Assembly (NCBI RefSeq): GCF_031455295.1
Contig: NZ_JAVDSL010000001.1
Coordinates: forward strand, 1,736,001-1,800,000
Reading direction: 5' to 3'
DNA: 64,000 nucleotides
From: Leifsonia sp. 1010
GTDB taxonomy: Bacteria; Actinomycetota; Actinomycetes; Actinomycetales; Microbacteriaceae
Below the pieces are notes generated by a model. It saw only the letters and a program-made list of their open reading frames with translations. It ran no database searches and had not been told where the DNA came from. Of the stretch, positions 1 to 64,000 are shown in pieces. The first letter of the stretch is position 1. Each line of letters begins with the position of its first letter. Position numbers and translations under genes: made by a program.

Positions 1-491
1 ACATCGACTTTGACGACCGCCTTAGGGAGGCGGTTGTCTATGGCACGAACTAGTGCGCCGACCACATCCTGCCGCGAGGGCTGACGGTGATTGTGCTGAG
101 ATCCGACCACCCGCTGCAGGTGTTTGTCGGCAAAAAAGACGTGCGGTGAAGCGTCCAGGGCGTATGTCTGTCTACCGTTCACCATGGAACTCTGGTGGAG
201 ACCCCACGAGAAGCGATCCCGCTGAATGTCGGCAACGATGCGCTGACTTGTAGCGGAGAGCGCAGCCTCGAGCACAATCTCAACATGCTGACGGGCGGCG
301 CTGAGTGCCGATTCGAGTGACGCTCGTGTATCGCGATCCGTGGCGGATGCCAAGAGGTAGTCGTTGCGTAGGGCCCGAAGCGCCTCGACAGCTTCCTTGA
401 CCTTGGGGAATGTACGTGTGAGGTCCTTTCCCTTACGAGTCTGTAGGTCCCAGACACGCCTCATATTCGTCGGCGAAAAGCTCTGGTCCAT
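1..491 (-). CDS. Reverse transcriptase (defence-type RT), N-terminal part, cut by window edge
   Basis: Reading from ATG at 491 leftward the frame stays open to base 1 (163 codons plus 2 bases), so the gene continues outside the window. The N-terminus DQSFSPTNMRRVWDL followed by RKGKDL, then a helical stretch, then NGRQTYALD (about 105-113), FFADKHLQR (about 119-127) and finally LPKAVVKVD ending at Asp163 resembles the lead-in of stand-alone bacterial reverse transcriptases of the retron/Abi/DRT type; there the last segment starts motif A with the first catalytic Asp. This match is from memory of the family, and the YxDD motif and any C-terminal domain lie outside. Codons CTA, ATA, AGA and ACA, unusual in the neighbours, suggest transfer. 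A G-run (495-499) sits only 3 bases before the ATG, so the ribosome site is weak. Subtype (retron, DRT/UG) cannot be assigned. No retron-type ncRNA was recognised upstream. Confidence 0.68.
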   Translation of the reverse strand, partial: MDQSFSPTNMRRVWDLQTRKGKDLTRTFPKVKEAVEALRALRNDYLLASATDRDTRASLESALSAARQHVEIVLEAALSATSQRIVADIQRDRFSWGLHQSSMVNGRQTYALDASPHVFFADKHLQRVVGSQHNHRQPSRQDVVGALVRAIDNRLPKAVVKVD

Positions 492-531
492 ATTCCCCCA
501 GGTCGGTCGACTCACAGCGAAATAACGATAG

Positions 532-672
532 CGCCCGACCAACCGTCGCGCTGTCCCCTTTCCATGTGACGTATGCGCTTCGAAAAAGAAAGAAGACCTG
601 AAGCAACTCAAGCGAGTGACCGCGCTGACGAAGGCTGACTTGAGCTCAGCTTACGAATCCGCCGACTTGTGA
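532..672 (+). pseudogene. Decayed 3' coding fragment, unidentified
   Basis: One frame is open from the stop at 529-531 to a TGA at 670-672 and encodes a plausible charged C-terminus containing KKKEDLKQLKRV and LTKADLSSAYES. There is no start codon in a useful place and no ribosome site, so this looks like the tail of a gene whose front has been lost. GC counted by hand on the line 541-600 is about 52%, well below most of the window. I do not recognise the family. It could also be chance. Confidence 0.3.
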
Positions 673-721
673 GCACGCTGACTAGAACCGCCGCAGGCAA
701 GCCCGAGATGTCTCGATCTAG

Positions 722-922
722 GCGGCGGACTGCATCGGTGATGCGCAGCCGCGTGGCACGCCTAGGTCGGGGGCTTTGAACGGTTCGCGCCTCTTGATTC
801 GCGCAGCACGGCTATGCAACCCGGAGGTCACCATCACGGCGCACGAGTTTCTGCATCGTCGAGGGATGCTAGTGGTCACCGATCCTGCCGCGACCGTCCC
901 CGACAAAGACGTCGGTCGATGA
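722..922 (+). pseudogene. Possible gene remnant, unidentified
   Basis: The frame is open from the TAG at 719-721 to a TGA at 920-922 (66 codons). Its second half has protein-like composition (RLCNPEVTITAHEFLHRRG, then MLVVTDPAATVPDKDVGR), while the first half looks random. No start with a ribosome site is visible. It sits in the atypical DNA next to tRNA-Ser and may be another island remnant. Family not recognised. Confidence 0.25.
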
Positions 923-951
923 CGTGCTTGGCGAGTGTCGACCCTTCACTT

Positions 952-966
952 GGGGGGGGGGGGGGG
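952..966. repeat. Homopolymer of 15 G
   Basis: Fifteen consecutive G residues, the longest mononucleotide run I see in the window, in non-coding island DNA about 100 bases from tRNA-Ser. Such tracts slip in replication and sequencing, so the exact length is uncertain. Confidence 0.9.
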
Positions 967-1063
967 CGTCACAAGGATGTGTCCAGCGCGCACAGAGGGG
1001 ACAGTCGGCTTCGTTAGAAAGCTCGACTTCCCTCGTTAGCGCGTAGATGGCACTTGCGATGGC

Positions 1064-1147
1064 GGAGAATGGGGGATTCGAACCCCCGAGGGCTTGCACC
1101 CAACACGCTTTCCAAGCGTGCGCCATAGGCCACTAGGCGAATTCTCC
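1064..1147 (-). tRNA. tRNA-Ser (anticodon GGA)
   Basis: The minus strand folds as a class II tRNA of 84 nt. The 5' acceptor GGAGAAT pairs with 3' ATTCTCC, the anticodon loop CTTGGAAAG carries GGA, there is a long variable arm as in tRNA-Ser, and the T loop reads GTTCGAATC. CCA is not encoded. The 3' end points towards the atypical DNA on the left, the usual orientation for islands integrated at a tRNA gene. Confidence 0.95.
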
Positions 1148-1187
1148 TGGTCGTCGCCTTCCGCTGTCGCGGCCGGCGGCTCCCAGT

Positions 1188-1193
1188 ATCTTA
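1188..1193 (-). promoter_or_regulatory. -10 box of tRNA-Ser
   Basis: TAAGAT on the minus strand, about 40 bases before the mature 5' end. A similar TAAGCT lies the same distance ahead of tRNA-Thr at 48168, which supports both. No clear -35 box. Confidence 0.4.
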
Positions 1194-1240
1194 CCCGAAC
1201 GCCGGAGGGCTTCGTGCACGCGGCCTTCATCCGCAGCCGC

Positions 1241-1246
1241 TACAAT
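1241..1246 (+). promoter_or_regulatory. -10 box of SRP RNA
   Basis: TACAAT lies seven bases ahead of the expected first base of the SRP RNA at about 1254, the normal -10 spacing. No convincing -35 box. Confidence 0.5.
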
Positions 1247-1253
1247 CGTTGTT

Positions 1254-1341
1254 GGCTCCCCACGTGGCGCCATCCAGGCCAACTCCCCCAGGGCGGAAAC
1301 GCAGCAAGGGTAACCGGGCTCTGGCGGGTGCGTGGGGAGTC
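1254..1341 (+). ncRNA. ffs: 4.5S / small SRP RNA
   Basis: RNA of the signal recognition particle, which binds Ffh and targets ribosomes to the membrane. The apical domain is unmistakable: GGCGGAAACGCAGCAAGGG carries the GGAA-type loop and the conserved asymmetric internal loop. The ends CTCCCCACG and CGTGGGGAG pair to close the rod-like hairpin. In related genomes it usually sits directly ahead of dnaX (my recollection of synteny); here 8.7 kb intervene. Confidence 0.93.
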
Positions 1342-1462
1342 TTTTCATGTCCAGCCGTGTGTCACCGCCGCCGCGTATATTGTGGCCAGCAGTCCCGGAT
1401 CTTCTACACCCCGTAGAATGATCCGTGTCTTCCGTGGAGCGATGGATGGACGGGGTGCCGCA

Positions 1463-2803
1463 GTGACCGAACAGCTGACCGAGCTGGCGACCGAGGCGTA
1501 CGTGGTGGGCTTCCCGCTCGTGTTCGACCTGGAGCAGGTCGTGCGGTTCACGGAGGAGGGCATCGGGTCGATCCCTCCGACGTCCTACAACTCGTTCGGG
1601 CACGCTCGTGAGCTGGCCGGACCGGACGACACGTTCGTGTCCATCAACAACGACACGGTGTACTCGATCGCCCAGGTCGATCTGGGGGTCGGGCCGGTGA
1701 GGCTCAGCGTTCCTGCTGCCGGTGACCGCTATTTCGTCCTGCAGTTCGTGGACGCCTGGACCAACAACTTCGCCTACATCGGCACCCGGGCGACCGGGGG
1801 AGACGGTGGCGAGTTCCTGCTGCTGCCGCCCGACGATGACGAGACCCCGGCCGCGCCCGACACCTCCGGACTCCCGGCCATCCGCTTCCCCACACGCGTG
1901 GCGACGATCGTCGGACGCTGGGCGGTCGACGGCGCCGATGACCTCCCTGCCGTCCACGCGTTGCAGGACGCACTCACGCTGACGCCGCTCCACCAGACGC
2001 TCGTTCCACCGCAGGGCGTCCCCGCGGTGGACGGCGGCCAGGGCGAGGCGCTCGACTTCTTCGAGAAGCTGCGCGTGTGGTCGCAGGCGTTCCCGCCGGC
2101 GCTGCGCGATCGGCCCGCGCTCGAGTCGTATGCGCCGCTCGGGCTGGTCAGCCCGTACACGATCGCCGAACAGCCCGAAGGGGTGCGCCAGGCGCTCGCC
2201 GCCGGGTACGCCCTCGGCAAGGACGCACTGGAGTCGGCCCTGCGCACCTCCGGGACGCTGACCGACCATTGGGCGGTCAACCTCCACGTCTTCGACTACA
2301 ACCTCGACTTCTTCGAGCTCGGCGCCATCGACGCGCCCGAGTGGAAGCTGCACGACCCGCGCACCCGGTACGCGCTCCGGGCGGCCGCGGCGCTCGGCGG
2401 GCTGTGGGGCAACCACGCCTACGAAGCGGCCTACATCATGACCTACGAGGATGCCGACGGCGAACCGCTCAGCGGCGAGCACGTCTACCGCCTGCGGCTG
2501 AGCCCCACGCCGCCGGTGGGCGCTTTCTGGTCGCTGACCATGTACGACCTCCCGCACTACTACCTCGTCGCCAACCCGATCGACCGCTACTCGGTCGGCG
2601 ACAGGACCCGCGGGCTCGTGTACGACGACGACGGAGGACTGACCATCACGATGAGCGCCACCCGACCGACCGACGAGAAGGCGGCCGCCAACTGGCTGCC
2701 GGCGCCCACCGGGCGCTTCCGCCCCATCCTCCGCCTGTATCTGCCGGGCGACGAGGTGCTGGACGGGCGCTACGGCATCCCGGCGATCGAGCGGATCGGC
2801 TGA
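1463..2803 (+). CDS. DUF1254/DUF1214 domain protein
   Basis: A 446-residue protein with the two-domain layout of the DUF1254-DUF1214 family. Early residues include the hallmark NNDTVYS followed by a beta-rich region with DRYFVLQFVDAWTNNFAY (DUF1254); the C-terminal 120 residues carry PVGAFWSLTMYD, IDRYSVGDR and RFRPILRLYLP (DUF1214). No signal peptide or membrane segment, so probably cytoplasmic. The biochemical role of the family is not established. GTG at 1463 is preferred because GGGG lies 7 bases ahead; ATG 1442 is an in-frame alternative. A -10-like TAGAAT lies at 1414-1419. The stop is one base before pta, so the three genes to ackA are probably one transcript. Confidence 0.85.
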   Translation: MTEQLTELATEAYVVGFPLVFDLEQVVRFTEEGIGSIPPTSYNSFGHARELAGPDDTFVSINNDTVYSIAQVDLGVGPVRLSVPAAGDRYFVLQFVDAWTNNFAYIGTRATGGDGGEFLLLPPDDDETPAAPDTSGLPAIRFPTRVATIVGRWAVDGADDLPAVHALQDALTLTPLHQTLVPPQGVPAVDGGQGEALDFFEKLRVWSQAFPPALRDRPALESYAPLGLVSPYTIAEQPEGVRQALAAGYALGKDALESALRTSGTLTDHWAVNLHVFDYNLDFFELGAIDAPEWKLHDPRTRYALRAAAALGGLWGNHAYEAAYIMTYEDADGEPLSGEHVYRLRLSPTPPVGAFWSLTMYDLPHYYLVANPIDRYSVGDRTRGLVYDDDGGLTITMSATRPTDEKAAANWLPAPTGRFRPILRLYLPGDEVLDGRYGIPAIERIG

Positions 2804-2804
2804 C

Positions 2805-4940
2805 GTGGCGCGCTCCATCTACATCACCTCGGCCGAAGGCCACACCGGCAAGTCGACCGTCGCCCTCGGCGTGCTCGAGTCCCTGCGTCACTCCGTCGAG
2901 CGGGTGGGCGTGTTCCGCCCGATCGCGCGGTCGACAGACGAACGCGACTACGTTCTCGAGCTGCTCCTCCAGCGGATCACGGCGGACATCTCCTACGAGG
3001 ACGCGCTCGGCGTGACGTATGAGGACGTCCACACCGACGCGGACGCGGCCCTCGCCGAGATCGTCCAGCGCTTCCGCGCCGTGGAGGCGCGCTGCGACAC
3101 CGTGGTCATCCTCGGTTCCGACTACACGGACGTCGGCAGCCCGACCGAGCTCGGGTACAACGCCCGGATCGCGGCGAACCTGGGCGCACCGGTGCTGCTG
3201 GTGCTCGGCGGGCGGATCGGCCAGGGCTTCGGGGAGCGCCTCGGGCAGGCCGACCCGCGCTCGCCGGAGGAGCTCCGCCAGCTGGCCGAGATCGCCGTCG
3301 CCGAGCTGCGCACCGAGCACGCCGGCCTGCTCGCCGTCATCGCGAACCGGGCGGACGACGGGATGCTGGATGAGATCGTCGACGCGGTCGGATCGGTCGT
3401 CGGTGCGGCGGCGGTCGCGGCCGGCAGTGCGGACCGCCCGCCGGTGTGGGCGATCCCGGAGGATCCATTCCTGGTGGCGCCGAGCATCCGCTCCATCATG
3501 GAGGAGACCGGCGCGACGCTGATCGCCGGCGAGGAGGCGCTCCTGGCCCGCGAGGCGCTGGGAGTGGTCGTCGCCGGGATGTCGATGAACAACGTCCTCC
3601 CGCGCCTGGTCGACGGCGCCGTCGTCGTGGTGCCGGGTGACCGCACCGAGGTGCTGCTGGCGGTGCTGATGGCGAACGCGTCGGGCACCTTCCCGTCGAT
3701 CGCGGGCATCGTCCTCAACGGCGGGTTCGACCTGCCGGAGCCCATCCAGCGGCTGCTCGCGGGACTGCGCTCGCCGCTGCCGATTGTGCGGACCGGGCTC
3801 GACACGTACGACACGGTCGTGCGGATCACGCACGCGCGCGGCCGGCTCGCCGCCGACTCGCAGCGCAAGTACGACACCGCGCTCGCCCTGTTCGAACGGC
3901 ACGTGGATGCGGGCGCGCTCCTCGCGCGTCTCAACGTCTCCCGGCACGACGTCGTCACCCCGCTCATGTTCGAGTACGACCTGATCGAGCGCGCGCGGGC
4001 GGCGAAGAAGCACATCGTGCTGCCCGAGGGGGAGGACGACCGCATCCTGCGCGCCGCCCACACCCTGCTGGCGCGCGGTGTCGCCCAGCTGACCATCCTC
4101 GGCGAGCCGTTCGAGGTGCGTTCGCGTGCGATCGAGCTGGGTCTCGACCTCTCCGGCGCCGAGGTGCTCAGCCCCTTCGACGATGTGATGCGGCTGCGGT
4201 TCGCGACCGAGTACGCCCGGCTGCGCGCACACAAGGGCATCACGATCGAGCAGGCGTCCGACACCATCACCGATACGTCCTACTTCGGCACGATGATGGT
4301 GCACCTGGGGCTCGCCGACGGGATGGTGTCCGGCGCCGCGCACACGACGGCGCACACCATCCGGCCGGCCTTCGAGATCATCAAGACGACGCCGGGGGTC
4401 TCGGTCGTGTCCAGCGTCTTCCTGATGGCCCTCGCCGACCGCGTGCTCGTCTACGGGGACTGCGCCGTCATCCCGGACCCGACCTCCGAGCAGCTGGCCG
4501 ACATCGCGATCTCGTCCGCGCGGACCGCCGAACAGTTCGGGATCGAGCCGCGCGTCGCGATGCTGTCGTACTCGACCGGCGACTCGGGCGCCGGGGCGGA
4601 CGTGGAGAAGGTGCGGACGGCGACCGAGTTGGTGCGGGAGCGCGCGCCGCAGCTCGCGGTGGCGGGGCCCATCCAGTACGACGCGGCGGCGGATGCAGCC
4701 GTCGGCGCCGCGAAGATGCCCGGATCGGAGGTGGCCGGGCGGGCGACCGTGTTCATCTTCCCGGACCTCAACACCGGCAACAACACCTACAAGGCGGTCC
4801 AGCGGAGCGCGGGCGCCGTCGCGATCGGCCCGGTGCTGCAGGGTCTGCGGATGCCGATCAACGACCTGTCCCGCGGGGCGACCGTCGACGACATCGTCAA
4901 CACCGTGGCGATCACCGCGATCCAGGCGGCCCTGTCATGA
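2805..4940 (+). CDS. pta: Phosphate acetyltransferase (long form)
   Basis: Interconverts acetyl-CoA and acetyl phosphate, the first step of overflow acetate formation and the reverse of acetate assimilation with AckA. At 711 residues it is the long three-domain type: an N-terminal P-loop domain starting YITSAEGHTGKSTVALG, a central DRTGG-like domain (about 215-330), and the C-terminal PTA/PTB catalytic domain from about residue 390 (HIVLPEGEDDRILRAA, then STGDSGAGADVEKV, and FPDLNTGNNTYKAVQR). GTG start one base after the DUF1254 stop implies translational coupling. The stop overlaps ackA by 4 bases. Confidence 0.97.
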   Translation: MARSIYITSAEGHTGKSTVALGVLESLRHSVERVGVFRPIARSTDERDYVLELLLQRITADISYEDALGVTYEDVHTDADAALAEIVQRFRAVEARCDTVVILGSDYTDVGSPTELGYNARIAANLGAPVLLVLGGRIGQGFGERLGQADPRSPEELRQLAEIAVAELRTEHAGLLAVIANRADDGMLDEIVDAVGSVVGAAAVAAGSADRPPVWAIPEDPFLVAPSIRSIMEETGATLIAGEEALLAREALGVVVAGMSMNNVLPRLVDGAVVVVPGDRTEVLLAVLMANASGTFPSIAGIVLNGGFDLPEPIQRLLAGLRSPLPIVRTGLDTYDTVVRITHARGRLAADSQRKYDTALALFERHVDAGALLARLNVSRHDVVTPLMFEYDLIERARAAKKHIVLPEGEDDRILRAAHTLLARGVAQLTILGEPFEVRSRAIELGLDLSGAEVLSPFDDVMRLRFATEYARLRAHKGITIEQASDTITDTSYFGTMMVHLGLADGMVSGAAHTTAHTIRPAFEIIKTTPGVSVVSSVFLMALADRVLVYGDCAVIPDPTSEQLADIAISSARTAEQFGIEPRVAMLSYSTGDSGAGADVEKVRTATELVRERAPQLAVAGPIQYDAAADAAVGAAKMPGSEVAGRATVFIFPDLNTGNNTYKAVQRSAGAVAIGPVLQGLRMPINDLSRGATVDDIVNTVAITAIQAALS

Positions 4941-6139
4941 GCGCCGTCCTGGTCGTCAACAGCGGTTCGTCGTCGTTCAAGTACCAGCTGATCGACAGCG
5001 AGACCGAGGAGTCCCTGGCCTCGGGCCTTGTGGAGCGGATCGGCGAGTCGAGCGGGCACACCACGCACCGCGGGCCGAACGGCACGAGCGAGCGCACGCT
5101 CGAGATCCCGGACCACACGGCGGGGTTCCGCGCGATGCTCGACGCGTTCGCGGCGGAAGGCCCCAGCCTCGACGAGAACCCGTTGGATGCGGTCGGCCAT
5201 CGCGTGGTCCACGGCGGCAAGCGGTTCTTCGAGCCGACGATCGTCACGCCGCTCGTCGAGATCAACATCGAGGACCTCTCCGACCTCGCACCGCTGCACA
5301 ACCCGGCGAACCTTGAGGGCATCCGTGCCGCGAAGAAGGCGTTCCCGGACGTCCCGCACGTCGCCGTGTTCGACACCGCGTTCCACCAGACGCTCGCTCC
5401 GGAGGCGTACACGTACGCGATCGACGCTGAGCTGGCGGAGCGCCACCGCGTGCGGCGGTACGGCTTCCACGGCACATCGCACAAGTACGTCTCCGAGACG
5501 GCGGCGGCTTTCCTCGACCGCCCGCTCGGCGAGCTGCGCCAGATCGTCCTGCACCTGGGCAACGGCGCGTCCGCGTGCGCGGTCGATGGCGGGCGCTCGG
5601 TGGAGACGTCGATGGGGATGACCCCGCTGGAGGGCCTCGTCATGGGCACTCGATCGGGAGACCTCGACCCGGCCGTCCTCATCCACTTGGCGCGGCGCGC
5701 GCAGCTGTCGACGGACGACCTCGACGAGCTGCTGAACCGCCGGAGCGGGCTCCTCGGCCTCTCCGGAATGGGCGACATGCGCGACGTCCGGCAGGCGGCG
5801 GGTCGCGGAGATGACGCTGCGCGGCTCGCGCTGGATGTGACGGTCCACCGCCTGAAGCACTACATCGGTGCGTACACCGCGCTGCTCGGACGCCTCGACG
5901 TGCTCACCTTCACGGCCGGAGTGGGCGAGAACGACGCGGCGCTCCGCGCGGAGGTGCTCTCCGGGCTGGAGGTGCTCGGCATCCGGCTCGACCCGGAGCG
6001 CAACGCGAGCCCGTCGCGCGACCCGCGGGTCATCTCGGCCGACGACTCCGCCGTGACCGTGCTGGTGGTGCCCACGAACGAAGAACTCGAGATCTCCCGG
6101 CAGTCGCTCGCGGCGGTCCGGGAAGCCACCGGGGGCTGA
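4937..6139 (+). CDS. ackA: Acetate kinase
   Basis: Converts acetyl phosphate and ADP to acetate and ATP in the cytoplasm, partner of Pta. The 400-residue length is typical for the family. Diagnostic stretches are VLVVNSGSSSFKYQL at the N-terminus (ASKHA fold), GHRVVHGGKRF, FDTAFHQTL, RRYGFHGTSHKYV with the catalytic-region His, LGNGASACAVDGG and FTAGVGENDAALR near the C-terminus. It starts in an ATGA overlap with pta. With acs at 35224-37173 the window holds both the Pta-AckA and Acs routes of acetate use. Confidence 0.98.
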   Translation: MSAVLVVNSGSSSFKYQLIDSETEESLASGLVERIGESSGHTTHRGPNGTSERTLEIPDHTAGFRAMLDAFAAEGPSLDENPLDAVGHRVVHGGKRFFEPTIVTPLVEINIEDLSDLAPLHNPANLEGIRAAKKAFPDVPHVAVFDTAFHQTLAPEAYTYAIDAELAERHRVRRYGFHGTSHKYVSETAAAFLDRPLGELRQIVLHLGNGASACAVDGGRSVETSMGMTPLEGLVMGTRSGDLDPAVLIHLARRAQLSTDDLDELLNRRSGLLGLSGMGDMRDVRQAAGRGDDAARLALDVTVHRLKHYIGAYTALLGRLDVLTFTAGVGENDAALRAEVLSGLEVLGIRLDPERNASPSRDPRVISADDSAVTVLVVPTNEELEISRQSLAAVREATGG

Positions 6140-6153
6140 CAGGAGCAGAGGCC

Positions 6154-7515
6154 ATGCGGCGACGGCGCGGCGACGGCGAACGGCACGGGATGCCGCGACG
6201 TGTGTCCGCCGCGCGCCGCCCGCGGCTGCTGCCGCGAATCGTAGCGGCCGTCGCCTCCGCACTCGTCGCGATCACCGTGCTCGCCGGATGCGGCGCAGGG
6301 GATGCGGGTGCCGGCGCCCGGTTCGTGACCTCTCCGCTCGTCCGCTACAGCGCGGTGCTGTGGCCCTTCCCCCTGGAGCTCGTGGGCGCCGAGCCGGGGG
6401 CGCGGCTCCGCCTGACCGCACGCCTCGCCACGTCGCACGGAACGTGGACCTCCGCGGCGACCTACACGGTCCCGGCGTCGGGGACGCTCGATCTCGCGTC
6501 CGCCCGGCCTCAGCTCGCGCCGTTCACCGAGCCGGACTCGGCGGGGCTGTTCTGGACGCTGCGCGGACCGCAGCTGTCGGGCGAGGCAGCTGCCCGGCAG
6601 TGGATGCGCGACACCATCCGCGTCACCGTCGCGGCTTCCGACGCGGGCCGCGTCATCGCCTCCCGTTCGTTCGAGCTCGACGGGCTGGCATCGTCCCTGG
6701 CGGTGCGCACGATCTACACGCGCGATCTGCGGCCGGCGATCGATCCGCGCCTGCCGCGGCAGACGCACGAGGACGTCGCACTCGCCACCTTCTACAGCGC
6801 GGCGAGCCTGGAGCACCCGCAGACGCCGGTGGTGCTGATGTTCGACGACGCGCGGCCGGGCGCGTCCGGAGACTACGTCGCCCCGGTGATCGCGCAGTTC
6901 GGCGCCTCGGTGCTGCGCATCCCGGTCGCCGCGGCGGCGGACGGCGTCCGCTCGACCGGCATCGTCGCGGACACCACAGTAGAGGCCGTGTTCGACTGGC
7001 TCGCGGAGCGCCCCGACATCGAGCAGGACCGCGTCTACCTCTACGGAACGGGGGCGGCTGAACAGCTGGCCGTCTGGGCGGCGACCCGTTTCCCCTCCCG
7101 TATCCACGGCCTGTTCGTGGCCGGCGGTTCGCCTGCACTGCTGTGCCTGCCGGCGGCGCGGGTGGCCCCGGTGTTCGAGGACTCGTCCGGCCTTCCCTGC
7201 CTCTCGGACGCGGGGACGGTCATCCCCTCCGCGGTGCCGTCCATCGACGGCGTCGACGGACCGGTCGTCCTGGGGTGCGGGACGCAGGACGCCACGCTGC
7301 CCTCGTCGTGCGCCTGGCAGCGCGCCCTGGCGGCCACCCGGGAGCCGCGCCCCGGTGACAGGACGATCTACGCCGACGGGGCGACGCATCCCGTCAGCGT
7401 GCCGCCGGGTCTGCCGATCGCCCTCCCGGCGGTCGGCGGCCAGCCGACCGAGAAGGCCCGTATCGCGTTCTGGAACGCGGTCGGCCGCGACCTGCTCCGG
7501 GCGGTGCTGGGATGA
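6154..7515 (+). CDS. Lipoprotein of the acyl-CoA thioesterase/BAAT fold, copy 1 (nucleophile lost)
   Basis: First of three tandem paralogues. An N-terminal basic region and hydrophobic segment end in the lipobox VLAGC (Cys46), so the protein should be anchored outside the membrane. An N-terminal beta domain (GTWTSAATYTVPASGT, SAGLFWTLRGPQ) matches the BAAT N-terminal domain; the C-terminal half is an alpha/beta hydrolase. The elbow reads YGTGAAEQLA with Gly300 where the family has Ser or Cys. The later Asp (GCGTQDATL) and His (YADGATHP) are kept. AGGAG lies 8 bases before the ATG. The end overlaps copy 2 by 4 bases. Family known: acyl-CoA hydrolysis or acyl transfer to amino acids. Here, without the nucleophile, a binding or partner role is my inference. 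Confidence 0.82.
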   Translation: MRRRRGDGERHGMPRRVSAARRPRLLPRIVAAVASALVAITVLAGCGAGDAGAGARFVTSPLVRYSAVLWPFPLELVGAEPGARLRLTARLATSHGTWTSAATYTVPASGTLDLASARPQLAPFTEPDSAGLFWTLRGPQLSGEAAARQWMRDTIRVTVAASDAGRVIASRSFELDGLASSLAVRTIYTRDLRPAIDPRLPRQTHEDVALATFYSAASLEHPQTPVVLMFDDARPGASGDYVAPVIAQFGASVLRIPVAAAADGVRSTGIVADTTVEAVFDWLAERPDIEQDRVYLYGTGAAEQLAVWAATRFPSRIHGLFVAGGSPALLCLPAARVAPVFEDSSGLPCLSDAGTVIPSAVPSIDGVDGPVVLGCGTQDATLPSSCAWQRALAATREPRPGDRTIYADGATHPVSVPPGLPIALPAVGGQPTEKARIAFWNAVGRDLLRAVLG

Positions 7516-8813
7516 TCGCGCGCATGCCCGTGAGACGGCTGCTGCGGGTCGCGGTCCTCGGAGCGGTCGCGGCCCTCGTGTTCTCGGCCTGCGCGACGGG
7601 CCAGGGAGCGGGCGCGCGGTTCGTCTTCAGCCGCTTCGGCGACGGGATCACGGAGCCCGTCGGCATCCAGGTCGTCGGGCTGCAGCCGGGCGAGCCGGTG
7701 GTGCTCACGGCACGGGCGCGCTCCAACGCCGGAGCGTGGTCGTCGCGGGCGGTCTACGCGGTTCCGCCCACGGGAACCGTCCGGCTGTGGTCGCAGGAGC
7801 CGACGGCCGCGCCCTACCCCCGTCCGGACAGCTCCGGTCTGCTCTGGAGCCTGACCGGACCGTCGCTCAGTCAGCAGCAGCTGGAGGCGCAGTGGGTGTA
7901 CAGCCCGCTCGATGTGCGGTTCTCGGCGGAGCAGGCGGGGCACCAGGTGGCCTCCGGCGAACTCCACCGGGCGCCGCTCTCGGCGGGGACGATCAGCCGG
8001 GACCTGCTGGGAAGCGACCTGATCGGCACCGGCGACCCGGAGGCCAGCGGCCTCGCGCCGACCGCGTCGGTCGGAACACTGGTCGACTCCGTGCCAACGC
8101 CGGTCGACCTGCGGCCCGGCGTCATCGTCATCGACGGGGACGACGGGGGAGCGTCCGGGGCGTTCGTCTCGCGCCGGATCGCGTCGGCCGGTTTCCCCGT
8201 CGTCGTGCTTCCGGCGTTCGTCCCCGCCGGACGCATCCCCGGATCGGCCGCGCTCTCGGTCGAGACGTTCGACGCCGTGCTGACGTGGTTCTCCTCCCTT
8301 CCCGTCGTGGACGAGGGGCGCATCTTCGTGTACGGCACCGGTCGTGCCTCGTCGCTGGCCCTCTGGTTCGCCGCGAACGACCCGGATCGCGTCCACGGAG
8401 CGTTCGCCGCCAGCGGCGCGACGGCGCTCCAGTGCACGTCGTCCGCGGGCAGCCCGCTGCTCATCCAGCACGGGAGGGCGCTGCCGTGCGCCAACCCGGA
8501 GCGCACGATCGCGGGCACGGACATCCTTGCGCTGCAGCGCATCAGCGGACCGCTCGTGCTGGCCTGCGGCACCGACGACCGGCTCCTGCCCACGGCGTGC
8601 GACTGGACGCGTGCGGGGGAGCAGGCGCGCGGCGACGAGCCGGGGGACGCCTTCCTCTACGCCGACGGCGCCGGCCACGACATCACCACCCCGCCCCTGC
8701 TGCCCATCGGACTGAGCGATCTGGATCCCGCGACGGCGCAGGCGACGGAGCAGGCGCGCGCGCAGTTCTGGCAGGTCGTGATCGCGAAGCTGGCGGGGGC
8801 GATGCGGCCATGA
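7512..8813 (+). CDS. Lipoprotein of the acyl-CoA thioesterase/BAAT fold, copy 2 (nucleophile lost)
   Basis: Second paralogue, 433 residues. Lipobox VFSAC with Cys27 marks a lipoprotein signal. The BAAT N-terminal domain is visible as SNAGAWSSRAVYAVPPTGT and SSGLLWSLTGPS, followed by the hydrolase domain with GVIVIDGDDGG and the elbow YGTGRASSLALW. The residue expected to be Ser or Cys is Gly277, as in copy 1, while the Asp (CGTDDRLL) and His (YADGAGHDI) remain. It begins in an ATGA overlap with copy 1 and ends in one with copy 3, so the three are co-translated. Probably catalytically inactive as a hydrolase; an alternative nucleophile is not obvious. Confidence 0.82.
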   Translation: MIARMPVRRLLRVAVLGAVAALVFSACATGQGAGARFVFSRFGDGITEPVGIQVVGLQPGEPVVLTARARSNAGAWSSRAVYAVPPTGTVRLWSQEPTAAPYPRPDSSGLLWSLTGPSLSQQQLEAQWVYSPLDVRFSAEQAGHQVASGELHRAPLSAGTISRDLLGSDLIGTGDPEASGLAPTASVGTLVDSVPTPVDLRPGVIVIDGDDGGASGAFVSRRIASAGFPVVVLPAFVPAGRIPGSAALSVETFDAVLTWFSSLPVVDEGRIFVYGTGRASSLALWFAANDPDRVHGAFAASGATALQCTSSAGSPLLIQHGRALPCANPERTIAGTDILALQRISGPLVLACGTDDRLLPTACDWTRAGEQARGDEPGDAFLYADGAGHDITTPPLLPIGLSDLDPATAQATEQARAQFWQVVIAKLAGAMRP

Positions 8814-10048
8814 GGCGGGCGGTGGTGGGCGTGGTCCTCGCGCTGCTGGTCGCATCCCTCGCCGGCTGCGTAGCCGTACCGGGCGCCGGCGGACCGCGCG
8901 TCGAGGTCAGCGAGGAGCCGAGCGGCGTCTGGAAGCCGGTCCACGTCCGTGTCGTCTCGTTGCCGCCCGGTGGACGAGTGACGGTTCGCGTGACGGCGCG
9001 ATCCGGCTCTGCGGTGGGCGAGCGGTGGACCTCGCAGGCCGTCTACAGCGTCCCGTCCTCCGGCGTCGTCGACCTCGACCACGACGTGCCCGCCGAGGCC
9101 CCGTTCGGCGGAGCGGACGGGATGGGCCTGTTCTGGACGCTGCAGAGCGAGTCGGGCCGCGAGGCGAACTCCCCGCAGGTGTGGGGCGGATCGACGATGA
9201 CCGTGGACTTGGAGGCGGTCATCGACGGACGCCGTGTCGCCGCCCGCCGCCTGCATCGGGTCGGGCTGACGTCGGTGGCGCCGTCTCGCGCGGTGTTCGA
9301 CGACGGCATCACGGGCGACTACTTCCAGCCGGCGTCGGCCGCAGCGGCACCCCGCCCGGCCGTGCTCGTCTTCGACGGAACAGAGCCGGATGTGCAGACC
9401 GGCGTGCTCTCGGCGGCCACGCTCTCCGCGATGGGGTACCCGGCGCTCGCGTTGTCGACCTACGGATCGGCGGGCCAGCTCGGGCCGGTCCGCGTCCTCC
9501 CTGCCGAGCGCGTCGTCGCCGCCCTGAACTGGCTGCGCGCGCAGCCGGGCGTGGATGCGCGGCGCGTGTTCGTCTTCGGGACCTCGCGCGGCGCGCAGCT
9601 CGCCCTCTGGACCGCGGTCGCGCATCCCGAGCTGGTCTACGGCGCCATCGCGCCCGCCGGGACCACCGGGCTGGTCTGCCCGTCGCCCGTGCCCGGTCCG
9701 GCGATCACCGTCGGAGGCTCGTGGGTGCCCTGCCTCAGCGGCACCCGTGTGGTGACGCGGGCGGCCGTGCTCGATCTGGACCGCATCCCCGGTCCGGTGG
9801 TCCTGGGATGCGCGGGGGAGGACGAGCAGCTCGGGAACGGCTGCCGGTGGCTCGACGTCGCGGCCGAGGTGCGGCCGGCGCGCGGGGGAGACGCGTACCT
9901 CCGGGCGCCGAAGGCGACGCACACCTTCTACCTCCCGCCGTACACGCCGCTCGACCTGCCCGCCGCGCCGCAGGCGCAGCCGACCGAGGACGCCCGGGTA
10001 GCGCTGTGGTCGGCGATCGGCCGCGCCCTCAACGTGCGCGGCCCGTGA
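8810..10048 (+). CDS. Lipoprotein of the acyl-CoA thioesterase/BAAT fold, copy 3 (catalytic residues kept)
   Basis: Third paralogue, 412 residues. Lipobox SLAGC gives the lipid-modified Cys20. The N-terminal domain has SQAVYSVPSSGVVDL and GMGLFWTLQSES; the C-terminal hydrolase domain has AVLVFDGTEPDV and an intact elbow FGTSRGAQLALW with Ser259 as nucleophile, Asp in AGEDEQL and His in KATHTFYLP. It is therefore the only one of the three with a full Ser-Asp-His set. The substrate is unknown; an extracytoplasmic acyl-CoA is unlikely, so a different ester or thioester is my inference. Start ATG 8810 overlaps the copy 2 stop. Confidence 0.85.
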   Translation: MRRAVVGVVLALLVASLAGCVAVPGAGGPRVEVSEEPSGVWKPVHVRVVSLPPGGRVTVRVTARSGSAVGERWTSQAVYSVPSSGVVDLDHDVPAEAPFGGADGMGLFWTLQSESGREANSPQVWGGSTMTVDLEAVIDGRRVAARRLHRVGLTSVAPSRAVFDDGITGDYFQPASAAAAPRPAVLVFDGTEPDVQTGVLSAATLSAMGYPALALSTYGSAGQLGPVRVLPAERVVAALNWLRAQPGVDARRVFVFGTSRGAQLALWTAVAHPELVYGAIAPAGTTGLVCPSPVPGPAITVGGSWVPCLSGTRVVTRAAVLDLDRIPGPVVLGCAGEDEQLGNGCRWLDVAAEVRPARGGDAYLRAPKATHTFYLPPYTPLDLPAAPQAQPTEDARVALWSAIGRALNVRGP

Positions 10049-10084
10049 TCGCCCGCGACCCAGCCGAATGTCGGCGGCGGTGAG

Positions 10085-10090
10085 TAGCAT
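10085..10090 (+). promoter_or_regulatory. Leaderless -10 box of dnaX
   Basis: TAGCAT followed by exactly six bases and then the GTG start at 10097. There is no ribosome site, so the mRNA probably begins at the start codon. Confidence 0.6.
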
Positions 10091-10096
10091 GTGTGA

Positions 10097-12640
10097 GTGG
10101 TAACCGCCCTGTATCGCCGCTATCGGCCCGACACCTTCGCCGAGATGATCGGCCAGTCTCAGGTGACGGAGCCGCTGATGACGGCACTGCGCACCAACCG
10201 GGTGAATCACGCCTACCTGTTCTCGGGTCCCCGCGGTTGCGGCAAGACCACCTCGGCCCGCATCCTGGCGCGCTGCCTGAACTGCGCAGAGGGGCCCACC
10301 GACACCCCGTGCGGTAAGTGCGCCAGCTGCATCGAGCTGAGCCGCGACGGCGGCGGCTCCCTCGACGTGGTCGAGATCGACGCGGCCAGCCACAACGGCG
10401 TCGACGACGCGCGCGACATCCGCGAGCGTGCGATCTTCGCCCCCGCCCGCGACCGCTACAAGATCTTCATCCTCGACGAGGCGCACATGGTCACCCCGCA
10501 GGGCTTCAACGCCCTGCTGAAGATCGTGGAGGAGCCGCCGGAGCACGTGAAGTTCATCTTCGCGACGACCGAGCCCGAGAAGGTGATCGGGACGATCCGT
10601 TCCCGCACCCACCACTACCCGTTCCGGCTCGTCCCTCCCGCGCAGATGCTGGAGTACGTGCAGAGTCTGTGCGACAGCGAGGGCATGACGGTCGCACCGG
10701 GAGTCCTCCCGCTGGTGGTGCGTGCGGGCGGCGGTTCGCCGCGCGACACGCTCTCCCTGCTCGACCAGCTGATGGCCGGGTCCGAGAGCAGCGCCATCGA
10801 CTACGAGCGGGCGGTCGCCCTCCTCGGCTACACGCACGCCGCGCTGCTCGACGACGTGATCGACGCGATCTCGGCTCGGGATGCGGCAGGCGCCTTCGCG
10901 GCGGTCGACCGCGTCATCCAGACCGGTCAGGACCCGCGGCGGTTCGTCGAAGACCTGCTGGAGCGGCTGCGCGACCTGATCGTGGTCGCCGCCACGAGCG
11001 TCGAGGGGGCGGCGGCCGTGCTGCGCGGCGTCCCGCAGGACGAGCTCGACCGGATGGGCGTGCAGGCCATGAAGTTCGGCGCCGCAGAGCTGAGCCGCGC
11101 CGCCGATATCGTGAACGCCGCGCTCACCGAGATGACCGGCGCGACGTCGCCGCGGCTCCACCTCGAACTCATGATCGCCCGCGTACTGGTGCCGTCGAGC
11201 GACGAGAGCGAGCGCGGTGCGCTCGCCCGCGTGGAGCGGCTCGAGCGCCGCGTCGGCGTGAGCGACGCCATCGGCTCCGAGCCCGGTCGCGCCGAGGGCG
11301 GTCGGACGGAACGTGTGGCCGCCGAGCGCGGCGCACCGGCCGTGGCGAGCTCGGCCCCGTCTCGCGAGCCGGCCCGTGCCGCGGCCCCCGCGGCCCCCGC
11401 GGCTTCTTCGGCTGCGCCGACGACGCCGTCTGCTCCTGCGCCCGTCGCATCCGTTGCGGCTCCCGATGCTGCCTCGGCAGAGCCGGTCGCCGAGGCCGAG
11501 CCCGCCCCGGAGACCGCCACGGCCACGCCGTCGGGCGACGAGACGCCCGTAGCGGCTCCGGCCCCGACAGAGCAGCCCTCCGCGACCGCCGCGTCGCAGG
11601 CTCCGGCGGCACCCGTCGGTCCCGTCACCACCCAGCAGGTCAAAGACGCCTGGCCGCAGATCCTCGACGCCGTGCAGCGGGCCAAGCGCAGCGCGTGGAT
11701 GGTCGTCTTCACCGCGCAGGTGCGTTCGCTGAACGGCGACGTCCTGTCTCTGTCGTTCCCCAGCGACAACGACGTCCAGAGTTTCCGGCAGCCCGACGCC
11801 GGTGGCGCCCCGGGCGTCAGTGAGTACCTGCGTCAGGCGATCGTCGATGTCCTCGGCATCCGCGTGAAGTTCATCGCGAAGGCCGACTCGGCTCCCGGGT
11901 CCGGCGGATCGCCCCGTCCCTCCGCCGGTGCGCCCGCCGCGCCTGCGGCCGAGACGTGGCCGGGTGCCGAGCCGGGTGGTGCCCGACAGGCGGCGCCGGC
12001 CGCACCCACGGCATCCGCTCCGGATATGTCGGCCCAGTCCGGCACCGCCTCTCCGCGGTCGACCGCGCCCGACGCCGGGTCCTCGCGCGCGGCCGCTCCG
12101 GCCGCCGCTGCTCCGGCTGCGGCCGCTCCGGCTGCTGTCGTCACCGAGTGGGCGACCGTCACCATCCCCTCCTCGAGCGAGACCGCTGAGGCGGCCGCGA
12201 CGGTGACCTCCGCCGTGGTCACCATGGAGCGTCCGGCCGCGCCGTCCACAGCACCGCAGGCACCCACGCCTGCCGCAGCTCCGCCCGGCGCTCCCGCGAC
12301 GGAGGAGCCGCCGTTCGACGACGTCCCGCCGCCCGAGATCGAGCCGCCATTCGAGCCGCCCGTCCCGGAGGAGCCCGCGGGCGACTGGGCCGCCGCCCCG
12401 TCCGCCACGGCCGTCGCCGCTCCGCCAGCGACACCGTCGGCGCAGCCCGCGCGCAGCGCGGAGAGCGCGTCGTCCGGCGATGCCGCACGCGCGGCGCGTC
12501 CGTCCTCAGCCCCGGCCGCGGGTTCCCGCACGCCGACCTTCCAGCAGCCGCAGCGCTACGGCGAGGCGGTTGTCCGGGAGATCCTCGGTGCCACCTTCAT
12601 CGAGGAGCAGCCCGCACCTCCGACCCCGGGGATGAGGTAG
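10097..12640 (+). CDS. dnaX: DNA polymerase III subunit gamma/tau
   Basis: Clamp-loader ATPase of the replicative polymerase, partner of HolA and HolB (holB is at 44574). 847 residues. The N-terminus ALYRRYRPDTFAEMIGQ, Walker A GPRGCGKTTSARI, the zinc knuckle C-x8-C-x2-C-x2-C in LNCAEGPTDTPCGKCASC, and the box LDEAHMVTPQGFNALLK are diagnostic. From about residue 400 to 520 and again 600-800 the chain is Ala/Pro-rich and probably disordered; a conserved tau-like island (VKDAWPQILDAVQRAKRSAW) lies between. I see no obvious slippery heptamer for programmed frameshifting, so a shorter gamma form is not supported. GTG start is leaderless (see -10 box). recR follows after 3 bases. Confidence 0.96.
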   Translation: MVTALYRRYRPDTFAEMIGQSQVTEPLMTALRTNRVNHAYLFSGPRGCGKTTSARILARCLNCAEGPTDTPCGKCASCIELSRDGGGSLDVVEIDAASHNGVDDARDIRERAIFAPARDRYKIFILDEAHMVTPQGFNALLKIVEEPPEHVKFIFATTEPEKVIGTIRSRTHHYPFRLVPPAQMLEYVQSLCDSEGMTVAPGVLPLVVRAGGGSPRDTLSLLDQLMAGSESSAIDYERAVALLGYTHAALLDDVIDAISARDAAGAFAAVDRVIQTGQDPRRFVEDLLERLRDLIVVAATSVEGAAAVLRGVPQDELDRMGVQAMKFGAAELSRAADIVNAALTEMTGATSPRLHLELMIARVLVPSSDESERGALARVERLERRVGVSDAIGSEPGRAEGGRTERVAAERGAPAVASSAPSREPARAAAPAAPAASSAAPTTPSAPAPVASVAAPDAASAEPVAEAEPAPETATATPSGDETPVAAPAPTEQPSATAASQAPAAPVGPVTTQQVKDAWPQILDAVQRAKRSAWMVVFTAQVRSLNGDVLSLSFPSDNDVQSFRQPDAGGAPGVSEYLRQAIVDVLGIRVKFIAKADSAPGSGGSPRPSAGAPAAPAAETWPGAEPGGARQAAPAAPTASAPDMSAQSGTASPRSTAPDAGSSRAAAPAAAAPAAAAPAAVVTEWATVTIPSSSETAEAAATVTSAVVTMERPAAPSTAPQAPTPAAAPPGAPATEEPPFDDVPPPEIEPPFEPPVPEEPAGDWAAAPSATAVAAPPATPSAQPARSAESASSGDAARAARPSSAPAAGSRTPTFQQPQRYGEAVVREILGATFIEEQPAPPTPGMR

Positions 12641-12643
12641 CCG

Positions 12644-13240
12644 GTGTACGAAGGCATCGTCCAGGAGCTGATCGACGAGCTCGGGCGGCTGCCGGGCATC
12701 GGCCCGAAGTCCGCTCAGCGCATCGCGTTCCACATCCTGCAGACCGAGACGTTCGACGTCACCCGCCTCGCGGAGGTGCTGCTCGAGGTGCGCGACAAGG
12801 TGCGCTTCTGCGAGATCTGCGGCAACGTGACGGAGGAGCCGACCTGCTCCATCTGCCGCGACCCGCGCCGCACGCCGACCCTCATCTGCGTGGTCGAGGA
12901 GGCGAAGGACGTCGTCGCGATCGAACGCACCCGCGAGTTCCGCGGGCTGTACCACGTGCTCGGCGGGGCGATCAGCCCCATCGACGGTGTCGGACCCGAC
13001 GACCTGCGCATCCGCCAGCTGATGCAGCGGCTGGCTGACGGCACGGTCCAGGAGGTGATCATCGCCACCGATCCGAACCTGGAGGGTGAGGCGACGGCCA
13101 CCTACCTCAGCCGCCTGCTCACCACGCTCGAGATCCGTGTGACGCGGCTCGCGTCCGGTCTGCCGGTCGGCGGAGACCTCGAGTACGCCGACGAGGTCAC
13201 CCTGGGCCGCGCGTTCGAGGGCCGCCGCCAGGTCTCCTGA
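12644..13240 (+). CDS. recR: Recombination mediator RecR
   Basis: Works with RecO to load RecA on single-stranded gaps. The 198-residue length and layout match the family: helix-hairpin-helix [22 protein letters not shown] at the N-terminus, a four-Cys zinc motif ([16 protein letters not shown]), then a Toprim domain with [15 protein letters not shown] and [20 protein letters not shown] start 3 bases after the dnaX stop; a GAGGT within the dnaX tail acts as ribosome site, so translation is coupled. A complex repeat region follows. Confidence 0.97.
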
Positions 13241-13255
13241 CCTCGCCCGGCCTGA

Positions 13256-13373
13256 CCACCTCCGCCCACCTCCGCCCAGCCCCACCTCCGCGGAGTACTC
13301 ATCTCCGCCCAGCCCCACCTCCGCCCACCTCCGCCCAGCCCCACCTCCGCTGAGCACTCACCTCTGCTCAGCC
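13256..13373. repeat. 59-bp tandem duplication rich in CACCTCC
   Basis: Two adjacent 59-bp units, 13256-13314 and 13315-13373, agree at 54 of 59 positions by hand alignment. Each unit contains three CACCTCC heptamers; a seventh is at 13406-13412. CACCTCC is the anti-Shine-Dalgarno core of 16S rRNA, so the other strand carries seven GGAGGTG. No open frame of protein-like composition crosses it. It lies just after the recR stop. Confidence 0.85.
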
Positions 13374-13385
13374 CCCACTCCCGCG

Positions 13386-13592
13386 GTGCGGAACGGAGGA
13401 GTTCCCACCTCCACGGCGGGGCATCGGCCTCCGTTCTGCGCAGATCCCGTCCATCTCGCGCGCAGACTCCTCCCTTCCGCATCACGTCGTGCCACGCCCG
13501 GAACGGAGGAGTCCTCACCCGCCACGCCGTGTGCCGCTCCTCAACGGAGGAAGTCGGCTCTGGAACGCCCCGCGAACTCCTCCGTTCGGCAC
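13386..13592. repeat. Inverted repeat around scattered AACGGAGGAG motifs
   Basis: A 19-bp arm at 13386-13404 (GTGCGGAACGGAGGAGTTC) recurs inverted at 13574-13592 with one mismatch. Inside are further related copies: GGAACGGAGGAGTCC from 13500, CTCAACGGAGGAAG near 13540, and reverse-oriented CTCCTCCC near 13467 and CCTCCGTTC near 13429. The left arm can form a small hairpin GGAAC-GGAGGA-GTTCC that shows the Shine-Dalgarno core in its loop. No gene recognised. The element fills most of the recR-lysC gap. Confidence 0.75.
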
Positions 13593-13703
13593 TCCGCATG
13601 CACACCTCCTCCGATGACCGCCCTTGTCCACAGGTGTCGTCACATGAAGGAACGGTCATATCCCGATCGGTAGGATGGGAAGCCCGTGAGTTCAGGAGAG
13701 TCT

Positions 13704-14990
13704 GTGGCCCTCATCGTCCAGAAGTTCGGCGGTTCGTCCGTCGCGACAGCTGAGAGCATCAAGCGCGTCGCGAAGCGCATCGTCGAGACGCGCAAGGCCG
13801 GCAACGAGGTCGTCGTCGCCGTCTCTGCCATGGGCGACACGACGGACGAGCTCATCGACCTGGCGCACGAGGTCACCCCGATCCCCGCGCCCCGCGAGCT
13901 CGACATGCTGCTCACCGCGGGTGAGCGCATCTCGATGGCGCTGCTCGCGATGGCGATCAAGAGCATGGGATACGACGCCCGATCGTTCACCGGCAGCCAG
14001 GCCGGCATGATCACCGATGCGCAGCACGGCTCCGCACGCATCGTCGACGTCACGCCCGGCCGCATCCAGGATGCGCTGACCGAGGGCGCCATCGCGATCG
14101 TCGCCGGATTCCAGGGCTTCAGCCGGGAGTCGCGCGACATCACCACCCTCGGCCGCGGCGGGTCCGACACGACGGCCGTCGCCCTCGCCGCCGCCCTCGG
14201 CGCGGAGGTCTGCGAGATCTACACCGACGTCGACGGCGTCTTCACCTCAGACCCGCGGCAGGTTCCGCTCGCCCGCAAGATCGGCCGCATCACCAGCGAG
14301 GAGATGCTGGAACTCGCGGCCGCCGGCGCAAAGGTGCTGCACATCCGCGCCGTCGAGTACGCACGGCGACACAACGTGACGCTGCACGTGCGCTCGTCGT
14401 TCTCCAACAAGGAGGGCACGTATGTCCTCAACGAAGCAGCGGCCGCCGAGGCCGCCAAGAAGGATGGAACCGTGGAAGAGCCCATCATCTCCGGCGTGGC
14501 CACCGACCTGAGCGAGGCCAAGATCACCGTCGTCGGCGTGCCCGACGTGCCCGGCAAGGCCGCGCAGATCTTCAAGATCGTCGCGAAGGCGAACGCGAAC
14601 GTCGACATGATCGTCCAGAACGTGTCCGCTGCGGCCACCAGCCTCACCGACATCTCCTTCACCCTCCCCAAGTCGGAGGGGCAGCGCGTGCTGACCGCCC
14701 TCACCGCCGAGCGCGACGAGGTCGGCTACCAGTCCCTCCAGTACGACGACCAGATCGGCAAGCTGGCCCTGGTCGGCGCCGGGATGCGCACCAACTCGGG
14801 GGTCTCGGCGAAGCTCTTCGAGGCGCTCTACGACGCGGGCATCAACATCGAGATGATCTCTACCAGCGAGATCCGCATCTCGGTCGTCACCCGCGCCGAC
14901 ACGGTTGCTGAGGCCGCCCGCGTCGTCCACACGGCCTTCGGGCTCGACGGGGATGAGAAGGCCGTCGTCTACGCCGGCACCGGCCGGTAG
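13704..14990 (+). CDS. lysC: Aspartate kinase
   Basis: First step of lysine, threonine, methionine and diaminopimelate synthesis (aspartate to aspartyl phosphate). The kinase domain begins [18 protein letters not shown] and has [31 protein letters not shown] and [13 protein letters not shown]; two ACT domains follow from about residue 260 ([19 protein letters not shown]) as in feedback-regulated enzymes of actinobacteria. 428 residues. GTG 13704 is chosen because AGGAG lies 5 bases before it and the family starts here; GTG 13686, 9 bases after TAGGAT (13671-13676), would add 6 residues. asd follows after 70 bases. Confidence 0.95.
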
Positions 14991-15033
14991 TACGCGCGGC
15001 GAACGGGAATGGCCGCGCGACCGGCGCGGTTGA

Positions 15034-16146
<1,113 letters not shown>

Positions 16147-16171
16147 TCGACTCGGGCCGTTCGCCGGGTGA

Positions 16172-16203
16172 GCGCAGTTATCTCGATATCGAGATAACTG
16201 CGC
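16172..16203. promoter_or_regulatory. Perfect 32-bp palindrome between asd and mqo
   Basis: Bases 16172-16187 (GCGCAGTTATCTCGAT) are exactly reverse-complemented in 16188-16203, with no spacer. The centre ATCTCGATATCGAGAT is AT-rich against the background. No T-run follows, so a repressor operator is at least as likely as a terminator. It lies about 50 bases ahead of the mqo -10 box. The binding protein is unknown. Confidence 0.6.
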
Positions 16204-16253
16204 GGCCGCGGACCGCGTCTGCTCGCGCGGGCGGTCCGGTCGTCGCCGCATCA

Positions 16254-16259
16254 TAGGAT
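16254..16259 (+). promoter_or_regulatory. Leaderless -10 box of mqo
   Basis: TAGGAT, then six bases, then GTG 16266. No ribosome site precedes the start. Confidence 0.6.
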
Positions 16260-16265
16260 TGACGG

Positions 16266-17741
16266 GTGAGCAATTCTCCCATCGACGTCGTCCTGATCGG
16301 CGGCGGCATCATGAGTGCGACGCTGGGGGCCATGATCCAGCGTGTCCAGCCCGACTGGAGCATCCGCATCTACGAGCGCCTGGGCGAAGTGGCCCAGGAG
16401 TCGTCGAACCCGTGGAACAACGCCGGCACCGGCCACGCCGCCCTGTGCGAGCTCAACTACATGCCCGAGGCCTCCGACGGCACCGTCGACCCCGCCAAGG
16501 CGATCAGCATCAACGAGCAGTTCCAGCTCAGCCGGCAGTTCTGGGCGAGCCTCGTGGCCGCCGGCGATCTCCCCGAGCCGCACACCTTCATCAACTCCAC
16601 GCCGCACATGACCTTCGTGCGCGGCCGTGACAACGTGCGCTACCTCCGGAAGCGCTACGAGGCGCTGAAGGACCAGCCGCTGTTCGCGGGGATGGAGTAC
16701 TCCGAAGACCCCGCGGTCATCGGCGAGTGGACCCCGCTGCTGACCAAGAAGCGCAACGCGAAGCAGCGCATCGCCGCGACCCGGCAGACCTCCGGCACCG
16801 ACGTCGACTTCGGTGCCCTGACGCGTGCGCTCATCGACAACCTGATCGAGAACGGTGCAGAGCTCGCTCTCAATCACACCGTCCGCAGTATCAAGCGCAC
16901 CAAGGACGGCCTCTGGCGGCTCAACGTCAAGCACGAGGTCGGCAACACCCCTCACATTGCGACCGCACGGTTCGTCTTCGTCGGCGCGGGCGGCGGTGCG
17001 CTGCACCTGCTGCAGAAGTCCGGCATCCCCGAGATCAAGGGCTTCGGCGGGTTCCCGATCTCGGGTCAGTTCCTGCGGACTACGAACCCGAAGCTGGTCG
17101 CGCAGCACCAGGCGAAGGTCTACGGCAAGGCCGCCGTCGGCGCCCCGCCGATGTCGGTGCCGCACCTCGACACCCGTGTCGTCGACGGCCAGGCGTCGCT
17201 GCTGTTCGGTCCTTACGCCGGATTCAGCCCGAAGTTCCTGAAGACGGGCTCGTGGTTCGACCTTCCCGGCTCCGTCCGCCCCGGCAACATCGGCCCGATG
17301 CTGGCCGTCGCCCGCGACAACTTCGACCTCATCAAGTACCTCGTCGGCGAGCTGCTCGCCAACCGCGCGAAGAAGCTGAAGGCGCTGCAGGAGTTCATGC
17401 CGACGGCGAAGATGGAGGACTGGGAGCTGATCACCGCGGGCCAGCGCGTACAGGTGATGAAGAAGGATGCCAAGAAGGGCGGGGTCCTCCAGTTCGGCAC
17501 CGAGGTGGTCGCGGCGGAGGACGGCTCGATCGCCGGCCTCCTCGGAGCCTCGCCGGGCGCATCCACCGCCGTCCCGATCATGGTGGACCTGCTGAAGCAC
17601 TGCTTCCCCGACCGTTTCGGCGACTGGCTTCCGACGCTGAAGGAGCTCATCCCGACGGTCGGCACGACGCTGAACGACCGCCCGGACGAGGCCAAGCGGG
17701 TGCTCGACACGACGGCGGAGACCCTGCAGCTGCAGCAATAG
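16266..17741 (+). CDS. mqo: Malate:quinone oxidoreductase
   Basis: FAD-dependent membrane-associated enzyme that oxidises malate to oxaloacetate and passes electrons to quinone, in place of or beside malate dehydrogenase in the TCA cycle. 491 residues, usual for the family. The FAD fold starts [18 protein letters not shown], then the family signature [48 protein letters not shown] and [12 protein letters not shown]. Start GTG is leaderless. A 12-bp hairpin lies 40 bases after the stop. Confidence 0.97.
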
Positions 17742-17781
17742 TCCTCTGGACGCGTCTTCTGGACGCATCCTCTGGACAACG

Positions 17782-17811
17782 GCGTGGACGACCTGTTATG
17801 GTCGTCCACGC
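17782..17811 (+). terminator. 12-bp hairpin after mqo
   Basis: GCGTGGACGACC (17782-17793) and GGTCGTCCACGC (17800-17811) pair perfectly around a 6-base loop TGTTAT. No T-run follows. Position suits an mqo terminator; a dyad operator for the next gene is the alternative. Confidence 0.5.
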
Positions 17812-17983
17812 TATGAAGTGAGAACCTCCTGACGTCCCGCGCCTGAGGCGCCGTCGATGTGAGTGAGGACCCTTCGGTCGCTGCGCTGCCCGGTCAGGCA
17901 CCTGGGCGCTCCGGCGCCACTCACGACGGAGATCGCCCGGCGGGAAACCGCTCCTCGTGGAGCGCCCGGAAAGGCGGTTCCCC
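17812..17983 (+). promoter_or_regulatory. Structured leader of the ABC-F gene
   Basis: The 170 bases before the ABC-F start hold several mutually exclusive pairings: GTGAGTG (17859-17865) with CACTCAC (17918-17924); GCTCC-TCGT-GGAGC around 17950-17963; GGGCGCTCC (17904-17912) with GGAGCGCCC (17959-17967); and GGGAAACCG just before it with CGGTTCCC, which covers the end of the ribosome site. A two-codon frame ATG AAG TGA sits at 17813-17821. ABC-F genes in Gram-positives are often controlled by attenuation leaders, so this may be one; that is inference. Confidence 0.4.
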
Positions 17984-19597
17984 ATGCCAACGATCACTCT
18001 CACCCCGCTTCGCGCTGAGGGCGTCTCGGTCGCCTACGGCGATCGTCGCGTGCTCACCGACGTCTCCATCACGGTCGGACCCGGCACCCGGCTCGGCCTC
18101 ATCGGCGAGAACGGCGCGGGCAAATCCACTCTGCTGCGGGTCCTGGCCGGCGCCGAGGCGCCCGACGCGGGCTTGCTCACACGGCCGGAACGGACCGGCT
18201 TCCTCTGGCAGGAGGTGCAGTTCGAGCCTGGCGACACCCTCGCGGCGGTGATCGAGCACGCGCTCGCCGACGTTCGTGCGATCGAGCGTGAACTCGAGGA
18301 GGCGGCCTCTGCGCTCGGCTCCGGCGATCCGGCCTCAGACGCGCGTTATGACGCCGCCCTCGCGGCGGCCGAGCGCGCCGAGATCTGGACCGTCGATGCC
18401 CGCCGCGACGAGCTGCTCGACGGACTCGGTGTCGGCGGCATCCCGCTGTCGCGGACATTGAGCGAGGTGTCCGGCGGTCAGCGCAGCCGGTTCGCGCTCG
18501 CCGCTCTGCTCCTCGCCCGCCCGGAGGCCCTTCTGCTCGACGAGCCGACGAATCACCTGGACGACGAGGCGGCGTCCTTCCTGGAGCGACAGCTGCGGGG
18601 GTGGGCGGGACCCGTCGTGTTCGCCAGCCACGACCGCGCGTTCCTCGACGCGGCGGCCACCAGCCTGCTCGACCTCGACCCCGCGCGCTCGGGCACCACG
18701 GTGTTCGGCGGCGGATACAGCGCGTACCTGGCAGAGAAGGAGGCGGAGCGCGCGCGATGGGAGAAGCAGTACGCAGACGAGCAGCACGAGCTCAAGGAAC
18801 TCGAGCGCGCCGTTGACGTGACCGCGCGATCCATCGCCTGGTCCGGAAAGGTGCGCGACAACGACAAGTTCGCCAAGGCGTTCAAGGGCAACGCCCTCGA
18901 CCGGCAGATCAGCCGGCGCATCCGCAACGCGGACGGACGGCTGGAGGAACTGCGCGTCGGTCAGGTGCGCAAGCCGCCGGCTCGCCTGGAGTTCGCGGGC
19001 ATCCCGTCCGGGTTCCAGGTGCTCGGCGACGGGTCGGGGCTGCTGGTCCAGGCGCGCCAGGTGCGCGTCCCGGGCCGCCTCCAGGTCGACGAGTTCGCCG
19101 TCGGGCCGTCCAGCCGCATCCTCGTCACGGGCGCGAACGGGGCGGGCAAATCGACGCTGCTGTCCGTGCTCGCCGGTCGCCTCGAACCAACGAGTGGTGC
19201 CGTTCAGCGTCGGCGCGGGCTCCGCGTCGGACTGCTGGAGCAGGATGTGCGGTTCGCCGACCTGGCGCTCTCGCCGCGCCGGATCTACGAGGCGACGGTG
19301 GGGGAGCGGAGGGCGGAGGCCGTGCCGCTCACTTCGCTCGGGCTCGTCGCCCCGCGCGACGCCGACCGGCCGGTCGGCGCGCTGTCCATCGGTCAGCAGC
19401 GCCGGCTCGCGCTGGCCCTGATCCTCGCCCGCCCGCCGCACGTGTTCCTGCTCGACGAGCCGACCAACCACCTCTCCCTGGCGCTCGCGACGGAACTGGA
19501 GGATGCGTTGGGCGCCTACCCGGGCGCGGTCGTGGTCGCGAGCCACGACCGCTGGCTCCGCTCCGGGTGGAAGGGGGAGACGGTGCACCTTGCTTAA
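17984..19597 (+). CDS. ABC-F family ATPase (ribosome-associated)
   Basis: Soluble protein of 537 residues with two ABC domains and no membrane segments, the ABC-F layout. First domain: Walker A IGENGAGKSTLL, signature SEVSGGQRSRFALA, Walker B ALLLDEPTNHLDDEA. Linker about residues 250-330 with charged helices (EKQYADEQHELKELERAV). Second domain: TGANGAGKSTLL, SIGQQRRLALAL and VFLLDEPTNHLS. Family members bind the ribosomal E site, some protecting against antibiotics; which kind this is cannot be told. ATG 17984 has AAAGGCGG 6 bases ahead and is preferred to GTG 17957. Possible attenuation by the leader. Confidence 0.92.
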   Translation: MPTITLTPLRAEGVSVAYGDRRVLTDVSITVGPGTRLGLIGENGAGKSTLLRVLAGAEAPDAGLLTRPERTGFLWQEVQFEPGDTLAAVIEHALADVRAIERELEEAASALGSGDPASDARYDAALAAAERAEIWTVDARRDELLDGLGVGGIPLSRTLSEVSGGQRSRFALAALLLARPEALLLDEPTNHLDDEAASFLERQLRGWAGPVVFASHDRAFLDAAATSLLDLDPARSGTTVFGGGYSAYLAEKEAERARWEKQYADEQHELKELERAVDVTARSIAWSGKVRDNDKFAKAFKGNALDRQISRRIRNADGRLEELRVGQVRKPPARLEFAGIPSGFQVLGDGSGLLVQARQVRVPGRLQVDEFAVGPSSRILVTGANGAGKSTLLSVLAGRLEPTSGAVQRRRGLRVGLLEQDVRFADLALSPRRIYEATVGERRAEAVPLTSLGLVAPRDADRPVGALSIGQQRRLALALILARPPHVFLLDEPTNHLSLALATELEDALGAYPGAVVVASHDRWLRSGWKGETVHLA

Positions 19598-19600
19598 GAT

Positions 19601-19616
19601 TCGAACATATGTTCGA
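19601..19616. promoter_or_regulatory. SOS box (LexA operator)
   Basis: TCGAACATATGTTCGA is an exact match to the actinobacterial LexA site TCGAAC-N4-GTTCGA and lies in a 20-bp perfect palindrome (19599-19618). It ends 8 bases before the ATG of the radical SAM gene and just after the ABC-F stop, so LexA should block initiation of the downstream gene. Confidence 0.88.
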
Positions 19617-19624
19617 ATAGAGGC

Positions 19625-20809
19625 ATGCGCTGGAGTGGTCAGGAGTTGTCGGTCGATGAGCCGTCCGCCCTGCCCGGGCTTGCGCGGCTGAACAATCTGG
19701 TGCGCTCCGTGCGCACCCCCGACTTCGCCGGCATCACGTTCCACGAGGTGCTGGCGAAGTCGGCGCTCAACCGCATCCCGGGTGGCGGAGGGCCGATGCC
19801 GTTCGGGTGGACGATCAATCCGTACCGGGGGTGCTCGCACGCCTGCGTGTATTGCTTCGCGCGGCCGACGCACACCTACCTCGACCTCGACTCCGGCAAA
19901 GACTTCGACAACGAGATCATCGTCAAGGTGAACGTGGCCGATGTGCTGCGCAAGGAGCTCGCCAAGCCCAGCTGGGGCCATCATCCGGTCGCACTGGGCA
20001 CCAACACCGATCCGTACCAGCGGGCGGAGGGCCGGTACGGGTTGATGCCCGGAATCATCGACGCGCTGGCCGACTCGGGCACGCCGTTCAGCATCCTCAC
20101 GAAGGGGTCACTGCTGCGGCGCGATCTCGACCGGCTGGTCGAGGCGAACAAGCGGGTGCCTGTTGATCTCGCCATGTCGATCGCGGTCTACGACGACGAC
20201 CTGCAGCAGTCGGTCGAGCCCGGCACTCCGACGACCAAGGCTCGACTCGCGACGGTCACAGCGGTGCGCGAGCACGGCCTCGACTGCGGCGTCTTCCTGA
20301 TGCCGATCATCCCGTACCTCACCGATACTCGCGCGCACCTCGACGAGGCGCTGCGGCAGGCGAAGGAGGCGGGCGCAACCTCCGTTCTCTATTCGGCGCT
20401 TCACCTGAAGCCGGGCGTCAAGGAGTGGTTCTACCTGTGGCTCGGGCGCGAGCATCCCGAGCTGCTCCCGCAGTACCGGCGCATGTACGGGCGTGGAACT
20501 TATGCGCCGCAGGAGTATCGCCGATGGCTCGCCGGGCGGATCAAGCCGCTGATCCGAGCGCATGGTCTGGAGCGCGGTCGCGAAGATCCGATGACCGGCG
20601 GTGTCCGCTCCAGTGCGCTCGGGATGCTGCGTGACGACGAGGGGGAGCGGCAGCTGGTGGGGTCTGCTGTGCGTGCCACGGGGTCCGCCTCGGCGGGATC
20701 CGCGCCGCGCTCTGCCGGATCGGCCGCGTCGCAGGGAGAGGCGCCGGACGCGGCGTCGATCGTGAGTGCATCCCTGACCGGATTGGGGGTTCAGCCGACC
20801 CTGTTCTGA
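19625..20809 (+). CDS. Rv2578c-type radical SAM protein, SOS-controlled
   Basis: 394 residues. Radical SAM core with the cluster motif C-x3-C-x2-C in YRGCSHACVYCFAR at about residue 70-80, preceded by GWTINPY, and FSILTKGSLLRRDLD further in; these match the Rv2578c/spore-photolyase-like group. The last 70 residues are Ala/Gly/Ser-rich and unstructured. The mycobacterial homologue belongs to the LexA regulon, which fits the SOS box directly ahead. Function not proven; a DNA repair role is inferred. Start ATG with only a short leader, no good ribosome site. Confidence 0.88.
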   Translation: MRWSGQELSVDEPSALPGLARLNNLVRSVRTPDFAGITFHEVLAKSALNRIPGGGGPMPFGWTINPYRGCSHACVYCFARPTHTYLDLDSGKDFDNEIIVKVNVADVLRKELAKPSWGHHPVALGTNTDPYQRAEGRYGLMPGIIDALADSGTPFSILTKGSLLRRDLDRLVEANKRVPVDLAMSIAVYDDDLQQSVEPGTPTTKARLATVTAVREHGLDCGVFLMPIIPYLTDTRAHLDEALRQAKEAGATSVLYSALHLKPGVKEWFYLWLGREHPELLPQYRRMYGRGTYAPQEYRRWLAGRIKPLIRAHGLERGREDPMTGGVRSSALGMLRDDEGERQLVGSAVRATGSASAGSAPRSAGSAASQGEAPDAASIVSASLTGLGVQPTLF

Positions 20810-20942
20810 GAGTGGTCCTCTCCGAGTCAACTCCACAGCGACATCGTGCGGTCGCGATGTCCGGACGCGCGTCGATCGGGGTACGAGCGGCCGGGGTACA
20901 CAGAGTCCGCGTCGGATGCCATAATCCGGGAGGGACCGAGGA

Positions 20943-22262
20943 GTGCTCGGGTCCGGAAGGGACGACGACGTGTCGCTCGGTCTGCCCAGCCATCTGGCAC
21001 GACCTGCGAACTCGCGCGCCCTCGCCACAGCAGCCCGCTGGGCCGGCCTGATCTGCCTCGCCGCCGCCGTCGTGAACGTCGGCACCGCGAGCCTGGTGGA
21101 CGGCAACGTGACCTCCTGGGTGACACTGCTCGTGCTGATGCCGATGGTCGCCCTGCTGCTGGCGCTGGCCCGCGGCCGAACGGCGGGTCTCACGATCGCG
21201 TACCTCCTCGTCGGCACCGTCTGCACGTACTTCTACGTCGTCGCCCTGTTCACCAGCACGCCGGCATACACCGACACCAATCTCTTCGTGGTCGCTCTGC
21301 CGGTGGTCGCGATGACGCTCGTCGGCGGAACGGGCACGGGGGCGCTCGCGGGAATCCTGTGGGCGACTCTCGGCTTCGCCCTCGCCGAGGCGGCCGTGAT
21401 CCTCGGTGCTGCGACGACCGGGCGTGCGTACATTCCCGACGCCATCTCACTCGGGGCGTACCTCCTCCTGGTCGGCGTGCTCACCTATGACGGACTGACC
21501 CGGGGAACACGGTCACGTGCGCAGGCGGCCCTGCATCGCGCGGTGCGCGACGCCCGGCTGGTCGATCTCCGCCGAGAGCTGCTGGCCGCATCCACCGCCG
21601 ATCTCCACGACACGGTGCTCAGCGAGCTGGTGGCCGTCGCCGGTGCGCAGCCCGGGCCACTGGACGAGCGACTCGCCCGCCGCATCGACGCCGACCTCAG
21701 CGGGCTCGCCGCCGTGCCGACAGCGGATGGCCTCGGCGTCGCCGGGGCCGGGGTTCCTGGGGCCGCCGCGGTCGCCGGGGTCGCCGGGGTCGCCGGAGCC
21801 CCACGGGTCGCCGGGCTCGCGGGGATACGAGACGCGGATCCTTGGTACGACAGCGAGCTCCACCGCGCCATCGAGGCGGCGCGCGACGAGGGGCTCACGG
21901 TCGACATCTCGGGCGACCGCACGGCGTACACGACCCTCGGCGACGACGCCCGTCGCGCCCTCGGTCTGGCCGTCCGGCAGTGCCTCGTCAACGTCGTCCG
22001 GCATTCCGGGAGCCCGAGCGCCGAGGTGGCGCTGTCGGCCGGCAGCGGCTCCCTCTCGGTCATGGTGGTGGATGGCGGAAGCGGCTTCCCGACGTCGGCT
22101 CCTGCCGCCGATCGGCTGGGTCTCCGGCAGTCCGTCGGCGACCGCATCGCCCGGGTGGGCGGCACGGTCGACATCTACTCCAGCGCCGATGTAGGGACCA
22201 CCGTCATCCTGACGGTTCCGATCGGCCCGGAAGCCGCCGTCTCCGAGGGGCGCGCCGGATGA
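20943..22262 (+). CDS. Sensor histidine kinase, membrane-bound
   Basis: 439 residues. Five or six hydrophobic segments in the first 185 residues (for example WAGLICLAAAVVNVGTA, LLVLMPMVALLLALA), then a cytoplasmic kinase part. The phospho-acceptor is probably His222 in ADLHDTVLSEL, the NarL-type HDxV box. The ATPase domain has an N box VNVVRHSG and VDGGSGF in place of the usual DNGxGF, then GDRIARVGGTVDI and GTTVILTVP. A Gly/Ala/Val-rich stretch around 260-285 (repeated GVAGVAG) splits the two. Start GTG with GGAGGGA 7 bases ahead; CATAAT at 20919-20924 may be the -10. ATGA overlap with the next gene. Confidence 0.82.
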   Translation: MLGSGRDDDVSLGLPSHLARPANSRALATAARWAGLICLAAAVVNVGTASLVDGNVTSWVTLLVLMPMVALLLALARGRTAGLTIAYLLVGTVCTYFYVVALFTSTPAYTDTNLFVVALPVVAMTLVGGTGTGALAGILWATLGFALAEAAVILGAATTGRAYIPDAISLGAYLLLVGVLTYDGLTRGTRSRAQAALHRAVRDARLVDLRRELLAASTADLHDTVLSELVAVAGAQPGPLDERLARRIDADLSGLAAVPTADGLGVAGAGVPGAAAVAGVAGVAGAPRVAGLAGIRDADPWYDSELHRAIEAARDEGLTVDISGDRTAYTTLGDDARRALGLAVRQCLVNVVRHSGSPSAEVALSAGSGSLSVMVVDGGSGFPTSAPAADRLGLRQSVGDRIARVGGTVDIYSSADVGTTVILTVPIGPEAAVSEGRAG

Positions 22263-23503
22263 CCGCCCTGAACCCGCGCACGATCGTCGGAGCGCGCTCC
22301 GTGACGCTCGAGCGGACGCCCCAGCGCCTGGACCCGCTCGGAGCCCAATCGGCCTGGCCGCTGGTGCCCCTGCTCGGAGGTGTCGCGCTGGCATACGCGG
22401 TGTACTCGACGATCATCCATGCCGACCAACTGCGAAGCGTCTCCCTCGCGATCGTCGCCATCGGCGTCCTCCTCCTCTCCGTCGTGATCGCCACCCTCCG
22501 CACCCATCCCGGGCTCGCCCCGTTCGGCCGCTGGTCCCACTTCTCGGTGGTCGCGTTCGCCGTCACCGCCGCAGCGCTGTTCGACTCCTCCGTGTGGGGC
22601 CGCAACGAACGCATCCAAGACGACTGGGGTCAGATCGCCGTCGCGCTCCTGCTCATCGCCATGCCGCTGTACCGCCCGATCGGCGAGGTCGCCGGCTCGG
22701 CTGTCGTCGCCGCGATCGTCCTCGGCGGGCTGGCCGGAGCCCAGCACTCGCTCGTCATCGCGAACGTCCCCCTGGTGTACGCCACGGTGGCAGCGACGCC
22801 CATCCTCGCCCTGGCCGCCGGTGGCGCCGGGTACGCCTGGACGCTGACGGGCGAGACGCTGCGCTGGCGCGAGGTCGCGCGCGAAGGCCAGCTCCGGTTG
22901 GAGGGCGAACTCCGCCAGGCAGCCGAGAGGATGATCGCGCAGGAGCGCATGACCGCGCTCAACGCCGAGGCAGTGCCGTTCCTCACGGCGATCGCCCATC
23001 GGGGCGCCGTGACCGAAGACGACATCGTGCGCGCACGAGGCATCGCCGAGCGTCTCAGAGGGATGTCCGTGCGCGCCGTCTCGCGCACCTGGCTGGAGGA
23101 CACCCTCGAACTCGCGCTCGCACCTAGACTAGTGGAGGTGCCCGCCGCATCCATCGACGATGGGACCGGGCCGCGGGTCGACGACCCGGACCGCCTCGAA
23201 CGGGTGCTGACTGCCGACCAGCGAGCCATCGTCGGCGCCCTCATCGCGACGGTGGCCGCCCGCCCGGGCCTCGAACCCCGGTCCGTCCTCCTCGAAGCGA
23301 GCGAACCCGAACGGCCGTCGTTCGCGTTGCATGCGAAGATCGCCGAGCCCCGCGCCGAGCTGCGCCGCGAGCTCCTGCCGTTCGTCAGCTCCCTCAACTC
23401 CGTCGCCATGCGCGCCACGATGCGGCTGCGCGGTGACGGCGTCACGATCCGATTCGCCTACCCCGAAGGCGGATTCCCCGACAGCGAAGGCAGAAGACGA
23501 TGA
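22259..23503 (+). CDS. Membrane protein between kinase and regulator, unknown
   Basis: 414 residues, ATGA overlaps on both sides, so part of the same three-gene unit. About six hydrophobic segments between residues 30 and 200 (PLVPLLGGVALAYAVYSTII, AIVAIGVLLLSVVIATL, VPLVYATVAATPILALAA), then a cytoplasmic part starting with a helical stretch EGQLRLEGELRQAAERMIAQ, as in the dimerisation region of histidine kinases. I see neither an HDxV box nor an ATP-binding N box, so it is probably not a kinase. It may be a partner that forms mixed dimers with the kinase before it; that is inference. Confidence 0.7.
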   Translation: MTALNPRTIVGARSVTLERTPQRLDPLGAQSAWPLVPLLGGVALAYAVYSTIIHADQLRSVSLAIVAIGVLLLSVVIATLRTHPGLAPFGRWSHFSVVAFAVTAAALFDSSVWGRNERIQDDWGQIAVALLLIAMPLYRPIGEVAGSAVVAAIVLGGLAGAQHSLVIANVPLVYATVAATPILALAAGGAGYAWTLTGETLRWREVAREGQLRLEGELRQAAERMIAQERMTALNAEAVPFLTAIAHRGAVTEDDIVRARGIAERLRGMSVRAVSRTWLEDTLELALAPRLVEVPAASIDDGTGPRVDDPDRLERVLTADQRAIVGALIATVAARPGLEPRSVLLEASEPERPSFALHAKIAEPRAELRRELLPFVSSLNSVAMRATMRLRGDGVTIRFAYPEGGFPDSEGRRR

Positions 23504-24207
23504 GACTATTGCGTCCGGACGAACCGGGAGCGACGGCGACCTCGGCCGCCGGACGGTCGGCGGAGCCGCCGATCCGTCTGGCGATCCTCGACGACCACGA
23601 GATCCTCCTCGACAGCCTGGCGTCGTGGATCGAGAAGAACGCACCCGAGTTCGACTTGGTCGTGAGGGCCGGCAGCTGGCTGGAGCTGGTGCACAGCGAC
23701 GCGTTCCCGACCGACCTCGTCATCATGGACCTGCAGCTGAAGGAATCGGTCTCCATCGGAGCCCGCGTCCGCACCTGCCGCGCGGCCGGCGCGAAGGTCG
23801 TCGTCCTCAGCGCCGTGGACACCCCGGAGGACCGGGATGCGGCGCTCGCCGCCGGTGCCGTCGCGTACGTCACCAAGTCGCAGCCGATGACGGAGCTCGT
23901 CGCCGCAGCCCTGTCGGCATCGGGTCGCGGAGTCGGCAGGGCCGCCGCCGCACCGACCGCATGGCGGCCGAAGCCGCTCATCCCCGATTCCGCCCGCCCG
24001 CGGTTGAGCGACGGAGAGCGGCAGGCGCTCATCCTCTACGCCGATGGGCGGACCACGTCCGAGGTGGCGCGCGCCATGAACGTGCAGTACGAGACGGCCA
24101 AGACGTACCTGCGGCGGGTGCGCGAGAAGTACGGGAAGGCCGGTCGTCCGACGAGTTCCCGCGCGGACCTGATCCGCCGGGCTGCGGAGGACGGGTACCT
24201 CACCTGA
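23500..24207 (+). CDS. Response regulator, LuxR/NarL type
   Basis: 235 residues. Receiver domain with acidic pair in LAILDDHEI, phospho-acceptor Asp77 in VIMDLQL, and Lys in YVTKSQP; C-terminal helix-turn-helix from about residue 165 (LSDGERQALILYADGRTTSEVARAMNVQ, then YETAKTYLRRVREKYGKAGR). About 25 extra residues precede the receiver domain. Third gene of the unit with the kinase and membrane protein, ATGA overlap. Presumably activated by the kinase; targets unknown. Confidence 0.88.
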   Translation: MRLLRPDEPGATATSAAGRSAEPPIRLAILDDHEILLDSLASWIEKNAPEFDLVVRAGSWLELVHSDAFPTDLVIMDLQLKESVSIGARVRTCRAAGAKVVVLSAVDTPEDRDAALAAGAVAYVTKSQPMTELVAAALSASGRGVGRAAAAPTAWRPKPLIPDSARPRLSDGERQALILYADGRTTSEVARAMNVQYETAKTYLRRVREKYGKAGRPTSSRADLIRRAAEDGYLT

Positions 24208-24239
24208 CGCGCCGTCGGGCTTCCGGCATCCCCGCCACA

Positions 24240-24245
24240 TAGGAT
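24240..24245 (+). promoter_or_regulatory. Leaderless -10 box of tdk
   Basis: TAGGAT, six bases, then GTG 24252; same arrangement as mqo. Confidence 0.6.
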
Positions 24246-24251
24246 CGGTGC

Positions 24252-24926
24252 GTGGCAAAACTGTATTTCCGCTACGGAGCGATGAACAGCGGCAAGAGCA
24301 CGGCCATGCTTCAGGCCGCCTACAACTACGAGGAGCGCGGCCACCGCGTCCTGCTCACGAAGCCGTCGATCGACACGAAGGGCGACCTGGGCATCCTGTC
24401 CCGACTGGGCGTCACTCGCGAGGTCGACTTCCTCATCGCGCCCGAGACCGATGCTTATGGAGCCTTCCAGCGGCACCGCGAACGCACCATCAAGCGCTTC
24501 GACACCGACATCAGCGCCCTTCTGGTGGATGAGGCCCAGTTCCTCACCGAGGCGCAGGTCGACGATCTGCTGCGCATCGCGCTGCTCGACAACGTCCCGG
24601 TGCTCGCCTACGGCATCCGTACCGACTTCCAGACGGTCGCATTCCCCGGCAGCCGTCGGCTGCTGGAGGTCGCGCACAGCCTGGAGGAGCTGAAGACGAT
24701 CTGCCGCTGCGGCCGCAAGGCGATCTTCAACGCGCGCAAGATCGACGGGGTGTTCGTCTTCGACGGCGACCAGGTCGCGATCGACGGTGCGTCGGTCTCG
24801 TACGAGTCTCTCTGCGGAAACTGCTACCTTCAGGAAAGTCGAGGAGTGCTCAACAATGGCCGCCGGCATTGGCCGGTCGAGGCGGCTCCCGCCTACGTCG
24901 ACGAGCCTGACCCCGACTTCACCTGA
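24252..24926 (+). CDS. tdk: Thymidine kinase, type II (TK1-like)
   Basis: Phosphorylates thymidine to dTMP for salvage; tmk at 43896 performs the next step. 224 residues. Start KLYFRYGAMNSGKSTAMLQA holds the Walker A typical of TK1, followed by LLTKPSIDTKGD, the box LLVDEAQFLTEAQVDDL with the catalytic-base Glu, YGIRTDFQ, and zinc ligands in ICRCGRKA and CGNCY. The end after CGNCYLQ is about 30 residues longer than I expect and has no recognised motif. Start GTG is leaderless. Confidence 0.93.
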   Translation: MAKLYFRYGAMNSGKSTAMLQAAYNYEERGHRVLLTKPSIDTKGDLGILSRLGVTREVDFLIAPETDAYGAFQRHRERTIKRFDTDISALLVDEAQFLTEAQVDDLLRIALLDNVPVLAYGIRTDFQTVAFPGSRRLLEVAHSLEELKTICRCGRKAIFNARKIDGVFVFDGDQVAIDGASVSYESLCGNCYLQESRGVLNNGRRHWPVEAAPAYVDEPDPDFT

Positions 24927-24972
24927 TCCTCACCACGCCCGAAGGCGACTTCACCCGAAGGAACTGCACACC

Positions 24973-26280
24973 ATGAGAATCTCCGTGATCGGCTGCGGCT
25001 ACCTCGGAGCGGTCCACGCCGCGTCGATGGCCCACCTGGGGCACGACGTCGTCGGCATCGACGTCGACGAGGCCAAAATCGCCCTCCTCTCCGCCGGTCG
25101 TCCGCCGTTCTTCGAGCCTGGCTTGCCGGAGGTGCTCGAGTCGGCGGCTCCGTCGGGGCGTCTGCGCTTCACCACGGACTTCTCGGCCGTGTCCGAGGCC
25201 GACGTCCACTTCGTCGCCGTCGGCACACCGCAGGTCGCGGACGGGGATGCGGCGGACATGCGCTTCGTCGACGCCGCGTTCGCCTCCCTCCTGGAGCACG
25301 TGAAGCCCGGCGACCTCATCGTCGGCAAGAGCACCGTCCCGGTCGGGACCGCCGCGCGTCTGGCGGAGCTGGTCGCACAGGCGCAGCCGGAGGTCACCCT
25401 CGCCTGGAATCCCGAGTTCCTCCGTGAGGGATTCGCGGTCAGCGACACCGTGAGCCCGGACCGGCTCGTGTACGGCGTGCCCGAGGGCGAGGCGGGGGAG
25501 CGGGCCGCCCGGCTGCTCGACGAGGTCTACGCTTCCGCGGTCGCCGCCGGGACTCCGGTCATCGTGACCGACTACGCCACCTCCGAACTCGTGAAGGTCT
25601 CGGCCAACGCCTTCCTCGCCACGAAGATCTCCTTCATCAACGCGATGGCCGAGATCGCCGAGGTGACCGGCGCGGATGTGACCAAGCTCGCCGATGCGAT
25701 CGGCCACGACGCACGCATCGGCCGCCGCTTCCTCAACGCGGGAGTCGGATTCGGCGGCGGCTGCCTCCCCAAGGACATCCGCGCGTTCAGCGCCAGGGCC
25801 CGCGAGCTCGGCAAGGGCGACGCCGTCCGCTTCCTCGACGAGGTGGACCAGATCAACCTGCGCCGCCGGACGCGCGTCGTCGAGCTGGTGCGCGAGGAGG
25901 CCGGTGGCCTGGCCGGCGTGCGTGTCGGCGTGCTGGGACTCGCGTTCAAGCCGCACTCGGACGACATCCGCGACTCCCCGGCGCTGGACATCGCCATGCG
26001 ACTCGCCGACGCGGGGGCCATCGTCACCGCGACAGATCCTCAGGCCGTCGACAACGCGCGACGTCGTGCGCCACAGCTGCGGTTCGCGGAGACGGCCGAG
26101 GAGGCCGTCCGGGATGCGGACGTCGTCGTCCTGATCACGGAATGGCCGGAGTTCACCGGCCTCGATCCGGCGGCGGTCGGCGAACTCGTGGCACATCGCA
26201 CGGTGATCGATGGACGCAATGCGCTCGACCCGGCGGCATGGCGCGGCGCCGGGTGGACGTACCGCGGTTTGGGCCGCTGA
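24973..26280 (+). CDS. UDP-glucose 6-dehydrogenase family protein
   Basis: NAD-dependent oxidation of a UDP-hexose to the uronic acid, for surface polysaccharide. 435 residues. Rossmann start RISVIGCGYLGAVHAASMAHLGH, substrate segment FFEPGLPEVLE, VGKSTVPVGTA, EFLREGFAVSDT, catalytic Cys in GVGFGGGCLPKDIRAF, and C-terminal domain LGLAFKPHSDDIRDSPALDIA. UDP-glucose is most likely, but GDP-mannose or UDP-N-acetyl sugars are possible within the family. ATG 24973 chosen with GAAGGAA about 10 bases ahead. No glycosyltransferases follow. Confidence 0.88.
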   Translation: MRISVIGCGYLGAVHAASMAHLGHDVVGIDVDEAKIALLSAGRPPFFEPGLPEVLESAAPSGRLRFTTDFSAVSEADVHFVAVGTPQVADGDAADMRFVDAAFASLLEHVKPGDLIVGKSTVPVGTAARLAELVAQAQPEVTLAWNPEFLREGFAVSDTVSPDRLVYGVPEGEAGERAARLLDEVYASAVAAGTPVIVTDYATSELVKVSANAFLATKISFINAMAEIAEVTGADVTKLADAIGHDARIGRRFLNAGVGFGGGCLPKDIRAFSARARELGKGDAVRFLDEVDQINLRRRTRVVELVREEAGGLAGVRVGVLGLAFKPHSDDIRDSPALDIAMRLADAGAIVTATDPQAVDNARRRAPQLRFAETAEEAVRDADVVVLITEWPEFTGLDPAAVGELVAHRTVIDGRNALDPAAWRGAGWTYRGLGR

Positions 26281-26334
26281 CAGCCTCTGCGTAACTCGCC
26301 CCATTTGGGGGCCGCCAAAAAAGTGAGGATTTGT

Positions 26335-26340
26335 TAGATT
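26335..26340 (+). promoter_or_regulatory. Leaderless -10 box of the DUF4012 gene
   Basis: TAGATT, six bases, then ATG 26347; the preceding AT-rich stretch AAAAAAGTGAGGATTTG lies where a -35 box would be. Confidence 0.58.
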
Positions 26341-26346
26341 TGTCGC

Positions 26347-28224
26347 ATGGCGACAGGTCTCACGGAGCCGGACGCGCCGCCGCGTCCTGCGGTTGGGCCG
26401 TCGGTCGCGCCGCGAAGACGTCGAAGGCTCCGACATCCCGTGCTCGTCGGCATCCTCGTGGGGCTGGGCGCCATCCTGCTTTTCACCATCGTGTGGATTG
26501 GTGTCCGGGGCTTCCTGGCCCAGCGCGCCCTCACGGACGCGATCCCGGCGGCCGAGCAGGTGAAGTCCGCGATCGCGACGGGAGACCTCCCCGCCGCGGG
26601 TCGCGCCGCCGACTCGTTGAGCCGGAAGACGCACGAGGCCGCGGCGCTCACCTCTGACCCGGTCTGGGTCACCGTCGAAGCCGTCCCGTGGCTCGGGCCG
26701 AACCTCGCGGCGGTCCGCACGGCCGCAGCCGCCTCCGACGATGTGGCCTCGCGCGTCGTGCGTCCGTTGGTCGCCGCGGGCACCGGTGTGGACCTCCGGG
26801 CGCTGGCCATCACGGACGGCCAGATCGACCTCGCGCCCATCACGGCAGCGCAACCTGCTGTCGCGAAGGCGCGGACCGCGTTCATCGCCGCCCGCGCGAG
26901 CGTCGCGACGATCGAGACGGGCGCTCTCGTGAGTCCCGTCGCGTCGGGTGTGGATCGCCTGCACGATGTGCTCGACAAGGCGGCCCCCGAGATGGACGCT
27001 CTGGGCAACGCCGTTCGCCTTCTTCCCTCGATGCTCGGCGCCGACGGCCCGCGCGACTACCTCCTGGCCGCACAGAACCCGGCAGAGCTCCGCGCGACGG
27101 GCGGCCTGATCGGCGCCGTCGCCCTCGTGCACGCCGACAACGGCGCCGTGACGCTGCAACGCCAGGAGGCGGGCACCTCCATCGGTCCGTGGAAGACGCC
27201 GGTCGCCGACGTCCCGCTCAACACCGAGGGCCTCTACGGGCCACTCGTCGGGCGATACCTGCAGGACGCCAACCTCACTCCGGACTTCCCGCTCGCCGCA
27301 GCGACCGCCTCGCGGATGTGGACCACGACGTACGGCGGCACCGTCGACGGCGTTGTCGCGGTCGACCCGGTCGTGCTCAGCGGCCTTCTCAAGGCGACGG
27401 GCCCCGTGACCTTGCAGACCGGTGATCGCCTCACCTCCGCCAATGCCGTGAAGCTGCTCCTGAGCGACGTCTATCAGCGCTACGAGGATCCGGCGCAGCA
27501 GGATGCCTTCTTCGCGTCCGCCGCGAGTGCCGTGTTCGACCGGATGTCGTCCGGCGACGTGGATGCGAAGAAGCTGCTGACGGCGCTGGCGGACGCCGGC
27601 GAGTCGCGGCGCGTGCTGATCTGGACGACGCACTCCGAGGACCAGAAGGTGCTCGCGGGCACCACGCTCGCCGGCGGCCTTCCCGCATCCGACCTGTCGA
27701 CAGCAGGTATCGGCGTGTATTTCAACGACGCGACCGGCGCCAAGATGGACTACTACCTCCGCACCTCGGTCGCCGCCGGATCCGCCGTCTGCCGCGCCGA
27801 CGGCAAGCCGTCCACCGTCGTCACCGTGACGCTGACCAACAGGGCGCCTGCGGACGCCGGGACCTCTCTTCCGCGCTACGTGACCGGTGGCGGGACCTAC
27901 GGCGTGACACCGGGCAACATCCGCACGCGGGTCGCCGTCTACGGACCGACGGGCGGTCTCCTCGCCGCGACGCTGAGCGGGGGAGAGAACTACACCACCG
28001 TCGCCGGCGTCGATCGCTCCCGGCCGGTCAGCCTCTACACGGTGGAGCTGGCTCCGGGCGAGTCGAAGACCGTCACCGTGCAGTTCCTGAACGACCAGCA
28101 GACGTCGTCGGACCTCAGCGTCGTGACCACGCCGACGCTTCCGGGAGACGGCACGACCCCCGATGTGGGGGCACGCAACGCCGTCGCGCCCATTGTCGTC
28201 CAGTGCTCGTCCGTCGTAAAGTGA
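26347..28224 (+). CDS. DUF4012 domain membrane-anchored protein
   Basis: 625 residues. A basic N-terminus (RRRRRLRHP) precedes one membrane segment, about residues 35-57 (VGILVGLGAILLFTIVWIG), so the bulk is outside the cell. Helical region to about 210, then the DUF4012 core: DYLLAAQNPAELRATGGLIGA, and later MWTTTYGGTVDGVVAVDP and LTSANAVKLLLSDVY. The family occurs with polysaccharide or surface assembly genes and shares features with LytR-CpsA-Psr proteins; function unproven. The preceding sugar dehydrogenase and following surface protein fit an envelope role. Leaderless start. Confidence 0.85.
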   Translation: MATGLTEPDAPPRPAVGPSVAPRRRRRLRHPVLVGILVGLGAILLFTIVWIGVRGFLAQRALTDAIPAAEQVKSAIATGDLPAAGRAADSLSRKTHEAAALTSDPVWVTVEAVPWLGPNLAAVRTAAAASDDVASRVVRPLVAAGTGVDLRALAITDGQIDLAPITAAQPAVAKARTAFIAARASVATIETGALVSPVASGVDRLHDVLDKAAPEMDALGNAVRLLPSMLGADGPRDYLLAAQNPAELRATGGLIGAVALVHADNGAVTLQRQEAGTSIGPWKTPVADVPLNTEGLYGPLVGRYLQDANLTPDFPLAAATASRMWTTTYGGTVDGVVAVDPVVLSGLLKATGPVTLQTGDRLTSANAVKLLLSDVYQRYEDPAQQDAFFASAASAVFDRMSSGDVDAKKLLTALADAGESRRVLIWTTHSEDQKVLAGTTLAGGLPASDLSTAGIGVYFNDATGAKMDYYLRTSVAAGSAVCRADGKPSTVVTVTLTNRAPADAGTSLPRYVTGGGTYGVTPGNIRTRVAVYGPTGGLLAATLSGGENYTTVAGVDRSRPVSLYTVELAPGESKTVTVQFLNDQQTSSDLSVVTTPTLPGDGTTPDVGARNAVAPIVVQCSSVVK

Positions 28225-28275
28225 GAATTACTCATTAACCGGACCGCGAGCCGGGCCCCAACAGAAAGGCGGCCG

Positions 28276-28839
28276 ATGTTCAAGAAGATTCTGGCGGCTA
28301 TCGCCGTGACCGCGGGGCTGCTGCTTGCGGCTCCGGCCGCGGCGAACGCCGTCAACTACACCGACGGCGCGCAGTGCAAGTTCGATGTCAGCGTCGCAGA
28401 GGCGGGCGGCACGGCCACCCTCATCTGCATCCCGGGCACGTGGTCGCCCGGTGAGGCGATCAACTGGACCGTGACAGGGCAGGACGGCGCCGGCTTCAAG
28501 CTCGCCTCGCTCCGCACCGCCGACAGCAGCCTCTCGTTCGTGAAGCACGCGAACGCGGACGGCAGCGACGTCCTCACCGTGACGCTCCCCGCGAGCGCCT
28601 CGGGCACCTACAGCGTCGTCGGACACGGACAGAGCAGCGGCCACGAGTGCCCCGCCTCCCTGACCGTCCTGCCGGCCGACCAGGCGAGCACCGTCCTCGA
28701 CCCGGGCAGCAGCGACGGACTGGCCCACACCGGCTCCGTCGTCGCCACCTGGGCGGCGTGGATGGGCGGCTCGCTCGTCGTCCTCGGTCTGATCGCCCTG
28801 GCGATCGTTGGCTGGGTGCGCAAGCTCAAGGCGTCCTGA
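28276..28839 (+). CDS. Secreted surface protein with LAxTG sorting signal
   Basis: 187 residues. Sec signal at the N-terminus (KKILAAIAVTAGLLLAAP, cleavage likely after AAANA), an Ig-like beta domain with two Cys pairs possible (Cys34, Cys51, Cys125), then LAHTG at 149-153, a hydrophobic stretch (160-181) and the basic tail RKLK. This is a cell-wall sorting signal; LAxTG is the motif of class E sortases in high-GC Gram-positives. No sortase gene is in the window. AAAGGCGG is 5 bases before the ATG. A strong terminator follows. Likely paired with the DUF4012 gene 51 bases upstream. Confidence 0.85.
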   Translation: MFKKILAAIAVTAGLLLAAPAAANAVNYTDGAQCKFDVSVAEAGGTATLICIPGTWSPGEAINWTVTGQDGAGFKLASLRTADSSLSFVKHANADGSDVLTVTLPASASGTYSVVGHGQSSGHECPASLTVLPADQASTVLDPGSSDGLAHTGSVVATWAAWMGGSLVVLGLIALAIVGWVRKLKAS

Positions 28840-28854
28840 CGATCCATCCCCGGT

Positions 28855-28887
28855 GATTCCCGGTCGGCCTCGAGCCGACCGGGAATC
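28855..28887 (+). terminator. Terminator after the LAxTG gene
   Basis: GATTCCCGGTCGGC pairs perfectly over 14 bp with GCCGACCGGGAATC around loop CTCGA. The tail is not T-rich, common in high-GC bacteria. Confidence 0.8.
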
Positions 28888-28916
28888 GCTGTGTCCGGGG
28901 CTGCGTTGCACCTGGG

Positions 28917-29927
28917 GTGAGCAGCATCCCCATCAACGTCCTCGACCTCGCCAGCCGCCCCGCCGGGGGCACCAACGCCGATGCCGTCGCCGGCACCATC
29001 CAGCTCGCGCAAGCGGCCGAACGGCTCGGCTACGAGAGGTTCTGGGTCGCCGAGCACCACGGCATGCCCGCCATCGCGTCGAGCGCCCCGGCCGTCCTCA
29101 TCGCTGGAGTCGCTGCGGCGACGGAGCGCATCCGCGTCGGCAGCGGAGGAGTGATGCTGCCCAACCACGCGCCGCTGGTGGTGGCCGAGCAGTTCGGCAC
29201 CCTGCGCGCCCTGTACGGCGACCGCATTGACCTCGGCATCGGCCGCGCCCCGGGCACCGACGGCGCCACCGCGATGGCTCTGCGTCGGAGCCCGGAGGGA
29301 CTCGGCGTCGAAGACTTCCCGCAGCAGCTCCTCGACCTTTTCGGCTTCTTCTACGGCGGCATGAGCGACGCCAACCCCCTGCACGGCATCACCGCCATCC
29401 CGGGCCTCGGCGACGCACCGCAGATCTGGCTGCTGGGCTCGAGCGGCTACAGCGCCCAGGTGGCCGCCGCCCTCGGCATCCCGTTCGCGTTCGCCCACCA
29501 CTTCGCCGGCGAGAACACCGAGGCCGCGCTGAACCTGTACCGCTCGCGATTTGAGCCGAGCGACACGCTGGCCGAGCCGCACACGATGATCGCGGTGAAC
29601 GTCATCGCGGACGAGGACCCGCAGACCGTGCGCGCGCTGTCGCTTCCCGGTCAGCTGTCCTTCCTGCGGATGCGTCAGGGACTGAAGCCCGAGCCGGTCA
29701 GCGTGGAGGAGGCGCTCGCCCACGAGTTCACCCCGCTGGAGGAGGAGTTCATCGCCGCCCGCAACGCCCGTCAGGCGATCGGAACGCCCGACGAGGTGAA
29801 GGCGCGGCTGGAGGCCCTGCTGGCGTCCACCCAGGTGGACGAGCTGATGATCTCGTCCGGCGCCGCAACGCTCGAGGGGCGCATTCGCTCGCTGGAGATC
29901 GTCCGGGAGCTGTACCCCGCAGCATGA
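28917..29927 (+). CDS. LLM-class flavin-dependent oxidoreductase
   Basis: 336 residues with the TIM-barrel pattern of luciferase-like monooxygenases: [80 protein letters not shown] and FAFAHHFA. Such enzymes use FMNH2 or F420; the FMN reductase 88 bases downstream argues for FMNH2. Substrate not predictable. GTG start has no clear ribosome site, and the preceding terminator hairpin ends 29 bases before it. Confidence 0.9.
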
Positions 29928-30015
29928 CGGACCGTGACGCCGCCCCGAGCGATGCGGGGCGGCTCCGGGTACCGTTGGGCGAAATCCCGGTCCCCAGCCA
30001 GAAGGCGGTTCCCAC

Positions 30016-30609
30016 ATGTCGCATCCACTCAACGTGGTCGGAGTGAGCGGAAGCCCGACCCACCCGTCGCGCACCACCGTGCTCGTGGACGAGGTCACGC
30101 GCGCCTATGCCGAGGCGTCCGGGGGCATCGCCCGCACCATCCGGCTTGCGCCCCTTCTTCCGGAGCTCGGCGCCGGTCCCTTCCGGAACAGTCTCAGCCC
30201 GACGGTCACGGAGGCCCTCGAAGCCGTCGAGAACGCCGACATCCTCGTGGTCGGGTCGCCCGCCTACCGCGCCACGTACACGGGCCTGTTCAAGCTCTTC
30301 TTCGACCATGTCGGCCAGTACGCCCTGGTCGACAAGCCGGTCGTCCTGACGGCGACGGGAGGCAGCGACCGGCACGCGCTGCTGGTCGAGCACCAGATGC
30401 GTCCGCTGTTCGGGTTCTTCCAGTCGCTGACGCTGCCCCTGGGCATCTACGCGGCGGAGAGCGACTTCGAGGACTACGCGATCCGATCTCAGGACCTGCG
30501 GGATCGCATCGACACGGCCGTGGCGCGGACGTTGCCTCTGGTGCGTTCGCGGATCGACCCGGAACTGCGGGTGGCCGAGGTGGAGTTCGCCCGGCCGGAC
30601 GCGTTCTGA
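30016..30609 (+). CDS. NAD(P)H-dependent FMN reductase
   Basis: 197 residues, flavodoxin-like fold: VVGVSGSPTHPSRTTVLVDEV with the phosphate loop, then LVVGSPAYRATYTGLFKLFFDHV and the glycine turn VVLTATGGSDRHALLVEHQMRPL. It resembles MsuE/SsuE-type reductases that supply FMNH2 to a partner monooxygenase, very probably the LLM protein just upstream. Ribosome site AAGGCGG about 6 bases before the ATG. Ends ahead of a very long bidirectional terminator; the 130 bases between hold nothing I recognise. Confidence 0.88.
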   Translation: MSHPLNVVGVSGSPTHPSRTTVLVDEVTRAYAEASGGIARTIRLAPLLPELGAGPFRNSLSPTVTEALEAVENADILVVGSPAYRATYTGLFKLFFDHVGQYALVDKPVVLTATGGSDRHALLVEHQMRPLFGFFQSLTLPLGIYAAESDFEDYAIRSQDLRDRIDTAVARTLPLVRSRIDPELRVAEVEFARPDAF

Positions 30610-30739
30610 GTTCGTCGGCAGCTTCTCCACGGGCGTTGCGCGGTGCGCCCCACCCGCTACCCCGGACGCCGGTCCTCGCTGGCGCTCGGAGCGGCGCCCG
30701 GGGCCCCTCGCGGGCGGGGACCCCGGTAGACACCAGCGA

Positions 30740-30802
30740 GTAATGAAAAAGTGAAGGCCCCCGGCTCGCATCGCGAGCCGGGGGCCTTCACTTTTTCATT
30801 AC
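30740..30802. terminator. Bidirectional terminator, perfect 30-bp stem
   Basis: Bases 30740-30769 and 30773-30802 are exact reverse complements around the 3-base loop ATC. The stem has GC-rich core flanked by AAAAA and TTTTT, so it can terminate both the FMN reductase transcript (+) and the tRNA-Pro transcript (-). Confidence 0.92.
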
Positions 30803-30804
30803 GT

Positions 30805-30877
<73 letters not shown>

Positions 30878-30945
30878 AAGGCCTCATCCAGGATACACGA
30901 GCGGGGGAGTGGTCATGACCACAGCACCCTCCTCGGCGCCTCGCT

Positions 30946-31926
30946 TCACGGTGCTGGAGTCAGCGTGACCAGGGACGCCTCCGGCCGGCAGGCGAAGCGC
31001 ACCGGCGCGAAGATCGACGTGCCGAGGCCCGCCGACACGTTCAGATAGGCGGAGCGGAACGCGTGGCGCCACACGCTCAATCCCTTCACCTGCGCGCGCG
31101 GGATGTCGCAGTTCGTGACCAGCGCGCCGAAGCCCGGCACGCAGACCTGGCCGCCGTGCGTGTGGCCCGCGAAGATCATCGACGCACCGTAGGTGACGAA
31201 GGCGTCGAGGATGCGGCGATACGGGGAGTGCGTGACCCCGATGGTGACCGCCTGCCGCTGCTCGCTCGGGCCTTCATCCGGCCACGCGTTGTCGTCGGAG
31301 AACGGGTCGTCCTCGCGCAGCTCGTCAAGCGCGCCGGGGATGGCCTCGACGCGGTCGAAGCGGATGTGCGGGTCGTCGACGCCGAAGAACTCGAGATGGG
31401 CCCCACCGATCTCCAGGCCGGCTGCGCGGTTGTCGAGGTCTGTCCAGCCGAGGTCGCGGAAGTAGGCCGTCAGGGCGGCGGTGTCGAGCCGTGGCGCGGT
31501 CGACGGGCGCTTCTTGGACGGGCCGAGGAAGTACTTCAGCGGGTTCTTCGCCTGCGGTCCGAAGTAGTCGTTGGATCCGTGTACGAAGACGCCCGGGATG
31601 CCGCGGAAGCCGTCGTATGCGGCGCGGACGCCCTCGAGACCCCGGGCATGGCCGAGCACGTCCCCGGTCTCGACGATCAGGTCCGGCTTCAGCCGGGCGA
31701 GGGAACGGATCCACTCCTGCTTGTCCCGCTGCCAGGGCGCCATGTGCAGGTCGGAGAGGTGGAGGACGCGGATCGGCCGCGCTCCGGCCGGGAGCACCGG
31801 CGCGCTCACCTCGCGCAGGGTGTACGCGCGACGCTCGACCAGAGAACCGTAGGCGAACGCGGCAGCGCCCGCCCCGGCGAGGAACGCCAGGGCGGACGCC
31901 GCCGGTCGAAGGACTCCGCGCGCCAC
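30946..31926 (-). CDS. Membrane-anchored metallophosphoesterase
   Basis: 326 residues. One N-terminal hydrophobic segment (about 8-30) then a calcineurin-like phosphoesterase: metal-ligand motifs in order are [29 protein letters not shown] and AGHTHGGQ. It is of the YkuE/PhoD-like membrane type; the substrate is unknown, possibly a lipid or nucleotide at the membrane. GTG start overlaps the last base of the PBP stop codon, so the two genes are co-expressed on the minus strand. Confidence 0.9.
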
Positions 31927-34478
31927 TATCCGCCCGTACCCGGTGTCGGCTGTACGGCCGGCGCGGCCAACGTCAGGGTGACCTGGGTTCCCGGCTTGGC
32001 CGGGGCATTGCCCGCCGGATCCTGTGCCTGCACGACAGCGGTGGGACTGTTGCCGCCGGCGGTCTTCACCTTGAATCCGGCAGCGGTCAGCGTTGCGAGC
32101 GCGTCACCGTACTTCTGGCCCACCACGTTCGGCACGGCCACGAGGGAGCCGTTGCTGGTGAACAGGGTGATGGCGGTTCCCTTGGTGACCTGGGTTCCCG
32201 GGGCGGGGTCGGTTGCCGAGATCGTTCCGGCGGGGGCGACCGAGTCCTGCGGGCCGCCGTCGGCCGAGTCGAGTCCGAGTCCGGTCAGGATCGACTTCGC
32301 CTCGTCGGGCGTCTTACCGGTCAGATCCGGAACAGCGACCTGGACGCCGCGCGTCAGCTTGTCGGGAGCGGCCGGGAAGTCGTCGCCGCCGTACTTGCCG
32401 ACAGCGGCCGTCATCATGATGCGCATGACGTCCGTACGAGCCGATGCGGGCGACTTGCCGTGGGTCGGGTACACCTTGCGGAAGTCGACGTGGTTGTTGA
32501 TGTTGCCGACCCAGTACGCGCCGGCGACCTTCGTCGTGGCCGCGACGAGCCACAGCTGGTCGTTGTACTCCGTCGTTCCCGTCTTGCCGAGCATGTCCTT
32601 GCCGGTGCGGTTCATCCCTGCCGCGGTGCCGTTCTGGATCGGACCCTGGAGCGCCTTCGCCATCGTGTTCGCGACCGCCGGATCGACGGACTGCGTGCAG
32701 GCGCTCTGCGGCACCTTCACGTCCTTGCCGTTCGCATCGAGGATCTTGTCGATGGCGATCGGCGAGCAGGTCATCCCGTTGTTGGCGATGCCGGCGAAGG
32801 CGGTGGCCATGGTCAGCGGGGCGATGTAGTTGGTGCCCAGCACCGAAGCGGGGTTGGTGTCCAGCGGCTCGCCCTTGGCGGTGTGGACTCCGAACGCCTC
32901 GGCGTCCTTCTTGATCTCGCACAGGTCCACCTGGGAGGCCATCGAGATGAAGGCCGTGTTGATGGACAGCGTCGTCGCGCTCTGAGCGTTGCGGATGCCC
33001 GTCTCTCCCGGCGAGTCGTTCTGCGGGGTGTAGGTGCCGCTCCAGTTGCCGGCGCACGAGTCCTTGAACGACTTGTAGGTCCGGATGTTGGCGTTGACGG
33101 GTTCGCTCAGGGAGTGGCCCTGCTTGAGCCACTCGGCGAGGGTGAAGACCTTGTAGGTGGAGCCGACCTGGAAGCCGCCCGAGCCGCCGTACTTCTGGTC
33201 GGTGGCCAGGTTCACGGACGAGAAGTCGGTACTCGTGTTGAGCACCTCCGGGTCCTGGCTGTACTTCTTGTTCTGCGCCATGTAGAGCACCCGCCCGGTG
33301 CCCGGCTGCACACCTACCAGCACGCCGCCGATGTCGGCCTTCGGGTAGGAGGCCGGCACGTACGAGTTGATGGTCTCCTCGGCGACCTGCTGCAGCTGGA
33401 GGTCGAGGCTGGTGTAGATCTTGTAGCCGCCGCGGTTGAAGTTGGAGGCGCGGGTGTCCTCGTCGGCGCCGAAGGTGGGGTCGTTGAGGATGATTTTCTG
33501 GACGTAGTCGCAGAAGTACGCCGACCCGCCCGCGGTCTGGCAGCCGCGCTCGGAGGGGGTGATCGCCGGCTGGATCGGGGTCTTGACCGCCTCCTCGTAC
33601 TGCGCCTTCGTCAGGCGCTTGTACTGGTACATCTTCTGGAGGATGTAGTCGCGGCGGTCCTTGTTCTTCGCGTACCCGTTCGCGGCGCCGTTGGTCTCCG
33701 AACCCGGGTTGTCGATCTTGAGGCTGGTCGGCTCATTGACGATCGCGATCAGGCTGGCCGCCTGCGCGGGCGTGAGCGCTGCCGCGGTCGTGTTGTAGTA
33801 GTAGTGCGCGGCGGCCTCGATGCCGTACACGGTGCCGCCGAAACCGGCGATATTGAGGTACCCGACCAGGATCTGGTCCTTCGTGTACTTCTTCTCGATC
33901 CCGATCGCATACTTCATCTCCTTGACCTTGCGGTCGGGGGAGACGCCCGTGGAGTCGTCCACGCACTGCTGGTACTTGGTCTTCTGCTCCTTGGTCTTCA
34001 CCGGGAGCGCCTCGCACTTCTGCAGCAGCACGTTCTTCACGTACTGCTGGGTGATCGAGGAACCACCCTGCACACCGCCACCGGCGACGGTGGAGAGCAC
34101 ACCGCGCACCGTGCCCTGGATGTCGACACCGCCGTGCGTGTAGAAGCGAGGGTCCTCACCCGCGATCGCGGCATCCTTCGCCGCCTGCGAGATCTGGTCG
34201 AAAGCGACCGGCAGGCGGTTCTGGGAGTAGAACGTGGCGAGCGGGACGTCCTGGTCGCCGTTCTTGGCATAGATGGTGGTCGGCTGGGCCAGCTGGTCGA
34301 CGTTCAGGTACTCCGGGAGTCCCTCGAACACGCCGATGCTGTTGTTGGCCGCCATCCCCGTCACAGCGATCGCGGGCGTGACAGCGGCGGTGACCAGAAG
34401 ACCGGCCACAACACTCATGCCGATGAATGCACCGGCGGCGCCGAGCACACCTCTAGCCTGTGGTTTTTGCGCAGACAT
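31926..34478 (-). CDS. Class A penicillin-binding protein with two PASTA domains
   Basis: Bifunctional peptidoglycan synthase of 850 residues, PonA-like. A membrane segment near residues 14-40, glycosyltransferase domain (GT51) with AGEDPRFYTHGGVDIQG, GGSSITQQYVKN and ILVGYLNIAGFG; transpeptidase domain with nucleophile Ser440 in GSTYK, SINTAF as SxN motif and GKTGTTE as KTG motif; then two PASTA repeats (VAVPDLTGKTPDEAKSIL; VAVPNVVGQKYGDALATL) and a Pro-rich tail. PASTA domains bind muropeptides. ATG 34478 is leaderless. The metallophosphoesterase follows. Confidence 0.95.
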   Translation of the reverse strand: MSAQKPQARGVLGAAGAFIGMSVVAGLLVTAAVTPAIAVTGMAANNSIGVFEGLPEYLNVDQLAQPTTIYAKNGDQDVPLATFYSQNRLPVAFDQISQAAKDAAIAGEDPRFYTHGGVDIQGTVRGVLSTVAGGGVQGGSSITQQYVKNVLLQKCEALPVKTKEQKTKYQQCVDDSTGVSPDRKVKEMKYAIGIEKKYTKDQILVGYLNIAGFGGTVYGIEAAAHYYYNTTAAALTPAQAASLIAIVNEPTSLKIDNPGSETNGAANGYAKNKDRRDYILQKMYQYKRLTKAQYEEAVKTPIQPAITPSERGCQTAGGSAYFCDYVQKIILNDPTFGADEDTRASNFNRGGYKIYTSLDLQLQQVAEETINSYVPASYPKADIGGVLVGVQPGTGRVLYMAQNKKYSQDPEVLNTSTDFSSVNLATDQKYGGSGGFQVGSTYKVFTLAEWLKQGHSLSEPVNANIRTYKSFKDSCAGNWSGTYTPQNDSPGETGIRNAQSATTLSINTAFISMASQVDLCEIKKDAEAFGVHTAKGEPLDTNPASVLGTNYIAPLTMATAFAGIANNGMTCSPIAIDKILDANGKDVKVPQSACTQSVDPAVANTMAKALQGPIQNGTAAGMNRTGKDMLGKTGTTEYNDQLWLVAATTKVAGAYWVGNINNHVDFRKVYPTHGKSPASARTDVMRIMMTAAVGKYGGDDFPAAPDKLTRGVQVAVPDLTGKTPDEAKSILTGLGLDSADGGPQDSVAPAGTISATDPAPGTQVTKGTAITLFTSNGSLVAVPNVVGQKYGDALATLTAAGFKVKTAGGNSPTAVVQAQDPAGNAPAKPGTQVTLTLAAPAVQPTPGTGG

Positions 34479-34484
34479 AGGATC

Positions 34485-34490
34485 AGAGTA
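34485..34490 (-). promoter_or_regulatory. Leaderless -10 box of the PBP gene
   Basis: TACTCT on the minus strand, six bases before ATG 34478. No ribosome site. Confidence 0.55.
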
Positions 34491-34529
34491 GGTGATGAAC
34501 CTGCAAAATCCCCCGATCCGAGGAGCACG

Positions 34530-34697
34530 ATGCCGCGCTGGGAGTACCTGACCACCCCGCTGATGATCCACAACACCGCAGCGATCCTGAACAACTGGGG
34601 GTCGGAAGGCTGGGAGCTGGTGCAGATCGTCACCGGTCCGGAGGGCGGACTCGTCGCCTATCTGAAGCGCCCCGTGACGGATGGGGAGCAGGCCTGA
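34530..34697 (+). CDS. DUF4177 small protein
   Basis: 55 residues, easily missed. MPRWEYLTTPLMIHNT, ILNNWGSEGWELVQIV and GGLVAYLKRP match the short beta-alpha-beta DUF4177 family of unknown function. AGGAG lies 4 bases before the ATG. The stop codon shares one base with the RidA start (TGATG), so the two are coupled. Divergent from the PBP gene across 51 bases. Confidence 0.85.
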   Translation: MPRWEYLTTPLMIHNTAAILNNWGSEGWELVQIVTGPEGGLVAYLKRPVTDGEQA

Positions 34698-35167
34698 TGG
34701 CGGACGTCGAAGCGCGTCTCGCGCAGCTCGGGATCGACCTGCCCGACGTGGTCCCACCGGTCGCGGCATACACGCCGGCGGTGCTCGACGGGCACCACGT
34801 CTACACCTCGGGGCAGCTGCCGATGGTGGCCGGAGCCCTTCCCGCGACCGGCAAGGTCGGTGAGGGCGCCGGTCTCGTCGCGCCCGCCGACGCCAAGGAG
34901 TACGCACGGATCTGCGCGCTGAACGCGCTCGCCGCGGCGAAGAGCGTCCTCGGCTCCCTCGATCGAGTGACCCGGGTGGTGAAGGTCGTCGGCTTCGTCT
35001 CCTCCGACCCCGCGTTCACCGGCCAGCCTGCGGTCATCAACGGGGCATCGGAGGTGCTCGGCGACATCTTCGGCGACGCCGGCGTCCACGCCCGCTCCGC
35101 GGTGGGCGTCGCGGTGCTGCCCCTCGACGCGCCGGTCGAGGTGGAGCTGATCCTCGCCGTCGACTGA
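34697..35167 (+). CDS. RidA family protein (YjgF/YER057c/UK114)
   Basis: 156 residues. Enamine/imine deaminase-like family that removes reactive 2-aminoacrylate. Family stretches: VYTSGQLPMVAGALPATG, YARICALNALAAAKSVLGSLDRV and VKVVGFVSSDPAF with the C-terminal RSAVGVAVLPLDAPVEVELILAV. This is the longer RidA-like subgroup; the active-site Arg (RSAVGVA) is in place. Coupled with the DUF4177 gene. Ends in a shared terminator with acs. Confidence 0.9.
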   Translation: MADVEARLAQLGIDLPDVVPPVAAYTPAVLDGHHVYTSGQLPMVAGALPATGKVGEGAGLVAPADAKEYARICALNALAAAKSVLGSLDRVTRVVKVVGFVSSDPAFTGQPAVINGASEVLGDIFGDAGVHARSAVGVAVLPLDAPVEVELILAVD

Positions 35168-35175
35168 GCCCGGAT

Positions 35176-35217
35176 ACGACGGAGGGGCGGCACCCACCGG
35201 TGCCGCCCCTCCGTCGT
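35176..35217. terminator. Bidirectional terminator between ridA-like gene and acs
   Basis: ACGACGGAGGGGCGGCAC (35176-35193) pairs exactly with 35200-35217 around loop CCACCG: an 18-bp stem between two convergent genes. Confidence 0.88.
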
Positions 35218-35223
35218 CTGCGC

Positions 35224-37173
<1,950 letters not shown>

Positions 37174-37317
37174 GGGGAGTCTTTTCGCTCCTTTGCGATG
37201 CGGTCGATACGAGTCGTGGCGCGACAATGCCTGACTCTACAACCTGGTCGAGCGGCCGCCCCAGGAGACTTGCGTTTGCATCGATTCTGCGTAAACTGGA
37301 CCCCGGCCGAATGTAAA

Positions 37318-37405
37318 TTCGTGCGTGCGGCGCAATCGATTCCCCCCAATCCTGCGCCGCAGTGGCCGCACCTGTTCCCCCCAATAGGTGCGGCCCCCCT
37401 TCTTT
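37318..37405 (+). ncRNA. 6C RNA
   Basis: Two adjacent stem-loops each expose a run of six C in the loop, the definition of the actinobacterial 6C RNA. First stem TGCGGCGCA (37326-37334) with TGCGCCGCA (37353-37361), loop containing TTCCCCCCAAT; second stem GGCCGCACCT (37364-37373) with AGGTGCGGCC (37386-37395), loop GTTCCCCCCAAT. A C/T-rich tail TTCTTT makes the second hairpin a terminator. TGTAAAT just upstream may be the -10. In streptomycetes and mycobacteria 6C RNA also lies between acs and tad-type genes. The rest of the 345-base gap holds no gene I can see. Confidence 0.9.
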
Positions 37406-37518
37406 AACCGGCAGTCCGGCTCCTGCGGCAGTTGTTCACAGTCGGATCCGGCGGCGAGTTCTCCACCGATATGGTGAGCAGTCCCCGGACGCCCGTAGGC
37501 CATCTTTAGCGTCGTCGC

Positions 37519-38538
37519 ATGACGAACCACCAGCGCGGCGACGAGTCCCCCGGACTCTGGCGCACCTTCGGACCACTCGCTCCCTACCTTCTGCGGCCGG
37601 GCGTCACCGACCTCTTCGTGACCGCATCCGGGGAGCTGTGGAGCGACGGGCCGCCGGACGGTTTGCGGCGGGAGGACGGCTGGCGCGCCGACAGGCGGAC
37701 CGCGCGGGAGCTGGCGGTTCGGCTGATCGCCGCGGGCGGTCGGCACATCGACGAGGCGACGCCGTTCGTGGATGTCCGGCTGACCGGGGGCGTGCGGGTC
37801 CATGCCGTCCTCCCGCCTGTGTCCACCGGAGGCGCCCTGCTCTCGATCCGCGTGCCCGCGCGGGAGCAGCCGACCCTCGACGAGCTGGTCGCCCGTGGAG
37901 GAATGGGCCCGCTCGCACGCGATCGGCTGCTCGAGGCCGTGCGGGCGAGGACGAATCTCCTGATCACCGGCGCAGGCGGCGCTGGCAAGACGACGCTCCT
38001 GGCGGCGCTCCTCGGCAACGCCCCGCCGGATGAGCGGATCGTCGTGATCGAGGATGTCGCGGAGCTGCGCATCCCTCATCCGCACGTCGTCGGCCTCGAG
38101 ACCCGGCAGCCGAACCTGGAAGGTGCCGGTGGAGTCGACCTGCGCAGGCTCGTGCGCGAGGCCTTGAGGATGCGCCCGGACCGGCTTGTGCTCGGAGAGT
38201 GCCGGGGTGAGGAGGTGCGCGACCTTCTGGCCGCCCTCAACACGGGCCACGACGGTGGCGCCGGCACCCTGCATGCGAACTCGCTGGAGGACGTTCCCGC
38301 GCGTCTTGAAGCACTCGGCGCATTGGCCGGGTTGGACGACCACGCGTTGGCGAGACAGGCCGTGAGCGCGATCGGGCTGGTGGTGCATCTTTCGAGGGCC
38401 GACGGTGTCAGAAGGGTGTCCGGCTTCGGGCGCTTGCGGCTGGATGCCGCGGGCCGGTTGGCCATCATGGAGCTCGGTACGGATTGCGCGGGGACAGTCG
38501 GTGCCGGCGATGCTGACCGCGTCGGTTCACGCCCGTGA
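37519..38538 (+). CDS. TadA-like pilus/secretion ATPase
   Basis: 339 residues. Type II/IV secretion ATPase that drives assembly of Flp/Tad pili. Walker A GAGGAGKTTLL with Lys157, Walker B region IVVIEDVAELR, then LVREALRMRPDRLVLGECRGEE and the His-box GHDGGAGTLHANS. The N-terminal domain is short compared with proteobacterial TadA but typical for the Rv3659c-like actinobacterial form. First gene of a five-gene cluster with overlaps; no TadZ/SSD gene is present ahead of it. GTGA overlap with the next gene. Confidence 0.92.
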   Translation: MTNHQRGDESPGLWRTFGPLAPYLLRPGVTDLFVTASGELWSDGPPDGLRREDGWRADRRTARELAVRLIAAGGRHIDEATPFVDVRLTGGVRVHAVLPPVSTGGALLSIRVPAREQPTLDELVARGGMGPLARDRLLEAVRARTNLLITGAGGAGKTTLLAALLGNAPPDERIVVIEDVAELRIPHPHVVGLETRQPNLEGAGGVDLRRLVREALRMRPDRLVLGECRGEEVRDLLAALNTGHDGGAGTLHANSLEDVPARLEALGALAGLDDHALARQAVSAIGLVVHLSRADGVRRVSGFGRLRLDAAGRLAIMELGTDCAGTVGAGDADRVGSRP

Positions 38539-39446
38539 GACGAGTGCCCGCGCCGGCGGGGACGCGGCCGGATGACCTTGCCGCGCTCGCCGAGTCACTG
38601 GCCGTGCTGCTCGACGCCGGTCTGCCCCCGCGGTCCGCCTGGGAAGCCGCTGCCGTATATGGCGCGCATCCGCTTGCGAAGCGGGTCGCGGACGCCCTCA
38701 GGGACCAGCCGTCGTGCGCGTCTGCTCTTCTGCGGGCAGCGGACGACGGCGACATGCGGATGCTGGCGGCGGCGTGGCGGGTCGCCGAGCGGACGGGCGC
38801 TCCGCTGGGCCACGCATTGCGCGCGATGGCGGAGACGCTCAGGGACGCTGCGGAGACCGAACGTGAGGTCGACGTCGCTCTGAGCGGTCCCCGCGCGACG
38901 GCGAGGCTGGTCTCATGGTTGCCGGCTGTCGGGGCCGTGCTCGCCGGAGCGCTCGGGGCCGACCTCGTTGGCGCACTGGGATCGATACCCGGGGCGACGG
39001 CGGTCGGTGCCGGGATCCTCCTCATGCTGGCAGGCCGGTGGTGGATGCGGGCGCTGGTCACGCGCGCGGTCGCACGCCTGCGTCCGCCAGGGCTCGCGGA
39101 GGAACTCGTCGCCGTCGGTCTGGCGGGTGGCGTGTCGGCCGGCGCGGCCCGGGAGATCGCCAGAGAGGCCGCGGAGGAGTCCCGACTGGGCTCAGTGGAC
39201 GAGGGAGGCGTCGCGCAGGTTCTCAGGTTGGCCTCCGCGGCCGGGGCGCCCGCGAACGAGCTCCTGACTGCTGCCGCGCGCCAACAGCGCCGAACGGCGC
39301 GGGCGGACGGCCGTCGGCGAGCGACAACCCTCGGGGTCCGGCTGATGGTGCCCTTGGGCGTCTGCGTCCTCCCCAGCTTCCTGTTGGTGGCGGTCGCACC
39401 GCTCGTGCTGTCGCTGTTGTCGTCCACAACGGCGGGACTGCGATGA
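38535..39446 (+). CDS. TadB-TadC fusion, pilus assembly membrane protein
   Basis: 303 residues that appear to join two platform proteins. Residues 1-175: type II secretion F domain (LAALAESLAVLLDAGLPP, RVAERTGAPLGHALRAMAE) with membrane segments at about 132-150 and 158-177 (TadB). Residues 180-303: a second, shorter F-type half (LAEELVAVGLAGGVSAGAA, ASAAGAPANELLTAAARQQR, ending LMVPLGVCVLPSFLLVAVAP) resembling TadC. Mycobacteria keep these as two genes. No stop or frameshift separates the halves. GTG start overlaps the ATPase stop; ATGA at the end. Confidence 0.85.
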   Translation: MRRVPAPAGTRPDDLAALAESLAVLLDAGLPPRSAWEAAAVYGAHPLAKRVADALRDQPSCASALLRAADDGDMRMLAAAWRVAERTGAPLGHALRAMAETLRDAAETEREVDVALSGPRATARLVSWLPAVGAVLAGALGADLVGALGSIPGATAVGAGILLMLAGRWWMRALVTRAVARLRPPGLAEELVAVGLAGGVSAGAAREIAREAAEESRLGSVDEGGVAQVLRLASAAGAPANELLTAAARQQRRTARADGRRRATTLGVRLMVPLGVCVLPSFLLVAVAPLVLSLLSSTTAGLR

Positions 39447-39505
39447 CTTTCCACAGATCGGCGCCCAGGCGCCCGGCCGCGAGCCTCGGAACGAAGGATG
39501 GAGTC

Positions 39506-39778
39506 ATGAACCACATGACGAGCGAAGAACGAACAGCCGAGGTCGCCGCGCGTGCGGGCGGCACCGACAGGCGACCACTGTTGCGGCGGATCGGGCGAGA
39601 ATTCGGCCGACGGTTTCGGCGACGGCTCGCCGACGACCGAGGCGCGGCGACCGCCGAATACGCCATCACGATCCTGGCCGCCGTCGGATTCGCCGGTCTC
39701 CTGGTCGCCGTGCTGAAGGGCGATGAAGTGAAGGCGATACTCTCCGACCTGGTGCACCGTGCGCTGTCGGGCGGATGA
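39506..39778 (+). CDS. DUF4244 Flp-like pilin
   Basis: 90 residues from ATG 39506, chosen because AAGGA lies 7 bases ahead; ATG 39443, in an ATGA overlap with the previous gene, would give 111 residues. A basic region RRIGREFGRRFRRRL precedes the pilin-like motif DRGAATAEYAITILAAVGFA with Glu at the position conserved in Flp pilins, followed by one hydrophobic helix and KGDEVKAILSDLV. Likely the processed major subunit of the Tad-type pilus. ATGA overlap with the TadE gene. Confidence 0.82.
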   Translation: MNHMTSEERTAEVAARAGGTDRRPLLRRIGREFGRRFRRRLADDRGAATAEYAITILAAVGFAGLLVAVLKGDEVKAILSDLVHRALSGG

Positions 39779-40128
39779 CCGGCAGAGCGGCGTCCGGCCG
39801 CGAGGTCCGCGACGACCGGGGCAGTGTGACGGCCGAGTTCGCGGTCGCTCTCCCTGCGGTGCTCGCCTGCCTCGCGCTCTGCGTCGGTGCTCTCTATGGG
39901 GCAGTGCAGTACGGCGCACTCGCGGGCGGGGCGGCGACGGCGGCGCGATTGGAGGGCCGGGGCGACGACCCAGGCGGTTCGATCCCGGATGGAGCGGCGG
40001 CGGTGACCGAGAGGGAAGGACGGACGGTGTGCGTGCGGCTGACGGCGGAGGGCGATACGGTCCTGAGCCGCCTCGGGATACGGCTCAGTGTGCGGGCGTG
40101 CGCTCTCGACGAGGCGGCCGTGGGATGA
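39775..40128 (+). CDS. TadE-like pseudopilin
   Basis: 117 residues. DRGSVTAEFAVALPAVLACLALCVGALYG is the TadE-type N-terminal motif with Glu at +5 of the processing site and a single membrane helix. The remainder is a small extracellular domain with two Cys. Fourth gene of the pilus cluster, ATGA overlaps at both ends. Corresponds to Rv3655c in position. Confidence 0.87.
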   Translation: MTGRAASGREVRDDRGSVTAEFAVALPAVLACLALCVGALYGAVQYGALAGGAATAARLEGRGDDPGGSIPDGAAAVTEREGRTVCVRLTAEGDTVLSRLGIRLSVRACALDEAAVG

Positions 40129-40517
40129 GACGGAGGTTTCTCGAGTCGCCGTGCTGCCGCTTGACGTTCGTGGCGGCTTTGGCTTCGGACGACCGAGGTA
40201 GCGGCTCTGTGCTCGCGCTGGCAGCAGTGTGCGCGGTGGTCACGGTGGCGTCCGGCGGAATCGCGGTGGTGGGAGCCGGAGCGGCGCACGCGCGTGCGGC
40301 GATGGCAGCCGACCTGGCGGCGCTGGCCGGCGCCGACGTGGCGAGCGGTCGTGCAGGTGGGGTGCCCTGCGACGTGGCGCAGGGCGTCGCGCAGCTGAAC
40401 GGGGCCGCGTTGACGAGCTGCGAGCAGAACGGGGTGGTCGTCACGGTGACCGCGTCCGCTCCCTACCTCGCCTTCGCGGCGACCGCCTCGGCACGCGCCG
40501 GACCGCCCGGCGGGTGA
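40125..40517 (+). CDS. Rv3654c-type TadE-like protein
   Basis: 130 residues. DDRGSGSVLALAAVCAVVTVASGG gives a TadG/TadE-like start and membrane helix, then HARAAMAADLAALAGADVA, the helical repeat seen in Rv3654c homologues, and two Cys in a short C-terminal part. Last gene of the pilus cluster; ATGA overlap with the previous one. Probably a minor pseudopilin. Confidence 0.82.
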   Translation: MRRRFLESPCCRLTFVAALASDDRGSGSVLALAAVCAVVTVASGGIAVVGAGAAHARAAMAADLAALAGADVASGRAGGVPCDVAQGVAQLNGAALTSCEQNGVVVTVTASAPYLAFAATASARAGPPGG

Positions 40518-40561
40518 TAACCCGGGCCGGGAGGTGTCTGCGCGCCTCGGTGCGGTTCCGG

Positions 40562-40807
40562 TCAGTCGAAGACGGTCTCGAGATAGCGGTAAGAGACGGC
40601 AGTGGGGCGCTGCCCGCGGCCGTCATCGGACGCGTACTCGAGCTCCGCTCCCGACGCCCTCACGTAGAGGTAGTGCTTGGAGCCTGCTGGTGCCGAGATC
40701 TCCAGCCGGGGGCGGGCGTCTCCGGAGTCGAGGAAACCGGTCGAGATTGTCTTGCCCTCGAGCGGTCCGTCGATCAATTTGGCGGTGTACGTCATCGTCG
40801 TTGCCAT
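40562..40807 (-). CDS. Small conserved-looking protein, unknown
   Basis: 81 residues on the minus strand from ATG 40807, with GGGAGGA about 10 bases ahead. Sequence is ordered and protein-like: TYTAKLIDGPLEGKTISTGF, then KHYLYVRASGAELEY and VSYRYLETVFD, suggesting a small beta-rich soluble domain. No family recognised. It separates the pilus cluster from topA and is transcribed towards the pilus genes. Confidence 0.65.
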   Translation of the reverse strand: MATTMTYTAKLIDGPLEGKTISTGFLDSGDARPRLEISAPAGSKHYLYVRASGAELEYASDDGRGQRPTAVSYRYLETVFD

Positions 40808-40959
40808 ACCCGCATTGTCCTCCCGAGAGGATCGCCGGCATAGGGTCGGCGGACGGTTCGTGCGGCTGCGCCGACGGCGAACGCCGAACACTCGATTAGG
40901 CGGACAAGCGGCGAAGGTGTGTATGGTTTGCCTGTCGGCCGCACGGACCATGCCAGGCG

Positions 40960-40999
40960 TGGACCGGCGTCTGCAGGGGGAGCGCGCCACGCCGGTCCA
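40960..40999. promoter_or_regulatory. Inverted repeat upstream of topA
   Basis: TGGACCGGCGT (40960-40970) is exactly inverted at 40989-40999, 18 bases apart, about 60 bases before topA. It may be a leader hairpin or a protein site. A TATATA at 41042-41047 and a ribosome site follow. Confidence 0.4.
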
Positions 41000-41058
41000 G
41001 TCGTGACGACAACCGTGAGCTGTGGCGACACAGTGTGTGCATATATAAGAGGAGTCAG

Positions 41059-43899
41059 GTGCCTGACACGAAGAAGCTCGTCATCGTCGAGTCTCCGAAC
41101 AAGGTGAAGTCGATCGCCCAGTATCTCGGCGACGGCTACGAGGTCATGGCCTCGGTCGGGCACATCCGCGACCTCATCGAGCCGAAGAACCTGCCGCCCG
41201 AACTCAAGAAGGGCTCGCTGGGCAAGTTCTCCGTCGACGTCGAGAACGAGTTCGAGCCCTACTACGTGGTGTCCGACCAGAAGAAGAAGACGGTCGCCGA
41301 CCTCAAGCGCGCCCTCAAGAACGCCGATGAGCTCCTCCTCGCAACGGATGAGGACCGCGAAGGAGAGGCCATCGCCTGGCACCTCGTCGAGGTGCTGAAG
41401 CCCACGGTGCCCGTCAAGCGGATGGTGTTCCACGAGATCACCCGCGAGGCCATCGAGAAGGCTCGCAACAACACACGGGAGATCGACACCGCGCTCGTCG
41501 ATGCCCAGGAGACCCGCCGTATCCTCGACCGCCTCTACGGCTACGAGGTGTCGCCCGTGCTCTGGCGCAAGGTCGGACCGGGCCTCTCGGCCGGTCGCGT
41601 GCAGTCGGCGGCCACCCGGCTCGTCGTCGACCGCGAGCGCGAGCGCCTGGCATTCGTCCCCGCCTCGTACTGGGGACTGACCGCTCAACTGGCACCGGAA
41701 GACGCGAACGCCTTCGAAGCGCGCCTCGCCCGGATCGACGGCGACCGCGTCGCCACGGGCCGCGACTTCGACGACCACGGTCGTCTCACGACGAAAGCCC
41801 GGACGCTCGACGAGGCCTCCGCGACGACGCTCGCGGCGGCGATCCGTCAGCCGAGCACGACCGTCGCCGTCTCCAAGGTCGACTCCAAGCCCTACTCGCG
41901 GCGCCCCGCGGCCCCGTTCACCACCTCGACCCTCCAGCAGGAGGCGGCGCGCAAGCTCCGCTTCTCCGCGCGGCAGACGATGAGTGTGGCTCAGACGCTT
42001 TACGAGAACGGGTACATCACCTATATGCGCACCGACTCCGCGTCGCTGTCGCAGCAGGCGACGAACGCGGCACGGACGCAGGCGGCGAAGCTGTACGGCC
42101 CGGAGACGGTCCCCGACAAGCCGCGCACCTACGCGTCCAAGAGCAAGAACGCGCAGGAGGCGCACGAGGCGATCCGTCCGTCGGGCGAGACTTTCCGCAC
42201 CCCTGCCGAGCTGGAGCGCTCGCTGCGCGGACCCGAGCTGCGACTCTACGAGCTGATCTGGAAGCGGACGGTCGCCTCCCAGATGGCCGACGCCAAGGGC
42301 CAGACCGCCTCCGTCACCGTCGAGGCGCGCGTCTCGGAAGGACCGCTCGACGGGACGGTGGCCGAGTTCACGGCCAGCGGCACCGTCATCACCTTCCGAG
42401 GCTTCCTGAACGCGTACGAGGAGAGCCGGGACGAGGAGCGCAACAGCAACGACTCGGCCGAGGCCAAGCTTCCGCCGCTCACCGAGAAGCAGGCTCTGAG
42501 CGTCCACGACATCGCCGCCGACGGCCACGAAACCACCCCGCCGCCGCGGTACACAGAGGCGAGCCTCGTCAAGACGCTCGAAGAGCTCGGGATCGGGCGC
42601 CCCTCCACCTTCGCGAGCATCATCTCGACCATCATCGACCGCGGATACGTGACCCAGCGCGGCCAGTCCCTCGTCCCCAGCTGGGTCGCCTTCTCGGTCG
42701 TCCGGCTGCTCGAGGACTACTTCGGCGACCTGGTGCAGTACGACTTCACCGCCGAGATGGAGGACGACCTCGACCGCATCGCCGACGGTGAGGCCGAGCG
42801 CATCGACTGGCTGAACAGCTTCTACTTCGGCAGCGACAAGCACAAGGGTCTCCGCCGGGTCATCGACAACCTCGGCGACATCGACGCCCGCAGCATCAAC
42901 TCCATCGCCATCGACGACGGAGTGACGCTCCGCATCGGCAAGTACGGCCCGTACCTCGAGGTGTCCGAGCCGGAGGCCGGTCCCGACGCCCAGCCGCGCC
43001 GGGTCAACATCCCGCCGGAGCTGGCTCCCGACGAGCTCACCCCCGCCAAGGCGCACGAGCTGATCGAGGCGCCGGTCCAGACCGACCGTGTGCTCGGGAC
43101 GAATCCCGAGACCGGCAAGCTCGTGCTCGCCAAGGACGGCCGTTTCGGACCATACGTCACCGAGGCGGACCTCGAAGAGGAAGCTGCGGTTGACCCCAAG
43201 ACGGGCGAGGTGAAGGAGCCGGCGAAGACCACCAAGAAGGCCGCCGCCGCCAAGCCGCGCACGGCATCCCTCTTCAAGTCGATGGATCTGGCGACCCTCG
43301 ACCTCGACACGGCACTCAAGCTGCTCGACCTCCCGCGCGTGGTCGGAGCGGACCCGGAGAGTGGCGAAGAGATCCAGGCGCAGAACGGCCGCTACGGCCC
43401 GTACCTCAAGAAGGGCTCCGACACCCGGTCGCTCCCGAGTGAGGACGACATCTTCGACATCGACCTGCCGGGCGCGCTGGAGCTGTTCGCGCAGCCGAAG
43501 TACGGCAACCGCCGGGCATCGAGCGCTCTCAAGGAGTTCGACGCCGATCCGGTCAGCGGCAAGCCGATCCGCGTGAAGGACGGGCGCTTCGGCCCGTACG
43601 TCACCGACGGTGAGACCAACGCCACGATCCCGCGCGGCGAGACCGTGGACGAGGTCGACTTCGACCGCGCGGTCCAGCTGCTCGCGGACAAGCGGGCGAA
43701 GGGACCGGCTAAGAAGCCGGCGCGGAAGACCGCAGCAGCCAAGACGACCGCGAAGACGACGACCGCGAAGACGACGACGGCCAAGACGACGACGGCCAAG
43801 AAGCCCGCCGCCAAGAAGCCGGCCGCCAAGAAGCCGGCCGCCAAGAAGCCGGCCGCCAAGAAATCCACGACCGCCGCGGCGAAGAAGTCCGCCGAGTGA
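41059..43899 (+). CDS. topA: DNA topoisomerase I
   Basis: Relaxes negative supercoils, essential. 946 residues. Toprim domain starts KKLVIVESPNKVKSIAQYL and has LATDEDREGEAIAWHL; catalytic Tyr in YITYMRTDSASLSQ; core box RPSTFASIISTI. The C-terminus has three repeats with G-R/K-F/Y-GPY (GKYGPYLEV, GRFGPYVTE, GRYGPYLKK, GRFGPYVTD) and then a Lys/Ala/Pro/Thr tail of about 65 residues made of short repeats, as in mycobacterial TopA where it tethers DNA. GTG 41059 has GAGGAG 4-5 bases ahead. Overlaps tmk (GTGA). Confidence 0.97.
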   Translation: MPDTKKLVIVESPNKVKSIAQYLGDGYEVMASVGHIRDLIEPKNLPPELKKGSLGKFSVDVENEFEPYYVVSDQKKKTVADLKRALKNADELLLATDEDREGEAIAWHLVEVLKPTVPVKRMVFHEITREAIEKARNNTREIDTALVDAQETRRILDRLYGYEVSPVLWRKVGPGLSAGRVQSAATRLVVDRERERLAFVPASYWGLTAQLAPEDANAFEARLARIDGDRVATGRDFDDHGRLTTKARTLDEASATTLAAAIRQPSTTVAVSKVDSKPYSRRPAAPFTTSTLQQEAARKLRFSARQTMSVAQTLYENGYITYMRTDSASLSQQATNAARTQAAKLYGPETVPDKPRTYASKSKNAQEAHEAIRPSGETFRTPAELERSLRGPELRLYELIWKRTVASQMADAKGQTASVTVEARVSEGPLDGTVAEFTASGTVITFRGFLNAYEESRDEERNSNDSAEAKLPPLTEKQALSVHDIAADGHETTPPPRYTEASLVKTLEELGIGRPSTFASIISTIIDRGYVTQRGQSLVPSWVAFSVVRLLEDYFGDLVQYDFTAEMEDDLDRIADGEAERIDWLNSFYFGSDKHKGLRRVIDNLGDIDARSINSIAIDDGVTLRIGKYGPYLEVSEPEAGPDAQPRRVNIPPELAPDELTPAKAHELIEAPVQTDRVLGTNPETGKLVLAKDGRFGPYVTEADLEEEAAVDPKTGEVKEPAKTTKKAAAAKPRTASLFKSMDLATLDLDTALKLLDLPRVVGADPESGEEIQAQNGRYGPYLKKGSDTRSLPSEDDIFDIDLPGALELFAQPKYGNRRASSALKEFDADPVSGKPIRVKDGRFGPYVTDGETNATIPRGETVDEVDFDRAVQLLADKRAKGPAKKPARKTAAAKTTAKTTTAKTTTAKTTTAKKPAAKKPAAKKPAAKKPAAKKSTTAAAKKSAE
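43741..43863 (+). repeat. Tandem codon repeats in the topA tail
   Basis: Two arrays: 12-15-bp units encoding KTTTA (43741-43797) and four 15-bp units encoding PAAKK (43804-43863). The last three of the PAAKK units are nearly identical in DNA, so the length may vary between strains. Confidence 0.9.
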
Positions 43900-44516
43900 G
43901 CGAGGGCCTCTTCATCACGCTCGAGGGCGGAGACGGGGTCGGCAAGTCCACGCAGGCGGCCCTCCTCGAGGAGTGGCTCACCGGACGCGGGCGCACCGTC
44001 GTGCGCACCCGCGAGCCGGGCGGCACCGATGCGGGCGTCGAGATCCGTGAGATCGTCCTCCACCACCGGGGAGACATCGCGCCGCGCGCAGAGGCTCTGC
44101 TCTACGCGGCCGACCGTGCGCACCACATCGCGACGGTGGTCCGTCCGGCCCTGTCCCGCGGCGACATCGTCGTCCAGGACCGCTACATCGACTCGTCCGT
44201 CGCCTACCAGGGCGCCGGACGCGTCCTCGACGCCCAGCAGATCCGCGACCTCTCCCTGTGGGCGGCCGAGGGGCTGCTGCCGGACCTCACCATCCTGCTG
44301 GACCTGGACGAGGACACCGCACGCACCCGCCTCGACTCCGCTCGGACCCGGTACGACCGGCTGGAGGCGGAGCGCTCGGACTTCCACGCGCGCGTCCGCG
44401 CCGGCTACCTCGCGCTGGCCGAGCAGGAGCCCGAGCGCTTCCTGGTCGTGGATGCGAGCCGGCCCGTCGAAGAGATCGCCGCAGAGATCCGCGACCGCCT
44501 CGCCGCGCGCGTCTGA
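43896..44516 (+). CDS. tmk: Thymidylate kinase
   Basis: dTMP to dTDP with ATP. 206 residues. P-loop FITLEGGDGVGKSTQAALLEEW, DRX motif RTREPGGTDAGVEIREI, VVQDRYIDSSVAYQGAGR and the lid region RLDSARTRYDRLE. Start GTG overlaps the topA stop; the topA-tmk-holB order is common in actinobacteria and gives one transcript. Confidence 0.97.
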   Translation: MSEGLFITLEGGDGVGKSTQAALLEEWLTGRGRTVVRTREPGGTDAGVEIREIVLHHRGDIAPRAEALLYAADRAHHIATVVRPALSRGDIVVQDRYIDSSVAYQGAGRVLDAQQIRDLSLWAAEGLLPDLTILLDLDEDTARTRLDSARTRYDRLEAERSDFHARVRAGYLALAEQEPERFLVVDASRPVEEIAAEIRDRLAARV

Positions 44517-44573
44517 GGGCCGTCGTGCGGAGACCGAGCGAGGGTGTCCGTCGTGCCAGCTAGCCTGGAGACC

Positions 44574-45764
44574 ATGACGGTGTGGGACGAGCTCACGGGC
44601 CAGGACGAGGCGATCGAGGTCGTCCGCGCTGCCGCGATCGGCTCCGCCGCAGGCACCGGAGCAGGCGCTCCCGGCCGCGGGATGACGCACTCCTGGCTCA
44701 TCACCGGTCCGCCCGGATCCGGCCGGTCGAACCTCGCCTACGCTTTCGCCACCGCGCTGCTCAGCCCCGGCACCCCCGAGGGCGATCTCGCGACCCGCCG
44801 TCAGGTCGACGCCCGCACACACCCTGACCTCGCCGTCCTGAGCACCGAGCGCGTCATCATCTCCATCGACGAGGTCCGCGCCCTCGTCGCCAGCTCGCAG
44901 TTCGCGCCGTCGGTCGGCCGGTACCGCGTGATGGTGATCGAAGATGCCGACCGGATGACGGAGCGCACCTCCAACGTGCTGTTGAAGGCGCTCGAGGAGC
45001 CGCCGGAGCGGACCGTCTGGATCCTGTGCGCACCGAGCGACGCCGACCTGCTCCCGACCATCCGCTCCCGCGTCCGCACCGTGCGGCTGCGGGTGCCCAG
45101 CGTCGACGATGTCGCCCGCCTCATCCAGCGGCGCGACGGGGTGGATGCGGAGACCGCCGAGCGCGCTGCTCGCCACGCGCAGAGCCACATCGGCATGGCG
45201 CATCGCCTCGCCACCCACGAGGAGGCCCGCCGCCGACGCGAGCAGACGCTCGAGCTGGCGCTCGGCATCCGTTCGGTATCCGACGCCGTCCTCGCGGCGG
45301 CATCACTGCTCGAGATCGCCGGCGCCGACGCGAAGGCGATCACCGAGGAGCGGGATGCGGAAGAGCGCGAGCACGCCCTCCGCTCGCTCGGCATCGAACC
45401 GGGCGGCACGATCCCGCCGGCGCTTCGCGGCCAGCTGCGCCAGCTCGAAGAGGATCAGAAGCGGCGTGCGACCCGCAGCCTCCGCGACGGCATCGACCGC
45501 ATCCTCGTCGATCTGCTCTCGCTGTACCGCGACGTGATGATGATCCAGCTCGGCAGCGACAGCGAACTGGTGAACCGCGAGCTGCGTGCCGAACTCGATG
45601 CTCTCAGCACCCACACGACTCCGGCCGCTACGCTCGCCGCGATGGACGCCGTCGCGACCGCGCGCGAACGCATCGACGGCAACGTCGCCCCGGCCCTCGC
45701 CCTCGAGGCCATGCTGACCACCATCCTGCGCGGCACGACCGCTCGAAAGGGGAACGACCTGTGA
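44574..45764 (+). CDS. holB: DNA polymerase III subunit delta'
   Basis: Clamp-loader subunit that works with DnaX. 396 residues. Start MTVWDELTGQDEAIEVV, modified P-loop ITGPPGSGRSNLAYAFATALL (Arg in place of catalytic Lys, usual for delta'), box VMVIEDADRMTERTSNVLLKALEEPPE, then LLPTIRSRVRTVRLR. TAGCCT (44561-44566) lies 7 bases before the ATG and GGAG 3 bases, so start may be leaderless. GTGA overlap with the next gene. Confidence 0.95.
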   Translation: MTVWDELTGQDEAIEVVRAAAIGSAAGTGAGAPGRGMTHSWLITGPPGSGRSNLAYAFATALLSPGTPEGDLATRRQVDARTHPDLAVLSTERVIISIDEVRALVASSQFAPSVGRYRVMVIEDADRMTERTSNVLLKALEEPPERTVWILCAPSDADLLPTIRSRVRTVRLRVPSVDDVARLIQRRDGVDAETAERAARHAQSHIGMAHRLATHEEARRRREQTLELALGIRSVSDAVLAAASLLEIAGADAKAITEERDAEEREHALRSLGIEPGGTIPPALRGQLRQLEEDQKRRATRSLRDGIDRILVDLLSLYRDVMMIQLGSDSELVNRELRAELDALSTHTTPAATLAAMDAVATARERIDGNVAPALALEAMLTTILRGTTARKGNDL

Positions 45765-47335
45765 TCACCCGACCCGGCCGTGCCCCGGTACGCGACCAGG
45801 CCGCGCGACGGCGCACCGGCCGCACCGCTCTCGTCGCCCTCGCGGCCGTCGTCGCGCTGACCCTCAGTGGTTGCGTGACCTGGTTCCTGCCCGCGAAGAC
45901 GGTGACGACGTCCACGCCAGCTCCCGGGGACGTCTCCGCCGAGCTGCAGCCGTACTACAGCCAGGTGCTCCACTGGACGAACTGCAGCGGCGGCAAGCAG
46001 TGCACCACCGTCAAAGCCCCACTCGACTGGGACCACCCCGGCAAGGGCGACGTCGAGCTCGCGCTCATCCGTCAGCCGGCGAAGGGGACCAAACAGGGCT
46101 CGCTGCTCACCAACCCGGGCGGACCCGGCGCGTCCGGCTTCGACTTCGTCAAGGACTCGGTCGACTTCGTCGCGGACGACACACTTCAGCAGCACTTCGA
46201 CATCGTCGGCTTCGACCCCCGCGGCGTCGGCCGGTCCACCGCGGTCAAGTGCTACGACGCCGAGCAGATGGACCAGTACCTGTACGGCATCACCCCCGGT
46301 GAGCGCGGCTCCGACCAGTGGATCGCCGAGAACACCACCATCGCCAAGGACTTCGGCGAGGCGTGCAAGAAGAACACCGGCGCTCCCCTCCCGAAGGTGG
46401 ACACCGTCAGCGCTGCGCACGACCTCGATCTGCTCCGAGCGACGCTCGGGGACAAGAAGCTCAACTACCTCGGCTACTCGTACGGCACTTACCTCGGCGC
46501 CGTCTACGCGGGGTTGTACCCGGGCAAGACCGGCCGGCTCGTGCTGGACGGCGCGCTCGATCCCGCCGCCAGCAATTTCGATGTGACCGAGGTGCAGGCC
46601 AAGGGATTCGAGAGCGCGCTGCGCGCCTACCTGACCGACTGCCTGACTCGGAAGGATTGCCCGTTCACCGGTTCGGTGGACGACGCGATGAGCACTGTTG
46701 GGCAGCTGCTCGCAGCGGTCGAGAAGAGCCCGATCCGCAACTCCGACGGCCGCGAGCTCGGCGCCAACACCCTCGTCACGGCGATCATCACGCCGCTGTA
46801 CGACGCGACCGCGTGGTCGTACCTCGACAAGCTGTTCGAGTCGGTGATGAAGGGGAGCGCATCCGTCGCCTTCTCCCTCGCGGACACCTACAACAACCGC
46901 GACGCCGACGGCACGTACTCGGACAATTCCACCGAGGCGTTCGTCGCCATCAACTGCCTGGACTACAGCTACGACGCCGATCCCGCACTCATGCGCCAGC
47001 AGGCGGCGGAACTGGCCAAGGCCGCCCCCGTGATCGGGCCGTACATGGCCTACGGCGACATCGGCTGCGCCAACTGGCCGTACCAGTCGACAGGCCAGCG
47101 CGGCCCCATCTCGGCGGACGGTTCCGCGCCCATCCTCGTCGTCGGCACCACCAACGACCCCGCGACGCCGTATGTTTGGGCGAAGAACCTCGCCTCCGAG
47201 CTCCAGAATGGACACCTGCTCACCTACAAGGGCGAGGGGCACACCGCGTACAACAAGTCGAACTCCTGCGTGAACGACACGGTGGACGACTACCTCGTCA
47301 ACGGCACCGTTCCGACCGACGGGAAGATCTGCTGA
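45761..47335 (+). CDS. TAP-like secreted peptidase lipoprotein (alpha/beta hydrolase)
   Basis: 524 residues. Lipobox TLSGC near residue 38 marks a lipoprotein. Hydrolase fold with NPGGPGASGFDFVK, VGFDPRGVGRST, nucleophile Ser240 in YLGYSYGTYLGAVYA, and the C-terminal TAP-like domain with PILVVGTTNDPATPYVWAK and His in YKGEGHTAY. The family includes tripeptidyl aminopeptidases of Streptomyces and mycobacterial CaeA/Hip1-like proteins. GTG start overlaps holB; AAAGGGGA 7 bases ahead. Three more Cys pairs are likely disulfides. Confidence 0.92.
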   Translation: MITRPGRAPVRDQAARRRTGRTALVALAAVVALTLSGCVTWFLPAKTVTTSTPAPGDVSAELQPYYSQVLHWTNCSGGKQCTTVKAPLDWDHPGKGDVELALIRQPAKGTKQGSLLTNPGGPGASGFDFVKDSVDFVADDTLQQHFDIVGFDPRGVGRSTAVKCYDAEQMDQYLYGITPGERGSDQWIAENTTIAKDFGEACKKNTGAPLPKVDTVSAAHDLDLLRATLGDKKLNYLGYSYGTYLGAVYAGLYPGKTGRLVLDGALDPAASNFDVTEVQAKGFESALRAYLTDCLTRKDCPFTGSVDDAMSTVGQLLAAVEKSPIRNSDGRELGANTLVTAIITPLYDATAWSYLDKLFESVMKGSASVAFSLADTYNNRDADGTYSDNSTEAFVAINCLDYSYDADPALMRQQAAELAKAAPVIGPYMAYGDIGCANWPYQSTGQRGPISADGSAPILVVGTTNDPATPYVWAKNLASELQNGHLLTYKGEGHTAYNKSNSCVNDTVDDYLVNGTVPTDGKIC

Positions 47336-47397
47336 CCGCAGGCGTCCACCGTTCGGGTGAGTGGTGCAATTTTGCAGGGAGTGAAATAATCGAAGGC

Positions 47398-48087
47398 GTG
47401 TCAGTGGCCCCCGATTCCACGCTGAACGAGCTCGGCCTCCGCGAGCGAAAGCGCATCGCGACCCGACGCGCGATCCAGCTCGCCGCCGTCGAGCTCGCCA
47501 GCGAGCGCGGCTTCGACCGCGTGACGATCGACGAGATCAGTCACGTCGCGAACGTGTCGCCGCGTACCTTCTTCAACTACTTCCCCTCGAAGGAGTCCGC
47601 CATCATCGGCGAGCTCCCGGAGCTCCCGGACGAGGAGACCATCGAAGAGTTCGTCTCGGCCGGCCCCGGCCAGCCGATCCTCGACGGGATCAGCACCCTG
47701 CTGGTGGCCGCGATCGACCTGGGGGACACGGGGGACGGGGAAGCGGAAGCGCCCCAGGCGCCCGAGAGCGTCCACCGTCTGCACACCCTCCGCAGGGCCC
47801 TCCTCAAGGACAACCCGGAGCTCTTCGCGCTGCGCATGGCCAGCATGCACAAGTTCGAGGATGCGCTGAGCGGTGTCGTCCAGCGCCGTCTTGCTCACGA
47901 CGACCCGGATCTTGCTGCCGACGAAGAAGCCCTGCACCAGCGCGCCCGGTTGGTGACCTACGTCGCGTTCGCGGGCATGCGGCACGCGTGGTCCTGCTGG
48001 GCCGACCACGGCGGTGTCGAGCCGCTCTCCGACCGCCTGCGCAGCTCGTTCGAGCAGCTCTCGGCGCTCGGAACGCAGGTCCGCTGA
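47398..48087 (+). CDS. TetR family transcriptional regulator
   Basis: 229 residues. Helix-turn-helix region at about 17-62: RKRIATRRAIQLAAVELASE, FDRVTIDEISHVANVSPRTFFNYFPSKESAI. The ligand-binding half is Glu/Ala-rich and includes a low-complexity insert (GDTGDGEAEAPQAPES). GTG 47398 is used; GTG 47404 is possible. An AT-rich AAATAAT just ahead may be the -10, giving a nearly leaderless mRNA. No transporter or obvious target is adjacent; the MMPL gene lies 7.7 kb away. Confidence 0.88.
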   Translation: MSVAPDSTLNELGLRERKRIATRRAIQLAAVELASERGFDRVTIDEISHVANVSPRTFFNYFPSKESAIIGELPELPDEETIEEFVSAGPGQPILDGISTLLVAAIDLGDTGDGEAEAPQAPESVHRLHTLRRALLKDNPELFALRMASMHKFEDALSGVVQRRLAHDDPDLAADEEALHQRARLVTYVAFAGMRHAWSCWADHGGVEPLSDRLRSSFEQLSALGTQVR

Positions 48088-48127
48088 CACTGTTCCGGCA
48101 TGGTCGGCAGTACCCCGCGTGATCGGG

Positions 48128-48133
48128 TAAGCT
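48128..48133 (+). promoter_or_regulatory. -10 box of tRNA-Thr
   Basis: TAAGCT about 35 bases ahead of the mature tRNA, matching the arrangement of tRNA-Ser at 1064. No clear -35. Confidence 0.4.
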
Positions 48134-48167
48134 ATCTTCCTGTGCGCCGGATGGATGTCCGGCCCAC

Positions 48168-48243
48168 GCCGCCCTAGCTCAGTCGGCAGAGCATCTCACT
48201 CGTAATGAGAAGGTCAAGGGTTCGATTCCCTTGGGCGGCTCCA
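48168..48243 (+). tRNA. tRNA-Thr (anticodon CGT)
   Basis: Acceptor GCCGCCC with GGGCGGC, D arm AGCTCAGTCGGCAGAGC, anticodon stem TCTCA/TGAGA around loop CTCGTAA (CGT), T arm AAGGGTTCGATTCCCTT, and encoded CCA at 48241-48243. Confidence 0.96.
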
Positions 48244-48351
48244 TCGCTTCCTCCTCCCGAACATCCGGGCAGATTCTTCGTGCGCATCCGCGCCCCTCGG
48301 AGTAGCCTGAGGGCACAAACTGAGGATCAATCAAGTCTGCCCGAGGCTGTC

Positions 48352-50904
48352 ATGGATGCAACATCGAAGTCCCGCCGGGCGCGCGCGCTCGGGCTGTTCA
48401 CCGCGGTGCTGAGCGCGCTGCTCCTGATCGGAGGTGGTGTCGCGGGCCCGGCGTCTGCGGACACCATGCCACCCGATCCGAACGACCCCGCCTCTCCGCC
48501 CACCGTGGGGGCGACCGCGCTGCCCACCGTCCAGATCGACGGCGTCGCCTGGGCGCAGACGGTCGTCGGCGACACGGTGTACGTCGCGGGCAAGTTCGGC
48601 ACCGCCCGCCCGGCCGGGTCGCCCGCCGGATCGAACACCACCCCGCGGAGCAACTTCCTCGCCTACAACATCACGACGGGCTCCCTCATCACGAGCATCA
48701 ACGTGCCGCTGAACGGGCAGGCGCTCGCGATCGCGGCCTCCCCTGATGGCTCCCGCGTGTACATCGGCGGCGACTTCACGTCGGCTGCCGGGGCGACCTA
48801 CTACCGCATCGTGGCGATCAGCACCGCCACCGGCCAACCCATCAGCTCCTTCCGGCCGGTCATGGAGAGCCAGGTCCGGGCGCTCGCGGTGACGAACTCG
48901 GCCGTCTACGCGGGTGGCACGTTCTCCAGCGTGAACGGCGTCTCCCGCGGCTACATCGCCAAGATCGACGCGTCCAACGGGTCGCTCGTCACCTCGTGGT
49001 CGGCGTCGGCCGACAACGTGGTCGACGCGCTCGCGGTGAGCCCGGACGGGAACCGCGTCTACGCCGGGGGCCGCTTCAAGAACGTCAACGGATCCGCGCA
49101 CTACGGGCTTGCGATGCTGAGCGGTTCGACCGGTTCGGCTCTGCCCTTCCCCGCGAACAGCGTGGTCCGGGATGCCGGAGCGAACGCCAGTATCACCTCC
49201 CTCCAGGCGACCAGCGACCGCGTCTACGGCTCCGGGTATGTGTTCGGCAGCGGGGGCAACCTCGAGGGCAGCTTCGCGGCGGACGGCGTGACCGGCTCCC
49301 TGATCTGGCTGGAGGACTGCCACGGTGACACCTACTCGATCGTTCCGCTGAACAATGCGCTGTATGCGGCCGGCCACCCGCATGACTGCCGCAACGTCGG
49401 CGGTTTCCCCGAGACCAATCCGCGCACCTTCCACCACACGATCGCGTTCTCGAAGGCACGCACCGGGACGCTGACCAACGACGGCAACACGTCGTACGCG
49501 AACTTCCGCGGCCAGCCGTCGCCGACCCTCCTCAACTGGTTCCCGGACTATGTGACGGGGTCGTACACCGGTCAGGGTCAGGCGGCGTGGAGCGTCGCGG
49601 GGGACAGCCGCTACCTCGTCGTCGGCGGAGAATTTCCGGCCGTCAACGGGACGGCCCAGTACGGGCTCGTCCGGTTCGCGGCCGACTCGGTCGTGCGCAG
49701 TACCACCGGCCCGAACAACAACACGGCACTGACACCGAACGCCACGTCGCCGACGGCCGGGCAGGCGAAGATCAGCTGGACGGCGACGTACGACCAGGAC
49801 AATGTCTCCCTGACCTACGCACTCGCGCGGGACGGCGACACCGCGCATCCCATCTCCCAGGTCACCCGCACCTCGACCTTCTGGAACCGGCCCGGGATGT
49901 CGTTCACCGACACGGGGCTCGCGGGCGGCAGCGCGCACACGTACACGCTGACGGTCACGGATCCCGACGGGAACCGGATCGCCCGAACCGGCAACCGCGT
50001 CGTGATCCTCGGCGGCGGAGCGAACCAGCCGCCCACGGCGAGCTTCACCGCCGGCACCAACGGTCTCGCGGTCGCGGTCGACGGTAACGCCTCGAGCGAC
50101 CCCGACGGCGCGATCGCCTCGTGGAACTGGAACTTCGGCGACGGCGGCACCGCCACTGGGGCGACCGCGGGGCACACCTATGCGAACGCCGGTACGTACA
50201 CGATCACGTTGACCGTGGCGGACAACGTCGGCGCGACGGCGTCGACGACGCGCCAGATGACCGTCGCAGCGACGAGCGGAAGCACGGTCGCGAAGGACGG
50301 CTTCGAGCGGACTCTGACCAGCGGATGGGGATCGGCGGAGGTCGGCGGCGCGTGGACGGCCTCGGGCACGACATCCTTCTACACGGTCTCGTCCGGGACC
50401 GCGCGGATGAACGTCCCGGCCGGTTCCACGCGCACCGAGACGCTCGGCAGCGTGTCGTCGAGCCGGACGGACACGACGGTCACCTTCACGACGGACTTCG
50501 CGCCGACCGGCGGAGGGATCTTCGTCTCGGCGATCGGGCGGCAGCTCGGTTCGGCCGTGTACGAGGGCCGTGCGTGGCTCAGCGCCAGCGGAGCCGTGCA
50601 GGTGCAGCTGCTCGCCAACGGGACGACGCTGCAGGCGGTACCCGTGAGCGGACTGACCTACAGCGCAGGGCAGCAGCTCTCTCTGCGGGTGCAGGCCGTC
50701 GGCTCCTCGCCCACGACGTTGCGCGCGAAGGTCTGGCCGTCGACACAGGCCGAGCCGGCCGCGTGGCAGGTCACGGCGACCGACTCCACGGCGGGTCTGC
50801 AGTCGGCCGGGGGCGTCGGCCTCCGTGCGTATCTCTCGGCCTCCGCGACGGCGACGCCGATCACGGTGCGTTTCGACAACTTCCTCGTCACCGCGGTGCC
50901 CTGA
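48352..50904 (+). CDS. Large secreted beta-propeller/PKD protein
   Basis: 850 residues. Sec signal (RARALGLFTAVLSALLLIGGG, cleavage near ASA). Residues about 45-450: repeated units such as DGSRVYIGGDFTSAAG, AVYAGGTFSSVNG, NRVYAGGRFKNVNG and LVVGGEFPAVNG, a propeller of the DUF5122/WD-like kind. About 465-555 a fibronectin-III-like region; 560-640 a PKD domain (PPTASFTAG, NWNFGDGG, HTYANAGTYTITLTV); 650-850 a jelly-roll-like C-terminal domain. No cell-wall anchor. Role unknown, probably adhesion or sugar binding. ATG 48352 follows tRNA-Thr after 108 bases; ribosome site GAGG. Confidence 0.87.
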   Translation: MDATSKSRRARALGLFTAVLSALLLIGGGVAGPASADTMPPDPNDPASPPTVGATALPTVQIDGVAWAQTVVGDTVYVAGKFGTARPAGSPAGSNTTPRSNFLAYNITTGSLITSINVPLNGQALAIAASPDGSRVYIGGDFTSAAGATYYRIVAISTATGQPISSFRPVMESQVRALAVTNSAVYAGGTFSSVNGVSRGYIAKIDASNGSLVTSWSASADNVVDALAVSPDGNRVYAGGRFKNVNGSAHYGLAMLSGSTGSALPFPANSVVRDAGANASITSLQATSDRVYGSGYVFGSGGNLEGSFAADGVTGSLIWLEDCHGDTYSIVPLNNALYAAGHPHDCRNVGGFPETNPRTFHHTIAFSKARTGTLTNDGNTSYANFRGQPSPTLLNWFPDYVTGSYTGQGQAAWSVAGDSRYLVVGGEFPAVNGTAQYGLVRFAADSVVRSTTGPNNNTALTPNATSPTAGQAKISWTATYDQDNVSLTYALARDGDTAHPISQVTRTSTFWNRPGMSFTDTGLAGGSAHTYTLTVTDPDGNRIARTGNRVVILGGGANQPPTASFTAGTNGLAVAVDGNASSDPDGAIASWNWNFGDGGTATGATAGHTYANAGTYTITLTVADNVGATASTTRQMTVAATSGSTVAKDGFERTLTSGWGSAEVGGAWTASGTTSFYTVSSGTARMNVPAGSTRTETLGSVSSSRTDTTVTFTTDFAPTGGGIFVSAIGRQLGSAVYEGRAWLSASGAVQVQLLANGTTLQAVPVSGLTYSAGQQLSLRVQAVGSSPTTLRAKVWPSTQAEPAAWQVTATDSTAGLQSAGGVGLRAYLSASATATPITVRFDNFLVTAVP

Positions 50905-50942
50905 CCCTCGCGCATGGTCGCTGTCGGTGGTTGGCTGCGGTC

Positions 50943-51155
50943 ATGGCGGACGAACTGAAGCATGGCGACCACGTCGAGTGGTCCTCGCACGGCGTGGATG
51001 TGCCCGGCGAGGTCGAGAAGAAGCTCACCGACGACACCGAAGCGGCCGGACGGACCGTACGGGCGTCGAAGGACGACCCGCAGTACCTCGTGAAGAGCGA
51101 CAAGACCGGCAAGGAGGCCGTGCACAAGCCCGACGCGCTGCACAAGAAGAAGTGA
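50943..51155 (+). CDS. DUF2945 small protein
   Basis: 70 residues. KHGDHVEWSSHGVDVPGEVEKKL, then DPQYLVKSDKTGKEAVHKP and a basic end match the DUF2945 (Tudor-like, hypervirulence-associated) family. Charged, soluble, no signal. Function unknown. Convergent with the anti-sigma gene; stops are 13 bases apart. Confidence 0.85.
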   Translation: MADELKHGDHVEWSSHGVDVPGEVEKKLTDDTEAAGRTVRASKDDPQYLVKSDKTGKEAVHKPDALHKKK

Positions 51156-51168
51156 CGGACGGCTCCCG

Positions 51169-52791
51169 TCAGCCGATCGACTCGATGTGATTGCGTCGGT
51201 GGCTGATGAGGTACCCGCCGTCGAAGGCCCAGGCCTCGTAGTCCTGCCGCTCCCGCGTCCAGATCAGGTCACCGGATGCCAGATCGTGAGCTGTGCCCGG
51301 CTCGGCTTCGCCATCGAAGTCATATCGGTTCGCGAGCCCGAACACCTGGTAGAACGCGCCCTGAGCCGTGACCGACGGTGCCTCCACCGGCGAGCCCGAC
51401 TCGTGGCTGACCGCGCACCTCGGTTCGGAGGACGCGAGGAGGAAGGCATCACGGCGCACGTCGAGCATCACGGGTGATGACACCGCCGTGTCCGTGAAGC
51501 ACGCAGGCGTCGGAATCGTCCACCGTTCCTCGCCGGTCGTCTGATCGATCAGCGTCAGTGTCTGGGCGCCCCGGATGAAGAATTCGCCGGTATCGACCTG
51601 TAGATAGCCGTTCACGACGCCCGGCACCGTCCCCGGGGTCGCAGCCCCGAACACTCTGGGCGAATCCGGTGCCGTCCTCGTCCAGAGCTTCCGGCCGTCT
51701 GGCCCGTACGCGATGAGCTCCACGGACGCGTCGGACGGTGATGCTGCCCACCCCAGAGTGACCTGGCTCATCGGCTGGTACAGATGAACGGTCTGGGGGA
51801 GAGGCGACGAGGCCCCCGTCTGCAGATCGACCATGGCCTGCTCGTAGTTCGATGATTCTGTGTATCCGTCCACAGTCATGCTGGAGAATCCAGGCCTGAT
51901 CGAGCCCAGGCTCGATCCTCGCATCCCGATGGATTGACTCCACTTCGGGTGAGCGAGGTCCGTCGGATCGGCTCGGCTGAGGATGTCGTCAGCCGTCGAT
52001 CGCCCATCCGCATCGCGGAAGTGTTGGACCATGATGACGTCGCCGGAGTCGTCGGGCACCGGCTGCATGTCGTGTTGAGGCATGAAGTCGTCCCAGGCGG
52101 GCTGGAAGGTGCCGACGGTTCGTCCCGTGGCGAGGTCGAGGACATCGTGCGGGCCCACTCCCGCCTCTCGTGAGGCGAGCACGGCACGTCCGGACGTCCC
52201 GAGCACGTCGAAGGCGGCCCCGAACGCCACACCGTTCGGGGTGAACTTCCACTCGCGCTGCCAGAGGATCGAACCACTCGAGGTGTCCACGAGGGTGACA
52301 CCGAAGTCCTCACCGAGGTGGTTGATGCAGTCCGAACCCTCGTACTCCTTCGGCCGCAGGCCCGAGACGTAGACCGCCCGCGAGTCGCTGAGGGTGTACG
52401 TCTGCGTGCCGGTGCAGTCCGCGTCACCCGGGAGGTCCAGCGACCAGCGCGTCGTCGCGCGGAGGCTGTCGACATCGTGGGGCATCACAGGGGACGACTG
52501 GACGAGCGGCCGGGATGTCGGCGCGGGCGTCGGGGTCGGCGTGGGCGTCGGCGTGGTCGTCTGCGTGGGCGACGGAACCGGCGCGGGTGGGGCGTCGTCG
52601 CCCCCGAGGTGGATGACGCCGGTGAGGGCGAGGGCGGCCGTCCCGCCGGCGAGCACGATGGCGACGCCGGAGAGCACGCTGGTCAGCAGGATCTGGAGGC
52701 GCCTGCGGCGGCGCGGCTCGTCGGCGACGGTGTCGATCAGCAGCTGCCGGATGGCGGCGCTGCGGTCGGGGGTGAACTCCGTGGTGCTCAT
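51169..52791 (-). CDS. Anti-sigma-like membrane protein with propeller ectodomain
   Basis: 540 residues, second gene after an ECF sigma factor with an ATGA overlap, the usual place of the anti-sigma factor. Cytoplasmic residues 1-30 (TPDRSAAIRQLLIDTVA), membrane segment about 33-57, a Pro/Thr linker (TPTPTPTPTPAPT) and a 420-residue outer part with repeated units like GSILWQREW, LIDQTTGEERWTI and DLASGDLIWTRER, typical of PQQ-like propellers. The HxxxCxxC zinc motif of classical anti-sigma factors is absent, so the inhibitory role is inferred from context. Strong ribosome site AGGAGGTG 5 bases before the ATG. Confidence 0.8.
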   Translation of the reverse strand: MSTTEFTPDRSAAIRQLLIDTVADEPRRRRRLQILLTSVLSGVAIVLAGGTAALALTGVIHLGGDDAPPAPVPSPTQTTTPTPTPTPTPAPTSRPLVQSSPVMPHDVDSLRATTRWSLDLPGDADCTGTQTYTLSDSRAVYVSGLRPKEYEGSDCINHLGEDFGVTLVDTSSGSILWQREWKFTPNGVAFGAAFDVLGTSGRAVLASREAGVGPHDVLDLATGRTVGTFQPAWDDFMPQHDMQPVPDDSGDVIMVQHFRDADGRSTADDILSRADPTDLAHPKWSQSIGMRGSSLGSIRPGFSSMTVDGYTESSNYEQAMVDLQTGASSPLPQTVHLYQPMSQVTLGWAASPSDASVELIAYGPDGRKLWTRTAPDSPRVFGAATPGTVPGVVNGYLQVDTGEFFIRGAQTLTLIDQTTGEERWTIPTPACFTDTAVSSPVMLDVRRDAFLLASSEPRCAVSHESGSPVEAPSVTAQGAFYQVFGLANRYDFDGEAEPGTAHDLASGDLIWTRERQDYEAWAFDGGYLISHRRNHIESIG

Positions 52792-53387
52792 CGTGCACCT
52801 CCTTCGAGGATCGTCGTGGTCGGTTCCGCCGCGAGCGGCGATGCGAGTTCGGTGAGGCGCTTGCGGGCGCGTGACAGGCGCGACTTCACGGTGCCCTCCG
52901 GCACGCCGAGCGCTTCCGCGGCTTGAGCGGCGGTCAGCTCTTCGAGGATGCAGAGGGTGATGACGTCCTGGTCGCGCTTGCTCAGCCGGTCGAACGCCTC
53001 CCGTACCTGACGGTCGCGCTCCGCGCCGTCGAGGGTGTCGTCGACTGCGGGCGCGTGGTCGTCCTGCGGCGCCGGTGCGGGCAGCTTCCCGAGCGCGGTG
53101 CGGTAGCGCCGCAGGCCGCGGGTGTGGTTGCGCACGGCGTAGTTGGTCGTGACGAGCAGCCAGCCGATGATGGACCCGTCGACCAGGCGGACCGACTCCC
53201 GCTTGCGCCATGCCTCCAGGAAGACCACCGCCGTCACATCCTCGGCGTCGTGCGGCTCGCGCACCAGCCTCAGTGCGTGCCCGAAGACGCGGTCGCGGTG
53301 CCGGTCGAACAGCGACGCGAAGGCGGGGCCGTCCCCGTCGCGTGCCGACGACCAGGCCGCAGCCTCGTCGAAACCATCCGTGCTCAT
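52788..53387 (-). CDS. ECF RNA polymerase sigma factor
   Basis: 199 residues. Region 2 (ASLFDRHRDRVFGHALRLV, DAEDVTAVVFLEAWRKRESVR) and region 4 (LSKRDQDVITLCILEELTAAQAAE, LGVPEGTVKSRLSRARKRL) are complete. ATG 53387 chosen with AGAGGG directly ahead; longer starts are possible. Co-expressed with the propeller membrane protein and divergent from dacB, whose expression it might control. I did not find a convincing autoregulated -35/-10 pair in the 113-base gap. Confidence 0.92.
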   Translation of the reverse strand: MSTDGFDEAAAWSSARDGDGPAFASLFDRHRDRVFGHALRLVREPHDAEDVTAVVFLEAWRKRESVRLVDGSIIGWLLVTTNYAVRNHTRGLRRYRTALGKLPAPAPQDDHAPAVDDTLDGAERDRQVREAFDRLSKRDQDVITLCILEELTAAQAAEALGVPEGTVKSRLSRARKRLTELASPLAAEPTTTILEGGAR

Positions 53388-53488
53388 ACCCTCTACTGTC
53401 CGCAGGCGCGCGGATCGTTCCCTTTTGTGCTGAGGGAATCGCCGCATCCACCGGCCGGGGGAGCGTAGCAGCATTCAGAAACCCCAGG

Positions 53489-53494
53489 TAACAT
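53489..53494 (+). promoter_or_regulatory. Leaderless -10 box of dacB
   Basis: TAACAT, six bases, then ATG 53501. No ribosome site precedes the start. Confidence 0.58.
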
Positions 53495-53500
53495 ACCCGG

Positions 53501-55108
53501 ATGCACGAATCGGATCAGCCGGTCACCGGACCCGACCCGTCGAACCTCCCGACCACTCCCACTCCGCTCGCCGACTCCTCTGCCGGCTCGGAGCCGCCCG
53601 CGACCACGGGCTCGGGTCGTCGCGCCGCCGCGCGGCCCGCGCAGTCCGCCGGCCTCGCGGGTGTCGCGGCCGGGGTGCTCGCAACGATCCGGAAGCACCC
53701 GAAGACGTGGATGGCCGCAGCCGCCGCCGTCGTCTTCCTGCTGCTCGGGACCGGGAGCGTCGCCCTCGGGGCCACCGTCGGTTCCCCGGCGGCGGCAGCG
53801 GGTCCGATCAGCAGCGCGACCCCATCGCCGACGCAGACCGCGACCGCCACCCCGACTCCCACGCCGACCGTCGACCCGGCGCGTCCCGTCCCGGCGAACC
53901 AGGCGGCGGCGACGCGCGTCCGCACCTGTTCCGTCGCCGGCCTCGCTGCCGACGGCCGCCTCGGAAACCTCGAGGCGCAGGTCGTCAACGCCAAGACGGG
54001 TCAGACCCTGTTCGACCGCAACGGCGTGAAGCCCGGTCCGACCGCCTCGGTTCTGAAGACGCTCACCTCGGCTGCGGCACTCGCGACCCTGGGCCCGGAC
54101 TACCGCGTCTCCACGACGGTCGTGGCCGGCAGCACGCCCGGCCAGGTCGTCATCGTCGGCGGCGGAGACGTGACCCTCTCGCGGCTGCCCGACGGCCAGG
54201 CATCCTTCTACACCGGAGCGCCGAAGATCCAGGACCTCGCCAACCAGGTCAAGCAGGCCATGGGCGGCCAGCAGATCACCTCGATCGTGGTGGACGCATC
54301 CCTCTTCGGGGCCCCGTTCTGGCAGCCGAGCTGGGATGAGCGCGAGGAGCGGGTCGTCGAGGGTTCGACCCCGTACATGACCGCGCTCATGGTCGACGGC
54401 GACCGTGACGACCCGACCGCCGTCGAGTCACCGCGCAGCACCGATCCGGTGGGTCGTGCCGTGCAGTACTTCCAGCAGTACCTCGGCACCAACGTCGGCG
54501 TGAGCCAGGGAGTCGCGCCTGCCGGCGCTCGCCAGCTGGGCGTCGTCCAGTCGCAGCCGGTCACGACACTGATCGATCAGGCGATGCGGGTCTCCGACAA
54601 CACGATCATGGAGGAGCTCGCCCGCCTCGTCGCCATCAAGAACGGCGCGGGCAACACCTTCGACGCCCTGAACGCCGGTGTGCTCGCCGGGCTGAAGGGA
54701 TACGGGATCGACACCGCGGGCATCCACATCGCCGACGGCTCCGGCCTCAGCGGCGACAACGCCGTTCCGCCGTCGTATCTGACGCAGCTGTTCATCAAGG
54801 TGCTCAACCGCCAGAACGGCCTCGGCGTGGTGTACGACGGGCTGCCCGTGGCCGGCCAGTCGGGAACGCTCGGCCCGGGCTACAACCGGTTCACCGGCGC
54901 GAACTCCGTCGCCCGAGGCGCGGTGTTCGCCAAGACCGGCTGGATCGACAACGGATACACGCTCTCCGGCATCATCAACGCGGCCGACGGCACGCCTCTG
55001 ACGTTCGCCGTCTTCGCTCTCGGACCGGTGAGCGACAACGCGAAGCAGGCGATCGACACGCTCGTCACCGGCTTCTACAAGTGCGGCGACAACCTCTCCA
55101 ACGGCTGA
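53501..55108 (+). CDS. dacB: D-alanyl-D-alanine carboxypeptidase/endopeptidase (PBP4, S13)
   Basis: 535 residues. Cytoplasmic Pro/Ser-rich N-terminus, one membrane segment (about 70-92), a Thr/Pro linker, then peptidase S13: nucleophile Ser183 in TASVLKTLTS, SDNTIMEEL as SxN motif, and AKTGWIDN as KTG motif; VIVGGGDVTLSR and HIADGSGLSGDN are also typical. Trims peptidoglycan outside the membrane. In other actinobacteria it is often followed by tilS-hpt; here pncA follows. Confidence 0.94.
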   Translation: MHESDQPVTGPDPSNLPTTPTPLADSSAGSEPPATTGSGRRAAARPAQSAGLAGVAAGVLATIRKHPKTWMAAAAAVVFLLLGTGSVALGATVGSPAAAAGPISSATPSPTQTATATPTPTPTVDPARPVPANQAAATRVRTCSVAGLAADGRLGNLEAQVVNAKTGQTLFDRNGVKPGPTASVLKTLTSAAALATLGPDYRVSTTVVAGSTPGQVVIVGGGDVTLSRLPDGQASFYTGAPKIQDLANQVKQAMGGQQITSIVVDASLFGAPFWQPSWDEREERVVEGSTPYMTALMVDGDRDDPTAVESPRSTDPVGRAVQYFQQYLGTNVGVSQGVAPAGARQLGVVQSQPVTTLIDQAMRVSDNTIMEELARLVAIKNGAGNTFDALNAGVLAGLKGYGIDTAGIHIADGSGLSGDNAVPPSYLTQLFIKVLNRQNGLGVVYDGLPVAGQSGTLGPGYNRFTGANSVARGAVFAKTGWIDNGYTLSGIINAADGTPLTFAVFALGPVSDNAKQAIDTLVTGFYKCGDNLSNG

Positions 55109-55148
55109 GCCGGCCGGCGCAGCGACGACCATCACCGGGAGGACGGGA

Positions 55149-55724
55149 ATGGGCAAGGCGCTCTTCATCGTGGACGTGCAGAACGACTTCACCGAGGGAG
55201 GCGCGCTCGGTGTCGAGGGAGGAGCCGCTGTAGCGGCGGGCGTCACCGCCTTCCTCCGGGAGCATGCCGACGACTACGAGGTGATCGTCGCGAGCCGTGA
55301 CTGGCATGACGCCGACAATGACAACGGCGGCCATTTCGCGACGGACGACGAACCGGATTTCGTGGAGAGCTGGCCGCGGCACTGCGTCGCTGGTTCCCCC
55401 GGTGCAGAGTATCACCCGGCGTTCGACACCTCGCGTGTGACGTTCCACGTTCACAAGGGCCAGGGCGTGCCGGCGTACTCGCTGTTCGAGGGCCGGACGG
55501 AGGCGGGCGCCACCGTGCACGAGATCCTCGAGGAGCGGGGCATCCACACCATCGACGTGGCGGGGATCGCGACCGACTACTGCGTTCGCGCGTCCGCTCT
55601 GGATGCTCTCGCCCACGGCCAGCACGTCCGCGTGCTGACCTCTTTGATCGCCGGGGTGGCCGAGACGTCGTCCCAGGCGGCGCTCGCGGAGCTGGCGCAC
55701 GCAGGGGCGGAACTGGTGGACTGA
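55149..55724 (+). CDS. pncA: Nicotinamidase (isochorismatase family)
   Basis: Nicotinamide to nicotinic acid in NAD salvage. 191 residues. Catalytic Asp9 in LFIVDVQNDFTEGG, metal region ASRDWHDADND with following His, Lys in FHVHKGQG, and nucleophile Cys145 in GIATDYCVRASAL. Ribosome site GGGAGGA about 7 bases ahead. Stands 40 bases after dacB. Confidence 0.92.
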   Translation: MGKALFIVDVQNDFTEGGALGVEGGAAVAAGVTAFLREHADDYEVIVASRDWHDADNDNGGHFATDDEPDFVESWPRHCVAGSPGAEYHPAFDTSRVTFHVHKGQGVPAYSLFEGRTEAGATVHEILEERGIHTIDVAGIATDYCVRASALDALAHGQHVRVLTSLIAGVAETSSQAALAELAHAGAELVD

Positions 55725-55771
55725 TCCCGCGAGCTTCCGCGTGGACGCTCAGAGGCATCCAGGGTAGGGTG

Positions 55772-55792
55772 ATTGCTAGCTCATCTAGTAAT
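55772..55792. promoter_or_regulatory. Inverted repeat at the MMPL promoter
   Basis: ATTGCTAG (55772-55779), 5 bases, CTAGTAAT (55785-55792): an 8-bp dyad with one mismatch, AT-rich and directly before the ribosome site. This has the form of a MarR/TetR-type operator. No MarR gene is adjacent. Confidence 0.5.
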
Positions 55793-55803
55793 CAGGAGGC
55801 GAA

Positions 55804-58005
55804 GTGTCGAAGGAAGCTCCGGAGCGGACCACGGAGGCCCGCGTGCCGGCCCGCTGGCTGCGCATCGTCGTGCCGACCGTGCTGGTGCTCGTCTGGCTGG
55901 TCCTCGCCGGTATCGGAGGACCGACCTTCGGCAAGCTGTCCGGTGTCTCGAGCAACGACCAGGCGGCATTCCTTCCGGCCAGCGCGGAGTCGACCGAGGT
56001 CCAGGAGTGGCAGAAGCGGTTCACCGACTCCGGCTCCATCCCCGCGATCGTGGTGGTCGAGGCCGACGAGAGCATCCCGAAGAGCGAGCTGGGCACGACG
56101 TATGCCGACCTCGGCGAGAAGCTCGGCGAGGTCGATGGAGTGGAGCCTGCGCCCGAGGGACAGTCCACGAGCGTCGCGGGACCCATCCCCTCGGAGGACG
56201 GGCTCGCCGTCGAGTACATCGTCCCGATCTCCGACTCCGATGAGCTGAAGTCGGTCGTCGCGGACCTCCGCGCGGTCGCCGATGACGCCGTGCCCGAGGG
56301 TGCGCAGGTGTGGGTCACGGGTCCGGCCGGCCTCACCGCGGATCTGGTGAACGCGTTCGGAGGCATCGACGGCATCCTGCTGCTGGTCGCCGTCGCAGCG
56401 GTCTTCGTCATCCTCCTGCTGGTCTACCGGGCCCTGCTCCTGCCCTTCCTGGTGCTGCTGACCTCGGTCTTCGCCCTGTGCGCGGCGATCCTGATCGTCT
56501 ACCTGTTCGCCCTCTGGGGGTGGATCAAGCTGTCCGGCCAGAGCCAGGGCATCCTGTCGATCCTCGTCATCGGCGCAGCGACCGACTACTCGCTGCTTCT
56601 CGTCTCGCGCTACCGGGAGGCGCTCGAGGTCGAAGAGTCGCGATGGGTGGCCATCCTGCGCGCCTGGAAGGCGTCGTTCGAGCCGATCGTCGCCTCCGGC
56701 GCGACCGTGATCCTGGCCCTGCTGTGCCTGCTGTTCTCCGACCTGAACTCGAACAAGAGCCTCGGGCCGATCGCGGCGATCGGCATCGTGTTCTCCCTGT
56801 TCTCGGCTCTCACCTTCCTCCCCGCGCTTCTCGCTGTGTTCGGGCGCGCGTCGTTCTGGCCGTTCCGGCCGGTCGTCGGCGGCCACGCGCACAAGCACGT
56901 CGAAGGCACCACACTGACGGGTCTCGAAGGCGTTCGCGGGGTCTGGCGGCGCGTCGGGGGCCTGATCGCCCGACGCCCGCGCGTGACCTGGATCGTGTCG
57001 TTCGTCCTGCTCGTGGCCTGCGCGCTGGGGCTTACGCAGCTGAAGGCGAACGGCGTGCAGCAGACCGACGTCATCCTCTCGCAGTCCGACGCCGTCGACG
57101 GGCAGGCCGTGGTCGCCAAGCACTTCGACGCGGGTTCCGGCTCGCCGGTGCTCATCGTCGCGCCGGAGAGCGAAGCGGATGCCGTGCTCACCGCGACCGA
57201 GAAGACGGACGGCATCGCCTCCGCCGCCTTCTACACAGGAGGAGGCCGGCCGCAGGCAGGAGTACCGGCCGATCCCGTTGTGAAAGACGGCCACGTCCTC
57301 ATCCAGGCCACCCTCGCCTCCGAGCCCGACTCCGCCGAAGCCGAAGACGTCGTGAAGGGGCTCCGCGACTCGCTCTCCAGCGACGGTTCGGTGCTGGTCG
57401 GCGGAGTGACGGCCATCGCGCTCGACACCAACGAGACGGCGCAGAGCGACCTGATCAAGATCATCCCGATCGTGCTCGCGGTGATCCTGCTCATCCTGAT
57501 GCTGCTGCTCCGGTCGATCGTCGCGCCGGTGATCCTGATCGGCAGCGTCGTGCTGTCGTACGCGGCCGCGCTCGGCGTCTCGGCGCTCGTCTTCAACCAC
57601 GTCTTCGGGTTCCCGGGGGCGGATGCGGCGGTGCCGTTGTTCGGGTTCGTGTTCCTTGTGGCGCTCGGCGTCGACTACAACATCTTCCTGATGACCCGGG
57701 TGAGGGAGGAGTCGCTGCGCATCGGAACCCGGCCCGGGATCCTGCGCGGTCTGGGACTGACCGGCAGCGTGATCACGTCGGCCGGCATCGTGCTGGCAGC
57801 GACGTTCGCCGCACTCGCGGTCATCCCGATCCTGTTCCTCGTGCAGATCGCGTTCATCGTCGCCTTCGGTGTGCTCCTCGACACCGTCGTGGTGCGCTCC
57901 CTGCTGGTCCCCGCGGTGTCGTACGACATCGGCCGCGCCATCTGGTGGCCGTCGAAGCTGTCGCGTAGCAAGATGCATAGCGACAGGGCCGAAGTCTCGT
58001 CCTGA
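55804..58005 (+). CDS. MMPL family RND transporter
   Basis: 733 residues, about 12 membrane segments in two halves (first at 22-44, six from about 193-350, one at 395-415, five from about 555-710), each half with an outer domain. Motifs GAATDYSLLLVSRYREAL and LGVDYNIFLMTRVREES carry the acidic residues for proton transfer. Exports lipids or drugs in relatives; substrate unknown here. GTG start with AGGAGG 4 bases ahead. Confidence 0.93.
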   Translation: MSKEAPERTTEARVPARWLRIVVPTVLVLVWLVLAGIGGPTFGKLSGVSSNDQAAFLPASAESTEVQEWQKRFTDSGSIPAIVVVEADESIPKSELGTTYADLGEKLGEVDGVEPAPEGQSTSVAGPIPSEDGLAVEYIVPISDSDELKSVVADLRAVADDAVPEGAQVWVTGPAGLTADLVNAFGGIDGILLLVAVAAVFVILLLVYRALLLPFLVLLTSVFALCAAILIVYLFALWGWIKLSGQSQGILSILVIGAATDYSLLLVSRYREALEVEESRWVAILRAWKASFEPIVASGATVILALLCLLFSDLNSNKSLGPIAAIGIVFSLFSALTFLPALLAVFGRASFWPFRPVVGGHAHKHVEGTTLTGLEGVRGVWRRVGGLIARRPRVTWIVSFVLLVACALGLTQLKANGVQQTDVILSQSDAVDGQAVVAKHFDAGSGSPVLIVAPESEADAVLTATEKTDGIASAAFYTGGGRPQAGVPADPVVKDGHVLIQATLASEPDSAEAEDVVKGLRDSLSSDGSVLVGGVTAIALDTNETAQSDLIKIIPIVLAVILLILMLLLRSIVAPVILIGSVVLSYAAALGVSALVFNHVFGFPGADAAVPLFGFVFLVALGVDYNIFLMTRVREESLRIGTRPGILRGLGLTGSVITSAGIVLAATFAALAVIPILFLVQIAFIVAFGVLLDTVVVRSLLVPAVSYDIGRAIWWPSKLSRSKMHSDRAEVSS

Positions 58006-58072
58006 TCGGGCAGTCTGACCAGCCCGCACTGTGCGTGTTGCTCGATCGGAGGTGGTGCGCGAAAGTGGCGTC

Positions 58073-59104
58073 ATGACCATGACCACCACCGAGCGCGCCG
58101 CGGCGGCGCATCCCGACGATGCAGCGCTGCTCCGGCGGCTGTACCGGACGATGGCGACCGTCCGACGCCTCGACCTCGACGGTGTCGCGATGCAGCGACA
58201 GGGCATCATCCCCGGCTACGCCCCGATGCGCGGTCAGGAGGCCGCCCAGGTGGGCAGCGCCGCCGCCCTCGACCTCACTCGCGACTTCGCCTTCCCGACC
58301 TACCGCGAGCTCGGCGTGGCGGTCGCCATGGGCGTCGACCCGGTGGCTTACCTGGCATCGCACCAGGGCGCCTGGCACGGCGGACTCTGGGATGCGGCCG
58401 CCGCACGGCTCGCCCCGATCAACGCCGTGGTCGGCGGCGCCGTCACCCACGCCGTCGGCTGGGGGCTCGGCGCGAAGCTCGACCGCACCGGGGGAGTGGC
58501 GATCGCCTACTTCGGCGATGGCGCCAGCTCGCAGGGCGACATCCACGAGGCCATGAACACCGCGGCCGTCTCGCAGCTCCCCGTCGTGTTCTTCTGCCAG
58601 AACAACGGCTGGGCCATCTCCGTGCCCACCGAGCAGCAGGTCGCCGGCGGGTCCGTCGCGGCGCGTGGCGCCGGATACGGGATGCCGGGCGTGCGCATCG
58701 ACGGAAACGACGTCCTCGCCGTCTACGACGCGACCACCGAGGCCCTCGAGCGCGCCCGTACCGGCGGTGGACCGACCATCATCGAGGCGATGACCTACCG
58801 CATGGGCCCGCACTCCACGTCCGACGACCCCGGTCGATATCGCACCCTCGACGAGGAGCAGAGCTGGCTCGCGCGCGACCCGCTCGCCTTGTGCGAGCAG
58901 CAGCTGCGCCAGACCGGGACCGTCGGGGACGAGTTCTTCGCCGAGGTCGCCGACACCGCCGGCGCCCTCGCCGACCGGGTGCGTGACGACGTCGCCGCCC
59001 TCGGTGGACGCCCCGCCGAGGAGATGTTCGACTTCGTCTTCTCCGACCCGCCCGCCGCCCTCCTCGGGCAGCGCCGAGCCTGGGAGGAGTCGCGCCTTGG
59101 CTGA
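58073..59104 (+). CDS. 2-oxoacid/acetoin dehydrogenase E1 alpha subunit
   Basis: 343 residues, thiamine diphosphate-dependent. MYRTMATVRRLDLDG-like start, GYAPMRGQEAAQVGSAAAL, TPP/Mg motif YFGDGASSQGDIHEAMN then FFCQNNGWAISVPTE, and phosphorylation-loop-like YRMGPHSTSDDPGRYR. Forms a heterotetramer with the beta subunit encoded next. Whether substrate is pyruvate, a branched-chain 2-oxoacid or acetoin cannot be read from this subunit alone. ATG 58073; a GGAGG lies too far (20 bases) to serve it well. Confidence 0.9.
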   Translation: MTMTTTERAAAAHPDDAALLRRLYRTMATVRRLDLDGVAMQRQGIIPGYAPMRGQEAAQVGSAAALDLTRDFAFPTYRELGVAVAMGVDPVAYLASHQGAWHGGLWDAAAARLAPINAVVGGAVTHAVGWGLGAKLDRTGGVAIAYFGDGASSQGDIHEAMNTAAVSQLPVVFFCQNNGWAISVPTEQQVAGGSVAARGAGYGMPGVRIDGNDVLAVYDATTEALERARTGGGPTIIEAMTYRMGPHSTSDDPGRYRTLDEEQSWLARDPLALCEQQLRQTGTVGDEFFAEVADTAGALADRVRDDVAALGGRPAEEMFDFVFSDPPAALLGQRRAWEESRLG

Positions 59105-60089
59105 GCTCAGCACGATGCAGCGCGCCCTGAACCGCGCGCTCGACGACGCGCTCGCCGCCGATGACCGCACCCTCGTGTTCGGTGAGGACGTCGGAACCCT
59201 CGGCGGCGTCTTCCGGGTCACGGACGGCCTGAAGGCCAAGTACGGCGGCGACCGCGTCTTCGACACCACGCTCGCCGAGTCCGGGATCATGGGCATGGCG
59301 GTCGGGCTCGCGATGGCCGGATGGCGGCCGGTGCCGGAGATCCAGTTCGACGGCTTCTCCTATCCCGCCGTCGACCAGATCGTGAACCAGGTAGCGCGCA
59401 TGCACTACCGCAGCCGCGGCGCGTTCGGGATGCCGATCACGCTCCGCCTGCCGAGCTTCGGCGGCATCCGCGCGCCCGAGCACCACGGCGAAAGTCTGGA
59501 GGCGCTGTTCGCGCACGTCCCCGGCCTGAAGGTCGTGGCGCCCTCGACGCCGGCTGAGGCCTACACGCTGCTGCGGCAGTCGATCGACGACCCGGACCCG
59601 GTCATCTTCCTCGAGCCGAAGTCGCGCTACTGGCACAAGGAGTCGGTCTCGCTGGACGAGCCGGAGGAGCGCCTGCCCGTCGGAACCTCTCGCGTGGTCC
59701 GGCCCGGCAAGCACGTCACCCTCGTCGCCTGGGGCGCGATGGTCGCCCGCTGCCTGCAGGCAGCGGAGCTCGGCGCCGAGGACGGCGTGGAGATCGAGGT
59801 CGTCGACCTGCGCTGGCTGAAGCCGATCGACGCCGACGGGCTCGCCGCCTCCGTCGCACGGACCCGCCGAGCCGTCGTCGTGCACGAGGCGCCGCTGACC
59901 GCCGGGCTCGGCGCCGAGGTGAGCACCCTCATCACCGAGCGCTGCTTCGACGACCTGAAGGCGCCCGTCCAGCGCGTCACCGGGTGGGACGTCCCCTATC
60001 CGTCGCCGGTGCTGGAGGATGAGTACCTGCCGTCCATCGACCGCATCCTGGACGCCGTCCAGAAGACCCTGGAGTACCGCCGTGGCTGA
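59097..60089 (+). CDS. 2-oxoacid/acetoin dehydrogenase E1 beta subunit
   Basis: 330 residues. [75 protein letters not shown] and the C-terminal transketolase domain with [20 protein letters not shown] 59097 is preferred: GGAGGAG lies 7 bases ahead, inside the alpha gene, and the frames overlap by 8 bases; the next ATG (59115) has no ribosome site. Confidence 0.92.
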
Positions 60090-60405
60090 ACGAACCTTCG
60101 ACCTCCCCGACCTGGGTGAGGGCCTGCAGGAGGCGACCGTGCTGGAGTGGCTGGTCGCCGAGGGCGACCACGTCGAGCGCAACGCGCCCCTCGTCGAGGT
60201 CGAGACGACCAAGTCGGCCGTCGAGCTGCCGTCCCCGCAGTCCGGCGTGGTCGCGCGCTTCCACGTCGCCGAGGGCGAGGCGCTCGAGGTGGGCGCCCCT
60301 CTCGTGACGTTCACCGTCGAGGACGACCAGGCCGGCATCGTCGGCACCGTCCCGACGGAGGAGGCCCCGCGCCGCCGCGTTCGCCTCTCGCTGCCGGAGG
60401 ACTGA
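60082..60405 (+). CDS. Stand-alone lipoyl-domain protein (split E2)
   Basis: 107 residues only. A single lipoyl/biotinyl domain: [20 protein letters not shown], lipoylation Lys44 in [30 protein letters not shown], then a short acidic/basic tail. The peripheral-subunit-binding and acyltransferase domains of a normal E2 (400+ residues) are missing, and no frameshifted remainder follows; an alpha/beta hydrolase gene starts 6 bases on. GTG start overlaps the beta subunit by 8 bases. Confidence 0.9.
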
Positions 60406-60411
60406 CCCGGG

Positions 60412-61140
60412 ATGCGCATCCACGTCGAGAGGCACCCGGGCGACGACCCCGTGCTGCTGGTCCACGGCTTCGCGTCGACCGGCGCGCTCACCTGGGACGC
60501 GACCGGCTGGATCCGTGCGCTCGCCGAGGCGGGTCGCGGCGCGATCGTTCCGGACCACCGCGGTCACGGCGCCAGCGAGGCGCCGCACGACGCCGACGCG
60601 TACTCGCCCGACATCCTCGCCAGCGACCTCCTTGCCGTCCTCGACGAGCAGGATGTCGGACGCGTGGATGTGATGGGCTACTCGATGGGCAGCTGGGTGT
60701 CGCTCGCGCTCGCCGCACTCGCGCCCGACCGCGTCCGCCGGCTCGTGATCGGCGGCGTGGGCACGGTCGAGCAGTTCGGCCACTGGGGTGTCTCGGCGGT
60801 GCAGTCCGCCCTCCGTGACGACGCCTCCTCGCTCGACCCCGCCAGTCCGCTGGCGCCGCTGCTCGCATCGCTGCGCCAGGCTCCGGGCGTCGATCGCGAG
60901 GCGCTCGCGGCCTGTGCCGCCGGCATGGCCGCGCATCCGCTCCCACTGGCGAGCTCCGTTCCCACGATGCTCGTCGTCGGCGATGCGGACCCCGTGGCGG
61001 ACGGTGCCGACGAGGCCGCGCGTCTGCTGGGCGCGGAACTCGTCGTGCTGCCGCGCCGCAACCACGTCACCACGTTGAGCGCCCGCGGCTTCAAGCAGGC
61101 TGCTCTGCCCTTCCTGGGAGCTTCGGTCAGCGTGCCGTAG
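60412..61140 (+). CDS. Alpha/beta hydrolase, probable second half of a split AcoC-like E2
   Basis: 242 residues. VLLVHGFASTGALTWD, PDHRGHGASEAP, nucleophile elbow VMGYSMGSWVSLALA, TMLVVGDADPVAD and His in RRNHVTTL. Acetoin dehydrogenase E2 proteins of the AcoC type consist of a lipoyl domain fused to such a hydrolase fold (established for the family), so this gene plus the preceding lipoyl protein reproduce AcoC in two pieces. An independent hydrolase is the alternative. ATG 60412. Confidence 0.82.
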   Translation: MRIHVERHPGDDPVLLVHGFASTGALTWDATGWIRALAEAGRGAIVPDHRGHGASEAPHDADAYSPDILASDLLAVLDEQDVGRVDVMGYSMGSWVSLALAALAPDRVRRLVIGGVGTVEQFGHWGVSAVQSALRDDASSLDPASPLAPLLASLRQAPGVDREALAACAAGMAAHPLPLASSVPTMLVVGDADPVADGADEAARLLGAELVVLPRRNHVTTLSARGFKQAALPFLGASVSVP

Positions 61141-61186
61141 GCGCGTACCCTGCGTCGTACGATGTGCGAGGACCGAAGGAGGCCGC

Positions 61187-61696
61187 ATGATCGACAAGCT
61201 CGACGCCGATCTGATCGCGCTGCTGACCGAGGAGCCGCGGCTCGGGGTGTTCGAGGCGTCGCGGCGTCTCGGTGTGGCGCGCGGGACCGTGCAGGCGCGG
61301 CTGGATCGGCTGCAGCGGACCGGGGTCGTGCGCGACTTCGCGCCGACGATCGACACCGACCGGCTCGGGTATCCGGTGACCGCTTTCGTGACCGCCGAGA
61401 TCGCCCAGGGTGACCGGGATGTCACGGTCGTCGAGCACCTGCAGGCCATCCCCGAAGTGCTCGAAGTACACACCATCACGGGTGCCGGTGACCTGATGAT
61501 CCGCGCCGTGGCCCGCTCCAACGCAGACCTGCAGCGGGTGATCGACCGCATCGTCAGCGATCCGGGCATCATGCGGACGTCGACGGTCATCGCCCTCGCC
61601 ACCAAGATCGACCACCGAGCGGTGCCGCTCGTTCAGGCGGCGGTGGCCCCCGACGACACCAACAACGACGCGAAGAACGAGGAGGAACGCGGCTGA
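61187..61696 (+). CDS. Lrp/AsnC family regulator
   Basis: 169 residues. DNA-binding domain LDADLIALLTEEPRLGVFEA, SRRLGVARGTVQARLDRLQ, and RAM effector domain with VEHLQAIPEVLEVHTITGAGDLMIRA. A charged tail DDTNNDAKNEEERG is extra. Such regulators often control branched-chain 2-oxoacid dehydrogenase clusters, fitting its position between the E1/E2 genes and the aldehyde dehydrogenase. GGAGG 5-6 bases before the ATG; TGATG overlap with the next gene. Confidence 0.92.
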   Translation: MIDKLDADLIALLTEEPRLGVFEASRRLGVARGTVQARLDRLQRTGVVRDFAPTIDTDRLGYPVTAFVTAEIAQGDRDVTVVEHLQAIPEVLEVHTITGAGDLMIRAVARSNADLQRVIDRIVSDPGIMRTSTVIALATKIDHRAVPLVQAAVAPDDTNNDAKNEEERG

Positions 61697-63159
61697 TGGA
61701 TGAGAAGGCTCTGCTGGAGCGTGTGCCGGACGGACTCTACATCGGAGGGGAGTGGACCACCGGATCGGCGGGCACCTTCCCGGTGTACGACCCGGCGACG
61801 GGCGACAAGCTCACGGACATCGCCGACGCGTCGCCGGAGGACGGCATCCGCGCGCTCGACGCTGCCGTCGCCGCCGCGGACGACTGGGCCGCAACCCCGG
61901 CCCGCGCCCGCGGCGAGATCCTCCGCCGCGCCTTCGACCTGCTCCAGGAGCGGCGCGACGAGTTCGCGCTGCTGATGACGCTCGAGATGGGCAAGCCCCT
62001 CGCGGAGGCGAGCGGTGAGGTCACCTACGGCGGCGAGTTCCTCCGCTGGTTCTCGGAGGAGGCCGTCCGCATCTCCGGCCGCTATGGGAGCAACCCGGAG
62101 GGCACCGGGCGCATGATCGTCTCGCAGCATCCCGTCGGCCCGTGCTTCCTCATCACCCCGTGGAACTTCCCCCTCGCGATGGCGACGCGGAAGATCGCAC
62201 CGGCGCTCGCCGCGGGCTGCACGGTCGTCATCAAGCCGGCGGAGCTGACGCCGCTGACCACGCTCTACTTCGCCAAGCTGCTGGAGGATGCGGGACTCCC
62301 CGGCGGCGTGCTCAACGTTGTCACGACGACGACCTCCGGCAAGGTGTCCGCTCCGATCATCGCCGACCCGCGGTTGCGGAAGCTGTCGTTCACCGGCTCG
62401 ACGGAGGTCGGCCGAAAACTGCTGCAGCAGGCGTCCGAGAACGTGCTCCGCACCTCCATGGAGCTCGGCGGCAACGCGCCGTTCGTCGTATTCGACGACG
62501 CCGACCTCGACAAGGCGGTCGACGGCGCGATGCTGGCCAAGTTCCGCAACATCGGCGAGGCCTGCACAGCGGCCAACCGGTTCATCGTTCACGAAGACGT
62601 CGCCGACGAGTTCGCTCGACGCGTGACCGAGCGCGTGAACGGCCTGAAGGTCGGCCGCGGGACCGACGACGGCGTCACCATCGGCCCCCTCATCAACGAG
62701 GACGCGATCGACAAGGCGTCGGAGCTGCTCCAGGACGCGGTCAGCCGCGGCGCATCCGTGCTCACCGGCGGCTCGCGTGTCGGCGGGACGGGCACCTTCT
62801 TCGAGCCGACGGTCGTGACCGACGTCCGCGCGGGCAGCGAGATCCTCCGCCAGGAGATCTTCGGGCCGGTGCTGTCGATCATCCGCTTCTCCGACGAGGA
62901 CGAGGCGGTGCGGCTCGCGAACGACACCGAGTACGGGCTCGTCTCGTACGTGTTCACGAAGGATCTGGCGCGCGGGCAGCGGATGATCGAACGCCTCGAG
63001 ACGGGCATGATGGGCCTCAACGTCGGCGTCGTCTCCAACGCGGCGGCCCCGTTCGGCGGAGTGAAGCAGTCCGGACTGGGACGCGAGGGCGGTTTCGAGG
63101 GCATCCACGAATACCTGAACACGAAGTACACGCTCACCCCGAACCCGTTCGGAGCCTGA
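61696..63159 (+). CDS. Aldehyde dehydrogenase (succinate-semialdehyde type)
   Basis: 487 residues, NAD(P)-dependent. [71 protein letters not shown] with the general-base Glu, catalytic Cys290 in [11 protein letters not shown], and EIFGPVLSI. Closest in motif to GabD-like enzymes. In an acetoin pathway it could oxidise acetaldehyde; in others a semialdehyde. Coupled to the Lrp gene (TGATG). Confidence 0.94.
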
Positions 63160-63160
63160 G

Positions 63161-64000
63161 ATGGCGCTGTCCGAAGCGGTCATCGTCGACGTCGTCCGCA
63201 CGCCCTCCGGGCGCGGCAAGCCGGACGGCGAGCTGTCCGACATCCATCCGGCCGACCTCCTGGCCGGCGTGCTGCTCGAACTGGTGGGGCGCACCGGCAT
63301 CGATCCCGCCATCGTCGACGACGTGATCGGTGGATGCGTCACCCAGTCGGGCGAGCAGGCCGGCAACATCACCCGGACGGCGGTGCTGAGTGCGGGGTTC
63401 CCCGAGAGCGTCCCCGCGGTGACGATCGACCGGCAGTGCGGCTCCAGCCAGCAGGCCGCGGCGTTCGCGGCGCAGGGCGTGATGTCGGGGGCGTACGACG
63501 TGGTGATCGCCTGCGGTGTCGAGTCGATGAGCCGCGCGCCGATGGGGTCGAACGTGCAGGGCGCATCCCTCGGCGGCGAACTGCTGAAGACGCGGTACCC
63601 GGACGGACTGGTGAACCAGGGCGTCGCCGCGGAACTGATCGCCGACCGCTGGGGTTTCAGCCGGGCGCAGCTCGACGACTACGCCGCGGACTCGCACGGC
63701 CGCGCTGCCTGGGCCGCGGCGAGCGGCGCGTTCGAGGGGGAGCTTGTCGGAGTCCCCACGCCCGACTCCGGCAGCGTCGTCGCGGACGAGACCATCCGTC
63801 CGGGGACGACCGTCGAGAAGCTGGCGCAGCTGCAGCCGGTGTTCCGCACCGACCGCCTGGCGGAGCGCTTCCCGCAGCTCGAGTGGCGCATCACCGCGGG
63901 CAACTCGTCGCCCCTGACCGACGGCGCCTCCGCCGCCCTGATCATGAGCGCGGATGCGGCCAAGCGGCTGGGCCTGCGTCCGCGCGCCCGATTCCACTCG
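63161..64000 (+). CDS. Thiolase (acetyl-CoA acyltransferase), cut by right edge
   Basis: First 280 residues. AVIVDVVRTPSGRGKPDG start, nucleophile Cys93 in TIDRQCGSSQQAAAFAAQGV, VIACGVESMSRAPMGSN, and GNSSPLTDGASAALIMSADA near the end of the window. The C-terminal catalytic His and second Cys lie outside. Probably degradative (FadA-like). ATG one base after the aldehyde dehydrogenase stop, so same transcript. Confidence 0.93.
   Translation, partial: MALSEAVIVDVVRTPSGRGKPDGELSDIHPADLLAGVLLELVGRTGIDPAIVDDVIGGCVTQSGEQAGNITRTAVLSAGFPESVPAVTIDRQCGSSQQAAAFAAQGVMSGAYDVVIACGVESMSRAPMGSNVQGASLGGELLKTRYPDGLVNQGVAAELIADRWGFSRAQLDDYAADSHGRAAWAAASGAFEGELVGVPTPDSGSVVADETIRPGTTVEKLAQLQPVFRTDRLAERFPQLEWRITAGNSSPLTDGASAALIMSADAAKRLGLRPRARFHS

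Follow-up and report, generated by a model that had tools for sequence, protein, structure and literature searches.

DRT3 is a known anti-phage system in which two adjacent reverse transcriptases (RTs), Drt3a and Drt3b, work with a noncoding RNA (ncRNA) encoded downstream. According to PMC13174585, Drt3a copies the 5'-ACACAC-3' loop of the ncRNA into poly(dTdG). Drt3b makes poly(dCdA) without any nucleic-acid template by means of E22, R241, and R71, and is primed on Y666. The same paper describes E. coli without RecBCD as unable to maintain DRT3 and the RecBCD inhibitor Gam as the trigger. The paper of Deng et al. 2026 is discussed in PMC13314766.

In the window, the whole 64,000-nucleotide stretch of DNA that was analysed (G000:C1:1736001-1800000), the gene at the left edge is the first half of a DRT3 system. 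A minus-strand ATG at window 491-489 starts a frame of 163 codons that reaches base 3. Its last codon encodes the first catalytic Asp, residue 163 (VDVERFY, motif A), exactly at the window end. The initial annotation had taken this frame for the beginning of an RT, and the extended contig bears it out. In L002, a 20 kb stretch of the same genome that includes the left edge (window base 1 is L002 18001, and window coordinates are L002 coordinates minus 18000), the frame runs on to 441 codons (P0001) with YVDD from residue 244, and neither a stop nor an unrelated domain lies past base 1. The left-edge observation is settled by the extended contig. The list of open reading frames gives a longer version starting from a TTG at 611; with numbering from the ATG at 491, the NCBIfam match begins at residue 1. 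The leftward extension also holds the partner gene that had been sought there: a second RT gene, drt3b, overlaps drt3a by 8 bp on the same strand, and its product (P0002) carries YVDD as well, so that both RTs have the catalytic YxDD. The RT at the edge, first described as stand-alone, is one half of a two-RT system. The features of the locus are collected below.

Features of the DRT3 locus, its predicted RNA and the candidate host nuclease
Feature	Coordinates	Strand	Remark
drt3a, codons 1-163	window 1..491	minus	part of the Drt3a gene inside the window
drt3a, whole gene	L002 18491..17166 (to window -834, beyond the edge)	minus	441 aa
drt3b	L002 17173..15119 (window -827 to -2881), beyond the left edge	minus	684 aa
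Predicted DRT3 ncRNA region	L002 about 15118..15006, beyond the left edge	minus	motif and pairing
ACACAC	L002 15084..15079	minus	34 nt after the drt3b stop
P0, GCGC	L002 15113-15110 with 15076-15073	minus	pairing
Possible P1	L002 15109-15104 with 15062-15057	minus	pairing
P2 hairpin	L002 15101-15096 with 15091-15086	minus	pairing
P3 hairpin	L002 15043-15035 with 15016-15008	minus	pairing
Stretch from drt3a to tRNA-Ser	window 492..1059		unlike the five sister genomes compared; no assigned gene
tRNA-Ser(GGA)	window 1060..1147	minus	the variable site has its right border at the tRNA 3' end, base 1060
AdnB/AdnA-like helicase-nuclease genes	L201 1071-7627 (G000:C2 about 51070-57626)		

All profile searches lead to RTs. 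P0001 matches Pfam RVT_1 with 44.3 bits (E 2.1e-11) and NCBIfam Drt3a with 267.8 bits (cut-off 200), and P0002 reaches 531.6 bits for Drt3b (cut-off 350). The first choices of PADLOC are Drt3a (275.9 bits) and Drt3b (565.3 bits), and among PDB sequences the two proteins are best matched by the chains of Drt3a and Drt3b in 9z6y. The curated cut-off thus places the RT in a defence-associated family, as had been surmised, with the defence role itself following from homology, and the supposedly poorly described group already has a name, DRT3. The gene could in principle belong to a retron, a group II intron or another stand-alone RT, as the group II RT model TIGR04416 (56.2 bits) and the retron St85 model NF038233 (26.3 bits) both match weakly. 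However, these scores fall far below the cut-offs of 300 and 235 (a single retron model in the latter case), whereas both Drt3 scores exceed theirs. In addition, the two RT genes overlap. Drt3a is an RT of the UG3 type and Drt3b one of the UG8 type, and about 97% of UG3 RTs adjoin a UG8 RT (PMC8934634). The probability of such an identity is therefore negligible. By homology, we consider it very probable that this is a complete-looking DRT3 anti-phage locus, composed of drt3a, drt3b, and a downstream ncRNA, whose RTs and RNA would work as in E. coli.

The residues that stand in for a template in the described Drt3b have counterparts here. Via PDB chain 26cz_A, E24, R110, and R280 of the window Drt3b correspond to E22, R71, and R241; they were counted by hand with a tag offset of 108. 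Lengths of 775 and 667 gave this offset, and with it all three positions fall on conserved residues (E, R, and R). In an alignment of the C-termini, the terminal tyrosine Y684 matches Y666. Homologues were drawn from plasmids, genomes, and viral contigs. The genome relatives are the best 80 of 477, ranked by likeness to the window's Drt3b, and long forms of Drt3a are over-represented because of this ranking. Viral contigs contributed 32 more homologues, and 9 phage records matched, but in none did any place span 80% of the query, and none was used. From 130 loci scanned, 115 with one intact Drt3b frame were kept, and 15 (L012, L013, L014, L114, L122, L123, L125-L133) were dropped for a low score or a partial or split frame. 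L022 duplicates L004, with identical downstream sequence, which leaves 114 distinct loci. In L014, L114, L122, and L123 (one E. coli plasmid and three viral contigs), drt3b lies in two frames, either as natural broken copies or through sequencing errors.

Across the 115 loci, the catalytic D, the YxDD, and a tyrosine among the last six residues are present in every Drt3b. The E22 site holds E in 109 loci and D in 6, and the R71 site holds R in 114 and N in 1. The R241 site is R in 115/115, a count biased because one of the two search patterns in each scan contains that arginine; E22 is in none of the patterns. Drt3a lies directly upstream of Drt3b in 106/115 loci, and no Drt3a was obtained in the other 9, five of which have <1 kb of upstream sequence.

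Past drt3b, the sequence of the window locus reads CTGTCA-CTTA-TGACAG-C-ACACAC-CAGCGC. The ACACAC beside the hairpin is the predicted RNA template expected of DRT3. The initial annotation had proposed looking for a conserved ncRNA 5' of the edge gene; the conserved RNA element lies instead 3' of drt3b. In 114/114 distinct loci, the 300 nt past drt3b contain an ACACAC or CACACA hexamer, as exact ACACAC in 111, and the motif was used neither in locus selection nor in any search pattern. In Markov-shuffled controls, ACACAC appears in 8.7 loci on average and in 17 at most, and the antisense GTGTGT occurs in 3 loci. The AC-repeat hexamer is found in 3/110 loci at 300-600 nt downstream and in 2/107 at 600-900 nt, and it is present in 9/114 in the last 300 nt of drt3b, in 8/114 in mid-drt3b, and in 9/93 upstream of drt3a. 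This element just past drt3b, in all loci counted, provides a simple rule for finding DRT3 RNAs.

No other repeat unit replaces the AC repeat in any locus, and this includes the six whose E22 site is occupied by D. A recoded template was considered and rejected: these six E22-to-D loci keep ACACAC, and L010, L062, and L081, which have no exact ACACAC, carry CACACA. In L062 and L081 (Schmidhempelia and Gilliamella), the element CTCACACATCAGCGC contains CACACA rather than ACACAC, a slightly shifted template. Between drt3a and tRNA-Ser, the window has 15 consecutive G on the + strand (952-966), a run that is long for chance and possibly slippage-prone. The idea of this run as a homopolymer template was set aside because the tract is 5' of drt3a, away from the place of the conserved element.

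The surroundings of the template are paired. Stem coordinates were derived from offsets, and pairing was analysed in the 85 loci without short-form Drt3a whose template lies <60 nt from the stop. In these loci, the nucleotides that immediately follow the stop form pairs with those immediately past the template. This stem, P0, varies in sequence (GGCGCT/AGCGCC, GATGC/GCATC, CTTCGC/GCGAAG, ATTATGC/GCATAGT), and its score is at least 11 in 78/85 loci compared with 61% of swapped partners. The 79 distinct pairs have a mean of 14.51, which 0/5000 permutations match (mean 11.86, maximum 13.44; relatedness ignored), and the 31 pairs without GCGC likewise give 0/5000 with relatedness ignored. The P2 hairpin directly 5' of the template scores at least 11 in 74/85 loci compared with 22.8% of shuffles. 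Both P0 and P2 are supported by these comparisons. In the window, P0 consists of only four pairs, palindromic GCGC/GCGC. The RNA stretch of the window folds better than its shuffles (z -3.63, 0/200 as low), and its unconstrained minimum-energy fold holds P1 and P2, not P0.

The third stem, P1 (CCAGGC with GCCTGG), would cross P0. Across the 85 long-form loci, the resulting pseudoknot is unsupported, with a mean of 10.99 compared with 10.33 for swapped partners and scores of at least 12 in 27/85 loci compared with 33.6% of swaps. Within six actinobacterial loci, P1 has 6 pairs with 88.9% of cells paired and 2 pairs changed on both sides; its covariation score there is reached by 18/500 shuffles, with L026 out of register. 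A pseudoknot is therefore possible in the close actinobacterial group. A simple search for single strong stems did not set most loci apart from shuffles: those above the shuffled 95th percentile for P2, P1, and P3 number 2, 1, and 5 of 12 actinobacterial loci, 1, 8, and 45 of the 83 other long-form loci, and 5, 14, and 2 of 19 short-form loci. Rfam at E 1 returns only tRNA, SRP RNA, and one weak sub-threshold match on the opposite strand of the tRNA.

The long helical stretch of the edge protein, which the initial annotation regarded as an insert of its own, is the N-terminal region of a long-form Drt3a. Form length was taken as the number of residues between window Drt3a positions 10 and 95. 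In this window-biased sample, 84 of the 105 distinct loci with Drt3a hold 72-99 residues there, 19 hold 36-42, and two (L040 and L076) are in neither class. EcoDRT3a, with a length of 398 aa (PMC13174585), presumably belongs to the short class, and residue 49 of the 9z6y Drt3a aligns with window residue 95, as expected of a short form. In the Drt3b tree, one branch of 21 rows (SH-like 100) comprises all 19 short forms plus two loci without Drt3a, so that there is essentially one split between long and short. The template follows drt3b at 101-261 nt (median 149) in short-form loci and at 24-78 nt (median 40) in long-form loci, with L059 at 140 nt as the exception, and these distances of about 150 and 40 nt suggest two architectures. 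L059 (Parapedobacter), the sole long-form locus with a distant template, is also on a long branch of the tree. In predicted folds, short-form loci average 3.4 hairpins on the 5' side of the template and long-form loci 1.1, in part because the 5' stretch of the former is longer.

According to the AlphaFold model of the long-form Drt3a of Glycomyces fuscus (L024; mean pLDDT 88.8), this N-terminal region contains helices at residues 9-21, 31-52, and 58-94. The best fold match of the model is a different DRT type, DRT9 (the SenDRT9 RT-ncRNA complex, PDB 9nlx and others), at 16-17% identity and a TM-score of about 0.5; the 9z6y Drt3a is not among the 50 fold matches listed (library to April 2026). 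The long-form helices might replace an RNA domain. We tentatively propose, as a possible though rather doubtful account, that the two DRT3 architectures exchange protein for RNA. In one, the architecture studied so far, a short Drt3a would go with a ncRNA whose 5' domain is extended. The other would combine a long Drt3a, its helices standing in for that domain, with a compact RNA that has a small P0/P2 module, including the template, right after drt3b and perhaps, in the actinobacterial group, a pseudoknot; AdnAB would be watched instead of RecBCD in actinobacteria that lack RecC, and the AC/GT unit would stay constant. Whether a protein domain can substitute for an RNA domain could be tested on the long/short split.

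The DRT3 genes occupy a variable site that ends at tRNA-Ser. Both the neighbouring tRNA and the lower-GC DNA noted at the outset are found, with a GC content of 0.53-0.59 over the two RT genes compared with 0.66-0.72 in the left flank (500-base windows). Likeness to sister genomes ends on the left at L002 14875-14886 (three genomes) and resumes on the right at L002 19059 or 19060, the 3' end of tRNA-Ser (five genomes); between the borders, the sequence is unlike that of the three sister genomes in which both were compared. At up to 3 mismatches, no second copy of the tRNA-Ser 3' end that could serve as an attachment repeat is present in L002, L003, or the window. Two sister genomes carry extra 27-28-base copies of this end at the same site (L195 4110-4137 and 4181-4207; L197 5950-5977), and other sisters have further short copies. 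Such copies are what repeated integration would leave, and they fit a site that is used repeatedly. On the opposite strand, tRNA-Ser adjoins a bacterial small SRP RNA (window 1251-1347, + strand, 63.8 bits in Rfam). A position in a variable site and absence from the other same-genus genomes sampled would also fit a decayed or silent copy remaining in an integration site, but both frames are full length and intact with all catalytic residues present, and the ACACAC element is retained. We regard such decay as very unlikely and an intact DRT3 locus as the better reading.

DRT3 is rare around this host. With its own genome counted each time, it is present in 3/149 relatives, in 1/396 genomes of a phylum sample, and in 9/396 of an order sample, 5 of the last above the cut-off; it was not found in the other sampled genomes of the genus. 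On the Drt3b tree (FastTree, with some long branches flagged), the 12 Actinomycetota rows lie on one side of a branch with an SH-like value of 99, and the rows nearest to the window are Microbacterium, G038, Glycomyces, Cellulosimicrobium, and Curtobacterium. Homologues from Acidobacteriota, Nitrospirota, Verrucomicrobiota, and Margulisiibacteriota (L071, L087, L099, L100) are dispersed among rows of Pseudomonadota and Bacteroidota, a pattern suggestive of inter-phylum transfer. The word fragment 'actino' is absent from the main text of PMC13174585 and of PMC13314766, and neither actinobacterial DRT3 nor two RNA layouts were seen in the literature searched, a search with subscription journals, supplements, and most preprints outside its scope.

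The host also differs from E. coli in its nucleases. RecC (PF04257) has no match in this genome, and among 14 control genomes E. coli alone matches. The genome does have an adjacent gene pair in which UvrD helicase and PDDEXK domains are encoded (with an assumed start for the second gene). Its best PDB matches are 7sjr, 9np6, 6ppj, 6ppr, and 6ppu, and the three 6pp entries we take to be mycobacterial AdnAB. No NCBIfam equivalog scores above its cut-off for either protein. This AdnAB-like pair is likely the end-processing nuclease of the host. Since only this pair and no RecC was found, the RecBCD control of E. coli cannot apply unchanged, and the AdnAB-like enzyme would more likely be the controlling nuclease. 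The missing RecC, the deep actinobacterial clade, and a Drt3a of the long rather than the studied short form, together with the compact RNA, might also indicate a locus that is DRT3 by descent and works differently, with another product or with control by something other than an end-processing nuclease. However, the AC repeat in all 114 distinct loci, with no other repeat unit seen, and the conservation of the R241 site (again biased by one search pattern) and of the E22 site argue against a changed mode of action, which we consider unlikely. A host without detectable RecC, part of the E. coli control enzyme, makes the control of DRT3 outside E. coli a direct question, as the whole DRT3 kit including its RNA template is found here in a deep actinobacterial lineage.

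If the locus works like its E. coli relative, Drt3a would bind the ncRNA and repeatedly copy its ACACAC loop to give poly(dTdG). Drt3b would use its C-terminal Y684 as primer and make poly(dCdA), with E24 and R280 replacing a template. At this locus, Drt3a with the RNA should thus yield the one strand and Drt3b the other. The two would anneal into repetitive double-stranded DNA, which a host nuclease may hold low until a phage disables that nuclease, leading to a growth stop. The two genes, their conserved residues, the ACACAC element with its paired surroundings, and the variable site at tRNA-Ser are directly seen, and by analogy expression, DNA products, defence, and a trigger would be expected.

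The closest relatives share much of this layout. The loci of Microbacterium paraoxydans, G038 (same family), Glycomyces fuscus, and Cellulosimicrobium marinum (L023, L004, L024, L025) are long-form DRT3 loci that form one Drt3b clade with the window (5 rows, SH-like 99; best segment identity 52-56%). They have ACACAC and similar flanking pairs, and differ from the window in RNA stem sequence and Drt3b sequence. EcoDRT3 and the window locus share a Drt3a-family RT next to a Drt3b-family RT, an ACACAC element downstream of drt3b, and counterparts of E22, R71, R241, and Y666. Unlike EcoDRT3a at 398 aa, the window's Drt3a has 441 aa with a longer N-terminal region, and EcoDRT3 is under the control of RecBCD (PMC13174585), whereas RecC was not found in the window's genome. 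In addition, the template is 34 nt past drt3b in the window and 101-261 nt in short-Drt3a loci. In form and host, this DRT3 locus is laid out differently from the best-studied one. The long form and the actinobacterial host leave the kind of system unchanged, a member of the known DRT3 that could be recognised from 163 codons.
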